A stretch of DNA of 64,000 nt from an uncultured Lutimaribacter sp. (lineage in GTDB: Bacteria; Pseudomonadota; Alphaproteobacteria; Rhodobacterales; Rhodobacteraceae): assembly GCA_913061505.1 (NCBI GenBank), contig CAJXSO010000001.1:186001-250000 (forward strand), given 5' to 3'. Below are positions 1-64,000 of the stretch, one piece after another. Numbering within the stretch: the stretch's first letter is position 1; each line of letters begins with the position of its first letter. The notes under the pieces are model-generated. The model was not told where the DNA came from. It made no database searches and saw nothing but the letters and a program-made list of their open reading frames with translations. The position numbers and the translations under genes are program-made.

Positions 1-193
1 TGAAGGCGGTGCCGGAAAGCTGCTCGCCATAGAGGCCATAATTGCATTTTTGCGGGCTGTTCATGCCCTGAGGCAGGGCGCCTGGCAGGGCCTCGGTTTC
101 GAAATCATTGGCCCAGCCTGGCATATAGCCCGGCGTTGTGCCAACGGGCGTTGGCGCTTGGCGAAGCGGTTGGGCGTTGCTGTGCTGATTCAT
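1..193 (-). CDS. hmgA: Homogentisate 1,2-dioxygenase, N-terminal fragment
   Basis: Homogentisate 1,2-dioxygenase opens the aromatic ring of homogentisate in tyrosine/phenylalanine catabolism, giving maleylacetoacetate. Only the first 64 codons lie in the window; the gene continues past the left edge. The visible protein has the family's N-terminal signature ([13 protein letters not shown], then [20 protein letters not shown]), which is characteristic of HmgA. The start at 193 is set by an AGGAGG Shine-Dalgarno sequence about 7 nt upstream on the minus strand. The gene is divergent from a MarR regulator, a common arrangement for aromatic-acid catabolic operons, so the MarR protein probably controls it. 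Catalytic residues are outside the window. Confidence 0.9.
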
Positions 194-227
194 AACGCAT
201 CCTCCAGTGGTTGGCATCGGCGTAATG

Positions 228-248
228 GTTGATTTTGTAACTAACAAC
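228..248. promoter_or_regulatory. Possible MarR operator between hmgA and the regulator
   Basis: This AT-rich stretch lies in the 70-nt divergent gap and has imperfect dyad symmetry with GTTG and CAAC arms. It is the only AT-rich symmetric sequence in the gap, where an autoregulated MarR protein would be expected to bind. The internal match is poor, so this is a weak inference. Confidence 0.25.
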
Positions 249-263
249 AGCTAGAGCAAGCCT

Positions 264-704
264 ATGCAAAAAAAAGACGCGTTTGATCTGCATCTATTCC
301 TGCCCTATCTGCTTAATCAGGCCGCCGAAGCCAGCAGCCTGAAATTCCAGCGCGCCTATAAAGACCGCTACGGCATTTTGCGCACCGAATGGCGGGTGCT
401 GTTTCACCTAGGTATCTATGGCCGCATGAATGCCAAGGAAATTGGCCTGCGTGCGCGCATCCACAAAACCAAGATCAGCCGCGCGGTGCAAAAGCTGGAA
501 CAGCGGCGGTTTTTAACCCGCGACACAGATACCACCGATCGCCGCCTTGAGTGGCTGACGCTGACACCGCAGGGGCGCGCGGCCTATGATGATTTGCGCG
601 CTTTGGCCCAAAGCTATGATAGCGAGTTATCTGCAGCCCTTGGCCCGGGCGAGGCCGCAGCGCTGCGTCAAGCGCTGCAAAAATTAGCGGATATGGCCGA
701 GTAA
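264..704 (+). CDS. MarR-family transcriptional regulator
   Basis: A 146-residue winged-helix regulator. The recognition helix lies around residues 66-82 (RIHKTKISRAVQKLEQ) and is followed by a wing with the usual DRR motif (TDTTDRRLEWLTLTPQG). Long N- and C-terminal helices fit the MarR dimer interface. Length is typical. It is divergent from hmgA with about 70 nt between the starts. MarR regulators in this position usually repress aromatic catabolic genes and release DNA when they bind the aromatic substrate or an intermediate, so homogentisate or a related phenolic acid is the likely ligand by inference. The Shine-Dalgarno sequence is weak. Confidence 0.85.
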   Translation: MQKKDAFDLHLFLPYLLNQAAEASSLKFQRAYKDRYGILRTEWRVLFHLGIYGRMNAKEIGLRARIHKTKISRAVQKLEQRRFLTRDTDTTDRRLEWLTLTPQGRAAYDDLRALAQSYDSELSAALGPGEAAALRQALQKLADMAE

Positions 705-741
705 TTCTTTACATCTTTGCTGCTTACGCTCAGATGGGCGC

Positions 742-1605
742 ATGACTGAACAGCTTAAAGGTTTGCTTATCACCACAGCCGGGGCGTTGCTGATCGTTCC
801 CGACTCGCTGTTTGTGCGCCTGATCGATGCCGATGCCCTGACCATTGCCTTTTGGCGTGCGTTGCTGGTGGGCGGGCTGATCACCTTGGGTGTGCTGGTT
901 TTGCAAGGCGCGCGCCCGTTTCGGGCCTTGATGGGAACGGGCATTTACGGCCTGCTCTATGTGGTGATCATGGGCGTTTCGACCAATCTGTTCATCATCG
1001 CGGTGGATCTGACCAGCGTGGCCAATGTGGTGTTTATCATCGCCGCGATGCCAGTTTTTGCGGCCATCTACAGCCGTATCTTTCTGGCCGAGCCTATAAG
1101 CCGGCGTATGGTGATAACGATGGCGGCCGTGTTTTTGGGGCTGGGCATTATCGCCTATGGATCGGGCAACAATGAAAACACCAGTTATTTGGGCGATTTC
1201 GTGGCCCTGATGGTGGCGGCCCTGTTTGCCGCAGCGCTGACTGTGGCACGCAAGGTGCGCAATGTTTCCATGGTGCCTGGCGTGGGGCTGGCCTATCTGC
1301 TGAGCGCGGCTGTTTTGCTGGCCATGACCGACCCCTTTGCCGTGGCGCCCGACAAATGGCATTTTGTGCCGCTGCATAGCGGAATTATCGTGCTCAGCGC
1401 GGTCTGCCTGGCCTTGGGCCCGCGCTATATTACCTCGGCCGAGGTGGCATTGCTGATCTTGCTGGAATCGGTATTGGCGCCACTTTTGGTGTGGGCGGTG
1501 GTGGGCGAACACCCCGGCCATTACGCGCTGGCCGGGGGGGCTGTGGTGGTTGGCGCCCTGGCGGTTTCAAACACAGTGGCCCTGATGCGGCGCAAACGCG
1601 CCTGA
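742..1605 (+). CDS. EamA/DMT-family transporter
   Basis: A 287-residue inner-membrane protein with about ten hydrophobic segments in two repeated EamA halves, the layout of the drug/metabolite transporter superfamily. The first half begins at LKGLLITTAGALLIVPDSLFVRL and contains the usual conserved FWRALLVGG region; the second half ends with a small-residue helix and a basic tail (MRRKRA). The substrate cannot be told from sequence. It starts 37 nt after the MarR gene on the same strand and may be cotranscribed with it. It converges on another DMT transporter gene. Confidence 0.85.
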   Translation: MTEQLKGLLITTAGALLIVPDSLFVRLIDADALTIAFWRALLVGGLITLGVLVLQGARPFRALMGTGIYGLLYVVIMGVSTNLFIIAVDLTSVANVVFIIAAMPVFAAIYSRIFLAEPISRRMVITMAAVFLGLGIIAYGSGNNENTSYLGDFVALMVAALFAAALTVARKVRNVSMVPGVGLAYLLSAAVLLAMTDPFAVAPDKWHFVPLHSGIIVLSAVCLALGPRYITSAEVALLILLESVLAPLLVWAVVGEHPGHYALAGGAVVVGALAVSNTVALMRRKRA

Positions 1606-1619
1606 CCGGGGCGCAGCGC

Positions 1620-2513
1620 CTAAGCCGCTTTGGCCTGGCGTTCACGCCACAGGGTGAACAGCCCTGCCATCACGATGATGACCGTGCCAATGGCCACATT
1701 GGTGCGGATCACCTCGCCAAAGGCAAACACCCCAAGGATCGAGGCAAAGACCAGTTGCAGATAGGCAAAGGGCTGCACGGCGCTGGCCTCGGCCACCTCG
1801 TAGCATTTGATCAACAGCCAATGCCCCAGCGCGCCGGTCAGGCACAACAGCCCCATCCACAGCCAATCGCCCGGCAGCATGGGCTGCCAAAACCAGATGC
1901 CCACCGCCGTCATGGCCACCACACCCACGGTGCCTGTCCAGAAAAACGAGGTGGCGGCACTATCGCGCCGGGCCACATAGCGCGTAAGCAACCCGTAAAG
2001 GGCAAACATCAGGGCCGAAATCAACGGGATGATGGCCGCGGGTTGGAAAACGCCAAAGCCCGGCTCTAGAATAATGATCACCCCGACAAAGCCCACACCA
2101 ATAGCCGCCCAGCGCCGCCAGCCCACAGCCTCGCCCAATACCGGGCCAGACAGCGCGGCAATCAACAGCGGGTAGCAGGCAAAAACCGCATGGCTTTCCA
2201 CCAGCCCCAGTATGGTAAAACCCCAGATCGCGATGCAGATTTCAGCCACCAGCAAAAGCGCCCGAAAACTTTGCACCAAGGGCTGGCTGGTGGCCGCCGC
2301 GGCCCGCAACCCACCGGCCTTGCGCGCGGCCACGGTCATGACAAACAGCGCAAAAAACCAATAGCGGATCATCACCACCATCAGCACGTTATATTCCGAG
2401 GCCAGATGCCGGCTGATGCCGTCTTGCAGCGCAAACACCAAGGTGGTGGCCACCATCAACAGAATTCCCAGCCGCGAATTTGACGCCTGCTGCACATAGG
2501 GGGTTTGCGCCAT
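1620..2513 (-). CDS. EamA/DMT-family transporter
   Basis: A 297-residue protein with ten predicted transmembrane helices and two EamA repeats (first around residues 12-145, second around 155-285). Motifs typical of the family include an early TTLVFALQDGISRHLAS segment and a helix-10 region with the conserved FGEVI. Substrate unknown; relatives export metabolites such as amino acids. It follows mnmD with only 9 nt between them on the same strand, so the two are probably cotranscribed although no functional link is obvious. It converges on the neighbouring DMT transporter with a 14-nt gap that contains a short GC palindrome. Confidence 0.85.
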   Translation of the reverse strand: MAQTPYVQQASNSRLGILLMVATTLVFALQDGISRHLASEYNVLMVVMIRYWFFALFVMTVAARKAGGLRAAAATSQPLVQSFRALLLVAEICIAIWGFTILGLVESHAVFACYPLLIAALSGPVLGEAVGWRRWAAIGVGFVGVIIILEPGFGVFQPAAIIPLISALMFALYGLLTRYVARRDSAATSFFWTGTVGVVAMTAVGIWFWQPMLPGDWLWMGLLCLTGALGHWLLIKCYEVAEASAVQPFAYLQLVFASILGVFAFGEVIRTNVAIGTVIIVMAGLFTLWRERQAKAA

Positions 2514-2522
2514 GATTTGCTT

Positions 2523-3194
2523 TTAGCCTTTTTTTGCCACGCTCATGTGGCGTTTTCGCCCGTATCCGGGCATGCGCGCTACTGTGAAACCGACATCTGC
2601 CAGCCCACGCCGGACAAAACCTGCCGCGGTATAGGTGGCCAAGGTGCCCCCCGGGGCGGTATGCGCATGCACCGCCGCCAGCAATGGCGGCTCCCATAGC
2701 TCGGGGTTTTTTGCCGGTGAAAACCCATCCAAAAACCACGCATCGGCCTGCCCCGCCCAATGCGGCAAGGTTTCGCGTGCATCACCCAAAATCAGGGAAA
2801 AATGCAGATCGGGCAGATCTACCTGCGTGGGCGTTTCGGCCAATGCGGCCAGAACCGGTTGCGCCAGATCTTGCAGCTCGGGAAAGGCGGCAAGGGCGCG
2901 CGCCATATCGGCCAGCGCCATTGGAAAGGCCTCGAAACTGGTAAAATATAGCCGCCCCCCCTGCCCCGATTGGCGCCACAGCTGCCACGTGGCCAGCAGG
3001 TTTAACCCCGTGCCAAAGCCCAGCTCGGCCACGTGAAAGCCCGGGCAAAACCGCCCCGGCAACCCGTTGCCCGCCAAAAACGTGTGCCGCGTTTCTGCCA
3101 AACCGTTTTCAAGGCTGAAATACGGGTCGTCAAAACGCTGCGAAACGGGCACTTGCGCCTCGCGCCATGTCAGCTGGGCTGTCTGGTCTTGCAT
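2523..3194 (-). CDS. mnmD: tRNA 5-methylaminomethyl-2-thiouridine methyltransferase (MnmD, MnmC N-terminal half)
   Basis: A stand-alone version of the methyltransferase half of MnmC. It converts 5-aminomethyl(-2-thio)uridine at tRNA wobble position 34 to the methylaminomethyl form, using S-adenosylmethionine. The SAM-binding motif is AELGFGTGLNLLATW (near residue 57), and the family-specific motif DAWFLDGFSPAKNPELW appears near residue 165. I chose the start at 3194 (223 aa) because it lies after a GGGGATAG-like ribosome site and gives the expected N-terminus with FDDPYFS; an upstream in-frame start would run into the divergent promoter region. The FAD-oxidase half of the pathway appears to be the divergent gene next door. 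Confidence 0.88.
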   Translation of the reverse strand: MQDQTAQLTWREAQVPVSQRFDDPYFSLENGLAETRHTFLAGNGLPGRFCPGFHVAELGFGTGLNLLATWQLWRQSGQGGRLYFTSFEAFPMALADMARALAAFPELQDLAQPVLAALAETPTQVDLPDLHFSLILGDARETLPHWAGQADAWFLDGFSPAKNPELWEPPLLAAVHAHTAPGGTLATYTAAGFVRRGLADVGFTVARMPGYGRKRHMSVAKKG

Positions 3195-3241
3195 GGAACT
3201 ATCCCCTAGAGATGGGGGCACAATGACCCGGGGGGAAAACG

Positions 3242-4279
3242 ATGGCAATGGCCGAGATCACAGTGCGCGGCGCGGGCATTTTTGGCCTGTCTATCGCATG
3301 GGAATGCCTGCGCCGGGGGGCGCGTGTGCAGGTGATCGATCCGCATGGGCCGGGCGCCGGGGCCAGCGGTGGGCTGGTGGGCGCCCTGGCCCCCCATGTG
3401 CCCGAAAACTGGAACGCCAAGAAAGCCTTTCAGTTAGACAGCCTGCTGATGGCGGGCCAGTTTTGGGCCGGGGTGGCACAGGCCGGCGGCCAAGATCCGG
3501 GCTATGGGCGCACGGGGCGGTATCAGCCCATTGCAGATGACGCGGCGCTGGCCCTGGCGCAGGCGCGCGCCACAGGGGCGCAATCGCTGTGGCAAGGCCA
3601 GGCCGATTGGCAGATCGTAGAGCAAAAAACCGCAGGCCCGCTTGCGCCTGAAAGCCCCACTGGCCTGCTGATCCATGACACGCTTACCGCGCGGCTGCAC
3701 CCGCAGGCAGCTTGCCGGGCCTTGGTGGCAGCCATCACCGCCCGCGGCGGGCAGATCACGGCCCAGGGCCCAGATCGCGGGCTGGTGGTGCATGCCACCG
3801 GCGTGGCCGGGCTGCGCGAGATCAGCGCCGAATGCGGCAAAAACTTTGGCGATGGCGTGAAAGGGCAGGCCGCGCTTTTGCAGCTGGCGCAGCCCTTGGC
3901 GCCGCAGGTTTTTGCCAATGGCGTGCATATCGTGCCCCATGCCGATGGCACCACCGCCATCGGCTCGACCAGCGAGCGGGTTTTTGACAGCCCCGACAGC
4001 ACCGATGCCCAGCTAGACGCGGTGATCGAGGCGGCCTGCCTTGCCCTGCCAGCACTGCGCGGCGCGCCGGTTTTGGCCCGTTGGGCCGGGCTGCGCCCCC
4101 GCGCCCGCAGCCGCGCCCCGGTGCTGGGCGCACATCCCACCAAAGAGGGGCAGTTTATTGCCAATGGCGGGTTCAAAATTGGCTTTGGCATGGCGCCAAA
4201 AGTGGCGCAAACCATGGCGCTGCTGCTGCTTGAGGGGCAAGACACCATTCCCGATGGGTTTCGTGCCAGCGCCCTATAA
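3242..4279 (+). CDS. FAD-dependent oxidoreductase, likely MnmC oxidase-type (DAO fold)
   Basis: A 345-residue flavoprotein of the glycine/D-amino-acid oxidase fold. The FAD dinucleotide motif is at the N-terminus (VRGAGIFGLSIAWECLRRG), followed by GAGASGGLVGALAPHVPENW, which resembles the GASGxxxGALYP segment of MnmC C-terminal oxidase domains. Near the C-terminus is WAGLRPRARSRAPVLG and the substrate-side NGGFKIGFGMAPK. MnmC oxidase removes the carboxymethyl group from cmnm5U34 before the methylation step done by MnmD. The divergent mnmD neighbour supports that role; a general amino-acid oxidase remains possible. A strong GGGGGGAAAA ribosome site precedes the start. The 3' end overlaps the convergent AEC gene by 6 nt. 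Confidence 0.7.
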   Translation: MAMAEITVRGAGIFGLSIAWECLRRGARVQVIDPHGPGAGASGGLVGALAPHVPENWNAKKAFQLDSLLMAGQFWAGVAQAGGQDPGYGRTGRYQPIADDAALALAQARATGAQSLWQGQADWQIVEQKTAGPLAPESPTGLLIHDTLTARLHPQAACRALVAAITARGGQITAQGPDRGLVVHATGVAGLREISAECGKNFGDGVKGQAALLQLAQPLAPQVFANGVHIVPHADGTTAIGSTSERVFDSPDSTDAQLDAVIEAACLALPALRGAPVLARWAGLRPRARSRAPVLGAHPTKEGQFIANGGFKIGFGMAPKVAQTMALLLLEGQDTIPDGFRASAL

Positions 4280-5221
4280 CAGCCAAAACAGCGCCACGCT
4301 CAGCGTCAGCGCCGATATCAACGTGGCCATCACAACCGATAGCGCCGCCAGCCCCTCGCAGCCGCATTCCTGCGCAAACAGCGGATAGACGCTGAACATC
4401 GGCATCGCCGCCGATAGCACCAGCGCCGTGGCCATCATGCCCTGTGGCACAGGCAGGCCAAAGCCCGGCAGCACAATCAACAGCGCCACCGCCAAGGCCG
4501 GGTGCAGCAGCAGTTTGGCCAAGCTGATCTGCAGCGCAGCACCCCGATCGGCCTGCAGCGGATAGCCCGCAATCGCCACCCCGATGGAAATCAGCGCAAC
4601 GGGCGCGGCGCTGGCGGCCAGCAGATCTAACACCCTGAAAACAGGGGCAGGCACAGGCAGTTTCAGGGCCGACAGCGCCAAGCCAACCAACAACCCAATC
4701 ACCAGGGGGCGGCGCAGCAGCGACAGCAGGCTATGGCCCGCCATCCGCAGCACACCCGCGCCCTGCGCATCGGGCCGCGCCAGCTGGATCAGCACCAAGG
4801 CCAGTGGAATTTGCACCAAGTTTTCAACCAGAAAATTCAGCGCCAAAATCATGCCTGCCGCATCGGGAAACACCATCAGCATCACTGGAAACCCAACAAA
4901 GCCCGAGTTTGCACAAGATGCCCCCATCGCCGCGGTGGCCGCGCGCGCACGGCCCTGCCCCTGCGCCAAAAAGGCGCCATAGGCCAGCCCCATACTGCCC
5001 AAGCCCGCAGCCAAGAACACCAGCAAATAGCCCGGCTGCACCACATCCGCCAGATCGCGCCGCGCAATCGCCCCGCACAGCAGCGCCGGCAAGGCAAAAT
5101 TCATCACCAGCCCCGATAAAACGCGCTGATCCCCGGGGCGAAACACGCCCGCACGCAGGCCCAGCCAGCCCAGACCAATCAGCGTGAATATCGGGGCGAT
5201 TATGCCGATCAGCGCCGCCAT
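4274..5221 (-). CDS. AEC-family transporter (auxin efflux carrier type)
   Basis: A 315-residue inner-membrane protein with ten predicted helices and the AEC/membrane transport protein signature: an N-terminal PIFTLIGLGWLGLRAG helix, a central hydrophilic loop, and a second half starting RRPLVIGLLVGLALS. Bacterial members export or import small organic acids such as malate; the substrate cannot be assigned here. Its ATG directly follows the TAG stop of the HD-domain gene with no spacer, so it is the third cistron of the aroC operon and probably depends on coupled translation. It ends in a 6-nt tail-to-tail overlap with the FAD oxidase gene. Confidence 0.85.
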   Translation of the reverse strand: MAALIGIIAPIFTLIGLGWLGLRAGVFRPGDQRVLSGLVMNFALPALLCGAIARRDLADVVQPGYLLVFLAAGLGSMGLAYGAFLAQGQGRARAATAAMGASCANSGFVGFPVMLMVFPDAAGMILALNFLVENLVQIPLALVLIQLARPDAQGAGVLRMAGHSLLSLLRRPLVIGLLVGLALSALKLPVPAPVFRVLDLLAASAAPVALISIGVAIAGYPLQADRGAALQISLAKLLLHPALAVALLIVLPGFGLPVPQGMMATALVLSAAMPMFSVYPLFAQECGCEGLAALSVVMATLISALTLSVALFWLL

Positions 5222-5881
5222 CTACAGCCCCCAATCCTGCGGCAGCGGCTGGCCCAATTCTGCCGCCAAAGCGTGCAGATATTGGCGCATCACCGCCAGG
5301 CGCGCCCGGGCCATGCGGCGCCCAGCATCGGTGGCCATGGCCTCGCCCAGGCGCAACAGCTTGGCGGGCCAGTGATCTATGGCAAAGGCGCTATCATCTA
5401 GGGGCCGCGATTGGGCAAAGGGATCGGCTGCATCATAAAGCGGGCGGGCCAGCGCCCCCGATACCAGGAAGGTGCGCGCAATGCCGATGGCGCCCAGCGC
5501 ATCCAGCCGATCGGCATCTTGCAAAATACGCGCCTCGGGGGTTTGCGGGGCGATACCTGCAGAAAAGCTATGCGCCGCGATCGCGTGGCAGGCCAGATCT
5601 ACGCTGGCGGCGGCCAGCCCAAGGCGGGCCATCACCGGCCTGGCCGCTTGCGCCGACAGGCGCGAGGCCTGGGCGCGGTTGGGCGCATCTTTGGGCAGGT
5701 TCACCAGATCGTGCAGATAGGCCGCAGCACATAGGGCTGCGTGATCGATGCCATCAAAGCTGGCCGCAATCGCCTGGGCATTGGCCCAAACCCGGTCAAG
5801 ATGGGCGATATCATGCGCGCTGTCTGCCGCCATCTGTGCCTGCGCCTCAGCGCGCAGCTGGGCCTGCAGGGCGTGGCTCAT
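5222..5881 (-). CDS. HD-domain phosphohydrolase
   Basis: A 219-residue metal-dependent phosphohydrolase of the HD superfamily (YpgQ/YedJ-like). The metal-binding pattern is present: an early [15 protein letters not shown] segment, the HD pair in [15 protein letters not shown], a later His in HAIAAHSFS, and Asp in [18 protein letters not shown]. Such proteins often hydrolyse nucleotides, but the true substrate is unknown. I place the start at 5881 because that ATG overlaps the aroC stop as ATGA, which implies translational coupling; longer in-frame extensions upstream would lie inside aroC. It is followed without a gap by the AEC transporter. Confidence 0.85.
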
Positions 5882-6981
5882 CCAATATGGCCGCGATTGG
5901 CGCCAATTTGGCCACGGTGCAGCAAGATATGATCGAGCAAGACACAGGCCATCATCGCCTCGCCCACCGGCACCGCGCGGATCCCAACACAAGGGTCGTG
6001 CCGCCCCTTGGTGATAATCTCGGCCGCATCGCCCCCTTTGGTGATGGTTTGGCGCGGCCGCAAAATCGACGAGGTGGGTTTCACCGCAAAGCGCACCACC
6101 ACATCTTGGCCGGTGGTGATACCGCCCAAAATACCGCCCGCATGGTTGCTGGAATAAACCGGCTGGCCATCATTACCCATAAAGATTTCATCGGCATTTT
6201 CTTCGCCGGTCAGGGTGGCGGCATTCATGCCCTCGCCAATTTCAACGCCCTTGACGGCGTTGATCGACATCATCGCCGCGGCCAGATCGGTATCCATTTT
6301 GCCATAAATCGGCGCCCCCAGCCCGGCGGGCACGCCGCGCGCCACCACCTCGATCACGCCGCCCACCGAATTGCCGCTTTTGCGCAGCGCGTCCAAATAA
6401 TCGGCCCACTGCTGTGCGGCCTGGGCATCGGGGCACCAAAACGGGTTTTGCCCGATTTCTGCTGCGTCAAATCGGGCGCGCGAAATGGCATGCGGGCCAA
6501 TCTGCGTCATATAGCCGGTAATCTGCAGCCCCGGCACCAGTTGCGCCAAGGCCGCGCGCGCCAGCCCACCCGCCGCCACGCGCGCGGCCGTTTCGCGCGC
6601 AGACGAGCGGCCACCACCGCGATAATCGCGGATGCCGTATTTTTGCCAATAGGTAATATCGGCGTGGCCCGGGCGGAATTTTTCGGCAATATCGCCATAA
6701 TCTTTTGATCGCTGATCGGTGTTTTCGATCATCAGCTGCACAGGCGTGCCCGTGGTCTGCCCCTCGAATACCCCTGATAAAATCTTTACCGCATCCGGCT
6801 CGCGGCGCTGGGTGGTGTAGCGCGATTGCCCGGGCTTGCGCTGATCCAGCCAATGCTGCAGCGCGGCCTCGTCAATGGGCACACCGGGTGGGCAGCCATC
6901 AACCGTTGCGCCCAGCGCAGGCCCATGGCTTTCGCCCCAAGTGGTAACGCGGAATAGATGCCCAAAGCTATTAAGCGACAT
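5878..6981 (-). CDS. aroC: Chorismate synthase
   Basis: Chorismate synthase (367 aa) makes chorismate from 5-enolpyruvylshikimate 3-phosphate, the last shikimate step, and needs reduced FMN. The protein begins [20 protein letters not shown], the family signature with its FMN/substrate-binding GESHG. It also has [30 protein letters not shown], and a C-terminal [16 protein letters not shown] and [15 protein letters not shown]. The start at 6981 is supported by a GGGGGC purine-rich site 5-10 nt upstream; the frame remains open far upstream into deoC but that is non-coding. It heads an operon with the HD phosphohydrolase and AEC transporter and is divergent from deoC. Confidence 0.97.
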
Positions 6982-7101
6982 AGCTGCCCCCTGATATTGC
7001 CGCTTGGGGTTACCCGATTGCGGCGGCACGTGCAATCGCAGCCTGCTTGCCAAGGGCAGGCACCCATGCCAGTTTTCCCCCATCCCAAAAAGGATGATGA
7101 T

Positions 7102-8121
7102 ATGCGCCCCACCCAAACCACGCCGCACACAGCAGCCAGCGTGCCCCCCACCACAGCCACGCAGCTGCCGCAACTGGGCGCTGCGCGCAACCCCGGCACA
7201 GCGCTTGATATGGCGTGGGTGCGCAGCGCGCAGGCCAATACCTCGGCGATCGAGCGGCGGGTGGCCAGCCTGCCGGGGCGGCGCAGCGTAAAGGGCGCCT
7301 ATCAGGCCGCCTGGCTGGCGCGTGCGGTGTCTTGCATCGATCTGACAACGCTCTCGGGCGATGATACCGCCGATCGCGTGGCGCGCCTGTGCGCCAAAGC
7401 CCGCCAGCCCGTGCGCGCCGATATCTTGGCGCAGCTGGGCCTGCCGGGGCTGCAGGTGGGGGCGGTATGCGTGTATCACGAAATGGTGGCGCCTGCGGTG
7501 CGCGCGCTGGCAGGCAGCGGCATTCCGGTGGCGGCTGTATCCACGGGCTTTCCTGCCGGCCTGTCGCCCCTGCCCCTGCGCATCGCTGAAATCGAGGCCA
7601 GCGTGCAGGCGGGCGCCCAAGAGATCGACATCGTGATTTCGCGCCGCCATGTCTTGGGTGGCGATTGGGGCGCGCTTTATCAGGAAATGCGCAGCTTTCG
7701 CGCGGCCTGTGGCGGGGCGCATGTAAAGGCCATTTTGGCCACCGGCGAATTGGGCAGCCTGCGCAATGTGGCCCGGGCCAGTTTGGTATGTATGATGGCG
7801 GGGGCCGATTTCATCAAAACCTCGACAGGCAAAGAAAGCGTGAACGCCACATTGCCCGTGAGCCTGGTGATGCTGCGCGCCATCCGCGACTATTATCAGC
7901 GCACCGGCCATAAAGTGGGCTATAAGCCCGCCGGTGGCATCTCAAAGGCCAAAGACGCGCTGAGCTATCTGGCCTTGGTGCACGACGAGCTAGGCACAGG
8001 CTGGCTGCACCCGGATCTGCTGCGCTTTGGCGCCTCCAGCTTGCTGGGCGATATCGAGCAGCAATTGGAACATCACGTAAGCGGCGCCTATTCGGCCCCC
8101 TGGCACCACCCCATGGGCTAG
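7102..8121 (+). CDS. deoC: Deoxyribose-phosphate aldolase
   Basis: DeoC (339 aa) splits 2-deoxyribose 5-phosphate into acetaldehyde and glyceraldehyde 3-phosphate. The Schiff-base lysine sits in [11 protein letters not shown] and the second active-site lysine in VGYKPAGGI; the catalytic Asp is in EIDIVISR. The protein is about 80 residues longer than E. coli DeoC, mainly through an N-terminal helical region seen in the longer eukaryote/alphaproteobacterial type. The start at 7102 follows an AAGGATG ribosome site. The next gene, 33 nt downstream, is a two-domain aldehyde dehydrogenase that could oxidise the acetaldehyde, so the pair probably forms a deoxynucleoside salvage/catabolism operon. 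Confidence 0.95.
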
Positions 8122-8154
8122 GCCCAGCCCTGAAAGGCAAAGCAAAGGCAGATC

Positions 8155-10521
8155 ATGCGCATCTCAGAGATTTTCGAAACCATGGCCCTGGGCCCCGCCC
8201 CCGAAAGCGCAGCCGAGGCACAGGCCTGGCTGCAGCGCCACAGCGCGGGCTTTGGCCATTTTATCAACGGGCGTTTCACCCCGGCCCAGCCCGCCTTTGA
8301 CAGCACAAACCCCGCAACCGGCGCCAGGCTGGCACGGCTCAGCCACGCAGGCCAGCCCGAGATTGATGCCGCAGTGGCCGCCGCCGGGCGCGCGCAAAGG
8401 CGCTGGGCGGCGCTGGGGGGGCATGGGCGCGCGCGCTATCTTTATGCTTTGGCGCGCATGGTGCAAAAACACGCGCGCCTTTTTGCGGTGCTCGAGGCGC
8501 TGGATAACGGCAAGCCACTGCGCGAAACCCGCGATATCGATATCCCGCTGGTGCATCGGCATTTCTATCACCACGCAGGCCATGCCCAATTGCTAGAGGC
8601 GCATTTCCCCGGCCAAGGCCCCTTGGGGGTATGCGCACAGATTATCCCGTGGAATTTTCCGCTGTTGATGCTGGCCTGGAAACTGGCGCCTGCCCTGGCT
8701 GCGGGCAATTGCGTTGTGCTGAAACCGGCCGAGCAAACATCGCTGACTGCCTTGTTATTTGCCCAGATCTGCCACGAGGTGGGCCTGCCCCGCGGTGTGG
8801 TGAATATCATCACAGGCGATGGGGAAACCGGCGCCGCACTGGCCGCCCACCCGGGCGTGCAAAAAGTGGCCTTTACCGGATCCACCGATGTGGGCCGCGC
8901 CATTCGCCGGGCCACCGCCGGGCAAGGCAAGGCGCTGACGCTAGAGCTGGGGGGCAAATCGGCCTATATCGTTTGCGAGGATGCCGATATCGACAGCGCC
9001 GTCGAGGGGCTGGTGGATGCGATCTGGATGAACCAGGGGCAGGTCTGCTGCGCAGGCGCGCGGCTGTTGGTGCAAGAGGGCATTGCAGAAACCTTTCTGG
9101 CCCGGCTGCGCGCGCGTATGGCCAAGCTGCGCCTGGGCGACCCGCTGGATAAATGCATCGATATCGGGGCAATTGTCAGCGCCCAGCAGGCCCAGCGCAT
9201 CGCGCAGATGCTGGCAACCGCCCCCGAGGGCAGTGTCTATCAGCCGGCCCAGCCCTCCCTGCCCGAGGGCGGGCATTTCGTGCCGCCCACGCTGGTGTGC
9301 AACCTGCCACAGGCCCACCCCCTGATGCAGGAAGAAATCTTTGGCCCGGTGCTGGTTGCCTGCAGCTTTCGCACCCATGCCGAGGCGATAGAGCTGGCCA
9401 ACAACACCCGCTATGGGCTGGCCGCCACGATCTGGAGCGAAAATATCAACCTGGCCCTGGGGCTGGCACCACAATTGGTGGCCGGCGTTGTCTGGATCAA
9501 TTGCACCAATATGTTCGATGCCGCTGCCCCGTTTGGCGGGCTGCGCGACAGCGGTTTTGGCCGTGAAGGCGGCCCCGAAGGCATGGCCGCCTATCTGGCC
9601 CCCGTGGCCAAGGGCCAGCCAGCAAAACCTGTGCCGGCCTTTGGCCCAAGGCAGGGTGCCACGCCGGCCAGCGCGGGCCTGCCTGCCATTGATCAGACCC
9701 AAAAACTATATATCGGGGGCAAACAGGCCCGGCCGGACAGCGGCTATAGCCAGCCTGTTTACGGCGCCAAGGGGCAGCTGTTGGGCCATGCGCCCCAGGC
9801 CAACCGCAAAGACCTGCGCAACGCGGTGCAGGCGGCGCAGGCGGCCCGTGGCTGGGCCAGCAGCAGCGGGCATGCGCGCGCACAGGTGCTGTATTATCTG
9901 GCAGAAAACCTGCAATCGCGCGCCGATGCGCTGGCCCATGCCTTGAATGACATGACCGGGCGCCGCGATGGCATGGCCGAGGTGGACACCAGCCTAGAGC
10001 GGCTATTCACCTATGCGGCCTGGGCCGATAAATACGATGGGCGTGTGGCCAATGTGCCCTTGCGCGGGCTGGCGCTGGCGCTGCGTGGGCCGGTGGGCGT
10101 GATCGGCGCGCTTTGCCCTGATGATCTGCCCTTGCTGGGGCTGATATCGGTTTTGGGCCCGGCACTGGCGATGGGAAACCGCGCTGTTGTGGTGGCCTCG
10201 CAGCCCTTTCCGCTGGTGGCGGGGCCGGTTTATCAGCTGCTGGAAACATCCGATATCCCGCCAGGCGTTGCCAATATCCTGACCGGCCAGCATGCCGAGC
10301 TGGCCCCGCATATGGCCCGCCACGCCGGCATTGATGCGATCTGGGGGTTTAGCAACACCAACCTGTCGGCCGATATCGAAGCCGCCAGCGCCGATACGCT
10401 GAAACGCACATGGGTGAATAATGGCCGCAACCCCGATTGGTTTGGCCCCGCAGGCGCGGGGCGTGCCTTTTTAGACGCGGCAACCGAGGTGAAAACGGTT
10501 TGGGTGCCCTATGGCGAATAG
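8155..10521 (+). CDS. Two-domain aldehyde dehydrogenase (ALDH16 family)
   Basis: A 788-residue protein. Residues about 35-490 form a complete NAD-dependent aldehyde dehydrogenase, with the NAD-site FTGSTDVGRAI, the general-base region TLELGGKSAYIV and the catalytic Cys in NQGQVCCAGARLL. Residues about 515-788 are a second ALDH-like domain with a Rossmann part (PVGVIGALCPDDLPLLGL) but without the Cys-containing catalytic subdomain. This matches the ALDH16 family, known from mammals and from roseobacters such as Loktanella, in which the truncated second domain is structural. Position after deoC suggests acetaldehyde or another deoxyribose-derived aldehyde as substrate; that is inference. Confidence 0.85.
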   Translation: MRISEIFETMALGPAPESAAEAQAWLQRHSAGFGHFINGRFTPAQPAFDSTNPATGARLARLSHAGQPEIDAAVAAAGRAQRRWAALGGHGRARYLYALARMVQKHARLFAVLEALDNGKPLRETRDIDIPLVHRHFYHHAGHAQLLEAHFPGQGPLGVCAQIIPWNFPLLMLAWKLAPALAAGNCVVLKPAEQTSLTALLFAQICHEVGLPRGVVNIITGDGETGAALAAHPGVQKVAFTGSTDVGRAIRRATAGQGKALTLELGGKSAYIVCEDADIDSAVEGLVDAIWMNQGQVCCAGARLLVQEGIAETFLARLRARMAKLRLGDPLDKCIDIGAIVSAQQAQRIAQMLATAPEGSVYQPAQPSLPEGGHFVPPTLVCNLPQAHPLMQEEIFGPVLVACSFRTHAEAIELANNTRYGLAATIWSENINLALGLAPQLVAGVVWINCTNMFDAAAPFGGLRDSGFGREGGPEGMAAYLAPVAKGQPAKPVPAFGPRQGATPASAGLPAIDQTQKLYIGGKQARPDSGYSQPVYGAKGQLLGHAPQANRKDLRNAVQAAQAARGWASSSGHARAQVLYYLAENLQSRADALAHALNDMTGRRDGMAEVDTSLERLFTYAAWADKYDGRVANVPLRGLALALRGPVGVIGALCPDDLPLLGLISVLGPALAMGNRAVVVASQPFPLVAGPVYQLLETSDIPPGVANILTGQHAELAPHMARHAGIDAIWGFSNTNLSADIEAASADTLKRTWVNNGRNPDWFGPAGAGRAFLDAATEVKTVWVPYGE

Positions 10522-10545
10522 GGCAGCCAGCGTTTAATCGGGCGT

Positions 10546-11853
10546 TTAATTGGCGGCCAGCCCCTGCGGCTGGCCCACGACGACAAATGTCAGCAGCGCA
10601 GGATCCATCAGGCGCCGCGCCACGCGGGCCACATCGGCCTGGGTGACAGCCTCGATACGGGCGTTGCGGGTGTTGACATACTCGCGATCAAAGCCTTGCA
10701 GCTGCATGCCCACGATGATCTTGGCAATCGGGCCATTGCCATCAAAGCGCAGCGGATAGGCGCCGGTAAGATAGGTGATCGCGTCTTGCAATTCTTCGGC
10801 CGTAACCCCGTTTTCAGCAGCCTCGGCCCATTGCTGGCGGATCACCTCAACCGCCTCGGCCACCCGATCGTTGGCCGACGACACCGACCCCTGCCAAAGA
10901 TCTGCATAATCTTTGTCGCCCAGATAGGTATAGATGCCATAGGTCAGGCCACGCTTTTCGCGCACCTCGCTCATCAAGCGGCTTTCAAAGCCACCGCCAC
11001 CCAGAATGTGATTTAACACGAAGGCGGGAAAGAAATCGGGGTCATCCAGCCCCAGCCCCGGCTGGCCAAACAGCACCACCGATTGCGGCGTGGGAAAATC
11101 CACCACATGCACCCCGCCATCAAATGCCAGATCGGCAGGCCCGGGCAGGGTGGCCTGCCCTGTGGGCAGATCGCCCAAAAGCTGGTCAAGCAACACCCCC
11201 AGTTCTTCGGCGGTGATATCGCCCGCAGCACCCACAAACACGCGGTTGCGCACCAACAGCGTGCGATGCGCCTGCTGCAGATCAGCCCGCGACAGCGCCG
11301 CCACGCTTTCCACCGTGCCATCTACCGGCTGGCCATAGGGGTGGCTGGCAAATATGCGCGCATCAAAGGCGCGCCCGGCAATGGCGCGCGGGTCTTTCAG
11401 ATCTGAACGCAGGTTCGACAGCATTTGCGCGCGCACCCGTTCGATCGCGTCATCATCAAACCGCGGCTGCACCAGCGATTGGCGCAGCAAATCTACCGCC
11501 GCATCGCGGTTTTCGCTAAGAAATCGCGCAGATACGCTGATTGTGTCATCCGACGCCCCATAGCTGAACGAGGTGGCCAGCGCCTCGGCTGCGCGGGCAA
11601 AGCCACGGGCATCCATATCGCCTGCCCCCTCTTCCAACAGCGCAGCCATCAGGCTGGCCACGCCCTTCTTACCCTCAGGATCCAGCACCGCGCCGCCGCG
11701 AAACCGCAGCTCGAGCGCGGTAAAGGGAATAGAATGATCCTCGACCAGCCATGCGGTAATGCCGCCGGGCGATGTGACTTGCTTGATCTCAACGCCCGCG
11801 CGCGCAGGCAGGGCTACAACCACCAAAATCAGCGCAAAAACAAAGCGAATCAT
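10546..11853 (-). CDS. M16 peptidase-like protein, inactive partner subunit
   Basis: A 435-residue exported protein (signal peptide MIRFVFALILVVVALPARA) with the two-lobed M16 fold. The zinc motif HxxEH is absent: the equivalent segment reads VASLMAALLEEGAGD. It does keep the glycine-rich C-terminal M16 features (ILGGGGFESRLMSEVREKRG, YTY). It is therefore the non-catalytic subunit of a heterodimeric M16B peptidase, as in mitochondrial processing peptidase and its bacterial relatives. The start at 11853 has a GAGGAGG ribosome site and overlaps the stop of the catalytic subunit gene as ATGA, so the two are made in equal amounts by coupled translation. Confidence 0.88.
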   Translation of the reverse strand: MIRFVFALILVVVALPARAGVEIKQVTSPGGITAWLVEDHSIPFTALELRFRGGAVLDPEGKKGVASLMAALLEEGAGDMDARGFARAAEALATSFSYGASDDTISVSARFLSENRDAAVDLLRQSLVQPRFDDDAIERVRAQMLSNLRSDLKDPRAIAGRAFDARIFASHPYGQPVDGTVESVAALSRADLQQAHRTLLVRNRVFVGAAGDITAEELGVLLDQLLGDLPTGQATLPGPADLAFDGGVHVVDFPTPQSVVLFGQPGLGLDDPDFFPAFVLNHILGGGGFESRLMSEVREKRGLTYGIYTYLGDKDYADLWQGSVSSANDRVAEAVEVIRQQWAEAAENGVTAEELQDAITYLTGAYPLRFDGNGPIAKIIVGMQLQGFDREYVNTRNARIEAVTQADVARVARRLMDPALLTFVVVGQPQGLAAN

Positions 11854-13181
11854 TGCGTTGCCTCCTCGGACATCAACCAACCAGTCACCGATTGCCGCCG
11901 GTCCAGCACCGCCCGGGCGGCCGCCATCACATCATCGGCCGTCACCGCCTGCAGCACCTGCGGCCAGTCTTGCACATCGGCAATGGTTAGGCCCTGCGTC
12001 AGCGCCCGGCCATAGCGGTTTGCCAGCCGTTCCACATTGTCGCGGTCATAAATCTCGGCCGCCTTTACCTGCATTTTGATCCGCGCCAGCTGCGCCTCAT
12101 CAACGCCGGTTTTCACAAAATCTGCCAAAACCGCATCCATGGCGTCCTCGGCCTGCTGCAAAGACACGCCCGGCGCGGGCACAACGACCAGATCAAAACT
12201 GGTCTTGTCTAGCGCGCCGCCACCGTAAAACGCCCCCGTATAGACAGCAGTTTGGCTATCAAATTGCAGCTTTTCCGCCATAACACTGGTGGTGCCACCG
12301 CCCAAAATTTCGGCCAAAATCGTTAGCGCCGCCGCGGTTTCCTGGGCGCCACTGTCGCGCTCGGGCGCCAGATACGAGCGCGAAACATAGGGCTGGGCCA
12401 CGCGTGCATCGCGAAACACCAAGCGCCGCTCGGCGGTTTGGGGCGGCTCTTGCGGGCGTATGCGCGCCGGCAAATCGGGGTTGGCGGGCAGCGGGCCGTA
12501 ATATTGCTGCGCCAGGGCGCGCACCTCTTGGGGGCGCACATCGCCCGCCACAATCAAAATGGCGTTGTTGGGGGCATAGTAGCGATCGTAAAAGGCGCGT
12601 GCCTTTGACTGATCAAGCGCCACCATTTCATGGCGCCAGCCAATCACCGGCACGCCATAGCGGTGGTTTAGAAAAAGTGCGGCGTTCTTTTGCTCGCGAA
12701 ACAGCGACGAGGGGTCATTTTCCACCCGCTGGTTGCGTTCTTCGATAATCACATCGCGTTCGGTGGCCACGTCTGTTTCAGACAGACGCAGGTTGACCAT
12801 GCGATCGGCCTCCATCTTCATCATCAGCGGCAGGCGATCGGCGGCAATGCGCTGGTAGTAGGCGGTGTAATCATAGCTGGTAAAGGCATTATCCGAGCCG
12901 CCATTGCGCGCAACCGTGGCCGATAATTCGCCCGGCGCCATATTTTCCGTGCCTTTAAACAAGAGATGTTCCAGAAAATGCGCCACGCCCGAGGCGCCCG
13001 GCGGCTCGTCGGCGGAACCGGCCCGATACCACACCATATGCACCACCACCGGCGCGCGGTGGTCTTCGATGACCACCACTTCCATGCCGTTATCCAAAGC
13101 AAAGCTGCTTACCTGCGCACCCGCACGCAGCGGCAAGGCGATCAATAAAAGCGAAACAACAGGTGCAAGATAGCGTAACAT
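11850..13181 (-). CDS. M16 zinc peptidase, catalytic subunit
   Basis: A 443-residue M16 peptidase with a signal peptide (MLRYLAPVVSLLLIALPLRAGA) and the inverted zinc motif HFLEH near residue 69, followed by LLFKGTENMAPGE and the distal metal-binding Glu region about 75 residues on (ERDVIIEERNQRVENDP). It should act in the periplasm, degrading or processing peptides together with the inactive partner encoded immediately downstream. The pair follows lspA and a DUF3035 lipoprotein on the same strand, with a 128-nt gap after the latter. Substrate unknown. Confidence 0.92.
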   Translation of the reverse strand: MLRYLAPVVSLLLIALPLRAGAQVSSFALDNGMEVVVIEDHRAPVVVHMVWYRAGSADEPPGASGVAHFLEHLLFKGTENMAPGELSATVARNGGSDNAFTSYDYTAYYQRIAADRLPLMMKMEADRMVNLRLSETDVATERDVIIEERNQRVENDPSSLFREQKNAALFLNHRYGVPVIGWRHEMVALDQSKARAFYDRYYAPNNAILIVAGDVRPQEVRALAQQYYGPLPANPDLPARIRPQEPPQTAERRLVFRDARVAQPYVSRSYLAPERDSGAQETAAALTILAEILGGGTTSVMAEKLQFDSQTAVYTGAFYGGGALDKTSFDLVVVPAPGVSLQQAEDAMDAVLADFVKTGVDEAQLARIKMQVKAAEIYDRDNVERLANRYGRALTQGLTIADVQDWPQVLQAVTADDVMAAARAVLDRRQSVTGWLMSEEATQ

Positions 13182-13280
13182 AGGATCCCCAAAACCGTTT
13201 GGTATGGCCTATAGATACGGCAAAATCCCCCAGCGGCAAGGCGCCTGACGGGGATGTGAGCGCAGCGCGCGCTTTGGCCC

Positions 13281-13325
13281 GGGTTGGTTTGGCGCGGGTC
13301 GGTTTGGCCCTAGTCGGTTTGGCCC
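13281..13325. repeat. Three 15-bp tandem repeats spanning a stop codon
   Basis: Three adjacent 15-bp units (consensus GGGTCGGTTTGGCCC on the plus strand) lie across the 3' end of the DUF3035 gene. The stop codon (plus strand cta, 13310-13312) falls inside the last-translated copy: a CCG-type codon in the neighbouring copies is TAG here. Adjacent DNA at 13267-13280 is a partial fourth copy. Confidence 0.85.
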
Positions 13326-13837
13326 GCGGGCGGCACCGAGGGGGTGGGCACGCCTTGACGGCGGAACGCTTGGTTGGCGGCCTCGGCATCCAGCGTCTGG
13401 CCGCTGTAGACCTCGTTATATTTGTTCTTGATGAAGATGCGCAGCTTTTGGAACCGGCCCATACGGCGGCGCAAATCTTCGTCCTCAGAGGCCAGGGTTT
13501 GGCGGATCGCTGCATCTTGGCCATTGCGCGCGGCGCTTTGCACCAAAGCGGCATCAGCGGCTGGCACCGATTGCGCGGCCAATGCATCGGGGCTGCCGCC
13601 CAGTTGCGCCACGGCATCGGCCAATGGGTTTTGATCGGTCAGGTTGGTGCCACCCGGTGTGGGGGTGGGCAGGGCAGTGAGATCTTTGGGCTGTTCCAGC
13701 GGCTTGCCGGGCACCACCAGAAATTCATCTGGCCCATTGTTCATGCTGGACAGGTTGCGCAGCTGCGGCGCCTCGCGCGGGCCTGTGCAGGCGCCCAGCG
13801 CCAAAACTGCAACCATCGCCAAGGCAGGGTATTTCAT
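13310..13837 (-). CDS. DUF3035 lipoprotein
   Basis: A 175-residue predicted lipoprotein. The signal peptide MKYPALAMVAVLALGAC ends in a lipobox (LGAC), and the mature protein opens with a Pro/Asn-rich linker containing the DUF3035 core (NGPDEFLVVPGKPLEQPKDL). The remainder is low-complexity and Gln/Ala-rich. I use the start at 13837 because it gives a proper lipoprotein signal; the upstream in-frame extension would overlap lspA. Function unknown; it is consistently next to lspA and the M16 genes in Rhodobacterales as far as I know. Its 3' end lies in a 15-bp tandem repeat that supplies the stop codon. Confidence 0.85.
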   Translation of the reverse strand: MKYPALAMVAVLALGACTGPREAPQLRNLSSMNNGPDEFLVVPGKPLEQPKDLTALPTPTPGGTNLTDQNPLADAVAQLGGSPDALAAQSVPAADAALVQSAARNGQDAAIRQTLASEDEDLRRRMGRFQKLRIFIKNKYNEVYSGQTLDAEAANQAFRRQGVPTPSVPPAGQTD

Positions 13838-13896
13838 GTGATCTGTCCCGCTTCTGTCATGAACGGCCCAAGCAATAGACCATTGCGCGCCCCGCG

Positions 13897-14379
13897 TCAC
13901 GAGGCGTTTTTTGCACCCGGCGTCTCGCCGCCGAACAGCGCCAGCCCGAATGCACCGGCAAAAATGGTAATATCGGCCACGTTAAAGGCATAAGGGTTGG
14001 CGATGCCGCAGCACGACATATTCAAAAAATCCGCCACCGCACCATAGATCAGCCGGTCGATGACATTGCCCAGCGCGCCCCCCAAAAGCAGGCCCGCCGC
14101 CACATGCCCGGGCCAGCCCATGGGCGTGCGGCGCAGCCACCACAGCACGCCTGCCATCACCACCAAGGCTACCGCAATCAACACCCAGCGCGCCAGATCT
14201 GCCTGCCCCGAAAACAGGCCGAAATTGATGCCATCATTCCACGCCATGCGCAGGTTCAAAAACGGCGGCCACACGTCAATGGCCAAGACATTGCGCAGGT
14301 CTAGCACATGCACCACAAAGTATTTGCTGAATTGATCCAGCAAAAACGTGATCGCAGCCACCCACCAAACCAAACGCAT
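13897..14379 (-). CDS. lspA: Lipoprotein signal peptidase
   Basis: LspA (160 aa) is the inner-membrane aspartyl protease that cleaves signal peptides of diacylglyceryl-modified prolipoproteins. Four hydrophobic helices are visible, and the two catalytic aspartates lie in GNVIDRLIYGAVADFLN and FNVADI. Two ATG codons compete for the start. The first (14388) overlaps the AAAGGA ribosome site, so the second at 14379, 8 nt downstream of it, is the better choice. The next gene downstream encodes a lipoprotein, a natural substrate. Confidence 0.93.
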   Translation of the reverse strand: MRLVWWVAAITFLLDQFSKYFVVHVLDLRNVLAIDVWPPFLNLRMAWNDGINFGLFSGQADLARWVLIAVALVVMAGVLWWLRRTPMGWPGHVAAGLLLGGALGNVIDRLIYGAVADFLNMSCCGIANPYAFNVADITIFAGAFGLALFGGETPGAKNAS

Positions 14380-14399
14380 GCCTGACATCCTTTTGCAAA

Positions 14400-14414
14400 C
14401 GGGCGCGCCGCCCG
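14400..14414 (-). terminator. Short GC hairpin after purH
   Basis: A 6-bp perfect stem (CGGGCG/CGCCCG) with a 3-nt loop lies 13 nt beyond the purH stop, in the 47-nt gap to lspA. Only TTT follows on the minus strand, so termination would be weak and readthrough into lspA is likely. Confidence 0.4.
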
Positions 14415-14426
14415 GCGACCGCGGCC

Positions 14427-16016
14427 TTAGTGGCGGAAATGGCGCATTCCGGTAAAGACCATGGCCAGCCCTGCCTCGTCGGCGGCGGCGATCACCTCGT
14501 CGTCGCGCATCGAGCCGCCGGGCTGGATCACGCAGCTGGCACCGGCGGCGGCAGCCTCGAGCAGGCCATCGGGAAAGGGGAAAAACGCATCCGACGCCAC
14601 AGCCGAGCCAACCGCCGGGCTGGTGCCCAAGCCCAGCTCGGCCGCCATGCGCGTAGCCTTGAGCGCGGCGATATTGGCGCTGTCAACGCGGCTCATCTGG
14701 CCGGCACCAACGCCCACGGTGGCCCCGTCTTTTACATAGACGATGGCATTAGATTTCACATGTTTGGCCACTTTCCACGCAAACAGCAGGTCATGCATCT
14801 GCGCCTCGGTCGGGGCCTTTTTGGTGACAACGCGCAGGTCTTGCAGGCCTAGGGTGCCGTTGTCTTTGTTTTGAAACAGATAACCGCCTGCAACCTGCCG
14901 GATGGTCATGCCACCCGCCGCGGCATTGGGCAGCGCATCGGTGGTCAGCAAACGCAGGTTTTTCTTGGCGGCAAAGATCTGGCGGGCCGCGTCGCTGGCG
15001 CCGGGCGCAATGACCACCTCGGTGAAAATCTGGGTGATTTCCTGCGCGGTTTCCTCGTCTAGCGGCTGGTTCAGCGCCACAATGCCCCCAAAGGCCGAGG
15101 TGCGATCGCAATCAAACGCCGCGCGATAGGCCTGCAGCAGGCTGGTGCCGCGCGCCACACCACAGGGGTTGGCATGTTTGATGATGGCGCAGGCCGGGCC
15201 ATCGGCCGGGTCAAACTCGGCCACCAGCTCGAATGCGGCATCGGTATCGTTGATGTTGTTATAAGACAGCTCTTTGCCCTGATGCTGCCGGGCCGTGGCC
15301 ACACCGGCACGCGCGGTGCCATCAACATAGAACGCAGCCTGTTGATGGGGGTTTTCGCCATAGCGCAGGGTTTGTGCCAGCTGGCCTGCCACCACCCGGC
15401 GGCGCGGTGCAACCTCGCCAATGGCATCGGCCATCCAGCTGCTGACGGCGGCATCATAGGCGCCGGTGCGCGCATAGGCGATCTGGGCCAAACGCTGGCG
15501 AAAGCCAAAGCTGGTTTGGCCATCGTGCTGTGCCATCTCGTCGAGCAGGGGTTGATAATCTTCGACATCGACCACCACGTTCACGAACGCATGGTTTTTG
15601 GCCGCCGCGCGGATCATCGCCGGGCCACCGATATCGATATTCTCGATCATCTCATCATAGGCCGCGCCCCGCGCCAGCGCTGCCTCGAACGGGTAGAGAT
15701 TGACAACCAACAGATCAATCGCGCCGATGCCGTGCTGCTCCATCGCCTGTTGATGCGCCGCATCATCGCGCAGCGCCAGCAAGCCGCCGTGCACATTGGG
15801 GTGCAGGGTTTTCACCCGGCCATCCATCATTTCAGGAAAGCCTGTCACATCGGCAACATCACGCACAGCCAGCCCCGCATCGCGCAGGGTTTTGGCCGAA
15901 CCGCCCGTAGACAGCAATTCGACACCACGGGCCGCCAGGGCCTGTGCCAGCTCTATCAGGCCAGTTTTATCGGATACAGAAAGCAAGGCACGGCGGATCG
16001 GGTGCAGGTCGGTCAT
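14427..16016 (-). CDS. purH: Bifunctional AICAR transformylase / IMP cyclohydrolase
   Basis: PurH (529 aa) carries out the last two steps of de novo purine synthesis: formylation of AICAR with 10-formyl-THF and ring closure to IMP. The N-terminal MGS-like cyclohydrolase domain occupies about residues 1-145 ([39 protein letters not shown]). The C-terminal transformylase has [33 protein letters not shown] and [11 protein letters not shown], and the protein ends in the usual MRHFRH. Length is normal. It follows the heparinase-like gene by 17 nt on the same strand and is probably cotranscribed with it. Confidence 0.98.
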
Positions 16017-16033
16017 TTTATGTTGGGCTCCGG

Positions 16034-17806
16034 TCAGTCAGTCGTCAGGTCCATCTCGTCCCGGTGCAAATCACGTATCGACATGGGCGTTTCATGCGCC
16101 TTGGCCAGCGACCACCGGATGCGGGTCGCATAATCTATCGCGCGGGCAGATAAAACGACTTGTTTGGTCGCACGGGGCTGAATCCGGCCTTTTTCCAAAT
16201 AAACCGACGGATCGAGCCGCATTTGCGCATGGCCATCATGGCGCAGCACCCAAATCTCGCCGCTTTTCAGCGCCATGCTTATGGCCTGCCCCGCCATATC
16301 AAGGCTGGCATCAACATCGGGGTGCAGATGAAACCTTATGTCAAAGCCAAGCCCCTGCAATTTGGTGTTTTCCAGCATCGCATCAAAGCGGCGCTTGTCG
16401 GCCTCCTCAATCGCCAGCAGCATATCTTCGCCCTGCAGCTCGCGCCCGTCTAGCGACAGCTGCAGCTGCCGCGCATGGGTAAGCCCATGGGTGCGCACAT
16501 AGCCGTTATGCCCCCCCTCAAAACGCAGCGCCTGCTCGGTGCGGCCCAGCTCGATGGGCACGGCGGTGGGCCGGTCAACCAGCCATTCCCCCCGCGCGCC
16601 ACGCCGCCCCAGCCGGGCGCTGGAAAACCCCTCGATTGCCAGGGTCGAATGGCTGGCGGTGGCGCGCCCCGCCCGGCGCCATTCCACCCCAAAGGTCACG
16701 CCAGAGCCGCAATTCACCACCAAGGGCCTGCGCCCCGATGTCAGCTCGAACGCCAAAGTCGAGGCATGCGCCCCCATCGATGCAGCCCCCTGTGGGGGCG
16801 GGGCGGCATCGATGATCAGGCTGGTGCGGCCCGCAGTTTGGCGCACAAACCCCATCGATAGCCCCTCGGGGTGCAGCCCGCGCACAGCTGCCGCCGCCAA
16901 GGCCTGATCCAACCGCCCCTCGGGCCCGCGCCCGCCCCCATGAAACCGCGCCAAACCGCCATCGGCATGGCGCAAACTGCGCAGCGTGGGGGCGATACGC
17001 TCGATCGCGCTGCGATGGGCCTCGCCGATGGGTAGCTGGGCCTCGCGCAGGGCGGTTGCGGCCCATGTCAGCAGGGTAAATACCTCTAACAGCTCTTCTG
17101 GGTTGCGGGTGGGGATCCCGCCATCACCATCGATTTGCTGGGCGCATTCCCGCGCCAGCGCCTGGCAGGCAGGCGCCACATGCCGGCCCATCCCCTGCAA
17201 CGAAAGCCCCGCATAGATCAGGCCGGTCAGCGCCTCGAACCGGGGCAGGCCGGGGGCTGCGGCCTGCCAGCGCCGCGCCAAAAAATTGGCCTGTTGCGCC
17301 AAGCTGCGGTAAAATAGCGTGCTTTCGCGGGCGTCTTGGGCGCGCAGCACGAATAAGGCGTGATGGATCCAGCGGATCAGCCGCCGCCCGGCCAAATCCG
17401 GGCTCCAGCCGGCGCCCCGCCCGCGGCCATCGCGGGCGATCCATTGCCACAGCCATGCCTGCGCCGCCAAACGCGCCGGGGTATCGCCCACGGCTGCCAG
17501 ATCATCGAGCCAGGCAAAGCCCTGCAATTCTTCCTCAAAGGCCTCATCGGGCGGGGTGATATCCCACAGCCCCTGCTGGGCATCGGGCTGGGCGCCAGTC
17601 TGGGCGTTGGGCTGGGCCTGCACCAAATGCCCGGCAAACATGAAATTGCCTGCCAGCAACTGCCGCCCGCGCGCCACGCTGCCCACAGTGCGCGGTTCTG
17701 GCTGGCTGACAAAGCCAGTGGCAGGCCGCGCCAAGGTGCTGCGCCACGCCTGAACCCGGTTCATCAGCCGCACCCATCGTGCCAAAAAACTGTGAGGCTG
17801 CGCCAT
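16034..17806 (-). CDS. Heparinase II/III-family protein
   Basis: A 590-residue protein with an N-terminal alpha/alpha toroid (about residues 80-330, rich in Trp and Arg) and a C-terminal beta-sandwich starting around residue 360, where the family motif appears as [17 protein letters not shown]. There is no evident signal peptide. The family includes polysaccharide lyases, but this conserved alphaproteobacterial branch next to purH has no established substrate. A ribosome site AAGGCAGGTGA precedes the ATG. It is the promoter-proximal gene of the heparinase-purH unit. Confidence 0.8.
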
Positions 17807-17841
17807 TCACCTGCCTTCTTCGCATGTCTCCCGGTTCAGAT

Positions 17842-17870
17842 AGATTAGCCAAGCAACAATTCCTTGTCAC
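17842..17870 (-). promoter_or_regulatory. Candidate promoter of the heparinase-purH operon
   Basis: On the minus strand, GTGACA (17870-17865) and TAATCT (17847-17842) are separated by 17 nt, 35 nt upstream of the start codon. The -35 match is good and the -10 match is poor. Confidence 0.3.
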
Positions 17871-17921
17871 GGCAAACCTGTCCTTTCGCAGGGTCCATCC
17901 TACCCAAAAGCACAGGCGATT

Positions 17922-20018
<2,097 letters not shown>

Positions 20019-20080
20019 TCAGGATGTGACCAAGGCGGCCAGTTTGTCACCCCCAAACGCCGCGTAACCCGCGCCCAGCG

Positions 20081-20461
20081 CTAGGCCGTTTCGGCGCAAT
20101 GGCGGCGAAAGGCACGTTTGAGCATATCCAGCTCGGCGCGCAGCAGGCCAATTTCGGCGCGGATATCATCGGCCAGGGCATCGCCGGCCAAAATGGCAAA
20201 GCTTTCCAGCGTTTCGCCTGTGTCGGGGTTAGAGATCACAAAGCTTTGCAACCCATCCGAGATCAGCTGCGCAGGGATCGGCACCCGCACAACCCAATGG
20301 TTTTCGGCGCGGTTTTCCACCACCTCAACCCCAGCCAAAGCGGCGCCTTGGTGGGTTACGGCAATGGAGGGGGGCTGGCTGGCGGCATTGTCAGACAGGG
20401 TTAACACCCCATGCCACACCCCTTCGACCAAACGCGTTTTCGTTAGCTGCAGTTTGCTCAT
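20081..20461 (-). CDS. Conserved hypothetical protein
   Basis: A 126-residue soluble protein with no signal peptide or membrane helix. The first 85 residues look beta-rich (VWHGVLTLSD, IAVTHQGAALAGVEVVE, WVVRVPIPAQLISDG), and the C-terminal 35 residues form a probable amphipathic helix or coiled coil with alternating charges (IRAEIGLLRAELDMLKRAFRRH). I do not recognise a characterised family. It lies 9 nt downstream of another conserved unknown gene on the same strand, so they form a two-gene operon whose products may act together. Confidence 0.75.
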   Translation of the reverse strand: MSKLQLTKTRLVEGVWHGVLTLSDNAASQPPSIAVTHQGAALAGVEVVENRAENHWVVRVPIPAQLISDGLQSFVISNPDTGETLESFAILAGDALADDIRAEIGLLRAELDMLKRAFRRHCAETA

Positions 20462-20470
20462 ACCACGCTC

Positions 20471-21232
20471 CTAAAGTTCGGCCCGCGGGCGGCGGCTGAA
20501 GGTGATATCGCGCAATGTCACCTGATTCATCTCGGGGCCCTCAAAGATCAGATCCAGCCACGCCTGTTCCACCCGCTTTTCGTTTAATTTTGTATAGGCC
20601 AGGTCAAATTCGACGCTGGTTTCGCTGTTGCCCAAAGGCAGTTCACGCACGATCTGTTCGGTGTTTGGGCCATGGCGCACGTTAAGGCGGGCAAAAATTT
20701 CCAGCGTCCGTTCGGTTTCCACCACCATATCCACGCGCATCAAATGCCGGCGCTGCAGCCCCTCTACCGCCTCTTTGGGCAGGTCCACCACCACCGACAA
20801 GAAAGACCCGTCAAAGCGAAACACATCCATCCGCAGGCCAAAGGGGGCCAGATCTTCGGCACGGGTGTTGCGCAATTGCCGCAAGCTTAGTTCAGACAGG
20901 CGGCAATCGTGAAACAGCGTCACCTCGTCGCCCAGCATGGTTTTGCTTTCCACCGCAACAAGCCCCGGCATCGGCAGGCCCGCACGCCACAGCTGCGGGC
21001 GCCATGCCCAATCGGCATTGGCTGGTTTGCGAAAGGCGTTCGATCCGATGGCCGGCAGCGCAAGGCGGCTTTCGGCGGTAAAAATAAACTCACTCAATTG
21101 ATGGCGCAGCGCCCGGGCCCGGCCACGCTGTGCGCGCAGCTGCGCCAAGGGCACGGCACCAGCCACACGCGCGGCCCGCGACCAGCGCGCCAAAGACGCG
21201 CGATAGACCAATTCTGTTATAAATCGCATCAC
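20471..21232 (-). CDS. Conserved hypothetical protein (probably DUF6478)
   Basis: A 253-residue protein with a basic N-terminal region (residues 1-45, many Arg) and a beta-rich core with regular charged turns, for example SKTMLGDEVTLFHDCRLSELSL and LRMDVFRFDGSFLSVVVDLP. The C-terminus reads MNQVTLRDITFSRRPRAEL. From memory this resembles the Rhodobacteraceae family DUF6478; I cannot confirm it by search. No catalytic motif is visible. It overlaps nothing and is followed by a small unknown gene after 9 nt. Confidence 0.7.
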   Translation of the reverse strand: MMRFITELVYRASLARWSRAARVAGAVPLAQLRAQRGRARALRHQLSEFIFTAESRLALPAIGSNAFRKPANADWAWRPQLWRAGLPMPGLVAVESKTMLGDEVTLFHDCRLSELSLRQLRNTRAEDLAPFGLRMDVFRFDGSFLSVVVDLPKEAVEGLQRRHLMRVDMVVETERTLEIFARLNVRHGPNTEQIVRELPLGNSETSVEFDLAYTKLNEKRVEQAWLDLIFEGPEMNQVTLRDITFSRRPRAEL

Positions 21233-21321
21233 TCAAAACCCAGTCACTGGCACAAACATCTGCGAGTCGGCCCCAGACTAAGCCGGTTTTCACCCGGGCA
21301 CACCCCCAAACCGCAGCCACG

Positions 21322-21954
21322 CTACAGGGTTTCGGCACCATCTGCGCTTTCATCCGTGGCAAAGGCGGGGCGCTGCGGGGTGGCGGCGCGGATATCATCG
21401 ATCAGCCGCATCACCACACGCCGCCCTGCCACACCCGCAAGCGGGCTGTTTTCCGGGCCATAAAGCGCCACGCCCACCACGCGGGCATTCACCACAAAAA
21501 GCGCCCGCCAAAACAGCGCGGGCCTTTGGCCTGCCTCGGCGCCCGGGCCTGCGCGCAGCAATATGGCATCGGGTGCGGCATCCACCAATTCCGCCCCCAG
21601 GCTGCCAGCCAGCGCTGCGGCATCGGGCAGGCCGGCCACCTGCGGCCCTGACACAGATACAGAAATAACGCCGGGTTCGGCGCGCTGGGGCAATGGATAG
21701 CCTGACAGGCTTTCGCAGCTGGCGACTAAGGCAAAATTGCCCCCCTGTTCGCCCCCGCTTTCGCCCCCCTGTTGCGGTGGGGCAGACAGGCTATCGGCAT
21801 CAACGCAATACCCGCCCGAGGGGCGCAGCACCACATCACCCCCCGCCAATACCGCCTGCAGGCGCGCATCGCCTGAAATTTCGGCAGGTGTCATACAGCC
21901 CGCCAGCGCCAAGGCCAGCCCCCCAAAGGCCGCACCAATGCGCAGCCGAGCCAT
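21322..21954 (-). CDS. Predicted lipoprotein of unknown function
   Basis: A 210-residue protein starting MARLRIGAAFGGLALALAGC, a clear type II signal peptide with lipobox LAGC, so it should be lipid-anchored. The mature region contains a Gly/Gln-rich stretch (PPQQGGESGGEQGG), one further pair of Cys residues (GGYCVD, ASCESL), and a C-terminal alpha/beta segment (LFWRALFVVNARVVGVALYG). I chose 21954 as the start because it gives the lipoprotein signal; the open frame extends further into the ilvD terminator and 3' end. No family recognised. Confidence 0.7.
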   Translation of the reverse strand: MARLRIGAAFGGLALALAGCMTPAEISGDARLQAVLAGGDVVLRPSGGYCVDADSLSAPPQQGGESGGEQGGNFALVASCESLSGYPLPQRAEPGVISVSVSGPQVAGLPDAAALAGSLGAELVDAAPDAILLRAGPGAEAGQRPALFWRALFVVNARVVGVALYGPENSPLAGVAGRRVVMRLIDDIRAATPQRPAFATDESADGAETL

Positions 21955-21988
21955 CGGCCAAAGGGGCAAGGCCTGCCCTAAACGGCCA

Positions 21989-22012
21989 GCGGCGGGGGTT
22001 TCCCCCCGCCGC
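21989..22012 (-). terminator. Terminator-like hairpin after ilvD
   Basis: A perfect 10-bp GC stem (GCGGCGGGGG/CCCCCGCCGC) with a 4-nt loop begins 10 nt past the ilvD stop. The tail on the minus strand is only GGCCGTTTAGG, so it lacks a proper T-run; it may end transcription partially or protect the 3' end. Confidence 0.6.
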
Positions 22013-22021
22013 CTGCATCTA

Positions 22022-23779
22022 TCAAAGATCCATGTAGACATGCCGTTCAGCTTGGCCACCCGGGTGGGTGACCGCGCCTTTGTAGGTTTCGCCAACCAAC
22101 TGGGCATATTTCCACAGCGCGCCCGAGGCATAGATGGTTTCGCGCGGGCCTTTCCAATCGGCCTTGCGCGCCGCCAGTTCCTCGTCGCTCAGCGCAACCG
22201 ACAATTCGCCGGTGACTGCGTTGATCGTGATCATATCGCCGTTTTGCAGCAGGGCGATCGGGCCGCCATGGGCCGCCTCGGGGCCCACGTGACCCACGCA
22301 GAAGCCGCGCGTCGCGCCCGAGAAGCGGCCATCGGTGATCAGCGCCACCTTTTTGCCCATGCCCTGACCAGATAGCGCGGCGGTGGTGGCCAGCATTTCG
22401 CGCATCCCCGGCCCACCGGCGGGGCCTTCGTTGCGGATGACGATCACTTCGCCCTCTTTATATTCGCGCGCTTTCACGGCGGCAAAGGCTTCTTCTTCGC
22501 ATTCAAACACGCGGGCTGGGCCGGTGAAAACCTGATGCTCGGGCGCGATACCTGCCACTTTCACGATTGCGCCTTGCGGGGCCAGGTTGCCCTTTAGGCC
22601 CACAACACCGCCGGTTTTGGTGATTGGGGTTTCGATGGGATAGATCACGCGGCCATCGGCCTCGCGTTCGATCATGTCGATTTCTTCGCCGATGCTGCGG
22701 CCTGTCGCGGTGATGCAATCCTCGTGGATCAGCCCTGCCTTGCGCAGTTCCTTCATCACCACGGGCACGCCACCTGCATCGTAAAGATCCTTGGCAACAT
22801 AATCGCCACCGGGCTTGAGGTTTACGAAATAAGGCGTATCGCGGAAAATCTCGCACACATCTTCCAGGAAGAACTCGATCCCCGCCTCATGGGCGATGGC
22901 GGGCAGGTGCAGGCCGGCATTGGTGGACCCGCCGGTGCAGGCCACAACACGGGCCGCATTTTCCAGGCTTTGGCGCGTCACGATATCGCGGGCGCGGATG
23001 TTGCGTTCCAGCAGCGTCATCACCGCACGGCCCGAGGCCTCGGCATATTGATCGCGCGATTCATAGGGCGCGGGCATGCCGCTGGAATTCATCAGCGCAA
23101 GGCCAATGGCCTCGGATACGCAGGCCATGGTGTTGGCGGTAAACTGGCCGCCACAGGCCCCCGCCGACGGGCAGGCCACGCGTTCCAGCATATCCAGCGC
23201 CTTATCCGACATCTGCGCATTCTGGTGCCAGCCGACCGCTTCGAACATGTCTTGCACGGTCAAATCGCGCGAGCGGAAATCCTCGGGGATTTCTTGCACT
23301 TGCGGCGCTTTGCCTGGCAGGATCGAGCCACCATAGATAAAGACCGAGGGCACATTCAGGCGCACCATGGCCATCATCATGCCTGGCAGCGATTTGTCAC
23401 AGCCCGCCAAGCCCACGATCGCATCATAGCAATGGCCGCGCATTGTCAGTTCTACGGTGTCGGCAATCGCCTCGCGCGAGGCCAGCGAGCTGCGCATGCC
23501 CTCGTGGCCCATGGCGATACCATCGGTGACAGTGATGGTGGTAAATTCACGCGGTGTGCCCAGCGCCTGTTTCACGCCCATCTTCACGGCCTGCGCCTGA
23601 CGGTTCAGCGAAATGTTACAGGGCGCCGCCTCGTTCCAGCAGGTGGCCACACCCACCAAAGGCTGGTGGATTTCTTCCTCGGTCATGCCCATTGCGTAGT
23701 AATAAGACCGATGCGGTGCGCGTTCGGGCCCTTCGGTCACGTATCGGCTGGGCAATTTGGATTTATCAAATTTCGTCAT
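22022..23779 (-). CDS. ilvD: Dihydroxy-acid dehydratase
   Basis: IlvD (585 aa) dehydrates dihydroxy acids to the 2-keto acids that precede valine, isoleucine, leucine and pantothenate. Iron-sulfur cysteines are visible in [25 protein letters not shown] and [16 protein letters not shown]. The C-terminal half has the family motif [20 protein letters not shown]. The length is intermediate between the short [2Fe-2S] and long [4Fe-4S] enzymes. The start follows a GGAGG site. It is divergent from a CPBP protease gene; a hairpin lies just after its stop. Confidence 0.97.
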
Positions 23780-23810
23780 GGCGGCCTCCGCAAGAAGAAT
23801 GTTGCGTGAA

Positions 23811-23839
23811 GAAATAGAGAAGGGCTGGCAAAGTCACAA
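23811..23839 (-). promoter_or_regulatory. Candidate promoter of ilvD
   Basis: On the minus strand TTGTGA (23839-23834) and TATTTC (23816-23811) are spaced by 17 nt, about 32 nt upstream of the ilvD ATG. Both boxes are moderate matches to the sigma-70 consensus. Confidence 0.4.
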
Positions 23840-23962
23840 GGCGTTTCGCGCGAAAAGCTATACCAAACCGCCACCCCCTGGTGCGGCACAGGGCGCAGGC
23901 TGGCGCAAAGGCCTGGCCTGCGCTATGACAGCCCTACCCGCCGCCCCTTATCAGGACAGATC

Positions 23963-24859
23963 ATGGCCTACGCGCCCCATGCCCGTTTTGTTGCCCCGGC
24001 ACTGGCCGCAGCCGATCTGCCGCGTTTGGCCTTTGGCGTTGTGGCCATCGAGGGGCTGTATAAGCTGTTTTTAATGGGGTTCGAGCAGGGGCTAGATGCC
24101 ACCCCAGGCTTTTCGGCGCATATGATGTGGTATGCCAACACCGCCACAGGCCTGCTGCTGCAGCTGTTCAGCTTTGTGTTTTTGGCGCTTGCGGTGGTGT
24201 TGGTGGCGCGGCTGGGCCATGGCCGTGGCCTGGCCAGCCTGATCGGCCCCATCGGCCCCAGCCTGCGGGCGCTGGCATGGGGTTTTGGGGCGGTGCTGCT
24301 GTTTTTTGCCCTCACCGAATTGCTGCCCCCCTATTGGATGGCCGAGGGCCAGGCAGCGGCGCGCACGCCGCTGTACTGGCTGGCGCTTTTGCCGCTGTCG
24401 CTACTTGCCCTGCTGGTGCAATGCGGCGCAGAAGAGCTGTTTTATCGCGGCTATATCCAGCAACAGCTGGCGGCACGCTTTGCCCGGCCATGGGTGTGGA
24501 TGGTGCTGCCCAATATCGCTTTTGCCCTTGCCCATTGGGAGCTGGGCGATTTCACGACCCCCGCGGCGCAATATGTGATCTGGGCTTTTGTCTTTGGGGT
24601 GGCTGCCAGCGATTTGACCGCGCGCACCGGCAATCTGGGGGCGGCCATTGGGTTTCATCTGGGCAATAATGCCTATGCATTTTTGCTATTTGGCGAATAC
24701 GCCGCCCCAGATTCAGGGCTGGCGCTGTTTGTATTTCCCAGCGGCGCCTTGGGCGATGCACTGCTGGATGAGGCGCCGCTGTTCACCACCGCCTTCGCCA
24801 CGGAATTGGCCAGCGTCGGCCTGATGTGGCTGGCCGTGCGGCTGGTGCTGCGGCGCTGA
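23963..24859 (+). CDS. CPBP-family intramembrane glutamic endopeptidase
   Basis: A 298-residue membrane protein with about eight hydrophobic helices and the three CPBP (Abi/CAAX-protease-like) motifs in order: EELFYRGY near residue 157, FALAHWELGDF near 190, and HLGNNAYAF near 233. These supply the Glu, Arg, His and Asn/His of the intramembrane active site. Family members process prenylated proteins in eukaryotes and have varied, mostly unknown roles in bacteria. It stands alone between divergent ilvD and accD. Confidence 0.9.
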   Translation: MAYAPHARFVAPALAAADLPRLAFGVVAIEGLYKLFLMGFEQGLDATPGFSAHMMWYANTATGLLLQLFSFVFLALAVVLVARLGHGRGLASLIGPIGPSLRALAWGFGAVLLFFALTELLPPYWMAEGQAAARTPLYWLALLPLSLLALLVQCGAEELFYRGYIQQQLAARFARPWVWMVLPNIAFALAHWELGDFTTPAAQYVIWAFVFGVAASDLTARTGNLGAAIGFHLGNNAYAFLLFGEYAAPDSGLALFVFPSGALGDALLDEAPLFTTAFATELASVGLMWLAVRLVLRR

Positions 24860-24919
24860 TTGCAATTGCTGGCGCTGGGTCTTATTTGGGGTTGAGCAAA
24901 AATATCAGGGGGCCGCGGA

Positions 24920-25840
24920 ATGAACTGGATCACCAACTATGTCCGCCCACGCATAAATTCGATTTTTTCGCGCCGCGAGGTGCCTGAAAACCTGTGGAGC
25001 AAATGCGATGAATGCGGCACCATGCTGTTTCACCGCGAGCTGAAAGACAATCTGAACGTCTGCACCTCGTGCGGGCATCACATGGCCATCACCCCCCGCG
25101 ACCGGTTCAAAGCGCTGTTTGATGGCGGCATTTTCACCGAAGTTGACGTGCCCGAACCCCTGGCCGACCCGCTGCAATTTCGCGATCAAAAGAAATACCC
25201 CGACCGGATGAAAGCCGCGCTGAAACAGACCGGCGAGAAAGAGGCCATGCTGGTGGCCGCAGGCGAAATTGGCCGCACGCCCATTGTGGCCGCAGCCCAG
25301 GATTTCAGCTTTATGGGCGGGTCCATGGGCATGTATGTGGGCAATGCCATCATCGCCGCGGCGCAAGAGGCGGTGAAATTGAAACGCCCCTTGGTGCTGT
25401 TTTCCGCAGCCGGTGGCGCGCGCATGCAAGAGGGCATTCTTTCGCTGATGCAGATGCCGCGCACCACCGTGGCTGTGCAAATGCTGAAAGAGGCCAACCT
25501 GCCCTATATCGTGGTGCTGACACACCCCACCACCGGGGGGGTGACGGCGTCCTATGCGATGCTGGGCGATGTGCAAATTGCCGAACCCAACGCATTGATC
25601 TGCTTTGCCGGCCCCCGCGTGATCGAACAAACGATCCGCGAAAAACTGCCCGAGGGGTTTCAGCGCGCCGAATATCTGCTGGATCATGGCATGCTAGACC
25701 GGGTCACACCGCGCACCCAGCTGCGCGACGAGCTGATCACCATCGTGCGCATGCTTTTGGGGCTGAGCCCCGCCATCAAAGGCGATTTGCCCGCCCCCAC
25801 CCCGGCAGATACCAGCGATGCGCCGACGCCCAGCACCTGA
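24920..25840 (+). CDS. accD: Acetyl-CoA carboxylase carboxyltransferase beta subunit
   Basis: AccD (306 aa) forms, with AccA, the carboxyltransferase that makes malonyl-CoA for fatty-acid synthesis. An N-terminal zinc ribbon, Cys-X2-Cys-X15-Cys-X2-Cys starting at CDEC, is present near residue 30. The crotonase-fold core has [29 protein letters not shown] and [18 protein letters not shown]. The tail is Pro/Thr-rich. folC follows after 117 nt, the usual alphaproteobacterial accD-folC order; accA is about 4 kb away on the opposite strand. Confidence 0.97.
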
Positions 25841-25957
25841 TGTGGCGGGCGCCTGCCTGCCACAGTCGTAATCTGCCAATAAGCGCCGGTTTTGTGCTGC
25901 CACACTGGCGGCGCTGCGCTACCTGTGCCCCTGAACATTCCCAACCAATGGTTTGCC

Positions 25958-27229
25958 ATGACTGCCACATCCGATGCCATCCTTGCCCGTATGATGGCGC
26001 TGCACCCCAAGATCATTGACCTGACACTTGATCGCGTATGGCGGTTGCTGGCGGCGCTCGGCAACCCGCAAAACAACCTGCCCCCGGTGATCCATATTGC
26101 CGGCACCAATGGCAAGGGCAGCACCCAGGCGATGATCCGCGCCGGGCTAGAGGCCGAGGGCAAGCGCGTGCATGCCTATACCTCGCCGCATTTGGCGCGG
26201 TTTCACGAACGTATCCGGCTGGCCGGCACGCTGATCAGCGAAGAGGCGCTAAGCGCCTATCTGGATGAATGCTATAGCGCCAATGGCGGCGAGGCGATCA
26301 CCTATTTCGAGATTACCACCTGCGCGGCCATTCTGGCCATGGCCCGCACCCCGGCCGATTACACCCTGCTCGAGGTGGGGCTGGGCGGGCGGCTGGATGC
26401 CACCAATGTGGTGGCAACGCCCGCGCTTTGCGTCATTACGCCTGTGTCGATGGATCACGAGGCATTTTTGGGCGATACCCTGGCCAAAATTGCCGGCGAA
26501 AAGGCCGGCATTATCAAACGTGGCGTGCCCTGCGTGGTGGGCCCGCAGGCCGACGAGGGCCTAGAGGTGATCGAGGCCACCGCCACCCGTTTGGGCGCGC
26601 CGCTTTTGGCCCATGGCCAGCACTGGCACGTGGGCACCGACCATGGCCGCCTGGTCTATCAAGACGAAAGCGGCCTGCTTGACCTGCCCTTGCCCAACCT
26701 GCCCGGCGCGCATCAGATTGAAAATGCAGGCGCCGCTTTGGCCAGTTTACGCCACTTGGGGTTTGGGGAACGGGCCGCAGAAGCAGCCGTAACCCAGGCG
26801 CAGTGGCCCGCGCGGATGCAACGGCTGAAAACCGGCCCGCTGTGCCAGATGAACCCGCAGGCCGAATTATGGCTGGATGGCGGCCACAACCCCGCCGCCG
26901 GCATTGCGCTGGCGCGGCATCTGGCCACCCTGCCAGACAGGCCCACGCATTTGGTGTGTGGGATGCTGAACACCAAAGATGTGGGCGGCTATCTGCGCCC
27001 GCTGGCCGGCATCGCGGGCAGCTTGACCGCGGTTTCCATTCCCGGCGAGGCCAACACCCTGCCCGCCCAGGAAACCGCCCGCATTGCCGCCGACGCCGGC
27101 CTGCAAGCGCGCACCGCCGAGACTGTGGCGCAGGCTGTGGCCGCCATCACCGCAACCGACCCGCAAGCGCGCATTTTGATTTGCGGCTCGCTCTACCTGG
27201 CTGGGGCGATCTTGCGCGAAAATGGCTAA
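25958..27229 (+). CDS. folC: Folylpolyglutamate synthase / dihydrofolate synthase
   Basis: FolC (423 aa) adds glutamate to dihydropteroate and extends polyglutamate tails on folates. The ATP-binding P-loop is IAGTNGKGSTQ near residue 45. Other family motifs are YTSPHLARFHERIRL, EVGLGGRLDATNVV, ITPVSMDHEAFLG and the C-terminal domain's WLDGGHNPAAG. The start at 25958 gives a Mur-ligase-like N-terminus; upstream in-frame residues look non-coding. It is probably expressed with accD. A long stable hairpin lies 35 nt after the stop. Confidence 0.95.
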   Translation: MTATSDAILARMMALHPKIIDLTLDRVWRLLAALGNPQNNLPPVIHIAGTNGKGSTQAMIRAGLEAEGKRVHAYTSPHLARFHERIRLAGTLISEEALSAYLDECYSANGGEAITYFEITTCAAILAMARTPADYTLLEVGLGGRLDATNVVATPALCVITPVSMDHEAFLGDTLAKIAGEKAGIIKRGVPCVVGPQADEGLEVIEATATRLGAPLLAHGQHWHVGTDHGRLVYQDESGLLDLPLPNLPGAHQIENAGAALASLRHLGFGERAAEAAVTQAQWPARMQRLKTGPLCQMNPQAELWLDGGHNPAAGIALARHLATLPDRPTHLVCGMLNTKDVGGYLRPLAGIAGSLTAVSIPGEANTLPAQETARIAADAGLQARTAETVAQAVAAITATDPQARILICGSLYLAGAILRENG

Positions 27230-27263
27230 GCCAGCCCCTTGAGGCGCATTGCGCCCCACATAC

Positions 27264-27300
27264 TCGCCCCAAAATGGCAAAATGGGCCGTTTTGGGGCGA
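27264..27300. terminator. Long hairpin downstream of folC
   Basis: TCGCCCCAAAA and TTTTGGGGCGA form a perfect 11-bp stem that extends through a T-G wobble and GGC/GCC to 15 pairs with a 7-nt AAAATGG loop. There is no T-run after it on either strand apart from the T's within the stem. It probably forms the folC mRNA 3' end or a processing/stabilising structure. Confidence 0.65.
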
Positions 27301-27321
27301 TAGCCGCCGCCATGCTTGACG

Positions 27322-27516
27322 CCGAGTCTGCCGATTCGTAATGATTCGAGCAGAGCAAAGCAAAACGACGGGCAACCCCGCGGCTGGCAGGTATCATACA
27401 GGCAACACCCTGCGCATCGGCGCTGTGGCGTGCAATTTCCCGTAAAATTCGTGAAAATACCCCCCTCGCGGGGCCAAACCATGCGCCCGTAGCGCGGCGG
27501 GTGCGCAATGTTTTTT
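27322..27516 (+). ncRNA. Candidate small RNA in the folC-rhodanese gap
   Basis: The 400-nt gap between folC and the rhodanese gene contains no credible coding frame. TTGACG (near 27315-27320) and TAATGA are spaced by 17 nt, and about 165 nt later a GC hairpin (27482-27507, TGCGC-CCG paired with CGG-GT-GCGCA, 2-nt bulge) is followed by TTTTTT at 27511-27516, a good intrinsic terminator. Within the predicted transcript, CCCCGCG (27376-27382) can pair with CGCGGGG (27467-27473). The combination suggests an independent small RNA of about 165 nt. I do not recognise it as 6S, SRP, RNase P or tmRNA. Boundaries are approximate. Confidence 0.4.
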
Positions 27517-27523
27517 CGCATCA

Positions 27524-27568
27524 GCGAATCACCAGCGATTGACCGATTCGCCCAAACTCGCCTATATG
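27524..27568 (+). promoter_or_regulatory. Promoter and possible operator of the rhodanese gene
   Basis: TTGACC (27539-27544) and TATATG (27563-27568) are separated by 18 nt and lie about 60 nt before the ATG. The -35 box sits between the arms of a perfect inverted repeat, GCGAATC (27524-27530) and GATTCGC (27545-27551), a plausible repressor or activator site. Confidence 0.45.
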
Positions 27569-27629
27569 TTGCGTATCTGCTGCCAAACTCATCTAATCAT
27601 GGCTTTGGCGCCTGTGTGGGGAATGGTAA

Positions 27630-28256
27630 ATGGTGCGTATGCTGTGCCGCGCTGCTGTGGCAGTGCTTATGCTGCTGGGGCAGCCCGGCTGGGCCGAAGA
27701 TGTTCGGATTACCGCCGATATCGCGGCAAAACAGATCGTTTTGAATGGGCAAACTATCAACATCGGCCGTATCCAAGACAAGGCCAATGTGCTGACGGGC
27801 GAATTCACCAAAACCTCGCGCGCCTGCCCGCCGTTTTGCATTCACCCAATATCGGCAGGCGCAGGTGTGGAAACCCTGGGCGAGATCGAGGTGCTGGCGT
27901 TTTTGGAAAAGAACGTGGCCCAAGGCACCGGGTTGTTGATCGATAGCCGCGTGCCGGAATGGTTTGCCAAAGGCACCATTCCCGGTGCGGTCAACGTGCC
28001 TTTCACCACGCTCGAGCCCACAAACCCCTATCGCGACGAAATATTAAAGGCGCTTGGCGGGGTGAAAACCGCCAGCGGCTGGGATTTTAGCGCCGCATTG
28101 GACCTGGCCATGTTTTGCAACGGCCCATGGTGCGATCAATCCCCCCGCGCCATTCGCAACCTAACCGAGGCGGGCTATCCACCTGAAAAACTGCGCTATT
28201 ATCGTGGCGGCATGCAGCTGTGGCTGCTGCTGGGCCTCAGCGTGCAAACCCCCTAA
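27630..28256 (+). CDS. Periplasmic rhodanese-domain protein
   Basis: A 208-residue protein with an N-terminal signal peptide (MLCRAAVAVLMLLGQPGWA from the second Met) and a C-terminal rhodanese domain (residues 90-205). The active-site loop reads FCNGPWCDQSPRAI, so the sulfur-carrying Cys is in a longer loop than in classic rhodaneses; LIDSRVPEWFAKGTIPGAVNVPF is the typical N-terminal rhodanese part. It may handle sulfane sulfur in the periplasm; the substrate is unknown. A GGGGAA ribosome site supports the start at 27630. It is followed after 12 nt by the LysM-domain gene. Confidence 0.85.
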   Translation: MVRMLCRAAVAVLMLLGQPGWAEDVRITADIAAKQIVLNGQTINIGRIQDKANVLTGEFTKTSRACPPFCIHPISAGAGVETLGEIEVLAFLEKNVAQGTGLLIDSRVPEWFAKGTIPGAVNVPFTTLEPTNPYRDEILKALGGVKTASGWDFSAALDLAMFCNGPWCDQSPRAIRNLTEAGYPPEKLRYYRGGMQLWLLLGLSVQTP

Positions 28257-28268
28257 GCGAGGCACCCC

Positions 28269-29126
28269 ATGATCCGTATCGCCCTTGCCGCTACTGCCTT
28301 TTTGGGCGCCACATTGGCGCTGGTATTTCTGCTGCCAAAGGGCGGGCCAGGACTGCCCGAAGACAGTGCCGTGACGCGCACAGACAGCGCTTTCAGCCAG
28401 CCCAGCACAGCCCCCGCAGGCCCAAACCTGCCCGTGCCCACAAGCCAGGCCAGCCCCCTGCCCCGCCCAGCAACAGCCCCCATTGCACCGCCCCAGCCAC
28501 CCGTTTTACTGACCGATAACAGCAGCCTGCGCGATATGACAAACGGTGTCTTGGGCGAGCTGGGCCTGCAGCCACCGCCGGCCGAGGCCCCGCAAATGCG
28601 CGATATGACGGCAAATGCGCTGGCCAATATTGGCCGCCTGCGCCCCGGCACAGCCCAGCCCCAACCCCAGCCTGAAAAGCTGCAAGCCCTGATCGCGCAG
28701 GCCCTGAAACAAGGGCAATCTGACAGCTATATCGATGCGCTGTTAAACGAGGCAGCCAGCCGGGGCGAGGTGGCCGTGCCAAAGGCGCTTGTCACCCCCG
28801 AAGGCCGGGTGGATACGGCCACGCTGCTGGCCAATATCGTGGCCAGCGCCACCGCCGCCGCACAGGGCCAAACCCCGGTTGATATGGCCAAAGGCCAGCC
28901 CGTAGGCGGCAAGGGGGTGGAAATTCGGATGGTCACGCAGGCCGATGGCACCAGCGTGCAATACCAGTTTTATACCGTGGGGGTGGGCGATAGTTTGGGC
29001 GCAATCGCGGTGAAATTTTACGGCGATGTGGCCAAGTTCAACACCATTTTCGAGGCCAACCGCACCATTCTATCCAGCCCCGATAAAATCCGCGTGGGCC
29101 AGCGGCTGGTGATCCCGCGCGCCTAG
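28269..29126 (+). CDS. LysM-domain cell-envelope protein
   Basis: A 285-residue protein with an N-terminal signal anchor (residues 1-22), a long Pro/Ala-rich linker (residues 30-130), a middle helical segment, and a C-terminal LysM peptidoglycan-binding domain at about residues 232-284 (YTVGVGDSLGAIAVKFYGD through IRVGQRLVIPR). It should reach from the inner membrane to the cell wall. It is probably cotranscribed with the rhodanese gene (12-nt gap). Its end overlaps by 4 nt with the convergent lytic transglycosylase gene, another peptidoglycan-related function. Confidence 0.85.
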   Translation: MIRIALAATAFLGATLALVFLLPKGGPGLPEDSAVTRTDSAFSQPSTAPAGPNLPVPTSQASPLPRPATAPIAPPQPPVLLTDNSSLRDMTNGVLGELGLQPPPAEAPQMRDMTANALANIGRLRPGTAQPQPQPEKLQALIAQALKQGQSDSYIDALLNEAASRGEVAVPKALVTPEGRVDTATLLANIVASATAAAQGQTPVDMAKGQPVGGKGVEIRMVTQADGTSVQYQFYTVGVGDSLGAIAVKFYGDVAKFNTIFEANRTILSSPDKIRVGQRLVIPRA

Positions 29127-29596
29127 CCCAACAGCCCGGTTTCACGCAGCAGGCCGCGGCGCTTGGCCTCGAAATAATAGCCGCGCGCATACCACATCAC
29201 CGCGCGGTCCATATCGCCATCCGATACCAGCCACGCCCCGCGCAGATAGCGCACCGCATAGGTCAGGTTGGTTTCGGCATCCAGCAGGTCGCTGGGCTGG
29301 CCCCGAAACCCCATGCTGCGCGCGGTGGCGGGCAAGATTTGCATCAAGCCATAATAAGGCCCGTTGCGGGCGCCAGGGCGGTGGGTGCTTTCGCGCACGA
29401 CCACACGCTGCACCAGCTCGACCGGCACATCGTTGATCTGCGCGTGTTTCACGATCAGGGCGCGCAGCTGCGGCGTTTCATTGGGGTAAAGGGGCGTGTC
29501 CTGCGCCAGTGGCATCGCGGTGCCGGGCAGGTGCATACAGCCCCCCAGCGCCAGCAGCGCCAGCAAAAAGAAACGACGGTGAGATGTGATAAGCAT
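29123..29596 (-). CDS. Lytic transglycosylase lipoprotein
   Basis: A 157-residue lipoprotein (signal with lipobox LALGGC) with an SLT-type transglycosylase domain. The catalytic Glu lies in VVRESTHRPGARN, followed by the family's GLMQILPATARSMGF and later NLTYAVRYLRG and YARGYY. The enzyme would cleave peptidoglycan glycan strands to give 1,6-anhydro products. It is shorter than most Slt enzymes, consistent with a single catalytic domain. It overlaps the convergent LysM-protein gene by 4 nt and lies 95 nt after accA on the same strand. Confidence 0.9.
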   Translation of the reverse strand: MLITSHRRFFLLALLALGGCMHLPGTAMPLAQDTPLYPNETPQLRALIVKHAQINDVPVELVQRVVVRESTHRPGARNGPYYGLMQILPATARSMGFRGQPSDLLDAETNLTYAVRYLRGAWLVSDGDMDRAVMWYARGYYFEAKRRGLLRETGLLG

Positions 29597-29691
29597 GGCA
29601 CTGGCCCCAAAGGTTGCACCACGCTTTTGCCGCAGCGCACCCGCCCCGCCAAGGGGGCAGGCCCGCCATAGGCCAGTTGCCGCCGAAGCCC

Positions 29692-30654
29692 TTAGGCTGC
29701 CAGCCCTTTGGCCCCCATATCCAGAAACTTTTTGCGCCGGTCTGCCAATAGCTTGGCGCCCTTTTGGCTGCCCAAATCAGCCAGCATCGTGCGCAGCGCA
29801 TCGCCCACGGTCTCGATCGTGGTGGTGCGGTCGCGATGGGCACCGCCCATCGGCTCGGCGATGATACGATCGATCACGCCCAGCTTGTGCAGATCCTGCG
29901 CCGTCAGGCGCAGCGCCTCGGCCGCTTCGCGCATCTTTTCGGCATCTTTCCACAAGATCGAGGCGCAGCCCTCGGGGCTGATCACAGAATAGACCGAATG
30001 TTCAAGCATCGCCACGCGATTGGCCGTGGCAAAGGCCACCGCACCGCCCGAGCCACCCTCGCCAATGATCACGCTGATCAGCGGCACTTTCAGTTGCAAA
30101 CATTTCTCGGTGGCGCGCGCGATCGCCTCGGATTGGCCCCGCTCTTCGGCGCCCTTGCCCGGATAGGCGCCGGGCGTATCAACCAAGGTCATGACAGGCA
30201 GGCCAAATTTATCGGCCATATCCATCAAACGCACCGCTTTGCGGTAGCCTTCGGGGCGTGCCATGCCGAAATTACGCTCGATCCGCGATTTCGTATCATT
30301 GCCCTTTTCATGGCCAATCACCACAACCGGGCGGCCATCGAAACGGGCCAAGCCCCCCATCACAGCGTGATCATCGGCAAAATTGCGATCGCCTGCGAGG
30401 GGCGTGTATTCGGTAAAAAGCGCATCGATATAATCTTTGCAATGCGGCCGGTCTGGGTGGCGGGCCACCTGGCATTTGCGCCAGGGTGTGAGGGATTTAT
30501 ACAGATCCTTCAGCATATCAGCGGCTTTTTTATCCAAAGCCGCCGCTTCGGCCTCGATATCCATTTCCTCGTTTTGGCGCGCCATCGCGCGCAGTTCCTC
30601 GGCCTTGCCTTCAATTTCGGCCAAGGGGCGTTCAAAATCGAGGTAGTTGGTCAT
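29692..30654 (-). CDS. accA: Acetyl-CoA carboxylase carboxyltransferase alpha subunit
   Basis: AccA (320 aa) partners AccD in the carboxyltransferase half of acetyl-CoA carboxylase. Motifs are the N-terminal coiled region ([20 protein letters not shown]), [37 protein letters not shown] and [21 protein letters not shown]. The start at 30654 has GGAG at a good distance; a GTG 9 nt upstream sits too close to that site. It stands alone, about 4 kb from accD. Confidence 0.97.
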
Positions 30655-30768
30655 ACCTGTCACTCCGGATGTTGTGGCGCCCTATATGGCGGTATCGGGG
30701 TGCAAATGCAACGGATGGCAACCTTTTGCGCCGGTTTTTGCCCAGCGCAGCCAAGCGGCAGCGCGGGC

Positions 30769-31392
30769 CTAAGGGGCGGGCGCCAACAGGCCACGCAAGG
30801 CCACTTGCGGCGCGGCCAGCACGGGCACACCCAGATCCGCCAGCATCGGCGCCGCCTCGGCCATGGAAACCTGTGCCAAAACGACCGCGGAAACCGGGCT
30901 ATCGGTATGCGCAACCCGCACAGCCGAGGCCACACAGGCGCGAAAGGCTGTTATTTCACCCGCCTCGAAAAGCGGCCAAAACGCGGTCAGATCCAACGGG
31001 CGCAGCACCGCAGCGCGGCCTGATTTTTGCAACTCGTCTTGCAGCAACTCTGCCGAAACCTGCCGCGTCGATGCCAAGGCATAGACCAGCAAAATGGTGC
31101 CCCCGATCGCTGCGGCCTGTGCCATCATCGGCCTATCAACGCGCAGCGCGCCTGCCGCCTCGGCCATGGGGCCGATGGTTGAGCAGGTGCACATAACCTG
31201 CCCGGCCTGGCGATGTGCGGCCACCGCCTGGGCAATATCGGCATGTAGCGCGCCATCGCCTTGCTGCGCGCGGGCCAGCCAGGCTGGGTGCACCTCTTGG
31301 TGCAGCTCTGCATCCGGGGCCATCTGGCGCACAAGCGTGGCGAAATAGTCAACATGCGCATCTGCGGTGTGAAGCAAGGTTAATCTGGTCAT
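30769..31392 (-). CDS. Asp/Glu racemase-superfamily protein
   Basis: A 207-residue protein of the aspartate/glutamate racemase and arylmalonate decarboxylase superfamily. The first catalytic Cys is in VMCTCSTIGPMAEAAG. At the expected second site the sequence reads SAVVLAQVSMAEAAPML, with no Cys, so a two-base racemase mechanism looks unlikely; a decarboxylase, isomerase or hydantoin-racemase-like role is possible. The ATG at 31392 or one at 31404 (overlapping the lysE stop) could be used. It is coupled to the upstream LysE-type exporter. Confidence 0.7.
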   Translation of the reverse strand: MTRLTLLHTADAHVDYFATLVRQMAPDAELHQEVHPAWLARAQQGDGALHADIAQAVAAHRQAGQVMCTCSTIGPMAEAAGALRVDRPMMAQAAAIGGTILLVYALASTRQVSAELLQDELQKSGRAAVLRPLDLTAFWPLFEAGEITAFRACVASAVRVAHTDSPVSAVVLAQVSMAEAAPMLADLGVPVLAAPQVALRGLLAPAP

Positions 31393-31393
31393 G

Positions 31394-31990
31394 TCATAGC
31401 CCATATACGACCGGCAAAAGCGAGGCCACCAGCAACACTGCCATGCTGTAGTTAAAGATAACCAGCCGACGGGTGCTGGATAGAATGCGCCGCAATCGCA
31501 GGCCCAGAAATGTCCAGGCCATGACCGATGGCAAATTCACCACCCCAAAACAGCCAGCCACCAACAGCACCGCCCAAAGGGCGCGATCGGGGGCGTATAG
31601 GGTGATGGCGGTCAGCGCCATTTGCCAGCCCTTTGGGTTGACCCATTGAAAGGCGCAAGCCTGCAAAAAGCCAAATGGCCGGCCGCCGGCGCCCGTGGCA
31701 TCGGGCATGGCCGCATGGGCGATTTTCCACGCAAGCCACAGCAAATAGGCAATGCCCGCCCATGTCAGCAGATCATGCAGCCATGGCAGGGCCTGAAACG
31801 CCCCCATCAGCCCCACGCCAACCAGCGCCACCATCAGCGTAAAGCCCAGCACCACGCCCATCATATGGGGGATGGTGCGGCGAAAGCCAAAATTCGCCCC
31901 CGAGGCCATTAACATCATATTGTTTGGCCCCGGCGTGATAGAGGACACCAAGGCAAACAGTGCCAGACCTGTTAGCAAACTTTGCTCCAT
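31394..31990 (-). CDS. LysE-family amino-acid exporter
   Basis: A 198-residue inner-membrane protein with six predicted helices and the LysE/RhtB signature at the N-terminus: ITPGPNNMMLMASGANFGFRRT, followed by HMMGVVLGF and, later, FQWVNPKGWQMALTAI. The family exports amino acids or homoserine lactone-like compounds. The start at 31990 is set by GGGGTGGGT just upstream. It shares a few nt with the downstream racemase-like gene, so the two may handle the same amino acid, and it is divergent from the PhyH gene. Confidence 0.92.
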   Translation of the reverse strand: MEQSLLTGLALFALVSSITPGPNNMMLMASGANFGFRRTIPHMMGVVLGFTLMVALVGVGLMGAFQALPWLHDLLTWAGIAYLLWLAWKIAHAAMPDATGAGGRPFGFLQACAFQWVNPKGWQMALTAITLYAPDRALWAVLLVAGCFGVVNLPSVMAWTFLGLRLRRILSSTRRLVIFNYSMAVLLVASLLPVVYGL

Positions 31991-32144
31991 ACCCACCCCA
32001 ATGCGCCAGAATTTGCGCCAAAACGCGCACCAGACCTGCGCCGATCTGGCCGCAAATGCAACGCAGTAAATCCACTGTGGGCGCCTGCCCCCTTGCGGTG
32101 CAATGGCCCCGCCATTTAGGCTGCGCAAAAAGGAGAGACACGCC

Positions 32145-32942
32145 ATGCCACACCCGCTTGTGACCCAAGAGATGATCGAAACCTACCAAACCGATGGGGT
32201 GGTGGTGGTGCGCGGCCTTTTTGATGGCTGGGTCGATCAGCTGCGCGCAGGCGTTGCGCGCAACATGGCCCAGCCCGGCCCCTATGCCTCGGAAAACCGA
32301 AAAGAGGGGGAAACGGGGCGGTTTTTTGATGATTACTGCAACTGGCAGCGCATCCCTGAATTTCAAGACGCTATCCAAAACAGCCCGGCTGCGCAGGTTG
32401 GGGCCGAATTGATGCGCTCGAACAGTGCGCAGCTGTTTCACGACCATGTGCTGGTCAAAGAGCCGGGCACATCCATGGCCACGCCATGGCATTCCGATGG
32501 GCCATATTATTTTGTCGAAGGCCAGCAAACCATCAGCTTTTGGGCGCCGCTAGACCCGGTGCGCGAGGCCACTTTGCGCATGGTGCCAGGCTCGCACCGT
32601 TGGGAAAAGCCTGTGTTGCCCATGCGCTGGGTGCAAGACGAGGCGTATTTCCCCAATGTAGACGATTACATGCCCGTCCCCGACCCCGACGCCCAAGCCA
32701 TGCCTGTGGTGGAATTTGAAATGGAACCGGGCGATGCTGTGGCCTTTAATTACCACGTGCTGCATGGCGCGCGCGGCAATACATCAGCCAGCCGCCGCCG
32801 GGCGTTTTCGCTGCGTTTGGTGGGTGATGATGCGCGCTATGTTGCGCGCCCCGGCCGCACCTCGCCGCCCTTTCCTGGCCACGATATGCAGCCCGGCCAA
32901 CGCCTGCGCGAAGATTGGTTTCCGGTGATCTGGCGGGGCTAG
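32145..32942 (+). CDS. Phytanoyl-CoA dioxygenase (PhyH) family protein
   Basis: A 265-residue non-haem iron, 2-oxoglutarate-dependent dioxygenase. Iron ligands are HxD in TPWHSDGPYY (near residue 115) and the distal His in YHVLHGARGN (near 210), with the 2-oxoglutarate-binding Arg a few residues later (SRRRAFSLRL). An AGGAG site precedes the start. The family hydroxylates many small molecules, including ectoine, phytanoyl-CoA and, in some members, phosphonates; nothing in the sequence names the substrate. Neighbours (LysE, racemase) suggest amino-acid-type chemistry. Confidence 0.88.
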   Translation: MPHPLVTQEMIETYQTDGVVVVRGLFDGWVDQLRAGVARNMAQPGPYASENRKEGETGRFFDDYCNWQRIPEFQDAIQNSPAAQVGAELMRSNSAQLFHDHVLVKEPGTSMATPWHSDGPYYFVEGQQTISFWAPLDPVREATLRMVPGSHRWEKPVLPMRWVQDEAYFPNVDDYMPVPDPDAQAMPVVEFEMEPGDAVAFNYHVLHGARGNTSASRRRAFSLRLVGDDARYVARPGRTSPPFPGHDMQPGQRLREDWFPVIWRG

Positions 32943-32948
32943 GGGCGC

Positions 32949-33617
32949 CTAGCCTGCCAGCGATTGGCCCAGCACCGCCTGCACGCCCTGCGCCCAAGCC
33001 CGCTCTTGCGCCAAGGCGGTGACAGGGCTGCCCTGGGCCTGCAGGGCGTTTTGATAGGCATCGGCCAGCCCGGCCTTGCCCAGCAGGATAATTTGCTGGC
33101 CCAGCCACCACGGGCGCGCCACGGCCAGCTCGGCGCCCAAAAGTGCGGCCGCGGCCACATCGGGGCTGGCCCCATGCAGCAATGACAGCAGTTTTTCGGG
33201 GCGGCTTTGGGTTTGGCCCATCACCCCCTGATCGGGCAGGGCATCGGCGCCAAAACCCGCCAGCAGCTGCGGCGTGACGGTAACAAGCGCGCTGATCATT
33301 TCGCCTGCGCTGATATGCAGCCAATAGGCGCGGTTGGGCTGCACACACAGCACAATACCATCCCAATTCGCCCGCCCCACCAAGGCGCCTGCCGCCAGCA
33401 CCTGCAGCCAGGGCGCCACGGCACCCACAGGCCCCTGCAGCGCCCCCCGCAACAGATGTTGGGGGAAGGGCTGGCTGGGCAGATCATCGTGCAAAGATAT
33501 ATCGGGCAGGGCGCCCGGCGGCAGGGGCAGCTGCACAGGCGCGGCCCCATCTGGGCCCGCCTGCCACATTTCACGCCCCCCAGGCGTGTCGATCGAAACT
33601 GTCTTTGGCGCGCGCAT
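32949..33617 (-). CDS. Shortened 2-dehydro-3-deoxygalactonokinase-like protein
   Basis: A 222-residue protein. The C-terminal 150 residues resemble the second half of 2-dehydro-3-deoxygalactonokinase (DgoK): RANWDGIVLCVQPNRAYWLHIS matches the region where DgoK has LPGTHSKW, GEMISALVTV corresponds to TGELF, and LLSLLHGASPDVAAAALLGAEL matches the terminal helices. The first 70-80 residues of a normal DgoK, including the ATP-binding VDWGTT strand, are missing, and key residues of the THSKW motif are changed. A stop codon lies in frame just upstream of the ATG. It is probably non-catalytic or degenerate. It follows sulP by 32 nt. Confidence 0.5.
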   Translation of the reverse strand: MRAPKTVSIDTPGGREMWQAGPDGAAPVQLPLPPGALPDISLHDDLPSQPFPQHLLRGALQGPVGAVAPWLQVLAAGALVGRANWDGIVLCVQPNRAYWLHISAGEMISALVTVTPQLLAGFGADALPDQGVMGQTQSRPEKLLSLLHGASPDVAAAALLGAELAVARPWWLGQQIILLGKAGLADAYQNALQAQGSPVTALAQERAWAQGVQAVLGQSLAG

Positions 33618-33649
33618 GGGGGCGGTTTACTGCGCCGCGCAGGCCCTGT

Positions 33650-35404
33650 CTAGTTGGCCCTGTCTATATGGGGGCTGTTGGATAGGCTGCGCATCGCATC
33701 ATATTGCGACAAAAACACCTGGCCCGAAAGCTCGTCTAGAAAATGGCTGCGCTTCAGGCGGTCCATCACCGGGCCCTTGACCTCGGAGAGGTGCAAGCTG
33801 ATGCCCAGATCCTGCAGGCGGGTGTTGATCGCCTCTAGGCTTTCCAATGCGCTCATGTCGATTTCATTCACCGCCGAGCACATCAAAATGACATGGCGAA
33901 TGGGCTCGTCGCAGGCGATGCGGTTATAGACATAATCCTCAAGATAGCGGGCATTGGCGAAATAGAGGCTTTCATCGATCCGCAAAGATACAATGAACGG
34001 GTCTGTCAGCACCTCGTGGCGCAAAATGTTGCGGAAATGCTGGGTGCCGGGCACCAGCCCCACCTCGGCCACATGGGGGCGCGAGGTTTTGTATAAAAAC
34101 AGCCCCACCGACAGCACAACACCGGCCGAAACCCCCATTTCCACCCCAACCCCCAAGGTCAGCACAATGGTGGCGGCGACGGCAGCAAAATCTACCACCG
34201 AATAGCCCCAAGCACGTTTGAGGATCGAAAAATCAACCAGGCTAAGCACCGCCACGATAATGGTCGCGGCCAGCGTGGCTTTGGGCAGGAAATAAAGCAG
34301 CGGCGTCAGCAGCAAAGCGGCCAGCAAAATGCCGATGGCGGTAAAGGCGCCCGCCGCGGGCGTTTCTGCCCCGGCATCGAAATTCACGACCGAGCGCGCA
34401 AACCCCCCCGTTACCGGGTAGCCACCCGTCATCGCCGCCGCGATATTCGAGGTGCCAAGCCCCACCAATTCTTGGTCGGGTGTAATGCGCTGGCGCTTTT
34501 TGGCCGCCAGCGTTTGCGCCACAGACACCGATTCCACGAAACCGATGATCGAAATCAGCACCGCCGACATAAACAACTGGCCCCATAATTCAGGGTTCAG
34601 CGAAGGGGCGGTCAGCGGCGGCAAGCCCATCGGCACCTCGCCCACAATCGCCACGCCTTTGTTTTCCAAATCGAAAACCCATACCGCCAGGGTGGTCACA
34701 GCCACCGCGCCAACCGGCCCCGCCTTGGCCAAAATATCCGCCAATCGCGGCTTTAACCCCAGGCCCAGCAGCAATGGTTTCAGCCCCTTGCGCACCCAGA
34801 ACAAAAACGCCACCGTGCTTAGGCCGATAAACAGCGTGATCGGGTTTGTCAGATGCTGGCTGGCCATCAATGACGAGATGATCTCTGGCAGGGCATGCCC
34901 ATGGGCTGAGATGCCAAAGATATGTTTCAACTGGCTGGTGGCAATCAACACGCCCGATGCGGTGATAAACCCCGCAATCACCGGGTGCGACAGGAAATTT
35001 GCCAAAAACCCCAGGCGCAGCACCCCCATCAGCGTCAGCATGACACCAGAAATAAAGGCCAGGGTAATGGCTGCCGCGGCATATTCGGCCGGGCTTTGCA
35101 GCCCCAGATTGCCCACTGCAGCCGCAGTCATCAGCGACACCACCGCCACCGGCCCCACCGCCAGCGCGCGGCTGGTGCCGAAAATCGCATAGGCCACCAG
35201 TGGCAAGATCGAGGCGTAAAGCCCCATCTCGGGCGGCAGACCCGCCAATAGCGCATAGGCCAGCGATTGCGGGATCAGCATGATTGTCACAATCACCGCC
35301 GCCACGGCATCGCTGGTCAGCGTGTCGCGGGTATAGCTGCGTGACCATGTCAAAATGGGCAAATGCCGCTCAAAGGCGGCGCGGGACAGGCGGGGCAATT
35401 TCAT
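33650..35404 (-). CDS. SulP-family anion transporter with STAS domain
   Basis: A 584-residue transporter. An N-terminal membrane core of 10-14 helices (SulP signature AVIVTIMLIPQSLAYALLAG near residue 38, and PVTGGFARSVVNFDAGA) is followed by a cytoplasmic STAS domain from about residue 450 (HVILMCSAVNEIDMSALESLE). Family members move sulfate, bicarbonate or organic anions. The upstream ATG abuts the AGGAA ribosome site, so I use the second ATG at 35404. A perfect ATTC-N8-GAAT box overlaps its predicted promoter, as for the sulfide oxidoreductase fusion upstream, so it may import or export a sulfur anion. Confidence 0.93.
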   Translation of the reverse strand: MKLPRLSRAAFERHLPILTWSRSYTRDTLTSDAVAAVIVTIMLIPQSLAYALLAGLPPEMGLYASILPLVAYAIFGTSRALAVGPVAVVSLMTAAAVGNLGLQSPAEYAAAAITLAFISGVMLTLMGVLRLGFLANFLSHPVIAGFITASGVLIATSQLKHIFGISAHGHALPEIISSLMASQHLTNPITLFIGLSTVAFLFWVRKGLKPLLLGLGLKPRLADILAKAGPVGAVAVTTLAVWVFDLENKGVAIVGEVPMGLPPLTAPSLNPELWGQLFMSAVLISIIGFVESVSVAQTLAAKKRQRITPDQELVGLGTSNIAAAMTGGYPVTGGFARSVVNFDAGAETPAAGAFTAIGILLAALLLTPLLYFLPKATLAATIIVAVLSLVDFSILKRAWGYSVVDFAAVAATIVLTLGVGVEMGVSAGVVLSVGLFLYKTSRPHVAEVGLVPGTQHFRNILRHEVLTDPFIVSLRIDESLYFANARYLEDYVYNRIACDEPIRHVILMCSAVNEIDMSALESLEAINTRLQDLGISLHLSEVKGPVMDRLKRSHFLDELSGQVFLSQYDAMRSLSNSPHIDRAN

Positions 35405-35432
35405 CGGCATTTCCTGTGATGCGGTTGGCCCC

Positions 35433-35460
35433 TATATATTCAATTTACAGAATAGGTAAA
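35433..35460 (-). promoter_or_regulatory. sulP promoter with SqrR/BigR-type operator
   Basis: On the minus strand a -35 (TTTACC, 35460-35455) and a -10 (TATATA, 35438-35433) are 16 nt apart. Between and overlapping them is the perfect palindrome ATTC-N8-GAAT (35438-35453), the motif I recall for the sulfide-responsive repressor SqrR of Rhodobacter. A repressor there would block RNA polymerase. Confidence 0.65.
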
Positions 35461-35529
35461 GCCCATTTCCCAAATCCCCAAGCTTGGGCATCGGCTATAG
35501 CATGGGGTTGGGCATGGGCCGGGGCACAT

Positions 35530-35565
35530 AAAAACCCCGCCACGGGGCACGGGCCAGTGGCGGGG
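35530..35565 (-). terminator. Intrinsic terminator of the DUF442-SQR gene
   Basis: A perfect 9-bp stem, CCCCGCCAC (35535-35543) with GTGGCGGGG (35557-35565), is followed on the minus strand by TTTTT (35534-35530), 11 nt after the stop of the fusion gene. It separates that gene from the sulP promoter. Confidence 0.88.
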
Positions 35566-35575
35566 TGGGGTGTGA

Positions 35576-37249
35576 TTAGCTGGCGCTTACCTTTTGGGGC
35601 TTGGCCAGCCATTCCTTGCCGCGCAGCATGGCACGCCAATAGACCGGGGGCAGGATTTGTTCTTTCAGCATCCATGCCGCCCGCGAGGGTTTGGTGCCAT
35701 CAATCACCCATTTGGGGAAACTGGGCAGCAAGGCCCCGCCATAGCCAAACTCGGCCAAAACGATCTTGCCCCGCTCCACCGTCAAGGGGCACGAGCCATA
35801 GCCGTTATATTGCGCCGCAGGCGAATGCCCGTCGATATCTGCGCATAGGTTTTCGGCCACCACTGGCGCCTGCATCCGCGCCGCAGCGGCGGTTTTGGCG
35901 TTGGGTGCATTCATCACATCACCCAAAGACCAAATATTGTCATAGGTCTTGTGGCGCAGGCTGGCTTGGTCAACATCAACCCAGCCGGCAGCATCGGCCA
36001 ATGGCGACACGCGAATGAAATCTGGGGCCACTTGCGGCGGGCAGACATGCATCATGTCAAATTCCACCTGCACACGGGTTTTTTCAGTGTCAGGCTTTGC
36101 TACCTCGAATGTGGCGGTTTTGCTGGGCCCATCCACCGCCACCAGATTATGGAAGAAATCCAAACTGGCGCCGTATTTCTGCACGTAGCTTTCCAGCGCC
36201 GGCACGTACTCTTTCACGCCAAACAGCACACCCCCGGCATTCATGAAATGAATATCGATGTTTTTCAGCCGGCCCTGCTGTAGCCAATGATCGGCCGACA
36301 GATACATGGCCTTTTGCGGCGCACCGGCGCATTTGATCGGCATGGGCGGCTGGGTAAACAGCGCCCGGCCCCCTTTCAGCCCTTGCACCAATTGCCAGGT
36401 GTAGGGCGCCAGATCATAGCGGTAATTCGAGGTGACACCGTTTTTGCCCAGCGTCTCTAGCAGGCCATCAATGCGGCCCCAATCCAGCTTGATGCCGGGG
36501 CACACCACCAGGCGATCATATGTCACAACGCGGCAGCCATCCAAAATAACCGCATTTTTTTCAGGCTCAAACGCCGCCACCGCAGATTTGACCCAATGCA
36601 CGCCTTTGGGAATAAGGCTGCCCATGGTTTTGGCGGTGGTTTGCGCCTCGAAGATACCGGCGCCCACCATGGTCCAGCCGGGCTGGTAATAATGGATGTC
36701 GGCCGGGTCTAGAATGGCGATGTTCAGCCCGGGCTTGCGTGCAATCAGGCTGCTGGCCACAGCAATACCCGCAGCGCCACCCCCCACGATGACCACCTCG
36801 AAATGCGCGTCGCCCGTATCGGTGGGGGTTTTGCCGCCATTCACGATGCGCCGCACCACGCCCGACATATCATAACCCACCGCTGCGGTGGTTTGTAAAA
36901 TCTCTGCGGTTGTTTTCTCGCCTGCCATGGCCAAAGACCACAAGGTGGCCGAACGCGTGCCCGTGCGGCAATAGGCCAAAGCAGGCCCCGGCAAGGCCAC
37001 CAGCGCCTCGCGAAAGGCCAGCGCATCGGCGTCGTCCACCTTGCCCGAAACGATCGGCAGGTAGCGGCATTGCAGGCCAGCGGCGGTTGCTGCGGTTTCG
37101 ACTTCCTCGAAATTGGGCTGGTCGGCCCCTTCGCCATCGGGGCGGTTGCAAATGATTGCCCGGTAGCCCGCGGCGGCAATGGCAGGAATGTCTTGCGGTG
37201 TGATCTGCGGCATCACCGAAAGGCCTTCGGTCAGTTTACGAAATTCCAT
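35576..37249 (-). CDS. DUF442 phosphatase-like / sulfide:quinone oxidoreductase-like fusion (Blh type)
   Basis: A 557-residue fusion. Residues 1-115 are a DUF442 (TIGR01244-like) domain with the phosphatase-type loop AYCRTGTRSA. Residues about 145-557 are an FAD/NAD(P) oxidoreductase of the sulfide:quinone oxidoreductase group: FAD motif VVIVGGGAAGIAVASSLIA, a redox Cys in MPIKCAGAPQKAMYL, a second in HVCPPQ, and the C-terminal FAD-binding NIWSLGDVMNAPNAKTAAAARMQ. Similar fusions are controlled by the BigR/SqrR repressor and detoxify sulfide or persulfide. The start at 37249 has a GAGGAG site; in-frame residues further upstream are promoter DNA. Confidence 0.88.
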   Translation of the reverse strand: MEFRKLTEGLSVMPQITPQDIPAIAAAGYRAIICNRPDGEGADQPNFEEVETAATAAGLQCRYLPIVSGKVDDADALAFREALVALPGPALAYCRTGTRSATLWSLAMAGEKTTAEILQTTAAVGYDMSGVVRRIVNGGKTPTDTGDAHFEVVIVGGGAAGIAVASSLIARKPGLNIAILDPADIHYYQPGWTMVGAGIFEAQTTAKTMGSLIPKGVHWVKSAVAAFEPEKNAVILDGCRVVTYDRLVVCPGIKLDWGRIDGLLETLGKNGVTSNYRYDLAPYTWQLVQGLKGGRALFTQPPMPIKCAGAPQKAMYLSADHWLQQGRLKNIDIHFMNAGGVLFGVKEYVPALESYVQKYGASLDFFHNLVAVDGPSKTATFEVAKPDTEKTRVQVEFDMMHVCPPQVAPDFIRVSPLADAAGWVDVDQASLRHKTYDNIWSLGDVMNAPNAKTAAAARMQAPVVAENLCADIDGHSPAAQYNGYGSCPLTVERGKIVLAEFGYGGALLPSFPKWVIDGTKPSRAAWMLKEQILPPVYWRAMLRGKEWLAKPQKVSAS

Positions 37250-37281
37250 GCTTTGCTCCTCGGTCACGCAGGGTGTGCAAT

Positions 37282-37311
37282 AGCATACATTCAGCATCAC
37301 GAATGCAACAA
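37282..37311 (-). promoter_or_regulatory. Promoter of the DUF442-SQR gene with SqrR/BigR-type operator
   Basis: On the minus strand TTGTTG (37311-37306) and TATGCT (37287-37282) are 18 nt apart. The perfect palindrome ATTC-N8-GAAT (37289-37304) fills the spacer, the same placement as in front of sulP. Confidence 0.65.
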
Positions 37312-37618
37312 GCGTTTCCTTGCCCGCCACAGCCCTGCCACAGCCCTGCCCCACCACAGGCATGTGGCACAGGCAGACCGCCGCAAGATCGCTAACATAT
37401 TCACAAAATGGGCTTAATTTACCTTAAGGCATCCGCAATGCCGCAGCCTATCAACGCCCAGACGCCTGTAAAACCGGGGGTTTTGGCAAAATGTCGCACG
37501 CAGCGCAGGCCAGCCGCGCGCGTGGCTTTGCAGGCATTTGGCGCGAATCATCGGCTGCGGCACAGCGCACAGCGCCTTGGCCCTTTTCACAGGCCGGTGG
37601 GCGCGCTATGTCGGCGCC
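37312..37618. other. Intergenic region before zapE
   Basis: No coding frame is credible in these 307 nt. I see a GC-rich block with repeated CACAGCCCTGCC, an AT-rich stretch near 37395-37425 (AATTTACCTTAAGG) that could hold the zapE promoter, and a small AAAACC/GGTTTT inverted repeat at 37470-37484. Nothing else stands out. Confidence 0.5.
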
Positions 37619-38701
37619 ATGACGCGGATCGAGGATATATACCACCAGCGCGTGGCCCAAGGCAGCCTGCAGCCCGACCCGGCGCAACAGGCCGCTTTGC
37701 CACAGTTGGCCCGCATCGCGCAGGCGCTTGAGGCGCCACAAAAACGCGGCTGGTTTTCACGGCGCAAACCCAGCCCCGTGCAGGGGCTTTACCTGTGGGG
37801 CGGCGTTGGGCGCGGTAAATCTATGCTGATGGATCTGTTTGTAGAAACGCTGGATGTGCCGGTGCGGCGCGTGCATTTTCATGCCTTCATGCAAGAAATC
37901 CAATCTGCCCTGCACGAGGCCCGCAAAACCCAAACCGCCGATGCCATAGCACCTGTGGCCCGCGCCGTTTCCGACAGCGTGCGCGTGCTGGCCTTTGACG
38001 AGATGCAAATCACCGATATTGCCGATGCCATGATCGTTGGGCGGTTGTTTGAGAAACTCTTTGATGCGGGCGTGGTGGTGGTGACCACCTCAAACAGGGT
38101 GCCGGAAGATCTGTATAAAAACGGGCTGAACAGGCATTTGTTTTTGCCCTTCATTGCGCTGTTGCAGCAGCACATGGTTGTGCACGAATTGGCCAGCCCC
38201 AATGATTACCGGCAAAACCGCCTGGCGGGTATGCAGGTGTATTTCAGCCCCGCCGATGGGCAGGCCCGCGCCGCTATGGATGGTATTTGGCACGATTTCA
38301 CCGGCGGGCACAGCAGCGCGTTAACCCTGACAGTAAAGGGGCGCCAATTGGTGGTGCCGCGCTACGGAAATGGCGTGGCGCGCAGCAGTTTTCACGATCT
38401 GTGTGGCCAGATGCTGGGGGCGGGCGATTATCTGGCGCTGGCCAATGCCGTGCGGGTTTTGATGCTAGATGACATCCCACGCCTGTCGCGCAGCAATTTT
38501 AACGAAGCCAAACGCTTTGTCACCTTGATCGATGCGCTATACGAGGCGCGGGTGCGCTTGATCTGCTCGGCCGCGGCACAGCCCGAGATGCTATACCTCG
38601 AGGGCGAGGGCGTGTTTGAATTTGAACGAACAGCCAGCCGCCTGCGCGAGATGCAGGCCCAAGATTGGGGCCAACACGGCGGGCAAGACAGCAGCCTCTA
38701 A
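37619..38701 (+). CDS. zapE: Cell division protein ZapE / AFG1-like ATPase
   Basis: A 360-residue AAA-type ATPase of the AFG1/ZapE family. Walker A is GGVGRGKS (near residue 61), Walker B is VLAFDEMQITD, and sensor 1 is VTTSNRVPEDLYKNGLNR. In E. coli ZapE interacts with FtsZ at the division ring under stress; the mitochondrial homologue handles membrane-protein quality control. I use the start at 37619, the first Met of the conserved MTRIEDIYHQRVAQG; upstream in-frame residues look non-coding. Confidence 0.93.
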   Translation: MTRIEDIYHQRVAQGSLQPDPAQQAALPQLARIAQALEAPQKRGWFSRRKPSPVQGLYLWGGVGRGKSMLMDLFVETLDVPVRRVHFHAFMQEIQSALHEARKTQTADAIAPVARAVSDSVRVLAFDEMQITDIADAMIVGRLFEKLFDAGVVVVTTSNRVPEDLYKNGLNRHLFLPFIALLQQHMVVHELASPNDYRQNRLAGMQVYFSPADGQARAAMDGIWHDFTGGHSSALTLTVKGRQLVVPRYGNGVARSSFHDLCGQMLGAGDYLALANAVRVLMLDDIPRLSRSNFNEAKRFVTLIDALYEARVRLICSAAAQPEMLYLEGEGVFEFERTASRLREMQAQDWGQHGGQDSSL

Positions 38702-38712
38702 CACCCCCGCTG

Positions 38713-38763
38713 CGTCACAAACCTGTTTCATCCGCGTCACAAAAGTTTTCAACAACCGTCACA
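38713..38763 (+). promoter_or_regulatory. Five-unit Pho-box array before phnC
   Basis: Heptamers at an exact 11-bp period: CGTCACA (38713), TGTTTCA (38724), CGTCACA (38735), TTTTCAA (38746) and CGTCACA (38757), each separated by 4 nt. PhoB binds paired 7-bp direct repeats with 4-bp spacers, so this is a strong, extended PhoB site. It lies 53 nt before the phnC start and should make uptake depend on phosphate starvation. Confidence 0.88.
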
Positions 38764-38815
38764 GAACCGATTCCTACCGAATGCTACCCCCGGCACCAAT
38801 GATTTGGGGGACCAT

Positions 38816-39646
38816 ATGCTGGATGTTATCAGCCTAACCAAGACATTCGGCGCCAACACGGCGGTGGATCGTGCGACTTTCAAGGTCGATCGCCCATTGA
38901 TGCTGGGCATCATCGGCCGGTCTGGCGCGGGTAAATCCACGCTGCTGCGTATGCTGAACCGCCTGACCACATCCAACAGCGGCCAAGTGCTGTTCGAAGG
39001 GCGCGATGTGCTGGCGCTGCAGGGGCGTGACAAGCGCAGCTGGCAGTCTGATTGCGCCATGATCTTTCAGCAGTTCAATCTGGTGCCGCGCATGGATGTT
39101 GTCTCGAACGTGCTGCATGGCACCTTGGGGCGGCGCAGCACCTTGGCCACGATGTTCAATCTGTTCCCGCGCGAAGATATCGAACGCGCCATCGCCATTC
39201 TCGATCGTTTGGGCATCGCCGAACACGCCCCCAAACGCGCCGAGGCGCTTTCGGGCGGGCAACAACAGCGCGTGGCCATTGCCCGCGCCCTGATGCAAGA
39301 CCCAAAGATCATCCTGGCCGACGAACCCATCGCCAGCCTTGACCCGATGAATGCCCAAACCGTGATGGAGGCCCTGCGCCGCATCAACCAGGAAGACGGG
39401 CGCATGGTGATCGCCAACCTGCACACATTGGATACCGCCCGCCGCTATTGCGACCGCATCATCGGCATGCGCGATGGGCGTATCGTGTTTGATGGCAACC
39501 CCAGCCAGCTGACCACGGGCGTGGCCCGCGACATTTACGGTGCCGACGCTGATTTCTCCGAAGCAGCCACCAGCACCAGCATCGACGCAATCGGCCGCTC
39601 GGACGCTGCCGATGCGGTTATCCGCACGGCGCAAGCCGCCATCTAA
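38816..39646 (+). CDS. phnC: Phosphonate ABC transporter ATP-binding protein
   Basis: PhnC (276 aa) powers phosphonate import. Walker [10 protein letters not shown]-loop [16 protein letters not shown], signature [15 protein letters not shown] and Walker [14 protein letters not shown] are all present. The start is the ATG at 38816 with GGGGGACC in front. First gene of phnC-D-E1-E2 and the acetyltransferase, behind a Pho-box array. A GC hairpin separates it from phnD. Confidence 0.97.
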
Positions 39647-39654
39647 GTTCATCG

Positions 39655-39673
39655 GCCCCGGCGCGGCCGGGGC
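39655..39673 (+). other. Intercistronic hairpin phnC-phnD
   Basis: GCCCCGGC and GCCGGGGC form an 8-bp perfect stem with a GCG loop in the 49-nt gap, 22 nt before the phnD start. No T-run follows, so it is more likely an mRNA processing or stabilising structure than a terminator. Confidence 0.75.
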
Positions 39674-39695
39674 GCTTAACCGGGAGACCACACAG

Positions 39696-40595
39696 ATGAA
39701 AAACCTTATCGCAGCCATCTTGGCCACGACTGCACTGGCAGGCGCCGCGCAGGCCCAGGATATCACCGAATTTCGCATCGGCGTGCTGGGCGGCGAAAAC
39801 GCCCAAGACCGCCTGACATCGACCGAATGCTACCGCGCCAAAGCCGAAGAACTGCTGGGCGTGCCGGTAAAGGTATTCACCCCTGCCGATTACGACGGCG
39901 TAATCCAGGGCCTGCTGGGCGGCACCATCGACATGGCCTGGCTGGGCGCATCGGGCTATGCCAAAACCTACCTGACCGATCCCGAAGCGGTCGAGCCGGT
40001 GCTGGTGAAGGTAAACACCGATGGCTCGTATGGCTACCACTCGATCGGCTTTGCCCGCAAAGACAGCGGCATCACCTCGCTGGAAGACATGCAGGGCAAA
40101 AAATTTGGCTTTGGCGATCCCAACTCGACCAGCGGCTACCTGATCCCGTCGATCGAAATCCCTGGCATCACCGGCAAATCGATGGAAAACGGTGCCTATT
40201 TCGGTGAGGTTGTGTTCACCGGCGGGCACGAGCAAACCATCGTTGCGGTCAACAATGGCGATGTTGACGGCGGTGTGACCTGGGCCGATGGCCTGGGCAA
40301 CTGGGAAGATGGCTACAATTCCGGCGCGCTGCGCAAGGCCGTCGATGCAGGCCTGGTTGACATGAACGATCTGGTGGAAATCTGGCGTTCCAAACCCATC
40401 CCCGAAGGCCCGATCGTGCTGCGCAAGGCCCTGCCCGAGCGTGTAAAGCTGGATGTTGTATCGCTGACCGCCTCGCTGAAAGCACTGGATCCCGAATGCG
40501 CCTATAACTTCATGGCCGGTGAATCGCTGGGTGTGATGCCCATCAACCACGATGCCTATCTGTCGATCATCGAGGCACGCAAGTCGAAGATGTAA
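39696..40595 (+). CDS. phnD: Phosphonate ABC transporter substrate-binding protein
   Basis: PhnD (299 aa) is the periplasmic binding protein that captures phosphonates. A signal peptide MKNLIAAILATTALAGAAQA is followed by the mature start QDITEFRIGVLGGENAQDRL; ligand-site features include DMAWLGASGYAKTY and DPNSTSGYLIPSIEI, where the Ser/Thr cluster binds the phosphonate oxygens in known structures. GGGAGA precedes the ATG. GC hairpins flank it on both sides, as is common for binding proteins made in excess over the membrane subunits. Confidence 0.97.
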   Translation: MKNLIAAILATTALAGAAQAQDITEFRIGVLGGENAQDRLTSTECYRAKAEELLGVPVKVFTPADYDGVIQGLLGGTIDMAWLGASGYAKTYLTDPEAVEPVLVKVNTDGSYGYHSIGFARKDSGITSLEDMQGKKFGFGDPNSTSGYLIPSIEIPGITGKSMENGAYFGEVVFTGGHEQTIVAVNNGDVDGGVTWADGLGNWEDGYNSGALRKAVDAGLVDMNDLVEIWRSKPIPEGPIVLRKALPERVKLDVVSLTASLKALDPECAYNFMAGESLGVMPINHDAYLSIIEARKSKM

Positions 40596-40612
40596 GCCAA
40601 ATTTGGCCAATT

Positions 40613-40641
40613 GCGCCGGGCCCCGTAATCGGGCCCGGCGC
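40613..40641 (+). other. Intercistronic hairpin phnD-phnE1
   Basis: GCGCCGGGCCC and GGGCCCGGCGC form a perfect 11-bp stem with a 7-nt loop, starting 18 nt after the phnD stop. With no T-run it is probably a 3' stabiliser of the phnCD message or a partial attenuator. Confidence 0.8.
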
Positions 40642-40664
40642 CCGTGTATCTACAGGAATGCCCC

Positions 40665-41528
40665 ATGACCGATGCCACCGCCAACGCCGGCGCGCTTTCG
40701 CAGCTGCAGGCCCATTACATCCAGCATATCCAACGCAAACGCCTTTACAGCGCAATCATGCTGACAATTTTTGTGCTGTTGATGGTATCGGGCTTTATGC
40801 TGGCCGATGCGCGCAACGCTGGTGGTTTTTGGGCAGGCCTGCATCAGATTTTTGATTTCCCCGGCGAGGTGTTGACCGAGGCAGGAGAAAAGCTGGCCAA
40901 TCTTCCGGGGCTGATGGTGAAATTCCTGCCCTCGCTGATCGAAACGCTGAACATCGCTGGCGCCTCTACGCTGATCGGGGCGATGATCGCCATTGTTTTG
41001 TCGCTGCTCTCTACCCGGGGGCTGGCGCGCTGGCCGCGGCTGGTGGGGGTGTTTCGCCGCTGCATGGATATCATGCGCGCCCTGCCTGAAATTGTGATCG
41101 CGCTGGTGTTGATCTTTATCCTGGGCGGTGGCCCGGTGCCTGCCATGATTGCCATTGCGTTTCACACCGCCGGCGCCTTGGGCAAACTGTTTTCCGAGGT
41201 CAATGAAAACGCCAGCCTAAAGCCCGTCGAGGGGCTGCAATCGGTGGGGGCCACATGGGGGCAGCGCATGTTGCTGGGGGTGTTGCCACAGGTGGCGCCA
41301 AATTACCTAAGCTATGCTTTGCTGCGCTTTGAAATCAACATCCGCGCCTCGGCGATCTTGGGCTTTGTTGGCTCGGGCGGCATTGGCTATGACCTGAAAA
41401 ACGCCTTTAGCTGGGGCCTGGGCCGCTACGACGAGGTGGCCGCAATCTTTATCATCTTGTTTCTGACCATCGTCGCCGTGGATCAAGGATCCAGCTATTT
41501 CCGCAACCGTATTGTAGAGGGGCGCTGA
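40665..41528 (+). CDS. phnE: Phosphonate ABC transporter permease PhnE (first)
   Basis: A 287-residue permease of the PhnE type with an N-terminal helix and a BPD-type transmembrane domain. The ABC-contacting EAA-like loop is at ENASLKPVEGLQSVGATWGQRML, and a FVGSGGIGYDLKNAFSWG motif near residue 240 is typical for PhnE. The start at 40665 has an ACAGGAA site. It overlaps nothing; phnE2 begins 1 nt after its stop, so the two permeases likely form a heterodimer. Confidence 0.95.
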   Translation: MTDATANAGALSQLQAHYIQHIQRKRLYSAIMLTIFVLLMVSGFMLADARNAGGFWAGLHQIFDFPGEVLTEAGEKLANLPGLMVKFLPSLIETLNIAGASTLIGAMIAIVLSLLSTRGLARWPRLVGVFRRCMDIMRALPEIVIALVLIFILGGGPVPAMIAIAFHTAGALGKLFSEVNENASLKPVEGLQSVGATWGQRMLLGVLPQVAPNYLSYALLRFEINIRASAILGFVGSGGIGYDLKNAFSWGLGRYDEVAAIFIILFLTIVAVDQGSSYFRNRIVEGR

Positions 41529-41529
41529 C

Positions 41530-42864
41530 ATGGCCGCGACCGATATCTCTTTGGCCCAGCGCGGGCACGCAACTGTTCAGATCTTTCAGCGCCGGCGGAT
41601 GATCAGCTTTGGCCTGTTGCTGGCCGTCTTGGCATATTTGACCTATGTCTTTTTCGCCTTCAACGTGCCGGGGCTGGTGGAACGCGCGCGCATGGATAAC
41701 GCGGCGATCTTGGTGCGCGATGTCTACAGCTACAAAACCCATGTCACCCGCGACAATCGCACCGGCGGCCTTAGCGTGGCCATCGAGGGCGAGCAAAAAG
41801 GCACCTACCCCAAAGGCATGCTGCCCGACTGGGTAAAAACCGCAGATGACATCACCGATATCGCCCTGCCCGATGGGCATAGCGTGCGCTTTGCCCCCGA
41901 GGCGGTGGTTTATGCCCACCCCAGCTTTGGGCAGATCACCGTGATCCCCAGCCGCAGCGGCATAGAGCTGCGCCTGCCCCAGGGCCAAGACCTGCCCGCA
42001 TGGATCAACGCCTCGAAAACCCGGGTGGCCATCACCACCGATGCTGGCCGCCTGACCGTTACCAAGGCCCGCACCGAGGTGTTTCGCTATGCCTTTGGGT
42101 GGGAATTGTTCTTTTTCACGCTTGATAGCCCCTTTTACGGCAAATCGGCCACCGAATTGCTGGGCTTGGCCCTGTCAGGCGATCAGCTGCGCCCCGGCCA
42201 ATCAAACCTGGCGGCCATGGCCCAAGACATCTGGACCAACAAAATGTGGCGCCATGGCGATGTGGCTTGGGCCATTTTTGAAACCATCCTTATGGCCTTT
42301 TTGGGCACGATGGGGGCGGCGCTGATATCCTTGCCATTGGCCTTTCTGGCGGCGGCAAATTTTGCCCCGCTCAGCAGCGTGCGCTTTGCCATGCGGCGGA
42401 TATTCGATTTCGTGCGCGGGGTGGATGGGTTGATCTGGACAATCATCCTGTCGCGTGCCTTTGGCCCCGGCCCCATGACCGGCGCCTTGGCCATCTTGAT
42501 TACTGACACTGGCAGTTTTGGCAAAATGTTCTCGGAAGCGCTGGAAAATGTCGATGACAAACAGATCGAGGGCGTTGCCTCGACCGGGGCGAAAACCAGC
42601 CAGCGCTACCGCTTTGGCGTGATCCCGCAGATCACCCCGGTGCTGCTGAGCCAGGTGCTGTATTATCTTGAAAGCAACACCCGCAGCGCCACAGTGATCG
42701 GCGCGATCACCGGCGGGGGTATTGGCCTGCTGCTGACCCAAGCCATCATCACCCAAAAAGATTGGGAAGAGGTGGGCTATTACATCACCTTGGTGATTTT
42801 GATGGTCATGGCCATGGACAGCCTGTCAGGCTGGTTGCGCAACAAATTGATCAAGGGCGAGTAA
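41530..42864 (+). CDS. phnE: Phosphonate ABC transporter permease PhnE (second, long form)
   Basis: A 444-residue permease, much longer than E. coli PhnE. After the first helix (LLLAVLAYLTYVFFAFNV) there is an extracytoplasmic insert of roughly 180 residues, predicted beta-rich, before the six-helix permease domain. The EAA-like loop is EALENVDDKQIEGVASTGAKTSQRY, followed by VIGAITGGGIGLLL. The long form is, to my knowledge, usual for the second PhnE of alphaproteobacteria. Start one nt after the phnE1 stop. Confidence 0.93.
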   Translation: MAATDISLAQRGHATVQIFQRRRMISFGLLLAVLAYLTYVFFAFNVPGLVERARMDNAAILVRDVYSYKTHVTRDNRTGGLSVAIEGEQKGTYPKGMLPDWVKTADDITDIALPDGHSVRFAPEAVVYAHPSFGQITVIPSRSGIELRLPQGQDLPAWINASKTRVAITTDAGRLTVTKARTEVFRYAFGWELFFFTLDSPFYGKSATELLGLALSGDQLRPGQSNLAAMAQDIWTNKMWRHGDVAWAIFETILMAFLGTMGAALISLPLAFLAAANFAPLSSVRFAMRRIFDFVRGVDGLIWTIILSRAFGPGPMTGALAILITDTGSFGKMFSEALENVDDKQIEGVASTGAKTSQRYRFGVIPQITPVLLSQVLYYLESNTRSATVIGAITGGGIGLLLTQAIITQKDWEEVGYYITLVILMVMAMDSLSGWLRNKLIKGE

Positions 42865-42869
42865 CCATC

Positions 42870-43484
42870 ATGCCACGTCTGGGCCAACAGCCGTTCATCC
42901 ACCCCGATTGCCAGATCACCAATACCGAATTTGGCGCCTTTGTAGAAATTGGCCAGGGCAGCCGCGTGCAAAACAGCCGCTTTGGCGATTACAGCTATTG
43001 CGACCGCTATGCCGATATCGCCAATGCCCAGATCGGCAAATTCGCAAATATCGCGGCCTTCACGCGCATTGGCCCCACCGATCACCCCATGGCGCAGCCC
43101 AGCTTGCACCATTTTCTGTATCGCTCGGCCGATTACTGGGACGATGCCGAACCTGATGCCGCATTTTTCGAAAAGCGCGCCGCGCGCGTGGCCCATATTG
43201 GCCATGACACATGGCTGGGCCATGGCGCGGTGATACGCCCCGAGGTGCGCATTGGCGATGGGGCGGTGGTGGCCTCGATGGCGGTTGTCACCAAAGATGT
43301 GGCGCCCTACACCGTGGTGGCGGGCATACCGGCAAAACCCATTAAGCAGCGCTTTAGCCCCGATATCGCCCAGCGGCTGATCGCGCTGGCGTGGTGGGAT
43401 TGGCCCCATAGCGCATTGCGCAGCGCGCTGCACGATTTTCGCACCCTGCCGGTAGAGGCGTTTTTAGAGAAATATCGCGGCTAA
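42870..43484 (+). CDS. Hexapeptide-repeat acetyltransferase of phosphonate loci (TIGR03308-like)
   Basis: A 204-residue left-handed beta-helix transferase. Hexapeptide repeats run from FGAFVEIGQGSRVQNSRFGDYSYCDRYADIANAQIGKFANIAAF, with the catalytic/CoA-binding region GHDTWLGHGAVIRPEVRIGDGAVVASMAVVTKDVAPYTVVAGIPAKPI. The family TIGR03308 occurs almost only in phosphonate gene clusters and may acetylate a phosphonate intermediate (a functional replacement for PhnO), but its substrate is unproven. It follows phnE2 by 5 nt and ends convergent with phnM1. Confidence 0.88.
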   Translation: MPRLGQQPFIHPDCQITNTEFGAFVEIGQGSRVQNSRFGDYSYCDRYADIANAQIGKFANIAAFTRIGPTDHPMAQPSLHHFLYRSADYWDDAEPDAAFFEKRAARVAHIGHDTWLGHGAVIRPEVRIGDGAVVASMAVVTKDVAPYTVVAGIPAKPIKQRFSPDIAQRLIALAWWDWPHSALRSALHDFRTLPVEAFLEKYRG

Positions 43485-43488
43485 ATCC

Positions 43489-44667
43489 CTATTCAGCCGC
43501 CATGCGCATGCTGGGCACCGCGCCCAGCAGGCGCGCGCCCGCATTGCCCGCCAAATAGGCCAGCCGCCCCCCCGCCACTGTGGCCTCGATCGCGCGGGTC
43601 TTTTCGTTCATCACCACGAAATCGGCACGCATTCCGCGCGACAGGCGGCCCCGGTCGTGCAGGCCCAAAATATCGGCCGGGTTTTGCGAGATCAGCGCCC
43701 AGGCGCGCGGCAGGGTGCACAGGCCCTTGTCAACCAAGGCCCAAGCGGCTGCCGCCAGGCAGGGGTAATGATAATCCGATACCAGCGCATCGCATTGCCC
43801 GCGCGCAATCAGCGTGGCCGCAGCCACATTGCCCGCTTGGCTGCCGCCGCGCACCACATTTGGCGCCCCCATGATCACCGGGTCGCCCATGGCCTTGGCC
43901 GCCGCCGCCGCGCTGACCGCAGTGGGAAATTCGGCGATTTGTGCGCCGATCATGCGAAACCGCTCGCGGGTATCGCCATCGGGGTCATCATGGCTGCCAT
44001 AATGCACGCCCATCCGGTCAAAGGCCTCGGCCAGCGTGCATAAATGGCGCGCCACCTGCGGGGCAGTTTCGCTGGCCCGGCGCAGGGTGGCGCGAAATTC
44101 CTCTAGCGGGCGGCCATCGCGCCCGGCCCAAGCGGCAAATTTTTCGGGTGCTGCCACGGCCATGTCGATGGCTTCGGGCAAATGGTTGTTGAACACGACA
44201 TAATCGATTTTGTGCCGCTCGACCGCGGCCAAAAACCGCTCGCGCGTGTCGGGCATATGGGTTTCAAGGCGCAATTGCAGGCGCAGATCGATCAGCGCCT
44301 GGGGGCGATGCTCTTGCAGGGCCAGCATCACCGCTTCGGCAAAATCAGGGCCACGCAGGCCGCCTTCCCAGCTCCAGCATTGGGCCATATAGGCGGTGGT
44401 CACGCCATGCGCTGCGGCGTCACGCTCGGTCGAGGCCAGCGCCGCCCCCAAAGGCATAGGCGCCGAGGGGCGGGGGGCCACGTGGCGCTCGAACGCGTCA
44501 CCGTGCAAATCAACAATACCAGGCAGCAGCAAATAGCCCGACATATCTACCTCGGGCAGCGGGCCATAGGTGATACGCCCATTTTCAAAGGCCAGCGAAC
44601 GCTGCTGCAATTCGCCATCACGCAACAGCGTGGCACCCGTCAGGCGCAAAGGAGGAAGCATTGTCAT
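43489..44667 (-). CDS. phnM: PhnM-family diphosphatase paralogue (phnM1)
   Basis: A 392-residue amidohydrolase-fold protein of the PhnM family. The metal-binding motif is VDLHGDAFERHVAPRP near residue 53; further ligands are HYGSHDDPDGDTRERF and PNVVRGGSQAGNVAAATL, with SDYHYPCLAAAAWAL at the usual C-terminal position. PhnM removes pyrophosphate from ribose 1-phosphonate 5-triphosphate. The sequence is clearly different from the E. coli-type PhnM fused to PhnN in this same locus, so it may act on another intermediate. It follows phnF on the same strand (74-nt gap), not the main phnG operon. Confidence 0.88.
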   Translation of the reverse strand: MTMLPPLRLTGATLLRDGELQQRSLAFENGRITYGPLPEVDMSGYLLLPGIVDLHGDAFERHVAPRPSAPMPLGAALASTERDAAAHGVTTAYMAQCWSWEGGLRGPDFAEAVMLALQEHRPQALIDLRLQLRLETHMPDTRERFLAAVERHKIDYVVFNNHLPEAIDMAVAAPEKFAAWAGRDGRPLEEFRATLRRASETAPQVARHLCTLAEAFDRMGVHYGSHDDPDGDTRERFRMIGAQIAEFPTAVSAAAAAKAMGDPVIMGAPNVVRGGSQAGNVAAATLIARGQCDALVSDYHYPCLAAAAWALVDKGLCTLPRAWALISQNPADILGLHDRGRLSRGMRADFVVMNEKTRAIEATVAGGRLAYLAGNAGARLLGAVPSMRMAAE

Positions 44668-44741
44668 TGTGTGAACCCTGCTCTGGTTTTGGGCATCTTA
44701 CAGGGCAATTGTATCGAATGGGTGACGCTGCCAGCCAAAGC

Positions 44742-45449
44742 CTAGTCTGGCCCAACCACCAGGGCCACACGCTCGCCCGCAAACCAGGTGGTGCCCAGCT
44801 CTAGCGGCACGCCATCGGGCGTGGCATTGACGGCCACGCTGCGCAACAGCACATCGCCCTCGCGCAGGGCCAACAGCACGGCCTGTGCCGCGCTGGCCTT
44901 TTCAGCGGTGATGCGGGTGGACAGGCGCAGATAATCGCCAATGCCCATCTGCGCCAGGGCCTGCGTGATCGAGGGGTTTTCCCCCAAGGCCCGCGCCATG
45001 CCGGGTAACCGCGCAACAGGAAACAAGCTGACGAAATGCGCCATCACCGTGGCCCCCGCCAAAGATAACCCCTCGTAGGCCAGCACCATGTCGCCCGGCT
45101 TAAGCCCCAACAGCTGCGCCTCATGCGGATCGCAGGGGCGCGGTTCAAGCCGCAGGACCTGGCGGTTGGGCAACTGCCCCGCCGCGCGGATGTTTTGCGA
45201 AAAGCGCACCCTGCGGCCAATGGGGTAATCGGTGGGGGCCGATTGCACAAAAACGCCTGCACCACGGCGGCTGCGCACAATATCACGCCCCGCCATATCG
45301 GCGATCGCATGGCGCACGGTATGGCGGTTCACCCCAAACCGCTGGGCCAGCGCCGCCTCGGTGGGCAGTTTCTGGCCGGGCTGATAATGGCCCGCGGCAA
45401 TTTCCGCCTCGAGCGTTGCGGCAATCGATTTCCAAAGCGGCGTAGGCAT
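44742..45449 (-). CDS. phnF: Phosphonate-locus GntR/HutC regulator
   Basis: PhnF (235 aa) is a HutC-type GntR repressor: an N-terminal winged helix (YQPGQKLPTEAALAQRFGVNRHTVRHAI) and a C-terminal UTRA ligand-binding domain from about residue 80. Ligand not known from sequence. The start at 45449 gives the normal N-terminus MPTPLWKSI; longer upstream frames cross the phnG promoter. It is divergent from phnG and cotranscribed with phnM1. Probable targets are the TTGTxTAG repeats before phnG. Confidence 0.92.
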   Translation of the reverse strand: MPTPLWKSIAATLEAEIAAGHYQPGQKLPTEAALAQRFGVNRHTVRHAIADMAGRDIVRSRRGAGVFVQSAPTDYPIGRRVRFSQNIRAAGQLPNRQVLRLEPRPCDPHEAQLLGLKPGDMVLAYEGLSLAGATVMAHFVSLFPVARLPGMARALGENPSITQALAQMGIGDYLRLSTRITAEKASAAQAVLLALREGDVLLRSVAVNATPDGVPLELGTTWFAGERVALVVGPD

Positions 45450-45452
45450 GGG

Positions 45453-45545
45453 TGTCACCAAAGTTTCACAAGACTTTGCTTGCCAGCGGCAAGGCGGGGC
45501 GAGTAATATTTGTCTAGTTGTATAGTATTTCACAAAGGTGTCTAG
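45453..45545 (+). promoter_or_regulatory. phnG promoter with Pho-like box and candidate PhnF repeats
   Basis: TGTCACC (45453) and TTTCACA (45464) are 11 bp apart, as in a Pho box. A -35 TTGCCA (45480-45485) and -10 TAATAT (45504-45509) with 18-nt spacing follow. Directly downstream are two adjacent repeats TTGTCTAG/TTGTATAG (45510-45525) and a third GTGTCTAG (45538-45545) over the phnG ribosome site, plausible PhnF half-sites. Confidence 0.55.
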
Positions 45546-45547
45546 GC

Positions 45548-46018
45548 ATGACAAACGCGCCCACCGCAGAAACCGCGCCACCGAACGCCGAACGTCAGGC
45601 GTGGATGGCCCTATTGGCCAAATGCCCAGCCCAGCACCTGGCCGATCTGGCAGCGCCCCTTAGCGCCACGCACCCCCACAGCTGGCTGCGCCCGCCCGAG
45701 GTGGGCGGCGTGATGGTGCGCGGGCGCGCCGGGGGCACGGGGGCGGCCTTTAACCTGGGTGAGATGACAGTCACCCGCTGCAGCCTGCAGCTGGGCTGTG
45801 GCACGGTGGGGCATGCCTATGTGCAAGGGCGCGACAAAACCCATGCCACCCATGCCGCCCTGATCGATGCGCTGATGCAAACGGCCCATGCCGCAACCGT
45901 GCGCGCCACGGTTTTGGCCCCGCTTCAGGCCGCAGCCGAAACCGCCCGCGCCCAGCGCGCAAGCCGTGCCGCCACCACAAAGGTGGATTTCTTCACCATG
46001 GTCCGAGGAGAGGATTGA
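45548..46018 (+). CDS. phnG: C-P lyase complex subunit PhnG
   Basis: PhnG (156 aa) is a subunit of the PhnGHI core that couples a phosphonate to the ribose of ATP, releasing adenine. The conserved core VMVRGRAGGTGAAFNLGEMTVTRC is intact. The start at 45548 has AAAGGTG in front and avoids a spurious upstream in-frame Met. phnG and phnH overlap as TGATG. Confidence 0.96.
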   Translation: MTNAPTAETAPPNAERQAWMALLAKCPAQHLADLAAPLSATHPHSWLRPPEVGGVMVRGRAGGTGAAFNLGEMTVTRCSLQLGCGTVGHAYVQGRDKTHATHAALIDALMQTAHAATVRATVLAPLQAAAETARAQRASRAATTKVDFFTMVRGED

Positions 46019-46587
46019 TGCAAAACACTGCGCTGACCGGCGGTTTTGAAAACGCCCCCGTGCAATCGGCCATTGCCTTTCGCGCCTGTCTCGAGGCAAT
46101 GGCGCGCCCCGGCACCCTGCACCAGCTAGATGGCGGGGCCGCGCCCGCCCCCTGCTCCGCCGCGGCGGCCACTGCGCTGCTTACCTTCTGCGACGCTGAA
46201 ACGCCTCTATTTCTGGCCCCCAGCCACGACAGCCCCGATATGCGCGATTGGCTGGCCTTTCATATCGGTGCCAGCCTTGTTGCGCCAGAAAACGCGATGT
46301 TCGCGCTTGGCACATGGGACAGCCTGCAGCCGCTATCGCGCTTTGCCATCGGCACGCCCGACTACCCCGATAGATCTGCCACGCTGATCATCGAGCTGCC
46401 CAGCCTTTCGGCCAGCGGCGCGCGACTTACCGGGCCCGGTATCAAAGAGCACGCCCATCTGTCGCTGCCTTCGGTGCCCGAGTTTCAGCAAAACGCCGCG
46501 CGGTTTCCTTTAGGATGGGACGCGCTTTTCACCTGTGGCCACCAGCTGGCCGCCCTTCCCCGCAGCACGAAAATCGAGGCATCCTGA
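46018..46587 (+). CDS. phnH: C-P lyase complex subunit PhnH
   Basis: PhnH (189 aa) belongs to the C-P lyase core complex. Conserved features include FRACLEAMARPGTLHQL near the N-terminus and GPGIKEHAHLSL near residue 140. It starts within the phnG stop (TGATG) after a GAGGAGAGG site and ends within the phnI start, so the phnG-H-I cistrons are translationally coupled in equal stoichiometry. Confidence 0.96.
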   Translation: MQNTALTGGFENAPVQSAIAFRACLEAMARPGTLHQLDGGAAPAPCSAAAATALLTFCDAETPLFLAPSHDSPDMRDWLAFHIGASLVAPENAMFALGTWDSLQPLSRFAIGTPDYPDRSATLIIELPSLSASGARLTGPGIKEHAHLSLPSVPEFQQNAARFPLGWDALFTCGHQLAALPRSTKIEAS

Positions 46588-47687
46588 TGTATGTTGCCGT
46601 AAAGGGTGGCGAACGCGCCATCGACAATGCCCATGACTGGCTGGCAGACGAACGCCGCGGCCCCCGCGATATTGCCGAGCTGAGCATCGCCCAAATTCGC
46701 CACCAGCTGGCGCTGGCGGTAAACCGGGTGATGGCCGAGGGATCGCTCTATGATCCGGATCTGGCGGCATTGGCCATCAAACAGGCGCGCGGCGATTTGA
46801 TCGAGGCTATTTTCCTGATCCGCGCCTATCGCACCACCCTGCCCCGCATCGGCCATTCACACCCCGTAGATACCGGCGCAATGGCCTGCGACCGCCGCAT
46901 CAGCGCCACGTTCAAAGACCTGCCCGGCGGGCAGGTGCTGGGCCCCACGTTTGACTACACCCACCGCCTGCTGGATTTCAAATTGCTGGCCGAAGGCCCC
47001 ACCGCCGAGGCGGGCAACAGCGGCGCCACCCAGGGCATGCCCGCCCCAGCGCCCATGCCCCGCGTCAGCGATTTTCTCAATCGCGACGGGCTGATCCAAG
47101 ACGAACAGCCAGGCCCCCAAACGCCCCCCGACATGACGCGCCAGCCCATGGAATACCCGGCCGACCGGCCCTTGCGCCTGCAGGCGCTTAGCCGCGGCGA
47201 CGAGGGGTTTGTGCTGGGCATGGCCTATTCCACCCAGCGTGGATATGGGCGCAATCACCCGTTTGTGGGCGAATTGCGCATCGGCAGCGTGGCCGTGGAA
47301 ATGGACATCCCCGAGCTGGGCTTTGCCGTTGAAATTGGCGAAATCACCCTGACCGAATGTGAAACGGTCAACCAGTTTACCGGCTCGAAAACCGAACCTG
47401 CGCAGTTCACGCGCGGCTATGGGCTGGTCTTTGGCCAAACCGAACGCAAGGCAATTTCCATGGCGCTGGTCGATCGCGCGCTGCGCTGGGAAGAGCTGGG
47501 CGAAGACAATATGGGCGCGCCCGCGCAAGACGCCGAATTCGTGCTCAGCCACGCCGACAACATCCAAGCCACGGGGTTTTTGGAACATATCAAACTGCCC
47601 CATTACGTTGATTTCCAATCCGAGCTGGAATTGGTGCGCAAACTACGCGCCGAGGCCAGCACGCCCCTAAGCGAGGCCGCGGAATGA
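46587..47687 (+). CDS. phnI: C-P lyase complex subunit PhnI
   Basis: PhnI (366 aa) is the nucleosidase/phosphonylase subunit of PhnGHIJ. The N-terminus MYVAVKGGERAIDNAHDWLADERRG and the C-terminal GFLEHIKLPHYVDFQSELEL are family hallmarks, as are VGELRIGSVAVEMDIPELGF and the region around LTECETVNQFTGS. The ATG overlaps the phnH stop. Confidence 0.97.
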   Translation: MYVAVKGGERAIDNAHDWLADERRGPRDIAELSIAQIRHQLALAVNRVMAEGSLYDPDLAALAIKQARGDLIEAIFLIRAYRTTLPRIGHSHPVDTGAMACDRRISATFKDLPGGQVLGPTFDYTHRLLDFKLLAEGPTAEAGNSGATQGMPAPAPMPRVSDFLNRDGLIQDEQPGPQTPPDMTRQPMEYPADRPLRLQALSRGDEGFVLGMAYSTQRGYGRNHPFVGELRIGSVAVEMDIPELGFAVEIGEITLTECETVNQFTGSKTEPAQFTRGYGLVFGQTERKAISMALVDRALRWEELGEDNMGAPAQDAEFVLSHADNIQATGFLEHIKLPHYVDFQSELELVRKLRAEASTPLSEAAE

Positions 47688-48568
47688 CCCAAGACACCCA
47701 TTACAACTTTGCCTATCTCGACGAGCAGACCAAGCGCATGATCCGCCGCGCGCTGCTAAAGGCCATGGCCATTCCCGGCTATCAGGTGCCTTTTGCCAGC
47801 CGCGAAATGCCCATGCCCTATGGCTGGGGCACCGGCGGCGTGCAGGTATCTGCCGCCTGCCTGACCCCAAGCGACACGCTAAAAGTGATCGACCAAGGCG
47901 CCGATGACACCACCAATGCGGTATCGATCCGCAAGTTTTTTGAAAAAACCGCCCAGGTGGCCACCACCGAAAGCACCCGCGCGGCCAGCCTTATTCAAAC
48001 CCGCCATCGCATCCCCGAAGAGCCGCTGCGCGAGGGGCAGATCTTGGTCTACCAAGTGCCCATTCCCGAACCGCTGCGCTTTTTGGAACCGCGCGAAACC
48101 GAAACGCGCAAAATGCACGCGCTGCAAGATTACGGGCTGATGCATGTCAAGCTATACGAAGATATCGCCCGCCACGGCAATATCGCCACATCTTATGCCT
48201 ATCCGGTCAAGGTGCAGGGCCGCTATGTGATGGACCCCTCGCCGATACCCAAATTCGACAACCCAAAACTACGCATGGCCGCTATTCAGCTGTTTGGCGC
48301 CGGGCGCGAGCAGCGCATCTATGCCATTCCGCCCTATACCGATGTTGTTAGCCTGGATTTCGAAGACCACCCGTTTGAGCCCAGCAAAGCCAACCATGCC
48401 TGCTCCCTGTGTGGCGCCGATCATACCTATCTGGATGAGGTGATCGTGGATGATCGCGGCGGGCGCATGTTTGTCTGCTCGGACACCGATTATTGCGCAA
48501 CGCGCCAGGCCACAGGCGCCGCCCCTGCGCAAACTGCCACATCCCAGCCCCAAGAGGCCCAACCATGA
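47684..48568 (+). CDS. phnJ: C-P lyase, radical SAM subunit PhnJ
   Basis: PhnJ (294 aa) breaks the carbon-phosphorus bond of ribose 1-phosphonate 5-phosphate, giving methane or another alkane and the cyclic phosphate. The 4Fe-4S/radical cysteines occur as C-X2-C-X21-C-X5-C near the C-terminus (CSLCGADH ... FVCSDTDYC), matching E. coli Cys241, 244, 266 and 272, so it should be active. The N-terminus has FAYLDEQTKRMIRRALLKA. ATGA overlaps with both phnI and phnK. Confidence 0.98.
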   Translation: MTQDTHYNFAYLDEQTKRMIRRALLKAMAIPGYQVPFASREMPMPYGWGTGGVQVSAACLTPSDTLKVIDQGADDTTNAVSIRKFFEKTAQVATTESTRAASLIQTRHRIPEEPLREGQILVYQVPIPEPLRFLEPRETETRKMHALQDYGLMHVKLYEDIARHGNIATSYAYPVKVQGRYVMDPSPIPKFDNPKLRMAAIQLFGAGREQRIYAIPPYTDVVSLDFEDHPFEPSKANHACSLCGADHTYLDEVIVDDRGGRMFVCSDTDYCATRQATGAAPAQTATSQPQEAQP

Positions 48569-49335
48569 CCCCGCTGTTCAGCGTGCGCGATCTGCGCAAA
48601 ACCTATGGTGGCCGTATCGGCTGCACCGATGTCAGCTTTGATCTTTATCCCGGCGAGGTGATGGGGATTGTGGGGGAATCCGGCTCGGGCAAATCGACAC
48701 TGTTGAATTGCCTGGCAGGGCATCTGGCCCCTGATGCGGGCCAAGTGTTTTATGACACGCGCCACAGCGGCATGCTGGATACCCTGCGCATGGCCGAGCC
48801 CGAGCGCCGGATGTTGGGGCGCACCGATTGGGCCTTTGTGCACCAAAACGCCCGCGACGGGCTGCGCATGTCGGTCTCGGCCGGGGGAAATGTGGGCGAG
48901 AGGCTGATGGCCGTGGGCGCACGCCACTATGGCCAGATCCGCGCGGCGGCCACCGATTGGCTGGGGCGCGTGGAAATCGACGCCGGGCGCATCGACGACC
49001 GCCCAAGCGCGTTTTCAGGCGGGATGCAGCAACGCCTGCAAATTGCCCGCAATCTGGTAACCGGCCCGCGGCTGGTGTTCATGGACGAGCCCACCGGCGG
49101 GCTGGATGTATCTGTGCAGGCGCGCCTGCTAGACCTGCTGCGCGGCTTGGTGCGCGATATGGGCCTGTCGGCCATCATCGTGACCCATGACCTGGCGGTG
49201 GTGCGGCTGCTGGCGGACAGGTTGATGGTGATGAAAGGTGGCCATGTGGTGGAAAGCGGCTTGACCGACCAGGTGCTAGACGACCCGCAGCATGGCTATA
49301 CGCAATTGCTGGTATCAAGCGTGCTGCAGGCGTGA
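48565..49335 (+). CDS. phnK: C-P lyase accessory ATPase PhnK
   Basis: PhnK (256 aa) is an ABC-type ATPase that docks on PhnJ in the C-P lyase complex. Walker A GESGSGKSTLL, signature FSGGMQQRLQIARNL and Walker B LVFMDEPTGGLDVSVQ are intact. It starts within the phnJ stop (ATGA). The 49-nt gap to phnL contains a Rhodobacterales-type repeat hairpin. Confidence 0.96.
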   Translation: MTPLFSVRDLRKTYGGRIGCTDVSFDLYPGEVMGIVGESGSGKSTLLNCLAGHLAPDAGQVFYDTRHSGMLDTLRMAEPERRMLGRTDWAFVHQNARDGLRMSVSAGGNVGERLMAVGARHYGQIRAAATDWLGRVEIDAGRIDDRPSAFSGGMQQRLQIARNLVTGPRLVFMDEPTGGLDVSVQARLLDLLRGLVRDMGLSAIIVTHDLAVVRLLADRLMVMKGGHVVESGLTDQVLDDPQHGYTQLLVSSVLQA

Positions 49336-49343
49336 GTGTTGCC

Positions 49344-49385
49344 ATGGGGGCCAGCCCCCATACCCCCGGAGTATTTGGAGCAAGA
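49344..49385 (+). repeat. Rhodobacterales-type intergenic repeat between phnK and phnL
   Basis: ATGGGGG-CCAG-CCCCCAT is a 7-bp perfect hairpin followed by ACCCCCGGAGTATTTGGAGC, the ribosome site and the phnL ATG. Hairpins with a CCCCCGGAGTATTT tail recur before genes in this order (from memory). It breaks an otherwise gapless phnG-phnK run. Confidence 0.6.
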
Positions 49386-50077
49386 TGAAAGCGATGATCG
49401 AGATAGAGGCGGTAGCCAAACAGTTTTGCCTGCACAATCAGGGCGGCGCGGTGATCCCGGTGCTCAGCGGCGCCGAGCTGAGCGTAAAGCCCGGGGAATG
49501 CGTGGCGCTGACGGGCAGCTCGGGCGCGGGGAAATCAACGCTGATGCGGATGATTTATGGCAATTATGTTACGCAGTCGGGGCGTATTTTGATCGGCGGG
49601 CTGGATGTGGCGCGGGCCGAACCGCGCGAGATTTTGGCGCTGCGGCGGCAGGTTTTGGGCTATGTCAGCCAGTTTTTGCGGGTGGTGCCGCGGGTGCCTA
49701 CCCGCGATGTGGTGGCCGAGCCGCTGCTGGCGCTGGGTGTGCCCGCTGATGAGGCGCGGGCGCGGGCCGAGGCCTTGTTGGAACGGTTGCGCATTCCCCA
49801 GCGGCTGTGGCAGCTGTCGCCCACCACGTTTTCGGGCGGCGAGCAGCAGCGCGTGAATATTGCACGCGGGTTTGTGCACCCCTATCCCGCGCTGTTGCTG
49901 GACGAGCCGACCGCCTCGCTAGACCCGGTGAACCGCGAAACCGTGCTGTGTTTGATCGACGAGGCCAAGGCGCGTGGCGCGGCGATTGTTGGCATTTTCC
50001 ACGATGCCCCGGCCCGTGCCAGGGTGGCAGACCGCGAGATAGACGTGGGGCGGTTTACCCCTGGGTGGGCCGCGTAA
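49385..50077 (+). CDS. phnL: C-P lyase accessory ATPase PhnL
   Basis: PhnL (230 aa) is the second ABC-type ATPase of C-P lyase loci. Walker [14 protein letters not shown], signature FSGGEQQRVNIARGF and Walker B ALLLDEPTASLDP are clear. The start at 49385 has GGAG 6 nt upstream. It is separated from phnK by a repeat hairpin, and its stop overlaps the phnN start as TAATG, so phnL and phnN-M are coupled. Confidence 0.95.
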   Translation: MKAMIEIEAVAKQFCLHNQGGAVIPVLSGAELSVKPGECVALTGSSGAGKSTLMRMIYGNYVTQSGRILIGGLDVARAEPREILALRRQVLGYVSQFLRVVPRVPTRDVVAEPLLALGVPADEARARAEALLERLRIPQRLWQLSPTTFSGGEQQRVNIARGFVHPYPALLLDEPTASLDPVNRETVLCLIDEAKARGAAIVGIFHDAPARARVADREIDVGRFTPGWAA

Positions 50078-51789
50078 TGGGCGCAGCTTTGATCGCGGTG
50101 GTGGGGCCTTCGGGGGCGGGCAAAGACAGTTTGCTGGCCGCGCTGAAAGCCGCCGCACCCGGGGTGCATGTGATCAGGCGCCACATCACCCGCCCGGCCG
50201 AGGCCGGGGGTGAGCCGCATGTGCCGCAAACGCCAGAAAGCTTTGCCGCGCAGGTGGCGGCGGGTGGCTATGCCTTGCACTGGCAGGCGCATGGGATGCG
50301 CTATGGTATTCCCAGCGACATTGACGCGCTGTTGGCCAAGGGCGAAACGGTGGTGTTCAACGGCTCGCGCGCGATGCTGGCAGAGGCCGCCGCCAAATAC
50401 CCACAGCTGTTCGTGGTGGAAATTGTGGTCGAGCGGCAGGTATTGGCCGCGCGTTTGGCGGCCCGCGGGCGCGAGGATGCCACAGAGATTGCCGCCCGCT
50501 TGGCCCGGGCCAGCCTGCCCCTGCCCGATGGGCTGAGCAGTGTGAAGATCGACAATTCTGGCAGCCTAGAGGCTGCAACCCAGGCGTTTATGGCGGTGAT
50601 TGCGGCCCATGCCCCCGCAGCCCCGGCGCTGACAAAGGCAGAGGATAGGATGCACGAAAAGGTTTTTGCCAATGCCACATTGGTTTTACCCAATGAGGTG
50701 ATACGCGGCAGTTTGGTGGTGCGGGCGGGCAAGATTGCGCAGATCGATAGCGGCGCGGCTGTGCCCCAGGGCGCGCTGGATCTAGAGGGGGATTTGCTGA
50801 TCCCCGGTTTGGTCGAGCTGCATACAGACAATCTTGAACGCCATATCGAGCCGCGCCCAAAGGTGGATTGGCCCCATGCAGCGGCGATTTTGGCCCATGA
50901 TGGCGAATTGGCCTCGGTGGGGATTACCACGGTTTTCGATGCGATGCGCGTGGGCTCGATACCGCGGGGCGATGCGGGCTATCACCGCTATGCGCGCGCC
51001 TTGTCGCGCGAGGTGATGGCGCTGCGCGAAAAAGGCGCGTTGCGGATCAGCCATTTTCTACATTTGCGCGCCGAGGTCTGTTCGGAAACATTGGAAGACG
51101 AGCTGGCCGAATTTGGCATAGAAGACCGGGTTGGGCTGGTGTCGCTGATGGATCATACCCCCGGGCAGCGGCAATTTCGCGATTTGGAAAAGCTGCGCGA
51201 TTATGTGCAGCGCAAGCGCGGTCTGAGCGATGCGCAATTCAGCGACCATGTCGATACGCTGCGCCAGCTGCGCCAGAAAAACGGCGCCCGCCACGAGGCC
51301 GCCACCGTGGCCGAGGCTGCGCGGCTGGGGGCGGTTTTGGCCTCGCATGATGATACCACGGCCGAGCATGTGCAGATATCGGCCGGCTATGGCGTGAAAA
51401 TTGCCGAATTTCCCACCACGCTCGAGGCCGCACAGGCCTGCCGGGATGCGGGCATTGCGGTGATGATGGGGGGGCCGAACCTGATCAGGGGGGGCTCGCA
51501 TTCGGGCAATGTGGCAGCACATACGCTGGCCGAAGCGGGGGTGTTGGATGTGATCTCGTCTGATTATGTGCCGGCCTCGTTGATGTCATCGGCGTTTTTA
51601 TTGGCCGATTTATGGGGCGACCTGCCGCGCGCCATGGCAACCGTCAGCGCCACACCGGCCGCAGCCGCGGGCCTGGCCGACCGCGGGCGGCTGCAGGTTG
51701 GGCTGCATGCCGATCTGGTGCAAGTGCGGCGGCTGGATGGCCACCCTTGCATTCGCGGCGTCTGGAGCCATGGCCGGCAGGTGGGCTAG
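50077..51789 (+). CDS. phnNM: PhnN-PhnM in-frame fusion (ribose 1,5-bisphosphokinase / PhnM diphosphatase)
   Basis: A single 570-codon ORF. Residues 1-190 are PhnN, ribose 1,5-bisphosphate phosphokinase (P-loop VGPSGAGKDSLL near residue 10, then VIRRHITRPAE and NGSRAML). From residue 192 the sequence is an E. coli-type PhnM (LLIPGLVELHTDNLERHIEPRP, LVSLMDHTPGQRQF, SHDDTTAEHVQ, MMGGPNLIRGGSHSGNV, SSDYVPASLM), with no linker. At 50650 the native PhnM Met is preceded by GAGGA, a good ribosome site, so free PhnM may also be made. Translation starts at 50077, overlapping the phnL stop. I see no stop in frame between the parts. Confidence 0.85.
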   Translation: MGAALIAVVGPSGAGKDSLLAALKAAAPGVHVIRRHITRPAEAGGEPHVPQTPESFAAQVAAGGYALHWQAHGMRYGIPSDIDALLAKGETVVFNGSRAMLAEAAAKYPQLFVVEIVVERQVLAARLAARGREDATEIAARLARASLPLPDGLSSVKIDNSGSLEAATQAFMAVIAAHAPAAPALTKAEDRMHEKVFANATLVLPNEVIRGSLVVRAGKIAQIDSGAAVPQGALDLEGDLLIPGLVELHTDNLERHIEPRPKVDWPHAAAILAHDGELASVGITTVFDAMRVGSIPRGDAGYHRYARALSREVMALREKGALRISHFLHLRAEVCSETLEDELAEFGIEDRVGLVSLMDHTPGQRQFRDLEKLRDYVQRKRGLSDAQFSDHVDTLRQLRQKNGARHEAATVAEAARLGAVLASHDDTTAEHVQISAGYGVKIAEFPTTLEAAQACRDAGIAVMMGGPNLIRGGSHSGNVAAHTLAEAGVLDVISSDYVPASLMSSAFLLADLWGDLPRAMATVSATPAAAAGLADRGRLQVGLHADLVQVRRLDGHPCIRGVWSHGRQVG

Positions 51790-51799
51790 AAACAGCCGT

Positions 51800-51825
51800 G
51801 GCGCAGGCGCATTATGGCCTGCGCC
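51800..51825. terminator. Bidirectional hairpin between phnM and the membrane operon
   Basis: GGCGCAGGC and GCCTGCGCC form a perfect 9-bp stem with an 8-nt loop, just after the phn operon and across the last codons of the convergent gene. No long T-run on either strand. Confidence 0.55.
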
Positions 51826-53866
51826 CCTCGCGCAGCCAGGCGGCTGTGATCAGCCCTGCGGCCAGCAACAGCACCAGCCAGGCCGGCAACAGCGGCACCT
51901 GGCGCAGGCTGAGGGTTTCATAGGCCTCGCGCGGGGTTAGCCCCAGCCAGCCACGCCCGGCAGCCGGCCGGCCCGGGCGCACATCGCGCAATTGTGGCAC
52001 GCCATCGGCCAGCGCCACATAGCCCCCGCGCCCTGCGGCCAGCAGCGCCGCAAGCGGCTGATCCGAGGCCAAGGTTTGCACAAATTCACGCGGGGCAGCA
52101 GGCCCCAGCCCCACCACCGCGCTGGCATCGCCTTGTGTCAGCCGGTAAAGGCCAATGTCTGGCCCGTCAAACCGCGCCTCGAATTGGCCTGGGCTGGTTT
52201 CGACCAAGGGCAATTCCAGCACATCACCGGCGGGGGTTTCCACCTGAACGGGGCCCAGCCCCGGCTCTAGGCTGCGGCGGATGATGCGCATCGATTGGCC
52301 GGTGGTTTCGGCCCAAATGGCCTCTTCTTCCAGCTCGGGCTCTTTCATCATCCAATGGGCCAGGCGGCGCAGCAATTCCAGCTGCGGGCCACCCCCCTCG
52401 AAGCCGCGATCCCACAGCCAGGCCTGATCTGAGGCCAAAAGCGCCACGCGCCCCTGGCCCACGCGATCAAGCACCAACAGCGGCTTGTCATCTGCGCCCG
52501 ACATCACCACATGACCACGCTGCGGCGTCAGTTCCACCTGCCGCATCCAGCGCCCCCAATCGCCCGGTGTGCCCGGGGGGGCCAAACCTGCCGTGACCGG
52601 GTGGCGCTGGCCAAGATCGGTAATGGCAGGGGTAAAGCCCTGTTCGATCACACGCGCGGTTGGCTCGGCCGGCAGGGCCGCGGCCAGGGGCGAGCGATAA
52701 ATCGAATCTGCGCTGGCAAAATCGGGGCCAGCCGCCACCAACAGCGCGCCGCCCTCTTCGATATAGCGGCGCACATTATCCAGGTAGACGCCTGGTAGAA
52801 TACCACGCCTTTTATAGCGGTCGAAAATGATCAGATCGAAATCATCGATCTTTTCCATAAACAATTCACGCGTTGGAAAGGCGATCAAGCTCAGCTCGGT
52901 CACGGGCACGCCATCTTGTTTATCGGGGGGGCGCAAAATGGTGAAATGCACCAAATCAACCGAGGCGTCAGATTTCAGCAGGTTGCGCCATGTGCGCCCG
53001 CCGGCATGCGGCTCGCCCGAGACCAAAAGCACCCGCAAGCGATCGCGCACACCGTTGATTTGCACCAAGGCAGTGTTGTTGCGCGCGGTCAGCTCGCCCG
53101 GGGCCGTGGGCACTGAAAACTGGATAACATTGCGCCCGGCATGGGGCAGATCGATGGGCAATTGCAGGGTTTGGCCAAGCGGCACCTGAAACTGTTGCGG
53201 GGGCGCGCCATCGACCGAGATGTCCAGCTGCGCACGGCCATTGCCTGTGGGGGCTGCGCCGAAATCTTCGATGCGCAGCGACAGGGTGACAGGCTCGCCC
53301 ATAATGGCAAAGGCGGGGGCGTTTTCCACGATTAAGCGGCGATCCCAATCGCCCGGCAGGCCGGTGTGCAGCAGATGAAAGGGCGCGGGCAGATCGAGGC
53401 CCAGATCGCTGTCATGCACCTGACCGTCAGATAGGGCAATAACGCCGGCAATGCGGTTGCGCGGGGCCTCGGCCATGGCGGTGGCCAATGCGCCCAGCAA
53501 GGCGGTTCCGCCATCATCGGGGCTGTCGGGCACGCTGATGCGGCGCAATTCGGTATTGGGGCGGGCGGCCAGGGCGGCTTGCAATTGGGCATCGGCAGTG
53601 GCGGTCAGCTGGGCACGGCTGCCAAGGCGGTTGCTGGCGCTGTCATCGACGGCCAGAAACACGATATCGGGCAAAGGCTGGCGATCTTCGATCTGCCAGC
53701 GTGGCCCGGCCAGGGCGGCCAGCACCACCAGCGCAGCCAAGCCCCGCAGCGCCCAGCCACCAAGGCCACGCCACAGCGCCACCAACACCGCCGCAAGCGC
53801 CAGCGCGCCTAGGCCCAGCACCAAGGGCAAGGGGAGCAGCGGCGCGAATGTCAGCGTTCCTGTCAT
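51812..53866 (-). CDS. Large membrane protein with amidotransferase-like domain (MoxR operon)
   Basis: A 684-residue protein. Two N-terminal helices (LTFAPLLPLPLVLGLGALALA, LRGLAALVVLAALAG) precede a VWA-like segment starting IVFLAVDDSASNRLG with no complete metal site, then beta-sandwich-like repeats, a class-I glutamine-amidotransferase-like Rossmann region (LRVLLVSGEPHAGGRTW, FDLIIFDRYKR, GGALLVAAGPDF), and a C-terminal helix (LPAWLVLLLAAGLITAAWL). I do not know its function. Its ATGA start is coupled to the upstream DUF4159 gene; it is the last gene of a four-gene operon. Confidence 0.8.
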   Translation of the reverse strand: MTGTLTFAPLLPLPLVLGLGALALAAVLVALWRGLGGWALRGLAALVVLAALAGPRWQIEDRQPLPDIVFLAVDDSASNRLGSRAQLTATADAQLQAALAARPNTELRRISVPDSPDDGGTALLGALATAMAEAPRNRIAGVIALSDGQVHDSDLGLDLPAPFHLLHTGLPGDWDRRLIVENAPAFAIMGEPVTLSLRIEDFGAAPTGNGRAQLDISVDGAPPQQFQVPLGQTLQLPIDLPHAGRNVIQFSVPTAPGELTARNNTALVQINGVRDRLRVLLVSGEPHAGGRTWRNLLKSDASVDLVHFTILRPPDKQDGVPVTELSLIAFPTRELFMEKIDDFDLIIFDRYKRRGILPGVYLDNVRRYIEEGGALLVAAGPDFASADSIYRSPLAAALPAEPTARVIEQGFTPAITDLGQRHPVTAGLAPPGTPGDWGRWMRQVELTPQRGHVVMSGADDKPLLVLDRVGQGRVALLASDQAWLWDRGFEGGGPQLELLRRLAHWMMKEPELEEEAIWAETTGQSMRIIRRSLEPGLGPVQVETPAGDVLELPLVETSPGQFEARFDGPDIGLYRLTQGDASAVVGLGPAAPREFVQTLASDQPLAALLAAGRGGYVALADGVPQLRDVRPGRPAAGRGWLGLTPREAYETLSLRQVPLLPAWLVLLLAAGLITAAWLREGRRP

Positions 53867-56652
53867 TGGCCCAACCGATCCAGCAAAGCGGGCACATGCA
53901 CCTGATCGGATTTGTAATTGCCCGTCAGCACATGCATCACCAGGTTCACCCCAAAGCGCAGCGCCATTTCGCGCTGCCTTTCACCAGAAAAGCCGCGCCC
54001 CACCGGGTATAGCGGGTTGCCCCGGTCATCGGTGGCCCAGGCGGCGGCCCAATCGTTGCCGCCAATCACCACGGGGCTGACACCATCGTTGAGGTTACGA
54101 AACGGCATGCCCTCGGCGCGTTCGGCATCGGCGGGGGCGGCCTCGACCCATAGCTCGCGGCCCTGATGGCGGCCGGGGAAATCTTGCAGCAGGTAAAAGG
54201 CGCGGGTCAGCACATGATCGCTTGGCAGCGGCTCGAGCGGGGGAATATCGAGGGGCGCCGCCAATTGGCGCAGCTTGCGCCCATTGGGGCTGGCCGCGCC
54301 AAAGCCCGCCACATCGGCATCGCGGGTATCAAACAAGATCATGCCACCGCTGCGCAAATAGCGGTTCAGCTTTATATAGGCCTCGGCGCTGGGGGCGGGC
54401 TGTTGCGGGGTGATCGGCCAATAAAGCAATGGGAAAAGCGAGATGTCATCGCGTTCCAGATCAACCCCCATGGGCGCTGCCGGCTCGACCGAGGTGCGGA
54501 AAAACAGCGTGTCGCTTAGGCCCAACATGCCAGCTGCGGCCATCTGATCAAGCTCTGCATCCCCCGTCAGCACATGGCCCAGCGTCAGCTCGGATGTGGC
54601 GGCCAGGGCAAAGCGATCATCGCCGGGCCTGGGCTGCGTTTGCGCCCAAACGCCCGGCACCGGCCCCAACAGCGCCAGCCCCAGCAGCAAAAGCGCCCCC
54701 AGGCGCAGGCCACGCCCAGCGAGGCGGCCCGCCAGCCGCCCCGACACCGCCAGCGTGGCCAAAACATCAACCGCCAGCAGCACCAGCCCCAGCGCCAGCA
54801 ACCACCCGCCCAAGGGCCGCTCGGGCGGGCGGGCAAAGCCGCTGACCGGCACCGTGGCAGGCCAAGCGGCCGGCGTCAAAACCGTGTCGGGCGCAATCAC
54901 ATTGCGGGCCAGGCGCCGATCTTCGCTGGCATAAAGCCCGGGGCGCAGATTGGGGCCAAGCGGTGCCTGCAGCACATCTGCCCCCGCAACGCCTGCCAGG
55001 TTCTGCGCCTCTTGCAGGCGGCCAAACCCATCGAGCACCTGGCGCGGTTGCCAGACCACCCCATCGGCCTGCGTGCCCATATTGGCCTGGGTTGCCGCGC
55101 TAACCGACAGCCGTTCCAGCATTTGCACAAACAGCCCCGATAGTGGCAGGCTGGACCATTCGGCATTGGCGGTGACATGCATCAGCACCACCTGCCCCTG
55201 GCCGATGCGCTTGCGCGTCACCAGCGGTGTGCCATCAGACAGCTGGGCAATCACCCGTTCTGCCAGCTCGGGGCCGGGCTGGGCCATAACCTGGGCGCTG
55301 ACGGCCACATCGGCCGGAATGGACAGCCCGTGGAAGGGGCTTTCTTCGTCAAAGGGGGCCAGGGTTTTGGGCGCGCCCCAGCTCATGGCGCCGCCCACGG
55401 TGCGCCCGCCTGCCCGCAGGCGCACGGGCAACAGCGGGTCCATATCCGCGCGCCCCAGATCCGAGGCCGCCATCCGCGGCCCGGCAAAGCGCAACAGCAG
55501 CCCGCCTTGCTGCACCCAGTCCAGCAGGTCGGCCTGCTCGGCGCCAGACAGGCTGGCCACATCGGCCAAGACCACAACATCGGGGTTGGCGGGCAACAGA
55601 TCGGGCAAGGCGCCTTCAAGCACATCGGCGCTTGGCATCAAGGCTTGGCGCAGGTAGTGCAACGGGTCTAGCAATTGCAGGCCCTCGCGATCTTCGCGCC
55701 CGGCCACCAGGGCCACTTCGCGGCGCTGCAGGCTGTCATCGGCCAGCGCCACCGCGCCAGCACCGCGCTGGCCTGCTATTTCAAACCGGGTCAGGCGGGC
55801 GCGCAATTCTGCCGGCAAAGACAGCGCCGCCCCAGCCTGCGTTGCGCCCTCGTCAAAGGCCACGGCCAGGCGGGCCAGCTCTATGGGCAAGCCCGCCGGA
55901 TCTAGCCCATGGGCCAGCACTGTTGCGGTCTCGGCAGGCCCCGGCGCAAGGCGGCGCAGCTGCAGCTGCAACGCCCCGTCATCATAGCGGGCAGGCAGCA
56001 GAACCTGCAGGTTATTTTCGCCCTGCACCACCCGCAGCGTGCCGCGCGTGAGAAGCTGTGCCAACAGCGCCTCGCGGCCCGGGTAATCGATGCCATCGGC
56101 CAGCCAAACGGTATCGAAACGGGCATCCCCCAGGGTTTCGGCCCATGCCTGCAGGGCCATGTCATCAGGCGCCCAAGACTGCGGCGCCAAGGCGGGCAAT
56201 TGGTTTTGCCACGCAGCGGCGGGTTGGAAAACCAGCGGCTCGGGCGTGGTCAGGCGGGCCACCGCCACGGGGCGGCCATCGCGCGCAGCCTGCGCCAATG
56301 CTTGGTCCAAAAATTCCGCCCGCTGCGGCCAGTCGGGTGCGCCCGCCCATGTGCCATCAAGCAAAAACAGCACTGGCCCGCGGCCCGCCTGGCGGTTGGG
56401 ATCGGGGTTTAACACCGGGCCGGCAAGCCCCACGATCAAAGCCGCAACCGCCAGCATGCGCAGCATCAACAACCACCAAGGGGTGCGGTCTGTGACCGTG
56501 TCATCATCGCTTAACCCCAGCAATAGCGCCACACCGGGAAACCGGCGGCGCAGCGGCGCGGGCGGGATCGCGCGCAAAATCAGCCACAGCACAGGCAGCG
56601 CCAAAAGCGACAGCAAGAGCCAAGGTGCGCCAAAGCCCAACGCGCCCAGCAT
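53863..56652 (-). CDS. BatA N-terminal / DUF4159 membrane protein
   Basis: A 929-residue protein. The N-terminus (GFGAPWLLLSLLALPVLWLIL) and the following RRRFPGVALLLGL form the BatA/aerotolerance-type membrane anchor; a VWA-like segment (PVLFLLDGTWAGAPDW) and an amidotransferase-like middle come next, then helices near residues 650-710 and a C-terminal DUF4159 domain (LTLGHVLTGDAELDQMAAAGM, SLFPLLYWPITPQQPAPS, GGMILFDTRDADVAGF). The start at 56652 overlaps the DUF58 stop by 1 nt. Known only as part of conserved MoxR-DUF58-DUF4159 operons; role unproven, perhaps envelope assembly or chaperoning. Confidence 0.82.
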   Translation of the reverse strand: MLGALGFGAPWLLLSLLALPVLWLILRAIPPAPLRRRFPGVALLLGLSDDDTVTDRTPWWLLMLRMLAVAALIVGLAGPVLNPDPNRQAGRGPVLFLLDGTWAGAPDWPQRAEFLDQALAQAARDGRPVAVARLTTPEPLVFQPAAAWQNQLPALAPQSWAPDDMALQAWAETLGDARFDTVWLADGIDYPGREALLAQLLTRGTLRVVQGENNLQVLLPARYDDGALQLQLRRLAPGPAETATVLAHGLDPAGLPIELARLAVAFDEGATQAGAALSLPAELRARLTRFEIAGQRGAGAVALADDSLQRREVALVAGREDREGLQLLDPLHYLRQALMPSADVLEGALPDLLPANPDVVVLADVASLSGAEQADLLDWVQQGGLLLRFAGPRMAASDLGRADMDPLLPVRLRAGGRTVGGAMSWGAPKTLAPFDEESPFHGLSIPADVAVSAQVMAQPGPELAERVIAQLSDGTPLVTRKRIGQGQVVLMHVTANAEWSSLPLSGLFVQMLERLSVSAATQANMGTQADGVVWQPRQVLDGFGRLQEAQNLAGVAGADVLQAPLGPNLRPGLYASEDRRLARNVIAPDTVLTPAAWPATVPVSGFARPPERPLGGWLLALGLVLLAVDVLATLAVSGRLAGRLAGRGLRLGALLLLGLALLGPVPGVWAQTQPRPGDDRFALAATSELTLGHVLTGDAELDQMAAAGMLGLSDTLFFRTSVEPAAPMGVDLERDDISLFPLLYWPITPQQPAPSAEAYIKLNRYLRSGGMILFDTRDADVAGFGAASPNGRKLRQLAAPLDIPPLEPLPSDHVLTRAFYLLQDFPGRHQGRELWVEAAPADAERAEGMPFRNLNDGVSPVVIGGNDWAAAWATDDRGNPLYPVGRGFSGERQREMALRFGVNLVMHVLTGNYKSDQVHVPALLDRLGQ

Positions 56653-57530
56653 CAGCGCCCCCCTGCCTGCGACAGGCCATGCCAGGCCCACAGCAACGCC
56701 GTTTGCGCGGGGCTGTTGGTGTGGTGGCACAAAAACTGCCAGCCGGTGGCGGTGCACAGGTCTTGCAAAGCCGCCTTGCGGGCAGCGAGGCGCTGCAAAT
56801 AGCGCGCGCGCAGATCCGAGGCCTTAAGCGTTTCATGCTGCAGGCTGCCGCCCATGCTTTCAAACACGGTGCGCCCGGCAAAGGGAAACGCCTCTTCGCT
56901 AGGGTCCAGAACCTGTATCACCAGCCCCCGCACGCCGCGATCAGCGGCTTTGCCCAATGCCGCCTGCACCGGGGCCATATCGCCCAGAAAATCCGAGATA
57001 AACACCGCCCGCGCGTGGGGCAGCATGGCCCGCGCCTCGGGCATGCCGTAATCGGCGCTATCGTCATCCAAAAACAGGCTTGCCATATTTTGCAGCTGCG
57101 CCTCGCCCCGGCGCGGCGGCAGGGCCGTGCCCGTCAGGCCCACGCGTTCGCCACCGCGCACCAACAGCACCGCCAAGGCCAGCCCCAGCAGCCGCGCGCG
57201 CTCGGCCTTTTGGGGCAGATCACTGGCCGAGGCAAACCGCATCGAGGCCGACCGATCCACCCAAAACATCACCGATTGCGCGATTTGCCATTCGCGTTCG
57301 CGCACAAAACGCGTGTCACCGCGCGCCGAGCGGCGCCAATCGATCATCGCCGCAGGGTCGCCCGGCTGGGCGGCTCGATATTGCCAAAAATCATCGCCCT
57401 GCCCGGCCCGCCGGCGGCCATGCTGGCCCAGCATCACGGTGCTGGCCAATTGAGTGGCCCGCGCCAACAAGGGCGGCAACAGGGCCGCCTGCTGTTCGGC
57501 CTGGGCGCGCAGGGCAAGGGATGATGTCAC
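56652..57530 (-). CDS. DUF58-domain protein (BatB/VWA type)
   Basis: A 292-residue protein with the DUF58 signature YRAAQPGDPAAMIDWRRSARGD and a VWA-like core beginning MFWVDRSASMRF (MIDAS-type DxSxS). The family acts with MoxR ATPases, presumably as a metal-dependent adaptor or target-recognition subunit. Starts overlap by ATGA with moxR upstream and its stop overlaps the DUF4159 gene start. Confidence 0.9.
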   Translation of the reverse strand: MTSSLALRAQAEQQAALLPPLLARATQLASTVMLGQHGRRRAGQGDDFWQYRAAQPGDPAAMIDWRRSARGDTRFVREREWQIAQSVMFWVDRSASMRFASASDLPQKAERARLLGLALAVLLVRGGERVGLTGTALPPRRGEAQLQNMASLFLDDDSADYGMPEARAMLPHARAVFISDFLGDMAPVQAALGKAADRGVRGLVIQVLDPSEEAFPFAGRTVFESMGGSLQHETLKASDLRARYLQRLAARKAALQDLCTATGWQFLCHHTNSPAQTALLWAWHGLSQAGGR

Positions 57531-58546
57531 GCGGCCACCTCGGTGCGGGTGGCGGCGGCAACCGTATCTGCAATCAAGCGCTGCAGGTTTTCACCGCGCG
57601 CGCGGGCTGCAAATGTCAGGGCCATACGGTGGCTGAGCACGGGCAGGGCCATCGCCGCCACATCCGCGACCGAGGGCGCCAGCCGCCCCTGCAGCAAGGC
57701 GCGCGCGCGCACCGTCAGCATCAGCGCCTGCGCCGCACGCGGGCCCGGGCCCCATGCCACGGCATCGCGCACGGCGGCGCTGGCCTCGGGCTGATCGGGG
57801 CGGAAGGCGCGCACAAGATCCAATATTGCCTCGACCACACTGTCACCCACGGGCATGCGCCGCAGCAGGTTTTGCGCCGCCATCAGCGTTTCGGGGGTAA
57901 AGACCGCATGGGCCTGGCCCTCGCCCACACCTGTGGTGGCCAGCAAAATGTCACGCTCGGTCTGGCGGGTGGGATAGGGCACATCGATCTGCACCAAAAA
58001 GCGATCAAGCTGCGCCTCGGGCAGGGGGTATGTGCCCTCTTGTTCGATGGGGTTTTGGGTGGCCAAAACATGAAAGGGCATGCCCAGCGCGCGATCTTGC
58101 CCCGCCACCGTCACCTTGCGCTCTTGCATGGCTTGCAACAGCGCAGATTGGGTGCGCGGGCTGGCCCGGTTAATTTCATCGGCCATCAGCAATTGGCAAA
58201 AAATCGGGCCTTGTAGAAACCGAAAGGCGCGCTTGCCCTCGGCGTCGGTTTCCAGCACCTCGCTGCCCAAAATATCGGCTGGCATCAGATCGGGGGTAAA
58301 TTGCACCCGGTTGCCCTGCAGCCCCATCACCGTAGACAGCGTATCCACCAGCCGGGTTTTGCCAAGCCCCGGCAAGCCGATCAACAGCCCGTGCCCACCG
58401 CATAGCAGTGCTGTCAGGGTAAGATCGACAACCGTTTCCTGGCCAATGAACCGTGCGGTGATCGAGGCTTTGGCATCGGCCAGTCGCTGCTCTAGGTTTT
58501 CGATCTCGGCAACAAGATCGGGTGCATCCGACGTGGCAATCGACAT
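57527..58546 (-). CDS. MoxR-family AAA+ ATPase
   Basis: A 339-residue AAA+ ATPase of the MoxR branch. Walker A is GLPGLGKTRLVDT near residue 79, Walker B is LMADEINRASPRTQSALLQ, and sensor 1 appears in VLATQNPIEQEGTYPLPEAQLDRF. MoxR proteins act as chaperones that insert metals or assemble protein complexes, usually with the VWA protein encoded next to them. First gene of the moxR-DUF58-DUF4159-amidotransferase operon; divergent from the DUF1285 gene with only 56 nt between. Confidence 0.95.
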   Translation of the reverse strand: MSIATSDAPDLVAEIENLEQRLADAKASITARFIGQETVVDLTLTALLCGGHGLLIGLPGLGKTRLVDTLSTVMGLQGNRVQFTPDLMPADILGSEVLETDAEGKRAFRFLQGPIFCQLLMADEINRASPRTQSALLQAMQERKVTVAGQDRALGMPFHVLATQNPIEQEGTYPLPEAQLDRFLVQIDVPYPTRQTERDILLATTGVGEGQAHAVFTPETLMAAQNLLRRMPVGDSVVEAILDLVRAFRPDQPEASAAVRDAVAWGPGPRAAQALMLTVRARALLQGRLAPSVADVAAMALPVLSHRMALTFAARARGENLQRLIADTVAAATRTEVAA

Positions 58547-58602
58547 GGAAAAATCCTTCCTCGGGCTCTATGTTGTATTTGATAATATCTCGCGGCGGTG
58601 AA

Positions 58603-59202
58603 ATGGCAAAAACAATGAGTGGACAAAACATCGTGAAGCCTTCGGCAGATAGTATCGCAGCTTCGGCGCGTGCTGCACAAAAATCGGGCAAATCCCTGCC
58701 GCCCGTGCATTTGTGGAACCCACCCTTTTGCGGCGATCTGGATATCAGGATTGCACGCAATGGCATGTGGTATTACCTGGGCACGCCCATTGGCCGCCCC
58801 GAGCTGGTGCGCCTGTTTTCCACCATTTTGCGCAAAGATGGGGATGCCTATTTTCTGGTCACACCTGTTGAAAAGGTTGGCATTACGGTCGAAGACGCCC
58901 CGTTTGTGGCGGTTGATTTCGAGGCCACAGGCAGCGGTGCCGCACAGCAGCTGGTATTTTCCACCAATGTGGGCGATCAGGCCGAGGCCGGGCCAAACCA
59001 CCCAATTCGCGTGGAACGCGACCCAGACACCGGCGAACCTGCGCCCTATGTTTTGATTCGCGCCAACCTAGAGGCGCTGATCGATCGCAAAAGCTTTTAT
59101 CGGTTGGTAGATTTGGGCACCCATCACCAAGGCTGGTTTGGCCTGTGGTCGGGGGGGCAGTTTTTCCCCATCATCCCATCGCACGAGCTGCCCGAGGCCT
59201 AA
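58603..59202 (+). CDS. DUF1285-domain protein
   Basis: A 199-residue soluble protein with the DUF1285 core: LPPVHLWNPPFCGDLDIRI, NGMWYYLGTPIGRPELVRLF, LRKDGDAYFLVTPVEKVGITVEDAPFVAV. No catalytic role is established for the family. The start at 58603 has a GGCGGTGAA site. It is divergent from moxR, an arrangement that suggests shared regulation, perhaps with the MoxR-based membrane machinery. Confidence 0.9.
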   Translation: MAKTMSGQNIVKPSADSIAASARAAQKSGKSLPPVHLWNPPFCGDLDIRIARNGMWYYLGTPIGRPELVRLFSTILRKDGDAYFLVTPVEKVGITVEDAPFVAVDFEATGSGAAQQLVFSTNVGDQAEAGPNHPIRVERDPDTGEPAPYVLIRANLEALIDRKSFYRLVDLGTHHQGWFGLWSGGQFFPIIPSHELPEA

Positions 59203-59212
59203 GGCCACCGCC

Positions 59213-60190
59213 CTAGCGTTGCGCCACGATCACGCCCAGCGCCACGATGGCGGCGCCGATCGCCTGTGGCCAGCTCCAGCCTTGGCCCAAGGCCAGAAAA
59301 ATCAGCATCACGTAAAACGGTGCGACATTGATATGAAACGAGGCCAGCCCCACACCCAGCCGCGCCACCGAGATGATCCATAACAGCTGGCTCAGGGCCA
59401 TGCCGCCAATGGCGTATATCGCCAGCAGCATGGGCGTATGCCCCTGCATCACGCCTTTTGGCAGGGGCACCAGCCCCAGCATGTGACCTGCCAGAAACAG
59501 CACGCCCGTCACCACCAGCCCGCCTGCCAAGGTGACAGTGGTGCGCCCCAAAGCCGAAAGATCTGGCAGCCCCGAAACCGAACGATGGCTGCCCCAAGCA
59601 AATAAAAAGCACGACAGCACAGCCGCACCCACGCCCCATAGCGCGCTGGCCGAAAGGCCGCCACCGCCGCTGCCCAGGCCCGAGGCGATGATGCCCCCAA
59701 CAACCGAGGCCAGCAGCCCCACCCCCAGGCGCCCGTTCAACCGGCGCCCTTCGGTGACTATCTCGATCAAAACCGCGGCAATCGGCACGGCGGCTGCGAT
59801 GATAGACACGGTCACAGCATCAGTTGCCGCCTGGGCCACCAAAAGCAGCCATGCGCCCAGGCCAAAGGCCAGCCCGCCAATGCGCGCGCCTTTCAGCCAT
59901 GGGGCCGCCAGCACCGCGCGCCCGCCCTCGATTGCGGCCCAAGCCATGATCAAAACCAGAACCGACAAGCAAAACCGCGCCGCAATCAGCGCCAGCGGAT
60001 CCCATGTTTTCAGCAACACCTCGGCGGCAGGAAAGCCCGCCGCCCACACCGCCATCGAGGCCATGCAGATCAGGTTGCCAATGCTCTGGCTGTGCCGCGG
60101 GTCTAGCGGCATACCGCCGGGGGATAGGGTTGCGCTCATGGGGTTGGGCAGACCAAGTTTGCGCAGCTCGGTCTTGCCCGTTCGCGACAT
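59213..60190 (-). CDS. EamA/DMT-family transporter
   Basis: A 325-residue protein with ten predicted helices and two EamA repeats. The hydrophilic N-terminal 35 residues are unusually long; an internal Met (MSATLSP, 60139) is an alternative start, and neither has a good ribosome site. Substrate unknown. It ends convergent with DUF1285 and lies next to another DMT transporter on the same strand, giving four such transporters in this window. Confidence 0.82.
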   Translation of the reverse strand: MSRTGKTELRKLGLPNPMSATLSPGGMPLDPRHSQSIGNLICMASMAVWAAGFPAAEVLLKTWDPLALIAARFCLSVLVLIMAWAAIEGGRAVLAAPWLKGARIGGLAFGLGAWLLLVAQAATDAVTVSIIAAAVPIAAVLIEIVTEGRRLNGRLGVGLLASVVGGIIASGLGSGGGGLSASALWGVGAAVLSCFLFAWGSHRSVSGLPDLSALGRTTVTLAGGLVVTGVLFLAGHMLGLVPLPKGVMQGHTPMLLAIYAIGGMALSQLLWIISVARLGVGLASFHINVAPFYVMLIFLALGQGWSWPQAIGAAIVALGVIVAQR

Positions 60191-60233
60191 GGCGTCGCTG
60201 GTGGGCCAGCCTTGGCAAAAAAGTCAAATCGCC

Positions 60234-61094
60234 TCAGCTATGGCGCGGGCCGCTTAGCGATAGCAGCACACCGCCCAGCACCACGCCCGCAGCCAGCAGG
60301 GCCTTTGCTGATAGGGCCTCGCCCAGCAGCGCGGCGCCCGCCAAAACCGCAATCACCGGCACGCTCAGTTGGGCGATGGCGGCTGTGCTGGCGCGCAGCT
60401 GCGGCAACACCTGATACCACAGCGCATAGCCCAAGCCCGAGGTCACAGCGCCAGACAAAACGGCCAAGGCCACAGCCGCGGGGGGCAGCGTGGGCAGGCC
60501 CTGCCACAGGGCCAGCACCGCGCTGCCTGCCAGCCCAACCAATGCGGCGCCCATAAAATTGGTGGCGGTGCTGGCCAGCGGATCGGGCGCACCACGCCCC
60601 AGCAGCGAATAAAGCCCCCAGCCAAAGCCCGCCACCGCCATGGCCGCCGCATGGGGCAGGCTGATGGCCGCGCCATCCCCCACAGGGGCCAGCAACAAAA
60701 CCAGCCCGCCAAACGCCACCGCCGCCCCCAACAGGCGCCGCGGGGTTAGCGCCTCGCCCTGCGCAATGGCTGCGATAAACATGGTCAGCTGCACGCAGCC
60801 AAACAGCACCAAGGCCCCCAGCCCCGCATCCAGCGCGCCATAGGCGGCAGAAAAGCCGTAGATATACAAAAGCAGGGGCACAACGCCGCGCATGCCAATG
60901 GCCGGGCGCGGGCCGGGCTGGTGGCGCGCCCTGAGCCGCCACAGCGCCCCCAGCACCAATGCCCCGGCCGCCAGGCGCAACGTGCCAAAGCTGGCTGCCC
61001 CCATGCCGGGCTGCAACAGGCCGGCCCGGTTCAGCAGCGAATTGGCGGCAAAGGCCACCATCACAACGGCGGTTAGCAAGACGAGGCGCATCAT
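60234..61094 (-). CDS. EamA/DMT-family transporter
   Basis: A 286-residue transporter with ten helices (start MMRLVLLTAVVMVAFAANSLL). The second-half EamA repeat begins VAGFGWGLYSLLGRGAP and the last helix has LLGEALSAKALLAAGVVLGG. I use the start at 61094, where the hydrophobic first helix begins; an in-frame upstream extension looks non-coding. Possibly an amino-acid or metabolite exporter. It lies just downstream of the groEL terminator. Confidence 0.85.
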   Translation of the reverse strand: MMRLVLLTAVVMVAFAANSLLNRAGLLQPGMGAASFGTLRLAAGALVLGALWRLRARHQPGPRPAIGMRGVVPLLLYIYGFSAAYGALDAGLGALVLFGCVQLTMFIAAIAQGEALTPRRLLGAAVAFGGLVLLLAPVGDGAAISLPHAAAMAVAGFGWGLYSLLGRGAPDPLASTATNFMGAALVGLAGSAVLALWQGLPTLPPAAVALAVLSGAVTSGLGYALWYQVLPQLRASTAAIAQLSVPVIAVLAGAALLGEALSAKALLAAGVVLGGVLLSLSGPRHS

Positions 61095-61156
61095 GGTGCT
61101 TTCGTTACCCTGGTGCACAGTGCCTAGCGCCCTGCGCCCCCCTTTGGCAATCGCCC

Positions 61157-61190
61157 AAAAAGAAAGGGGCCGCCCCGCAGGACAGCCCCC
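61157..61190 (-). terminator. groEL terminator
   Basis: On the minus strand GGGGCTGTCC pairs with GGGCGGCCCC (10 bp including two G-T pairs) and is followed by TTTCTTTTT (61165-61157), 24 nt beyond the groEL stop. Confidence 0.8.
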
Positions 61191-61213
61191 AATTTTGCGC
61201 AATGCGCGGCTGA

Positions 61214-62908
<1,695 letters not shown>

Positions 62909-62922
62909 CTATCGGGCTGAAA

Positions 62923-63210
62923 TCAGCCGATGATCCCCATGATGTCGCTTTCCTTCATGATCAGCATTTCTTCGCCATCGATGGTAACTTCGGTGCCCGA
63001 CCATTTGCCGAACATCACGCGGTCATCCACTTTGACGTCCATTGCGATGCGGTCGCCGTCTTCATCTTTGGCGCCTGCGCCTACAGCAACAACGATGCCT
63101 TCTGCAGGCTTTTCTTTTGCGCTGTCTGGAATGATCAGACCACCCTTGGTCTTTTCTTCGCCTTCTACGCGGCGAACCAGCACGCGGTCATGAAGCGGTG
63201 TAAATGCCAT
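62923..63210 (-). CDS. groES: Co-chaperonin GroES
   Basis: GroES (95 aa) caps GroEL. Motifs are [21 protein letters not shown], the mobile-loop [13 protein letters not shown], and the C-terminal [16 protein letters not shown] start it at 63210 (MAFTPLHDR), the family N-terminus. Controlled by a CIRCE operator and a sigma-70-type promoter directly upstream. Confidence 0.98.
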
Positions 63211-63267
63211 CTCTGAGGCTCCTTGGCTCAAAGTTTCTCCCTAGACCCCTCGCTCGTCGAGAGATCA

Positions 63268-63294
63268 TTAGCACTCACCATCGGCGAGTGATAA
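63268..63294. promoter_or_regulatory. CIRCE operator of groESL
   Basis: TTAGCACTC-N9-GAGTGATAA matches the HrcA-binding CIRCE element with one mismatch (GAGTGCTAA expected). It lies at the predicted transcription start, just downstream of the -10 box on the minus strand, so HrcA would block elongation or initiation. Confidence 0.92.
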
Positions 63295-63301
63295 CGACGC
63301 A

Positions 63302-63330
63302 TAGCTAAGGATGTGCCTGTGGGCTGTCAA
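63302..63330 (-). promoter_or_regulatory. groESL promoter
   Basis: On the minus strand a perfect TTGACA (63330-63325) and TAGCTA (63307-63302) are 17 nt apart; the start point would fall near 63295, at the edge of CIRCE. Confidence 0.7.
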
Positions 63331-63349
63331 CGGGCAGCTGGCAAAAAAA

Positions 63350-64000
63350 TTATAAAGTTTTTGCAACCGGCGCTGCGGGCTTGGGCAGGGCATTTCTGCC
63401 CTCGTCTGTCAGCTGGTAGATGCCCTTTGTCACACGCTCGAACCAGCCGTAATGGTTGTCGGCCATCAGGCGGGTGGCGCGTGGCACGGCGGTGGCCTTG
63501 GCCACATCGGCCCCGCGTGCGGCGCCTGCCTCGGCCAGATATATGGCGCAGGCCAAGGCGTCTTGGCGATAGGCCGTCATAATCTTGCCGCGGGTGCCGC
63601 CCTTGTTTGGGTCGCCTTGGCGGCGATCGAATTCGCGCAGCAAAGCCCGCTGGCGGGTGGCAGATTTGCGTGGGCTATAGGGGCCCGGATCGGCGTGTAC
63701 CTCAACCAAGCCATCCGCCAGGCGCACCGTCATCACCCCCAGCCCCAAACGGCGGCACAGTTTCACATTGGCCAAAAGCGCCTTGTAACTAGACCGGCCC
63801 GATTGCCGCGGCACGCAGACATACACATCATCGCTCAGCGCCAGCCGGGCGCAGGCCTGATGCAGCAATGCCAGGGAAAAGCTGGTTTTCAGCTCGACAA
63901 TCAGCGGCGGTGCGTCGCCCTTGCGCGCCACAACATCGGCCGCGGCCACCTCGGATTTCACCTGATATCCCCGCGCCTCGAGATAGGTTTTGACGGGGTC
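63350..64000 (-). CDS. DUF2161 PD-(D/E)XK nuclease-like protein, 5' truncated
   Basis: At least 216 codons; the start lies beyond the right edge, since the frame stays open to 64000 with coding sense (DPVKTYLEARGYQVKSEV). The core nuclease-like residues are visible in VELKTSFSLALLHQACARL (the ExK pair), and the C-terminal part includes a predicted winged-helix segment (ATRLMADNHYGWFERVTKGIYQLTDEG). DUF2161 proteins are annotated as PD-(D/E)XK-type phosphodiesterases of unknown role. Neighbour of groES on the same strand but separated from it by the groES promoter region. Confidence 0.82.
   Translation of the reverse strand, partial: DPVKTYLEARGYQVKSEVAAADVVARKGDAPPLIVELKTSFSLALLHQACARLALSDDVYVCVPRQSGRSSYKALLANVKLCRRLGLGVMTVRLADGLVEVHADPGPYSPRKSATRQRALLREFDRRQGDPNKGGTRGKIMTAYRQDALACAIYLAEAGAARGADVAKATAVPRATRLMADNHYGWFERVTKGIYQLTDEGRNALPKPAAPVAKTL

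Follow-up and report, generated by a model that had tools for sequence, protein, structure and literature searches.

A site complementary to an StsR-like small RNA in the folC–rhodanese gap of an uncultured Lutimaribacter

The window analysed here, a 64,000-nt stretch of the genome of an uncultured Lutimaribacter sp., contains folC (25892–27229, plus strand), whose product carries Mur ligase domains (PF02875 and PF08245) and shares 95% protein identity with its counterpart in a sister genome. Direct reading and Pfam place a gap of 400 nt (27230–27629) between folC and a downstream gene for a rhodanese-domain protein (27630–28256, plus strand; PF00581). A sequence-only reading of this DNA had proposed that the gap holds a small RNA with its own promoter and terminator, and its letters and coordinates proved accurate. 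The promoter-like element, hereafter P1, lies at 27316–27344 on the plus strand (TTGACG at 27316–27321, 17 nt, TAATGA at 27339–27344), with GANTC sites inside it and just after it. The terminator-like element (27482–27516, plus strand), recovered by direct reading and by a scan, comprises a GC hairpin at 27482–27505 and, 5 nt further on, TTTTTT at 27511–27516, and the two complementary 7-nt arms are CCCCGCG (27376–27382) and CGCGGGG (27467–27473). These signals do not exceed chance. Between 24000 and 31000 there is one promoter-like site, compared with a shuffle mean of 2.4, and eight terminator-like sites, compared with 8.7; as a sigma70 match, P1 is at chance level. The stretch 27478–27516 has a folding energy of -15.5 kcal/mol. 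Folding of 27352–27516 gave a z-score of +0.74, with 156 of 200 shuffles equally or more stable; the 7-nt arms do pair in this predicted fold, whose stability is that of a shuffled sequence.

The statement that no credible coding frame is present agreed with a comparison of all six frames with the sister genome, in which codon changes were mostly non-synonymous. Among the candidates for a hidden small protein, the minus-strand frames 26867–27508 and 27147–27521 had no Pfam match, and the plus-strand frame at 27316, open in both genomes and beginning with TTG, showed 11 non-synonymous codon changes against one synonymous change. An Rfam search of the whole window returned no match at the gathering threshold; in 27200–27700 it gave only two weak minus-strand matches to snoRNA families (E 1.6 and 2.5), taken as chance. 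Directly 3' of folC, at 27264–27300, there is a long inverted repeat, CGCCCCAAAATGG..GTTTTGGGGCG, which is mostly kept in the sister genome and lacks a T-run; it probably acts as a terminator, either for folC or in both directions.

Conservation of the gap could be followed in one congener (MAG WB4_7_009, locus L003, evidently the same contig as the one matched in genome G001), whose contig matches gap positions 6–208 at 85% and ends near 27438, inside the element and before the second 7-nt arm. A 31-nt run over P1 (27310–27340) is identical in the two genomes and is followed by one change and then an identical TGATTCG, and a second identical run, of 46 nt (27364–27409, plus strand), holds the pairing site described below; the bases between and after these two runs are about 75% identical. 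This identity is suggestive only, because the neighbouring stretch 23963–27229 also has identical runs of 47–118 nt, and the 60 nt that separate the CAAX-protease gene from accD (24860–24919) are 100% identical in the congeners, compared with 90.5% and 93.2% in the flanking genes. In the sister genome, the rest of the gap and the rhodanese gene were not found beyond chance-like matches. The folC gaps of relatives had been named as the place to look for conservation, and among 80 such loci the part running from P1 to the site was matched in the sister locus alone. Matches in the others were short or lay elsewhere, the best of them falling in a second promoter-like element described below, P2 (L065, E 1e-4).

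A different kind of relationship emerged when 27300–27440 was compared by blast with 394 genomes of the family, since the same 20-nt match, at 95% identity, recurred in at least 20 genomes besides the congener. In 13 of the 14 match stretches that were fetched (the fourteenth, from G241, had been chosen for a different match), the matched sequence is the reverse strand of a gene for a small RNA. This gene reads CACTGCTCGATAGGTTTCTTGCCTGTATGAAACCTGCCTCAA, with small variation, and then a terminator. The RNA is about 75 nt long (73–81 nt as cut, over 34 distinct sequences), and its first 40 bases are nearly invariant across the 34 distinct copies in the alignment, A1, which keeps a single copy of any sequence repeated over the cut stretch and lacks L136, missed by the cutting pattern. 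Among 37 copies with distinct upstream sequence, CTTGG precedes the gene in 29 and TATA in 28. The site in the folC gap, GGCAGGTATCATACAGGCAA (27386–27405, plus strand), matches the complement of this small RNA's loop and 3' arm at 19 of its 20 positions.

From how long the A1 small RNA is, the kind of promoter it has, its conservation and its ability to pair with the mraZ leader, we infer that it is StsR ("sRNA targeting sRNA"), an assignment that rests on comparisons within the family, with the Rhodobacter sphaeroides StsR sequence outside them. StsR has been reported as a 72-nt sRNA under RpoHI/RpoHII that binds UpsM and the dcw leader, leading to RNase E cleavage and lower dcw expression (PMC8307010, PMC11354728, PMC8625941), and its expression was also reported under its earlier name, RSs0827 (PMC3688512, PMC3413700). 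UpsM itself is described as a product of the R. sphaeroides mraZ leader, a 5' UTR of 268 nt whose terminator lies 84 nt ahead of mraZ (PMC5089854). In the family, a site complementary to the A1 RNA with at most one mismatch lies ahead of mraZ in 18 of 25 genomes and is absent at that threshold in the other seven. The source genome has both parts besides the window site, namely an StsR-like gene (L128, on contig G000:C25) and a site in the leader of mraZ (L129, on contig G000:C26), the MraZ protein having been identified by Pfam. Rfam (15) had no match at gathering for ten StsR-like loci or for these StsR-like and UpsM loci of the source genome. As both kinds of locus are widespread in the family, A1 (34 copies) and the alignment of mraZ leaders, A2 (18 copies), could seed Rfam families.

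The folC-gap site resembles the mraZ-leader sites in sense as well as in sequence. The UpsM-type StsR-pairing site, CAGGTTTCATACAGGC, is present in the gap as CAGGTATCATACAGGC (27388–27403) on the plus strand, with the same sense as in the mraZ leaders and one base different from the commonest form. Over 27386–27405 it has one mismatch to StsR, whereas the mraZ-leader site of the same genome lacks that mismatch. A possible small hairpin, CGGG-CAAC-CCCG (27369–27380, plus strand), occupies a position similar to that of the GGGGCAA..ACCCC hairpin that precedes the site in mraZ leaders, and its alignment to the UpsM model is gapped and weak. The earlier remark that the RNA could be matched to no known class is answered in part by its likeness to the StsR-binding part of UpsM.

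The distribution of the site core was examined at two levels of stringency. The core CAGGTNTCATACAGGC, searched exactly with one free base, was found in 383 of the 394 family genomes, and a reversed-pattern control was found in none of the 394, all counts of this search being taken by eye from the table. Three copies occur only in the two genomes of this genus, with at most two in all others, and the third copy of the genus is the folC-gap locus. With one mismatch allowed in 41 genomes, 52 places were recovered: 25 sRNA genes (one per family genome among the 41), 18 mraZ leaders, the two folC-gap sites of the window and its sister, and seven others, each with one mismatch and two of them in the source genome. 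The reversed pattern gave two places under the same settings, and the seven others are in line with chance (0.26 expected per 3-Mb genome). Among the genomes searched, the site in the folC gap is confined to this genus.

Two further matches deserve mention in their own right. At G000:C11:45964–45979 (L161, 965–980), the sequence CAGGTTTCATATAGGC is complementary to StsR throughout, with one G-U pair, and directly precedes the ATG of a gene for an EamA-family transporter (Pfam). It may mark an mRNA target of StsR or be a chance match; in the congener, a search with at most one mismatch found no counterpart, and the EamA gene region gave just a short match. A second match within the window (21885–21900, one mismatch) is antisense to a putative lipoprotein gene, with a pairing energy of -29.2 kcal/mol and 11.3 bits (E 0.016) in an nhmmer search with the StsR profile, and was taken as chance.

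Pairing predictions with the StsR hairpin region ranked the piece carrying the folC-gap site first of 15,992 window pieces (-37.6 kcal/mol), the UpsM site scoring -32.4 kcal/mol in the same prediction. This ranking discriminates poorly, with -35.0 for the best-scoring unrelated piece and four unrelated pieces ahead of the UpsM site. Duplex energies computed with long gaps allowed were unspecific, as the window value was reached by 8 and the UpsM value by 13 of 1000 shuffles, and the short-piece scan took their place. The site is present and near-perfectly complementary to the StsR-like sRNA, and this complementarity suggests that the two may pair in the cell.

One reading of these data would dispense with an RNA altogether: the gap, with its many GANTC sites, could serve to regulate the rhodanese operon, and the site could be a functionless fossil or chance match. 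The promoter, terminator and fold, all at chance level, fit such a reading, as do gaps with GANTC and no site in six of nine relatives. Against it, the number of 20-mers within one mismatch of StsR that random bases would yield is about 4e-8 in 400 nt and 3e-4 in the genome, and the sister keeps the site intact while positions flanking the 46-nt run differ. We consider this account quite unlikely.

If an RNA is made, its strand matters, since the opposite strand of the site resembles StsR itself. In favour of the plus strand, the promoter side of the site is conserved in the sister. The UpsM model (A2, R2), built from 18 mraZ leaders and applied to 68.5 kb, gave just two matches, both on the plus strand and at full length: the sister locus (20.5 bits, E 0.0016) and, weakly, the window locus (12.2 bits, E 0.15). 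The StsR model (A1, R1) gave 9.8 bits (E 2.1) on the minus strand at the sister site and no match on the minus strand at the window site; its matches elsewhere in the window, at 2695–2768 (15.1 bits, E 0.11) and 26868–26922 (11.8 bits, E 0.69), were taken as chance. With nhmmer, the alignments covered nothing but the site and the two scored about equally, with 13.1 bits for UpsM and 13.7 bits for StsR on the other strand. Structure leans the other way: on the minus strand the first hairpin has six or seven pairs, two of them G-U pairs whose plus-strand counterparts do not match, and the folding energy over these 50 nt is -15.7 kcal/mol for the minus strand compared with -11.5 for the plus strand. 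The plus strand is favoured for an RNA at the site, though not firmly.

Leftward transcription through 27411–27362 would yield a degenerate or alternative StsR copy that would bind UpsM. Such an RNA would be identical to StsR at 19 of 20 nt across the loop and 3' arm and would form a hairpin of 6–7 bp with the loop GCCUGUAU, then a second small hairpin followed by TTTT. It would lack, however, much of what defines the StsR-like genes. The 5' part CACTGCTCGATAGG, nearly invariant in the 34 aligned copies, is missing, as are the StsR-type promoter, the 10-nt loop, the CUCAA linker and the strong terminator; by eye there is no CTTGG..TATA promoter upstream, nor any CTTG-type (RpoH-like) promoter, and the terminator hairpin reaches -9.6 kcal/mol with a T-run reading TTTT here and TTGTT in the sister genome. 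On the promoter side, identity with the sister is 76% over the first 25 nt, to the extent that its contig covers them. Together with the low score in the sister and the missing window match of the StsR model, these features make a minus-strand StsR-like RNA improbable.

On the plus strand, a further promoter-like element, P2 (TTGACC-N18-TATATG, 27539–27568), lies between the terminator-like hairpin and the rhodanese gene, with a GANTC inside it at 27545–27549, and presumably serves as the rhodanese promoter. A TTGAC..TATA element upstream of rhodanese was seen in all nine relatives examined (taken from ten with a rhodanese match, L082 being left out), and at least one GANTC in the folC–rhodanese gap in six of the nine; blast found no match to the StsR site in their gaps. 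Since P2 lies downstream of the site and the element is present in nine of nine relatives without the site, most rhodanese mRNA need not carry it. This weighs against the possibility that P1 simply reads through into the rhodanese–LysM operon and that StsR alters the stability or termination of a leader in cis, with no separate sRNA and negligible titration. The layout would suit such a leader, as the weak terminator ends 113 nt before the rhodanese ATG, similar to the mraZ leader, and both P1 and P2 are directed at rhodanese; the downstream position of the presumed P2 and its recurrence without the site nevertheless leave a purely cis-acting leader rather unlikely in our view.

The setting of P1 is unusual for its GANTC content. 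GANTC is the CcrM target motif; it is reported to be under-represented in Alphaproteobacteria and enriched between genes (PMC3973325), and the window contains 23 copies against 219 predicted from base composition. Five of the 23 fall in the gap (Poisson 1.4e-7), and four of these five have the extended form YGAKTCG reported for GcrA-activated promoters (PMC7987155), a form for which the same paper reports no preference in B. subvibrioides. The genome has 240 YGAKTCG in total, four of them in the 400-nt gap (Poisson 3.9e-8), and 1000 copies of the reversed control. The cluster, which spans 27324–27549, is the densest in the window. Three of its five sites lie in or beside P1, all kept in the sister: GAGTC at 27324–27328 and the GANTC of CGATTCG at 27333–27337, both in the P1 spacer, and that of TGATTCG at 27343–27347, which overlaps and just follows the P1 -10 region. 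The motif search placed another at 27526–27530 (GAATC, within TGATTCG on the minus strand), and the fifth is that of P2. The genome encodes GcrA (PF07750 over the cut-off) and a 367-aa methylase of CcrM-type architecture (N6_N4_Mtase PF01555 and RAMA PF18755, both over the cut-off), which presumably acts on GANTC. In its clustered GANTC, its share of extended motifs, their position in or next to P1 and the presence of GcrA and a CcrM-type methylase, the region resembles promoters controlled by GcrA and CcrM. Similar clusters precede the rhodanese gene in several relatives, with seven sites in 234 nt in Mesobacterium pallidum (L044), and the rhodanese–LysM operon may itself be a GcrA/CcrM target.

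Our preferred explanation, held tentatively and with somewhat less than even confidence, is that the plus strand is transcribed from about 27351, either into a non-coding RNA or into a leader for the rhodanese operon, and that StsR binds this RNA as it binds UpsM, with the RNA competing for StsR. A plus-strand non-coding RNA from P1 remains the best reading, as the sequence-only reading had it but on other grounds, namely a promoter region that the sister retains and that is dense in GANTC/YGAKTCG sites, and the pairing site for the StsR-like sRNA; it may be a free sRNA or a rhodanese-operon leader, the terminator named for it being weak. Within this explanation we infer that the RNA is transcribed, pairs with StsR in the cell, titrates it and is cleaved, and that the cell cycle controls it. 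StsR would bind at 27386–27405 in the manner of its binding to the mraZ and cell-division leader RNA, UpsM, and the pairing would take up StsR, open the RNA to RNase E and removal, or both. The RNA would in this way compete with the mraZ leader for StsR, and with P1 lying amid GANTC sites of GcrA/CcrM type, its synthesis might follow the cell cycle.

The locus shares with UpsM the plus-strand CAGGTNTCATACAGGC, a possible small upstream GC hairpin, a terminator-like hairpin before the next gene and a long leader. UpsM differs in preceding mraZ and the dcw cluster, whereas this locus precedes rhodanese and the genome's own mraZ leader lies elsewhere. The locus also differs in its site mismatch, its weaker terminator, its GANTC-rich promoter and its restriction to one genus, and it has no clear sequence homology to UpsM beyond the 20-nt site. 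Bacterial sRNA sponges, RNA decoys that are known as a class, offer another comparison: the locus RNA would pair with an sRNA through the seed of that sRNA and could lower its free pool, but it could equally be an ordinary leader target. That it is a genus-specific StsR sponge made from a promoter controlled by DNA methylation through GcrA and CcrM is a more specific proposal, and one we regard as doubtful. If true, the sponge would sequester StsR, the stress sRNA that silences the division genes, and would tie replication-linked methylation to a stationary-phase brake on division. Among the papers listed by searches of one library for StsR, UpsM and sponges, no title or opening part of an abstract concerned such an RNA after folC.

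In Rhodobacter sphaeroides, cell division is coupled to stress through StsR and UpsM, and the components of this link are widespread in the family. A third partner restricted to a single genus would illustrate how such RNA networks acquire new members, and the locus would supply a naturally occurring decoy for testing. Should the GANTC-rich promoter drive the RNA, the sRNA network would be joined to the CcrM/GcrA cell-cycle system. A separate observation concerns the mraZ leaders themselves. In several of them (L129, L139–L173), GATGAGGACGGG before the upstream hairpin and CCCGCTTTCATC after the StsR site look complementary, and, judged by eye, these flanks seem to covary, which would place the StsR site inside a multiloop.
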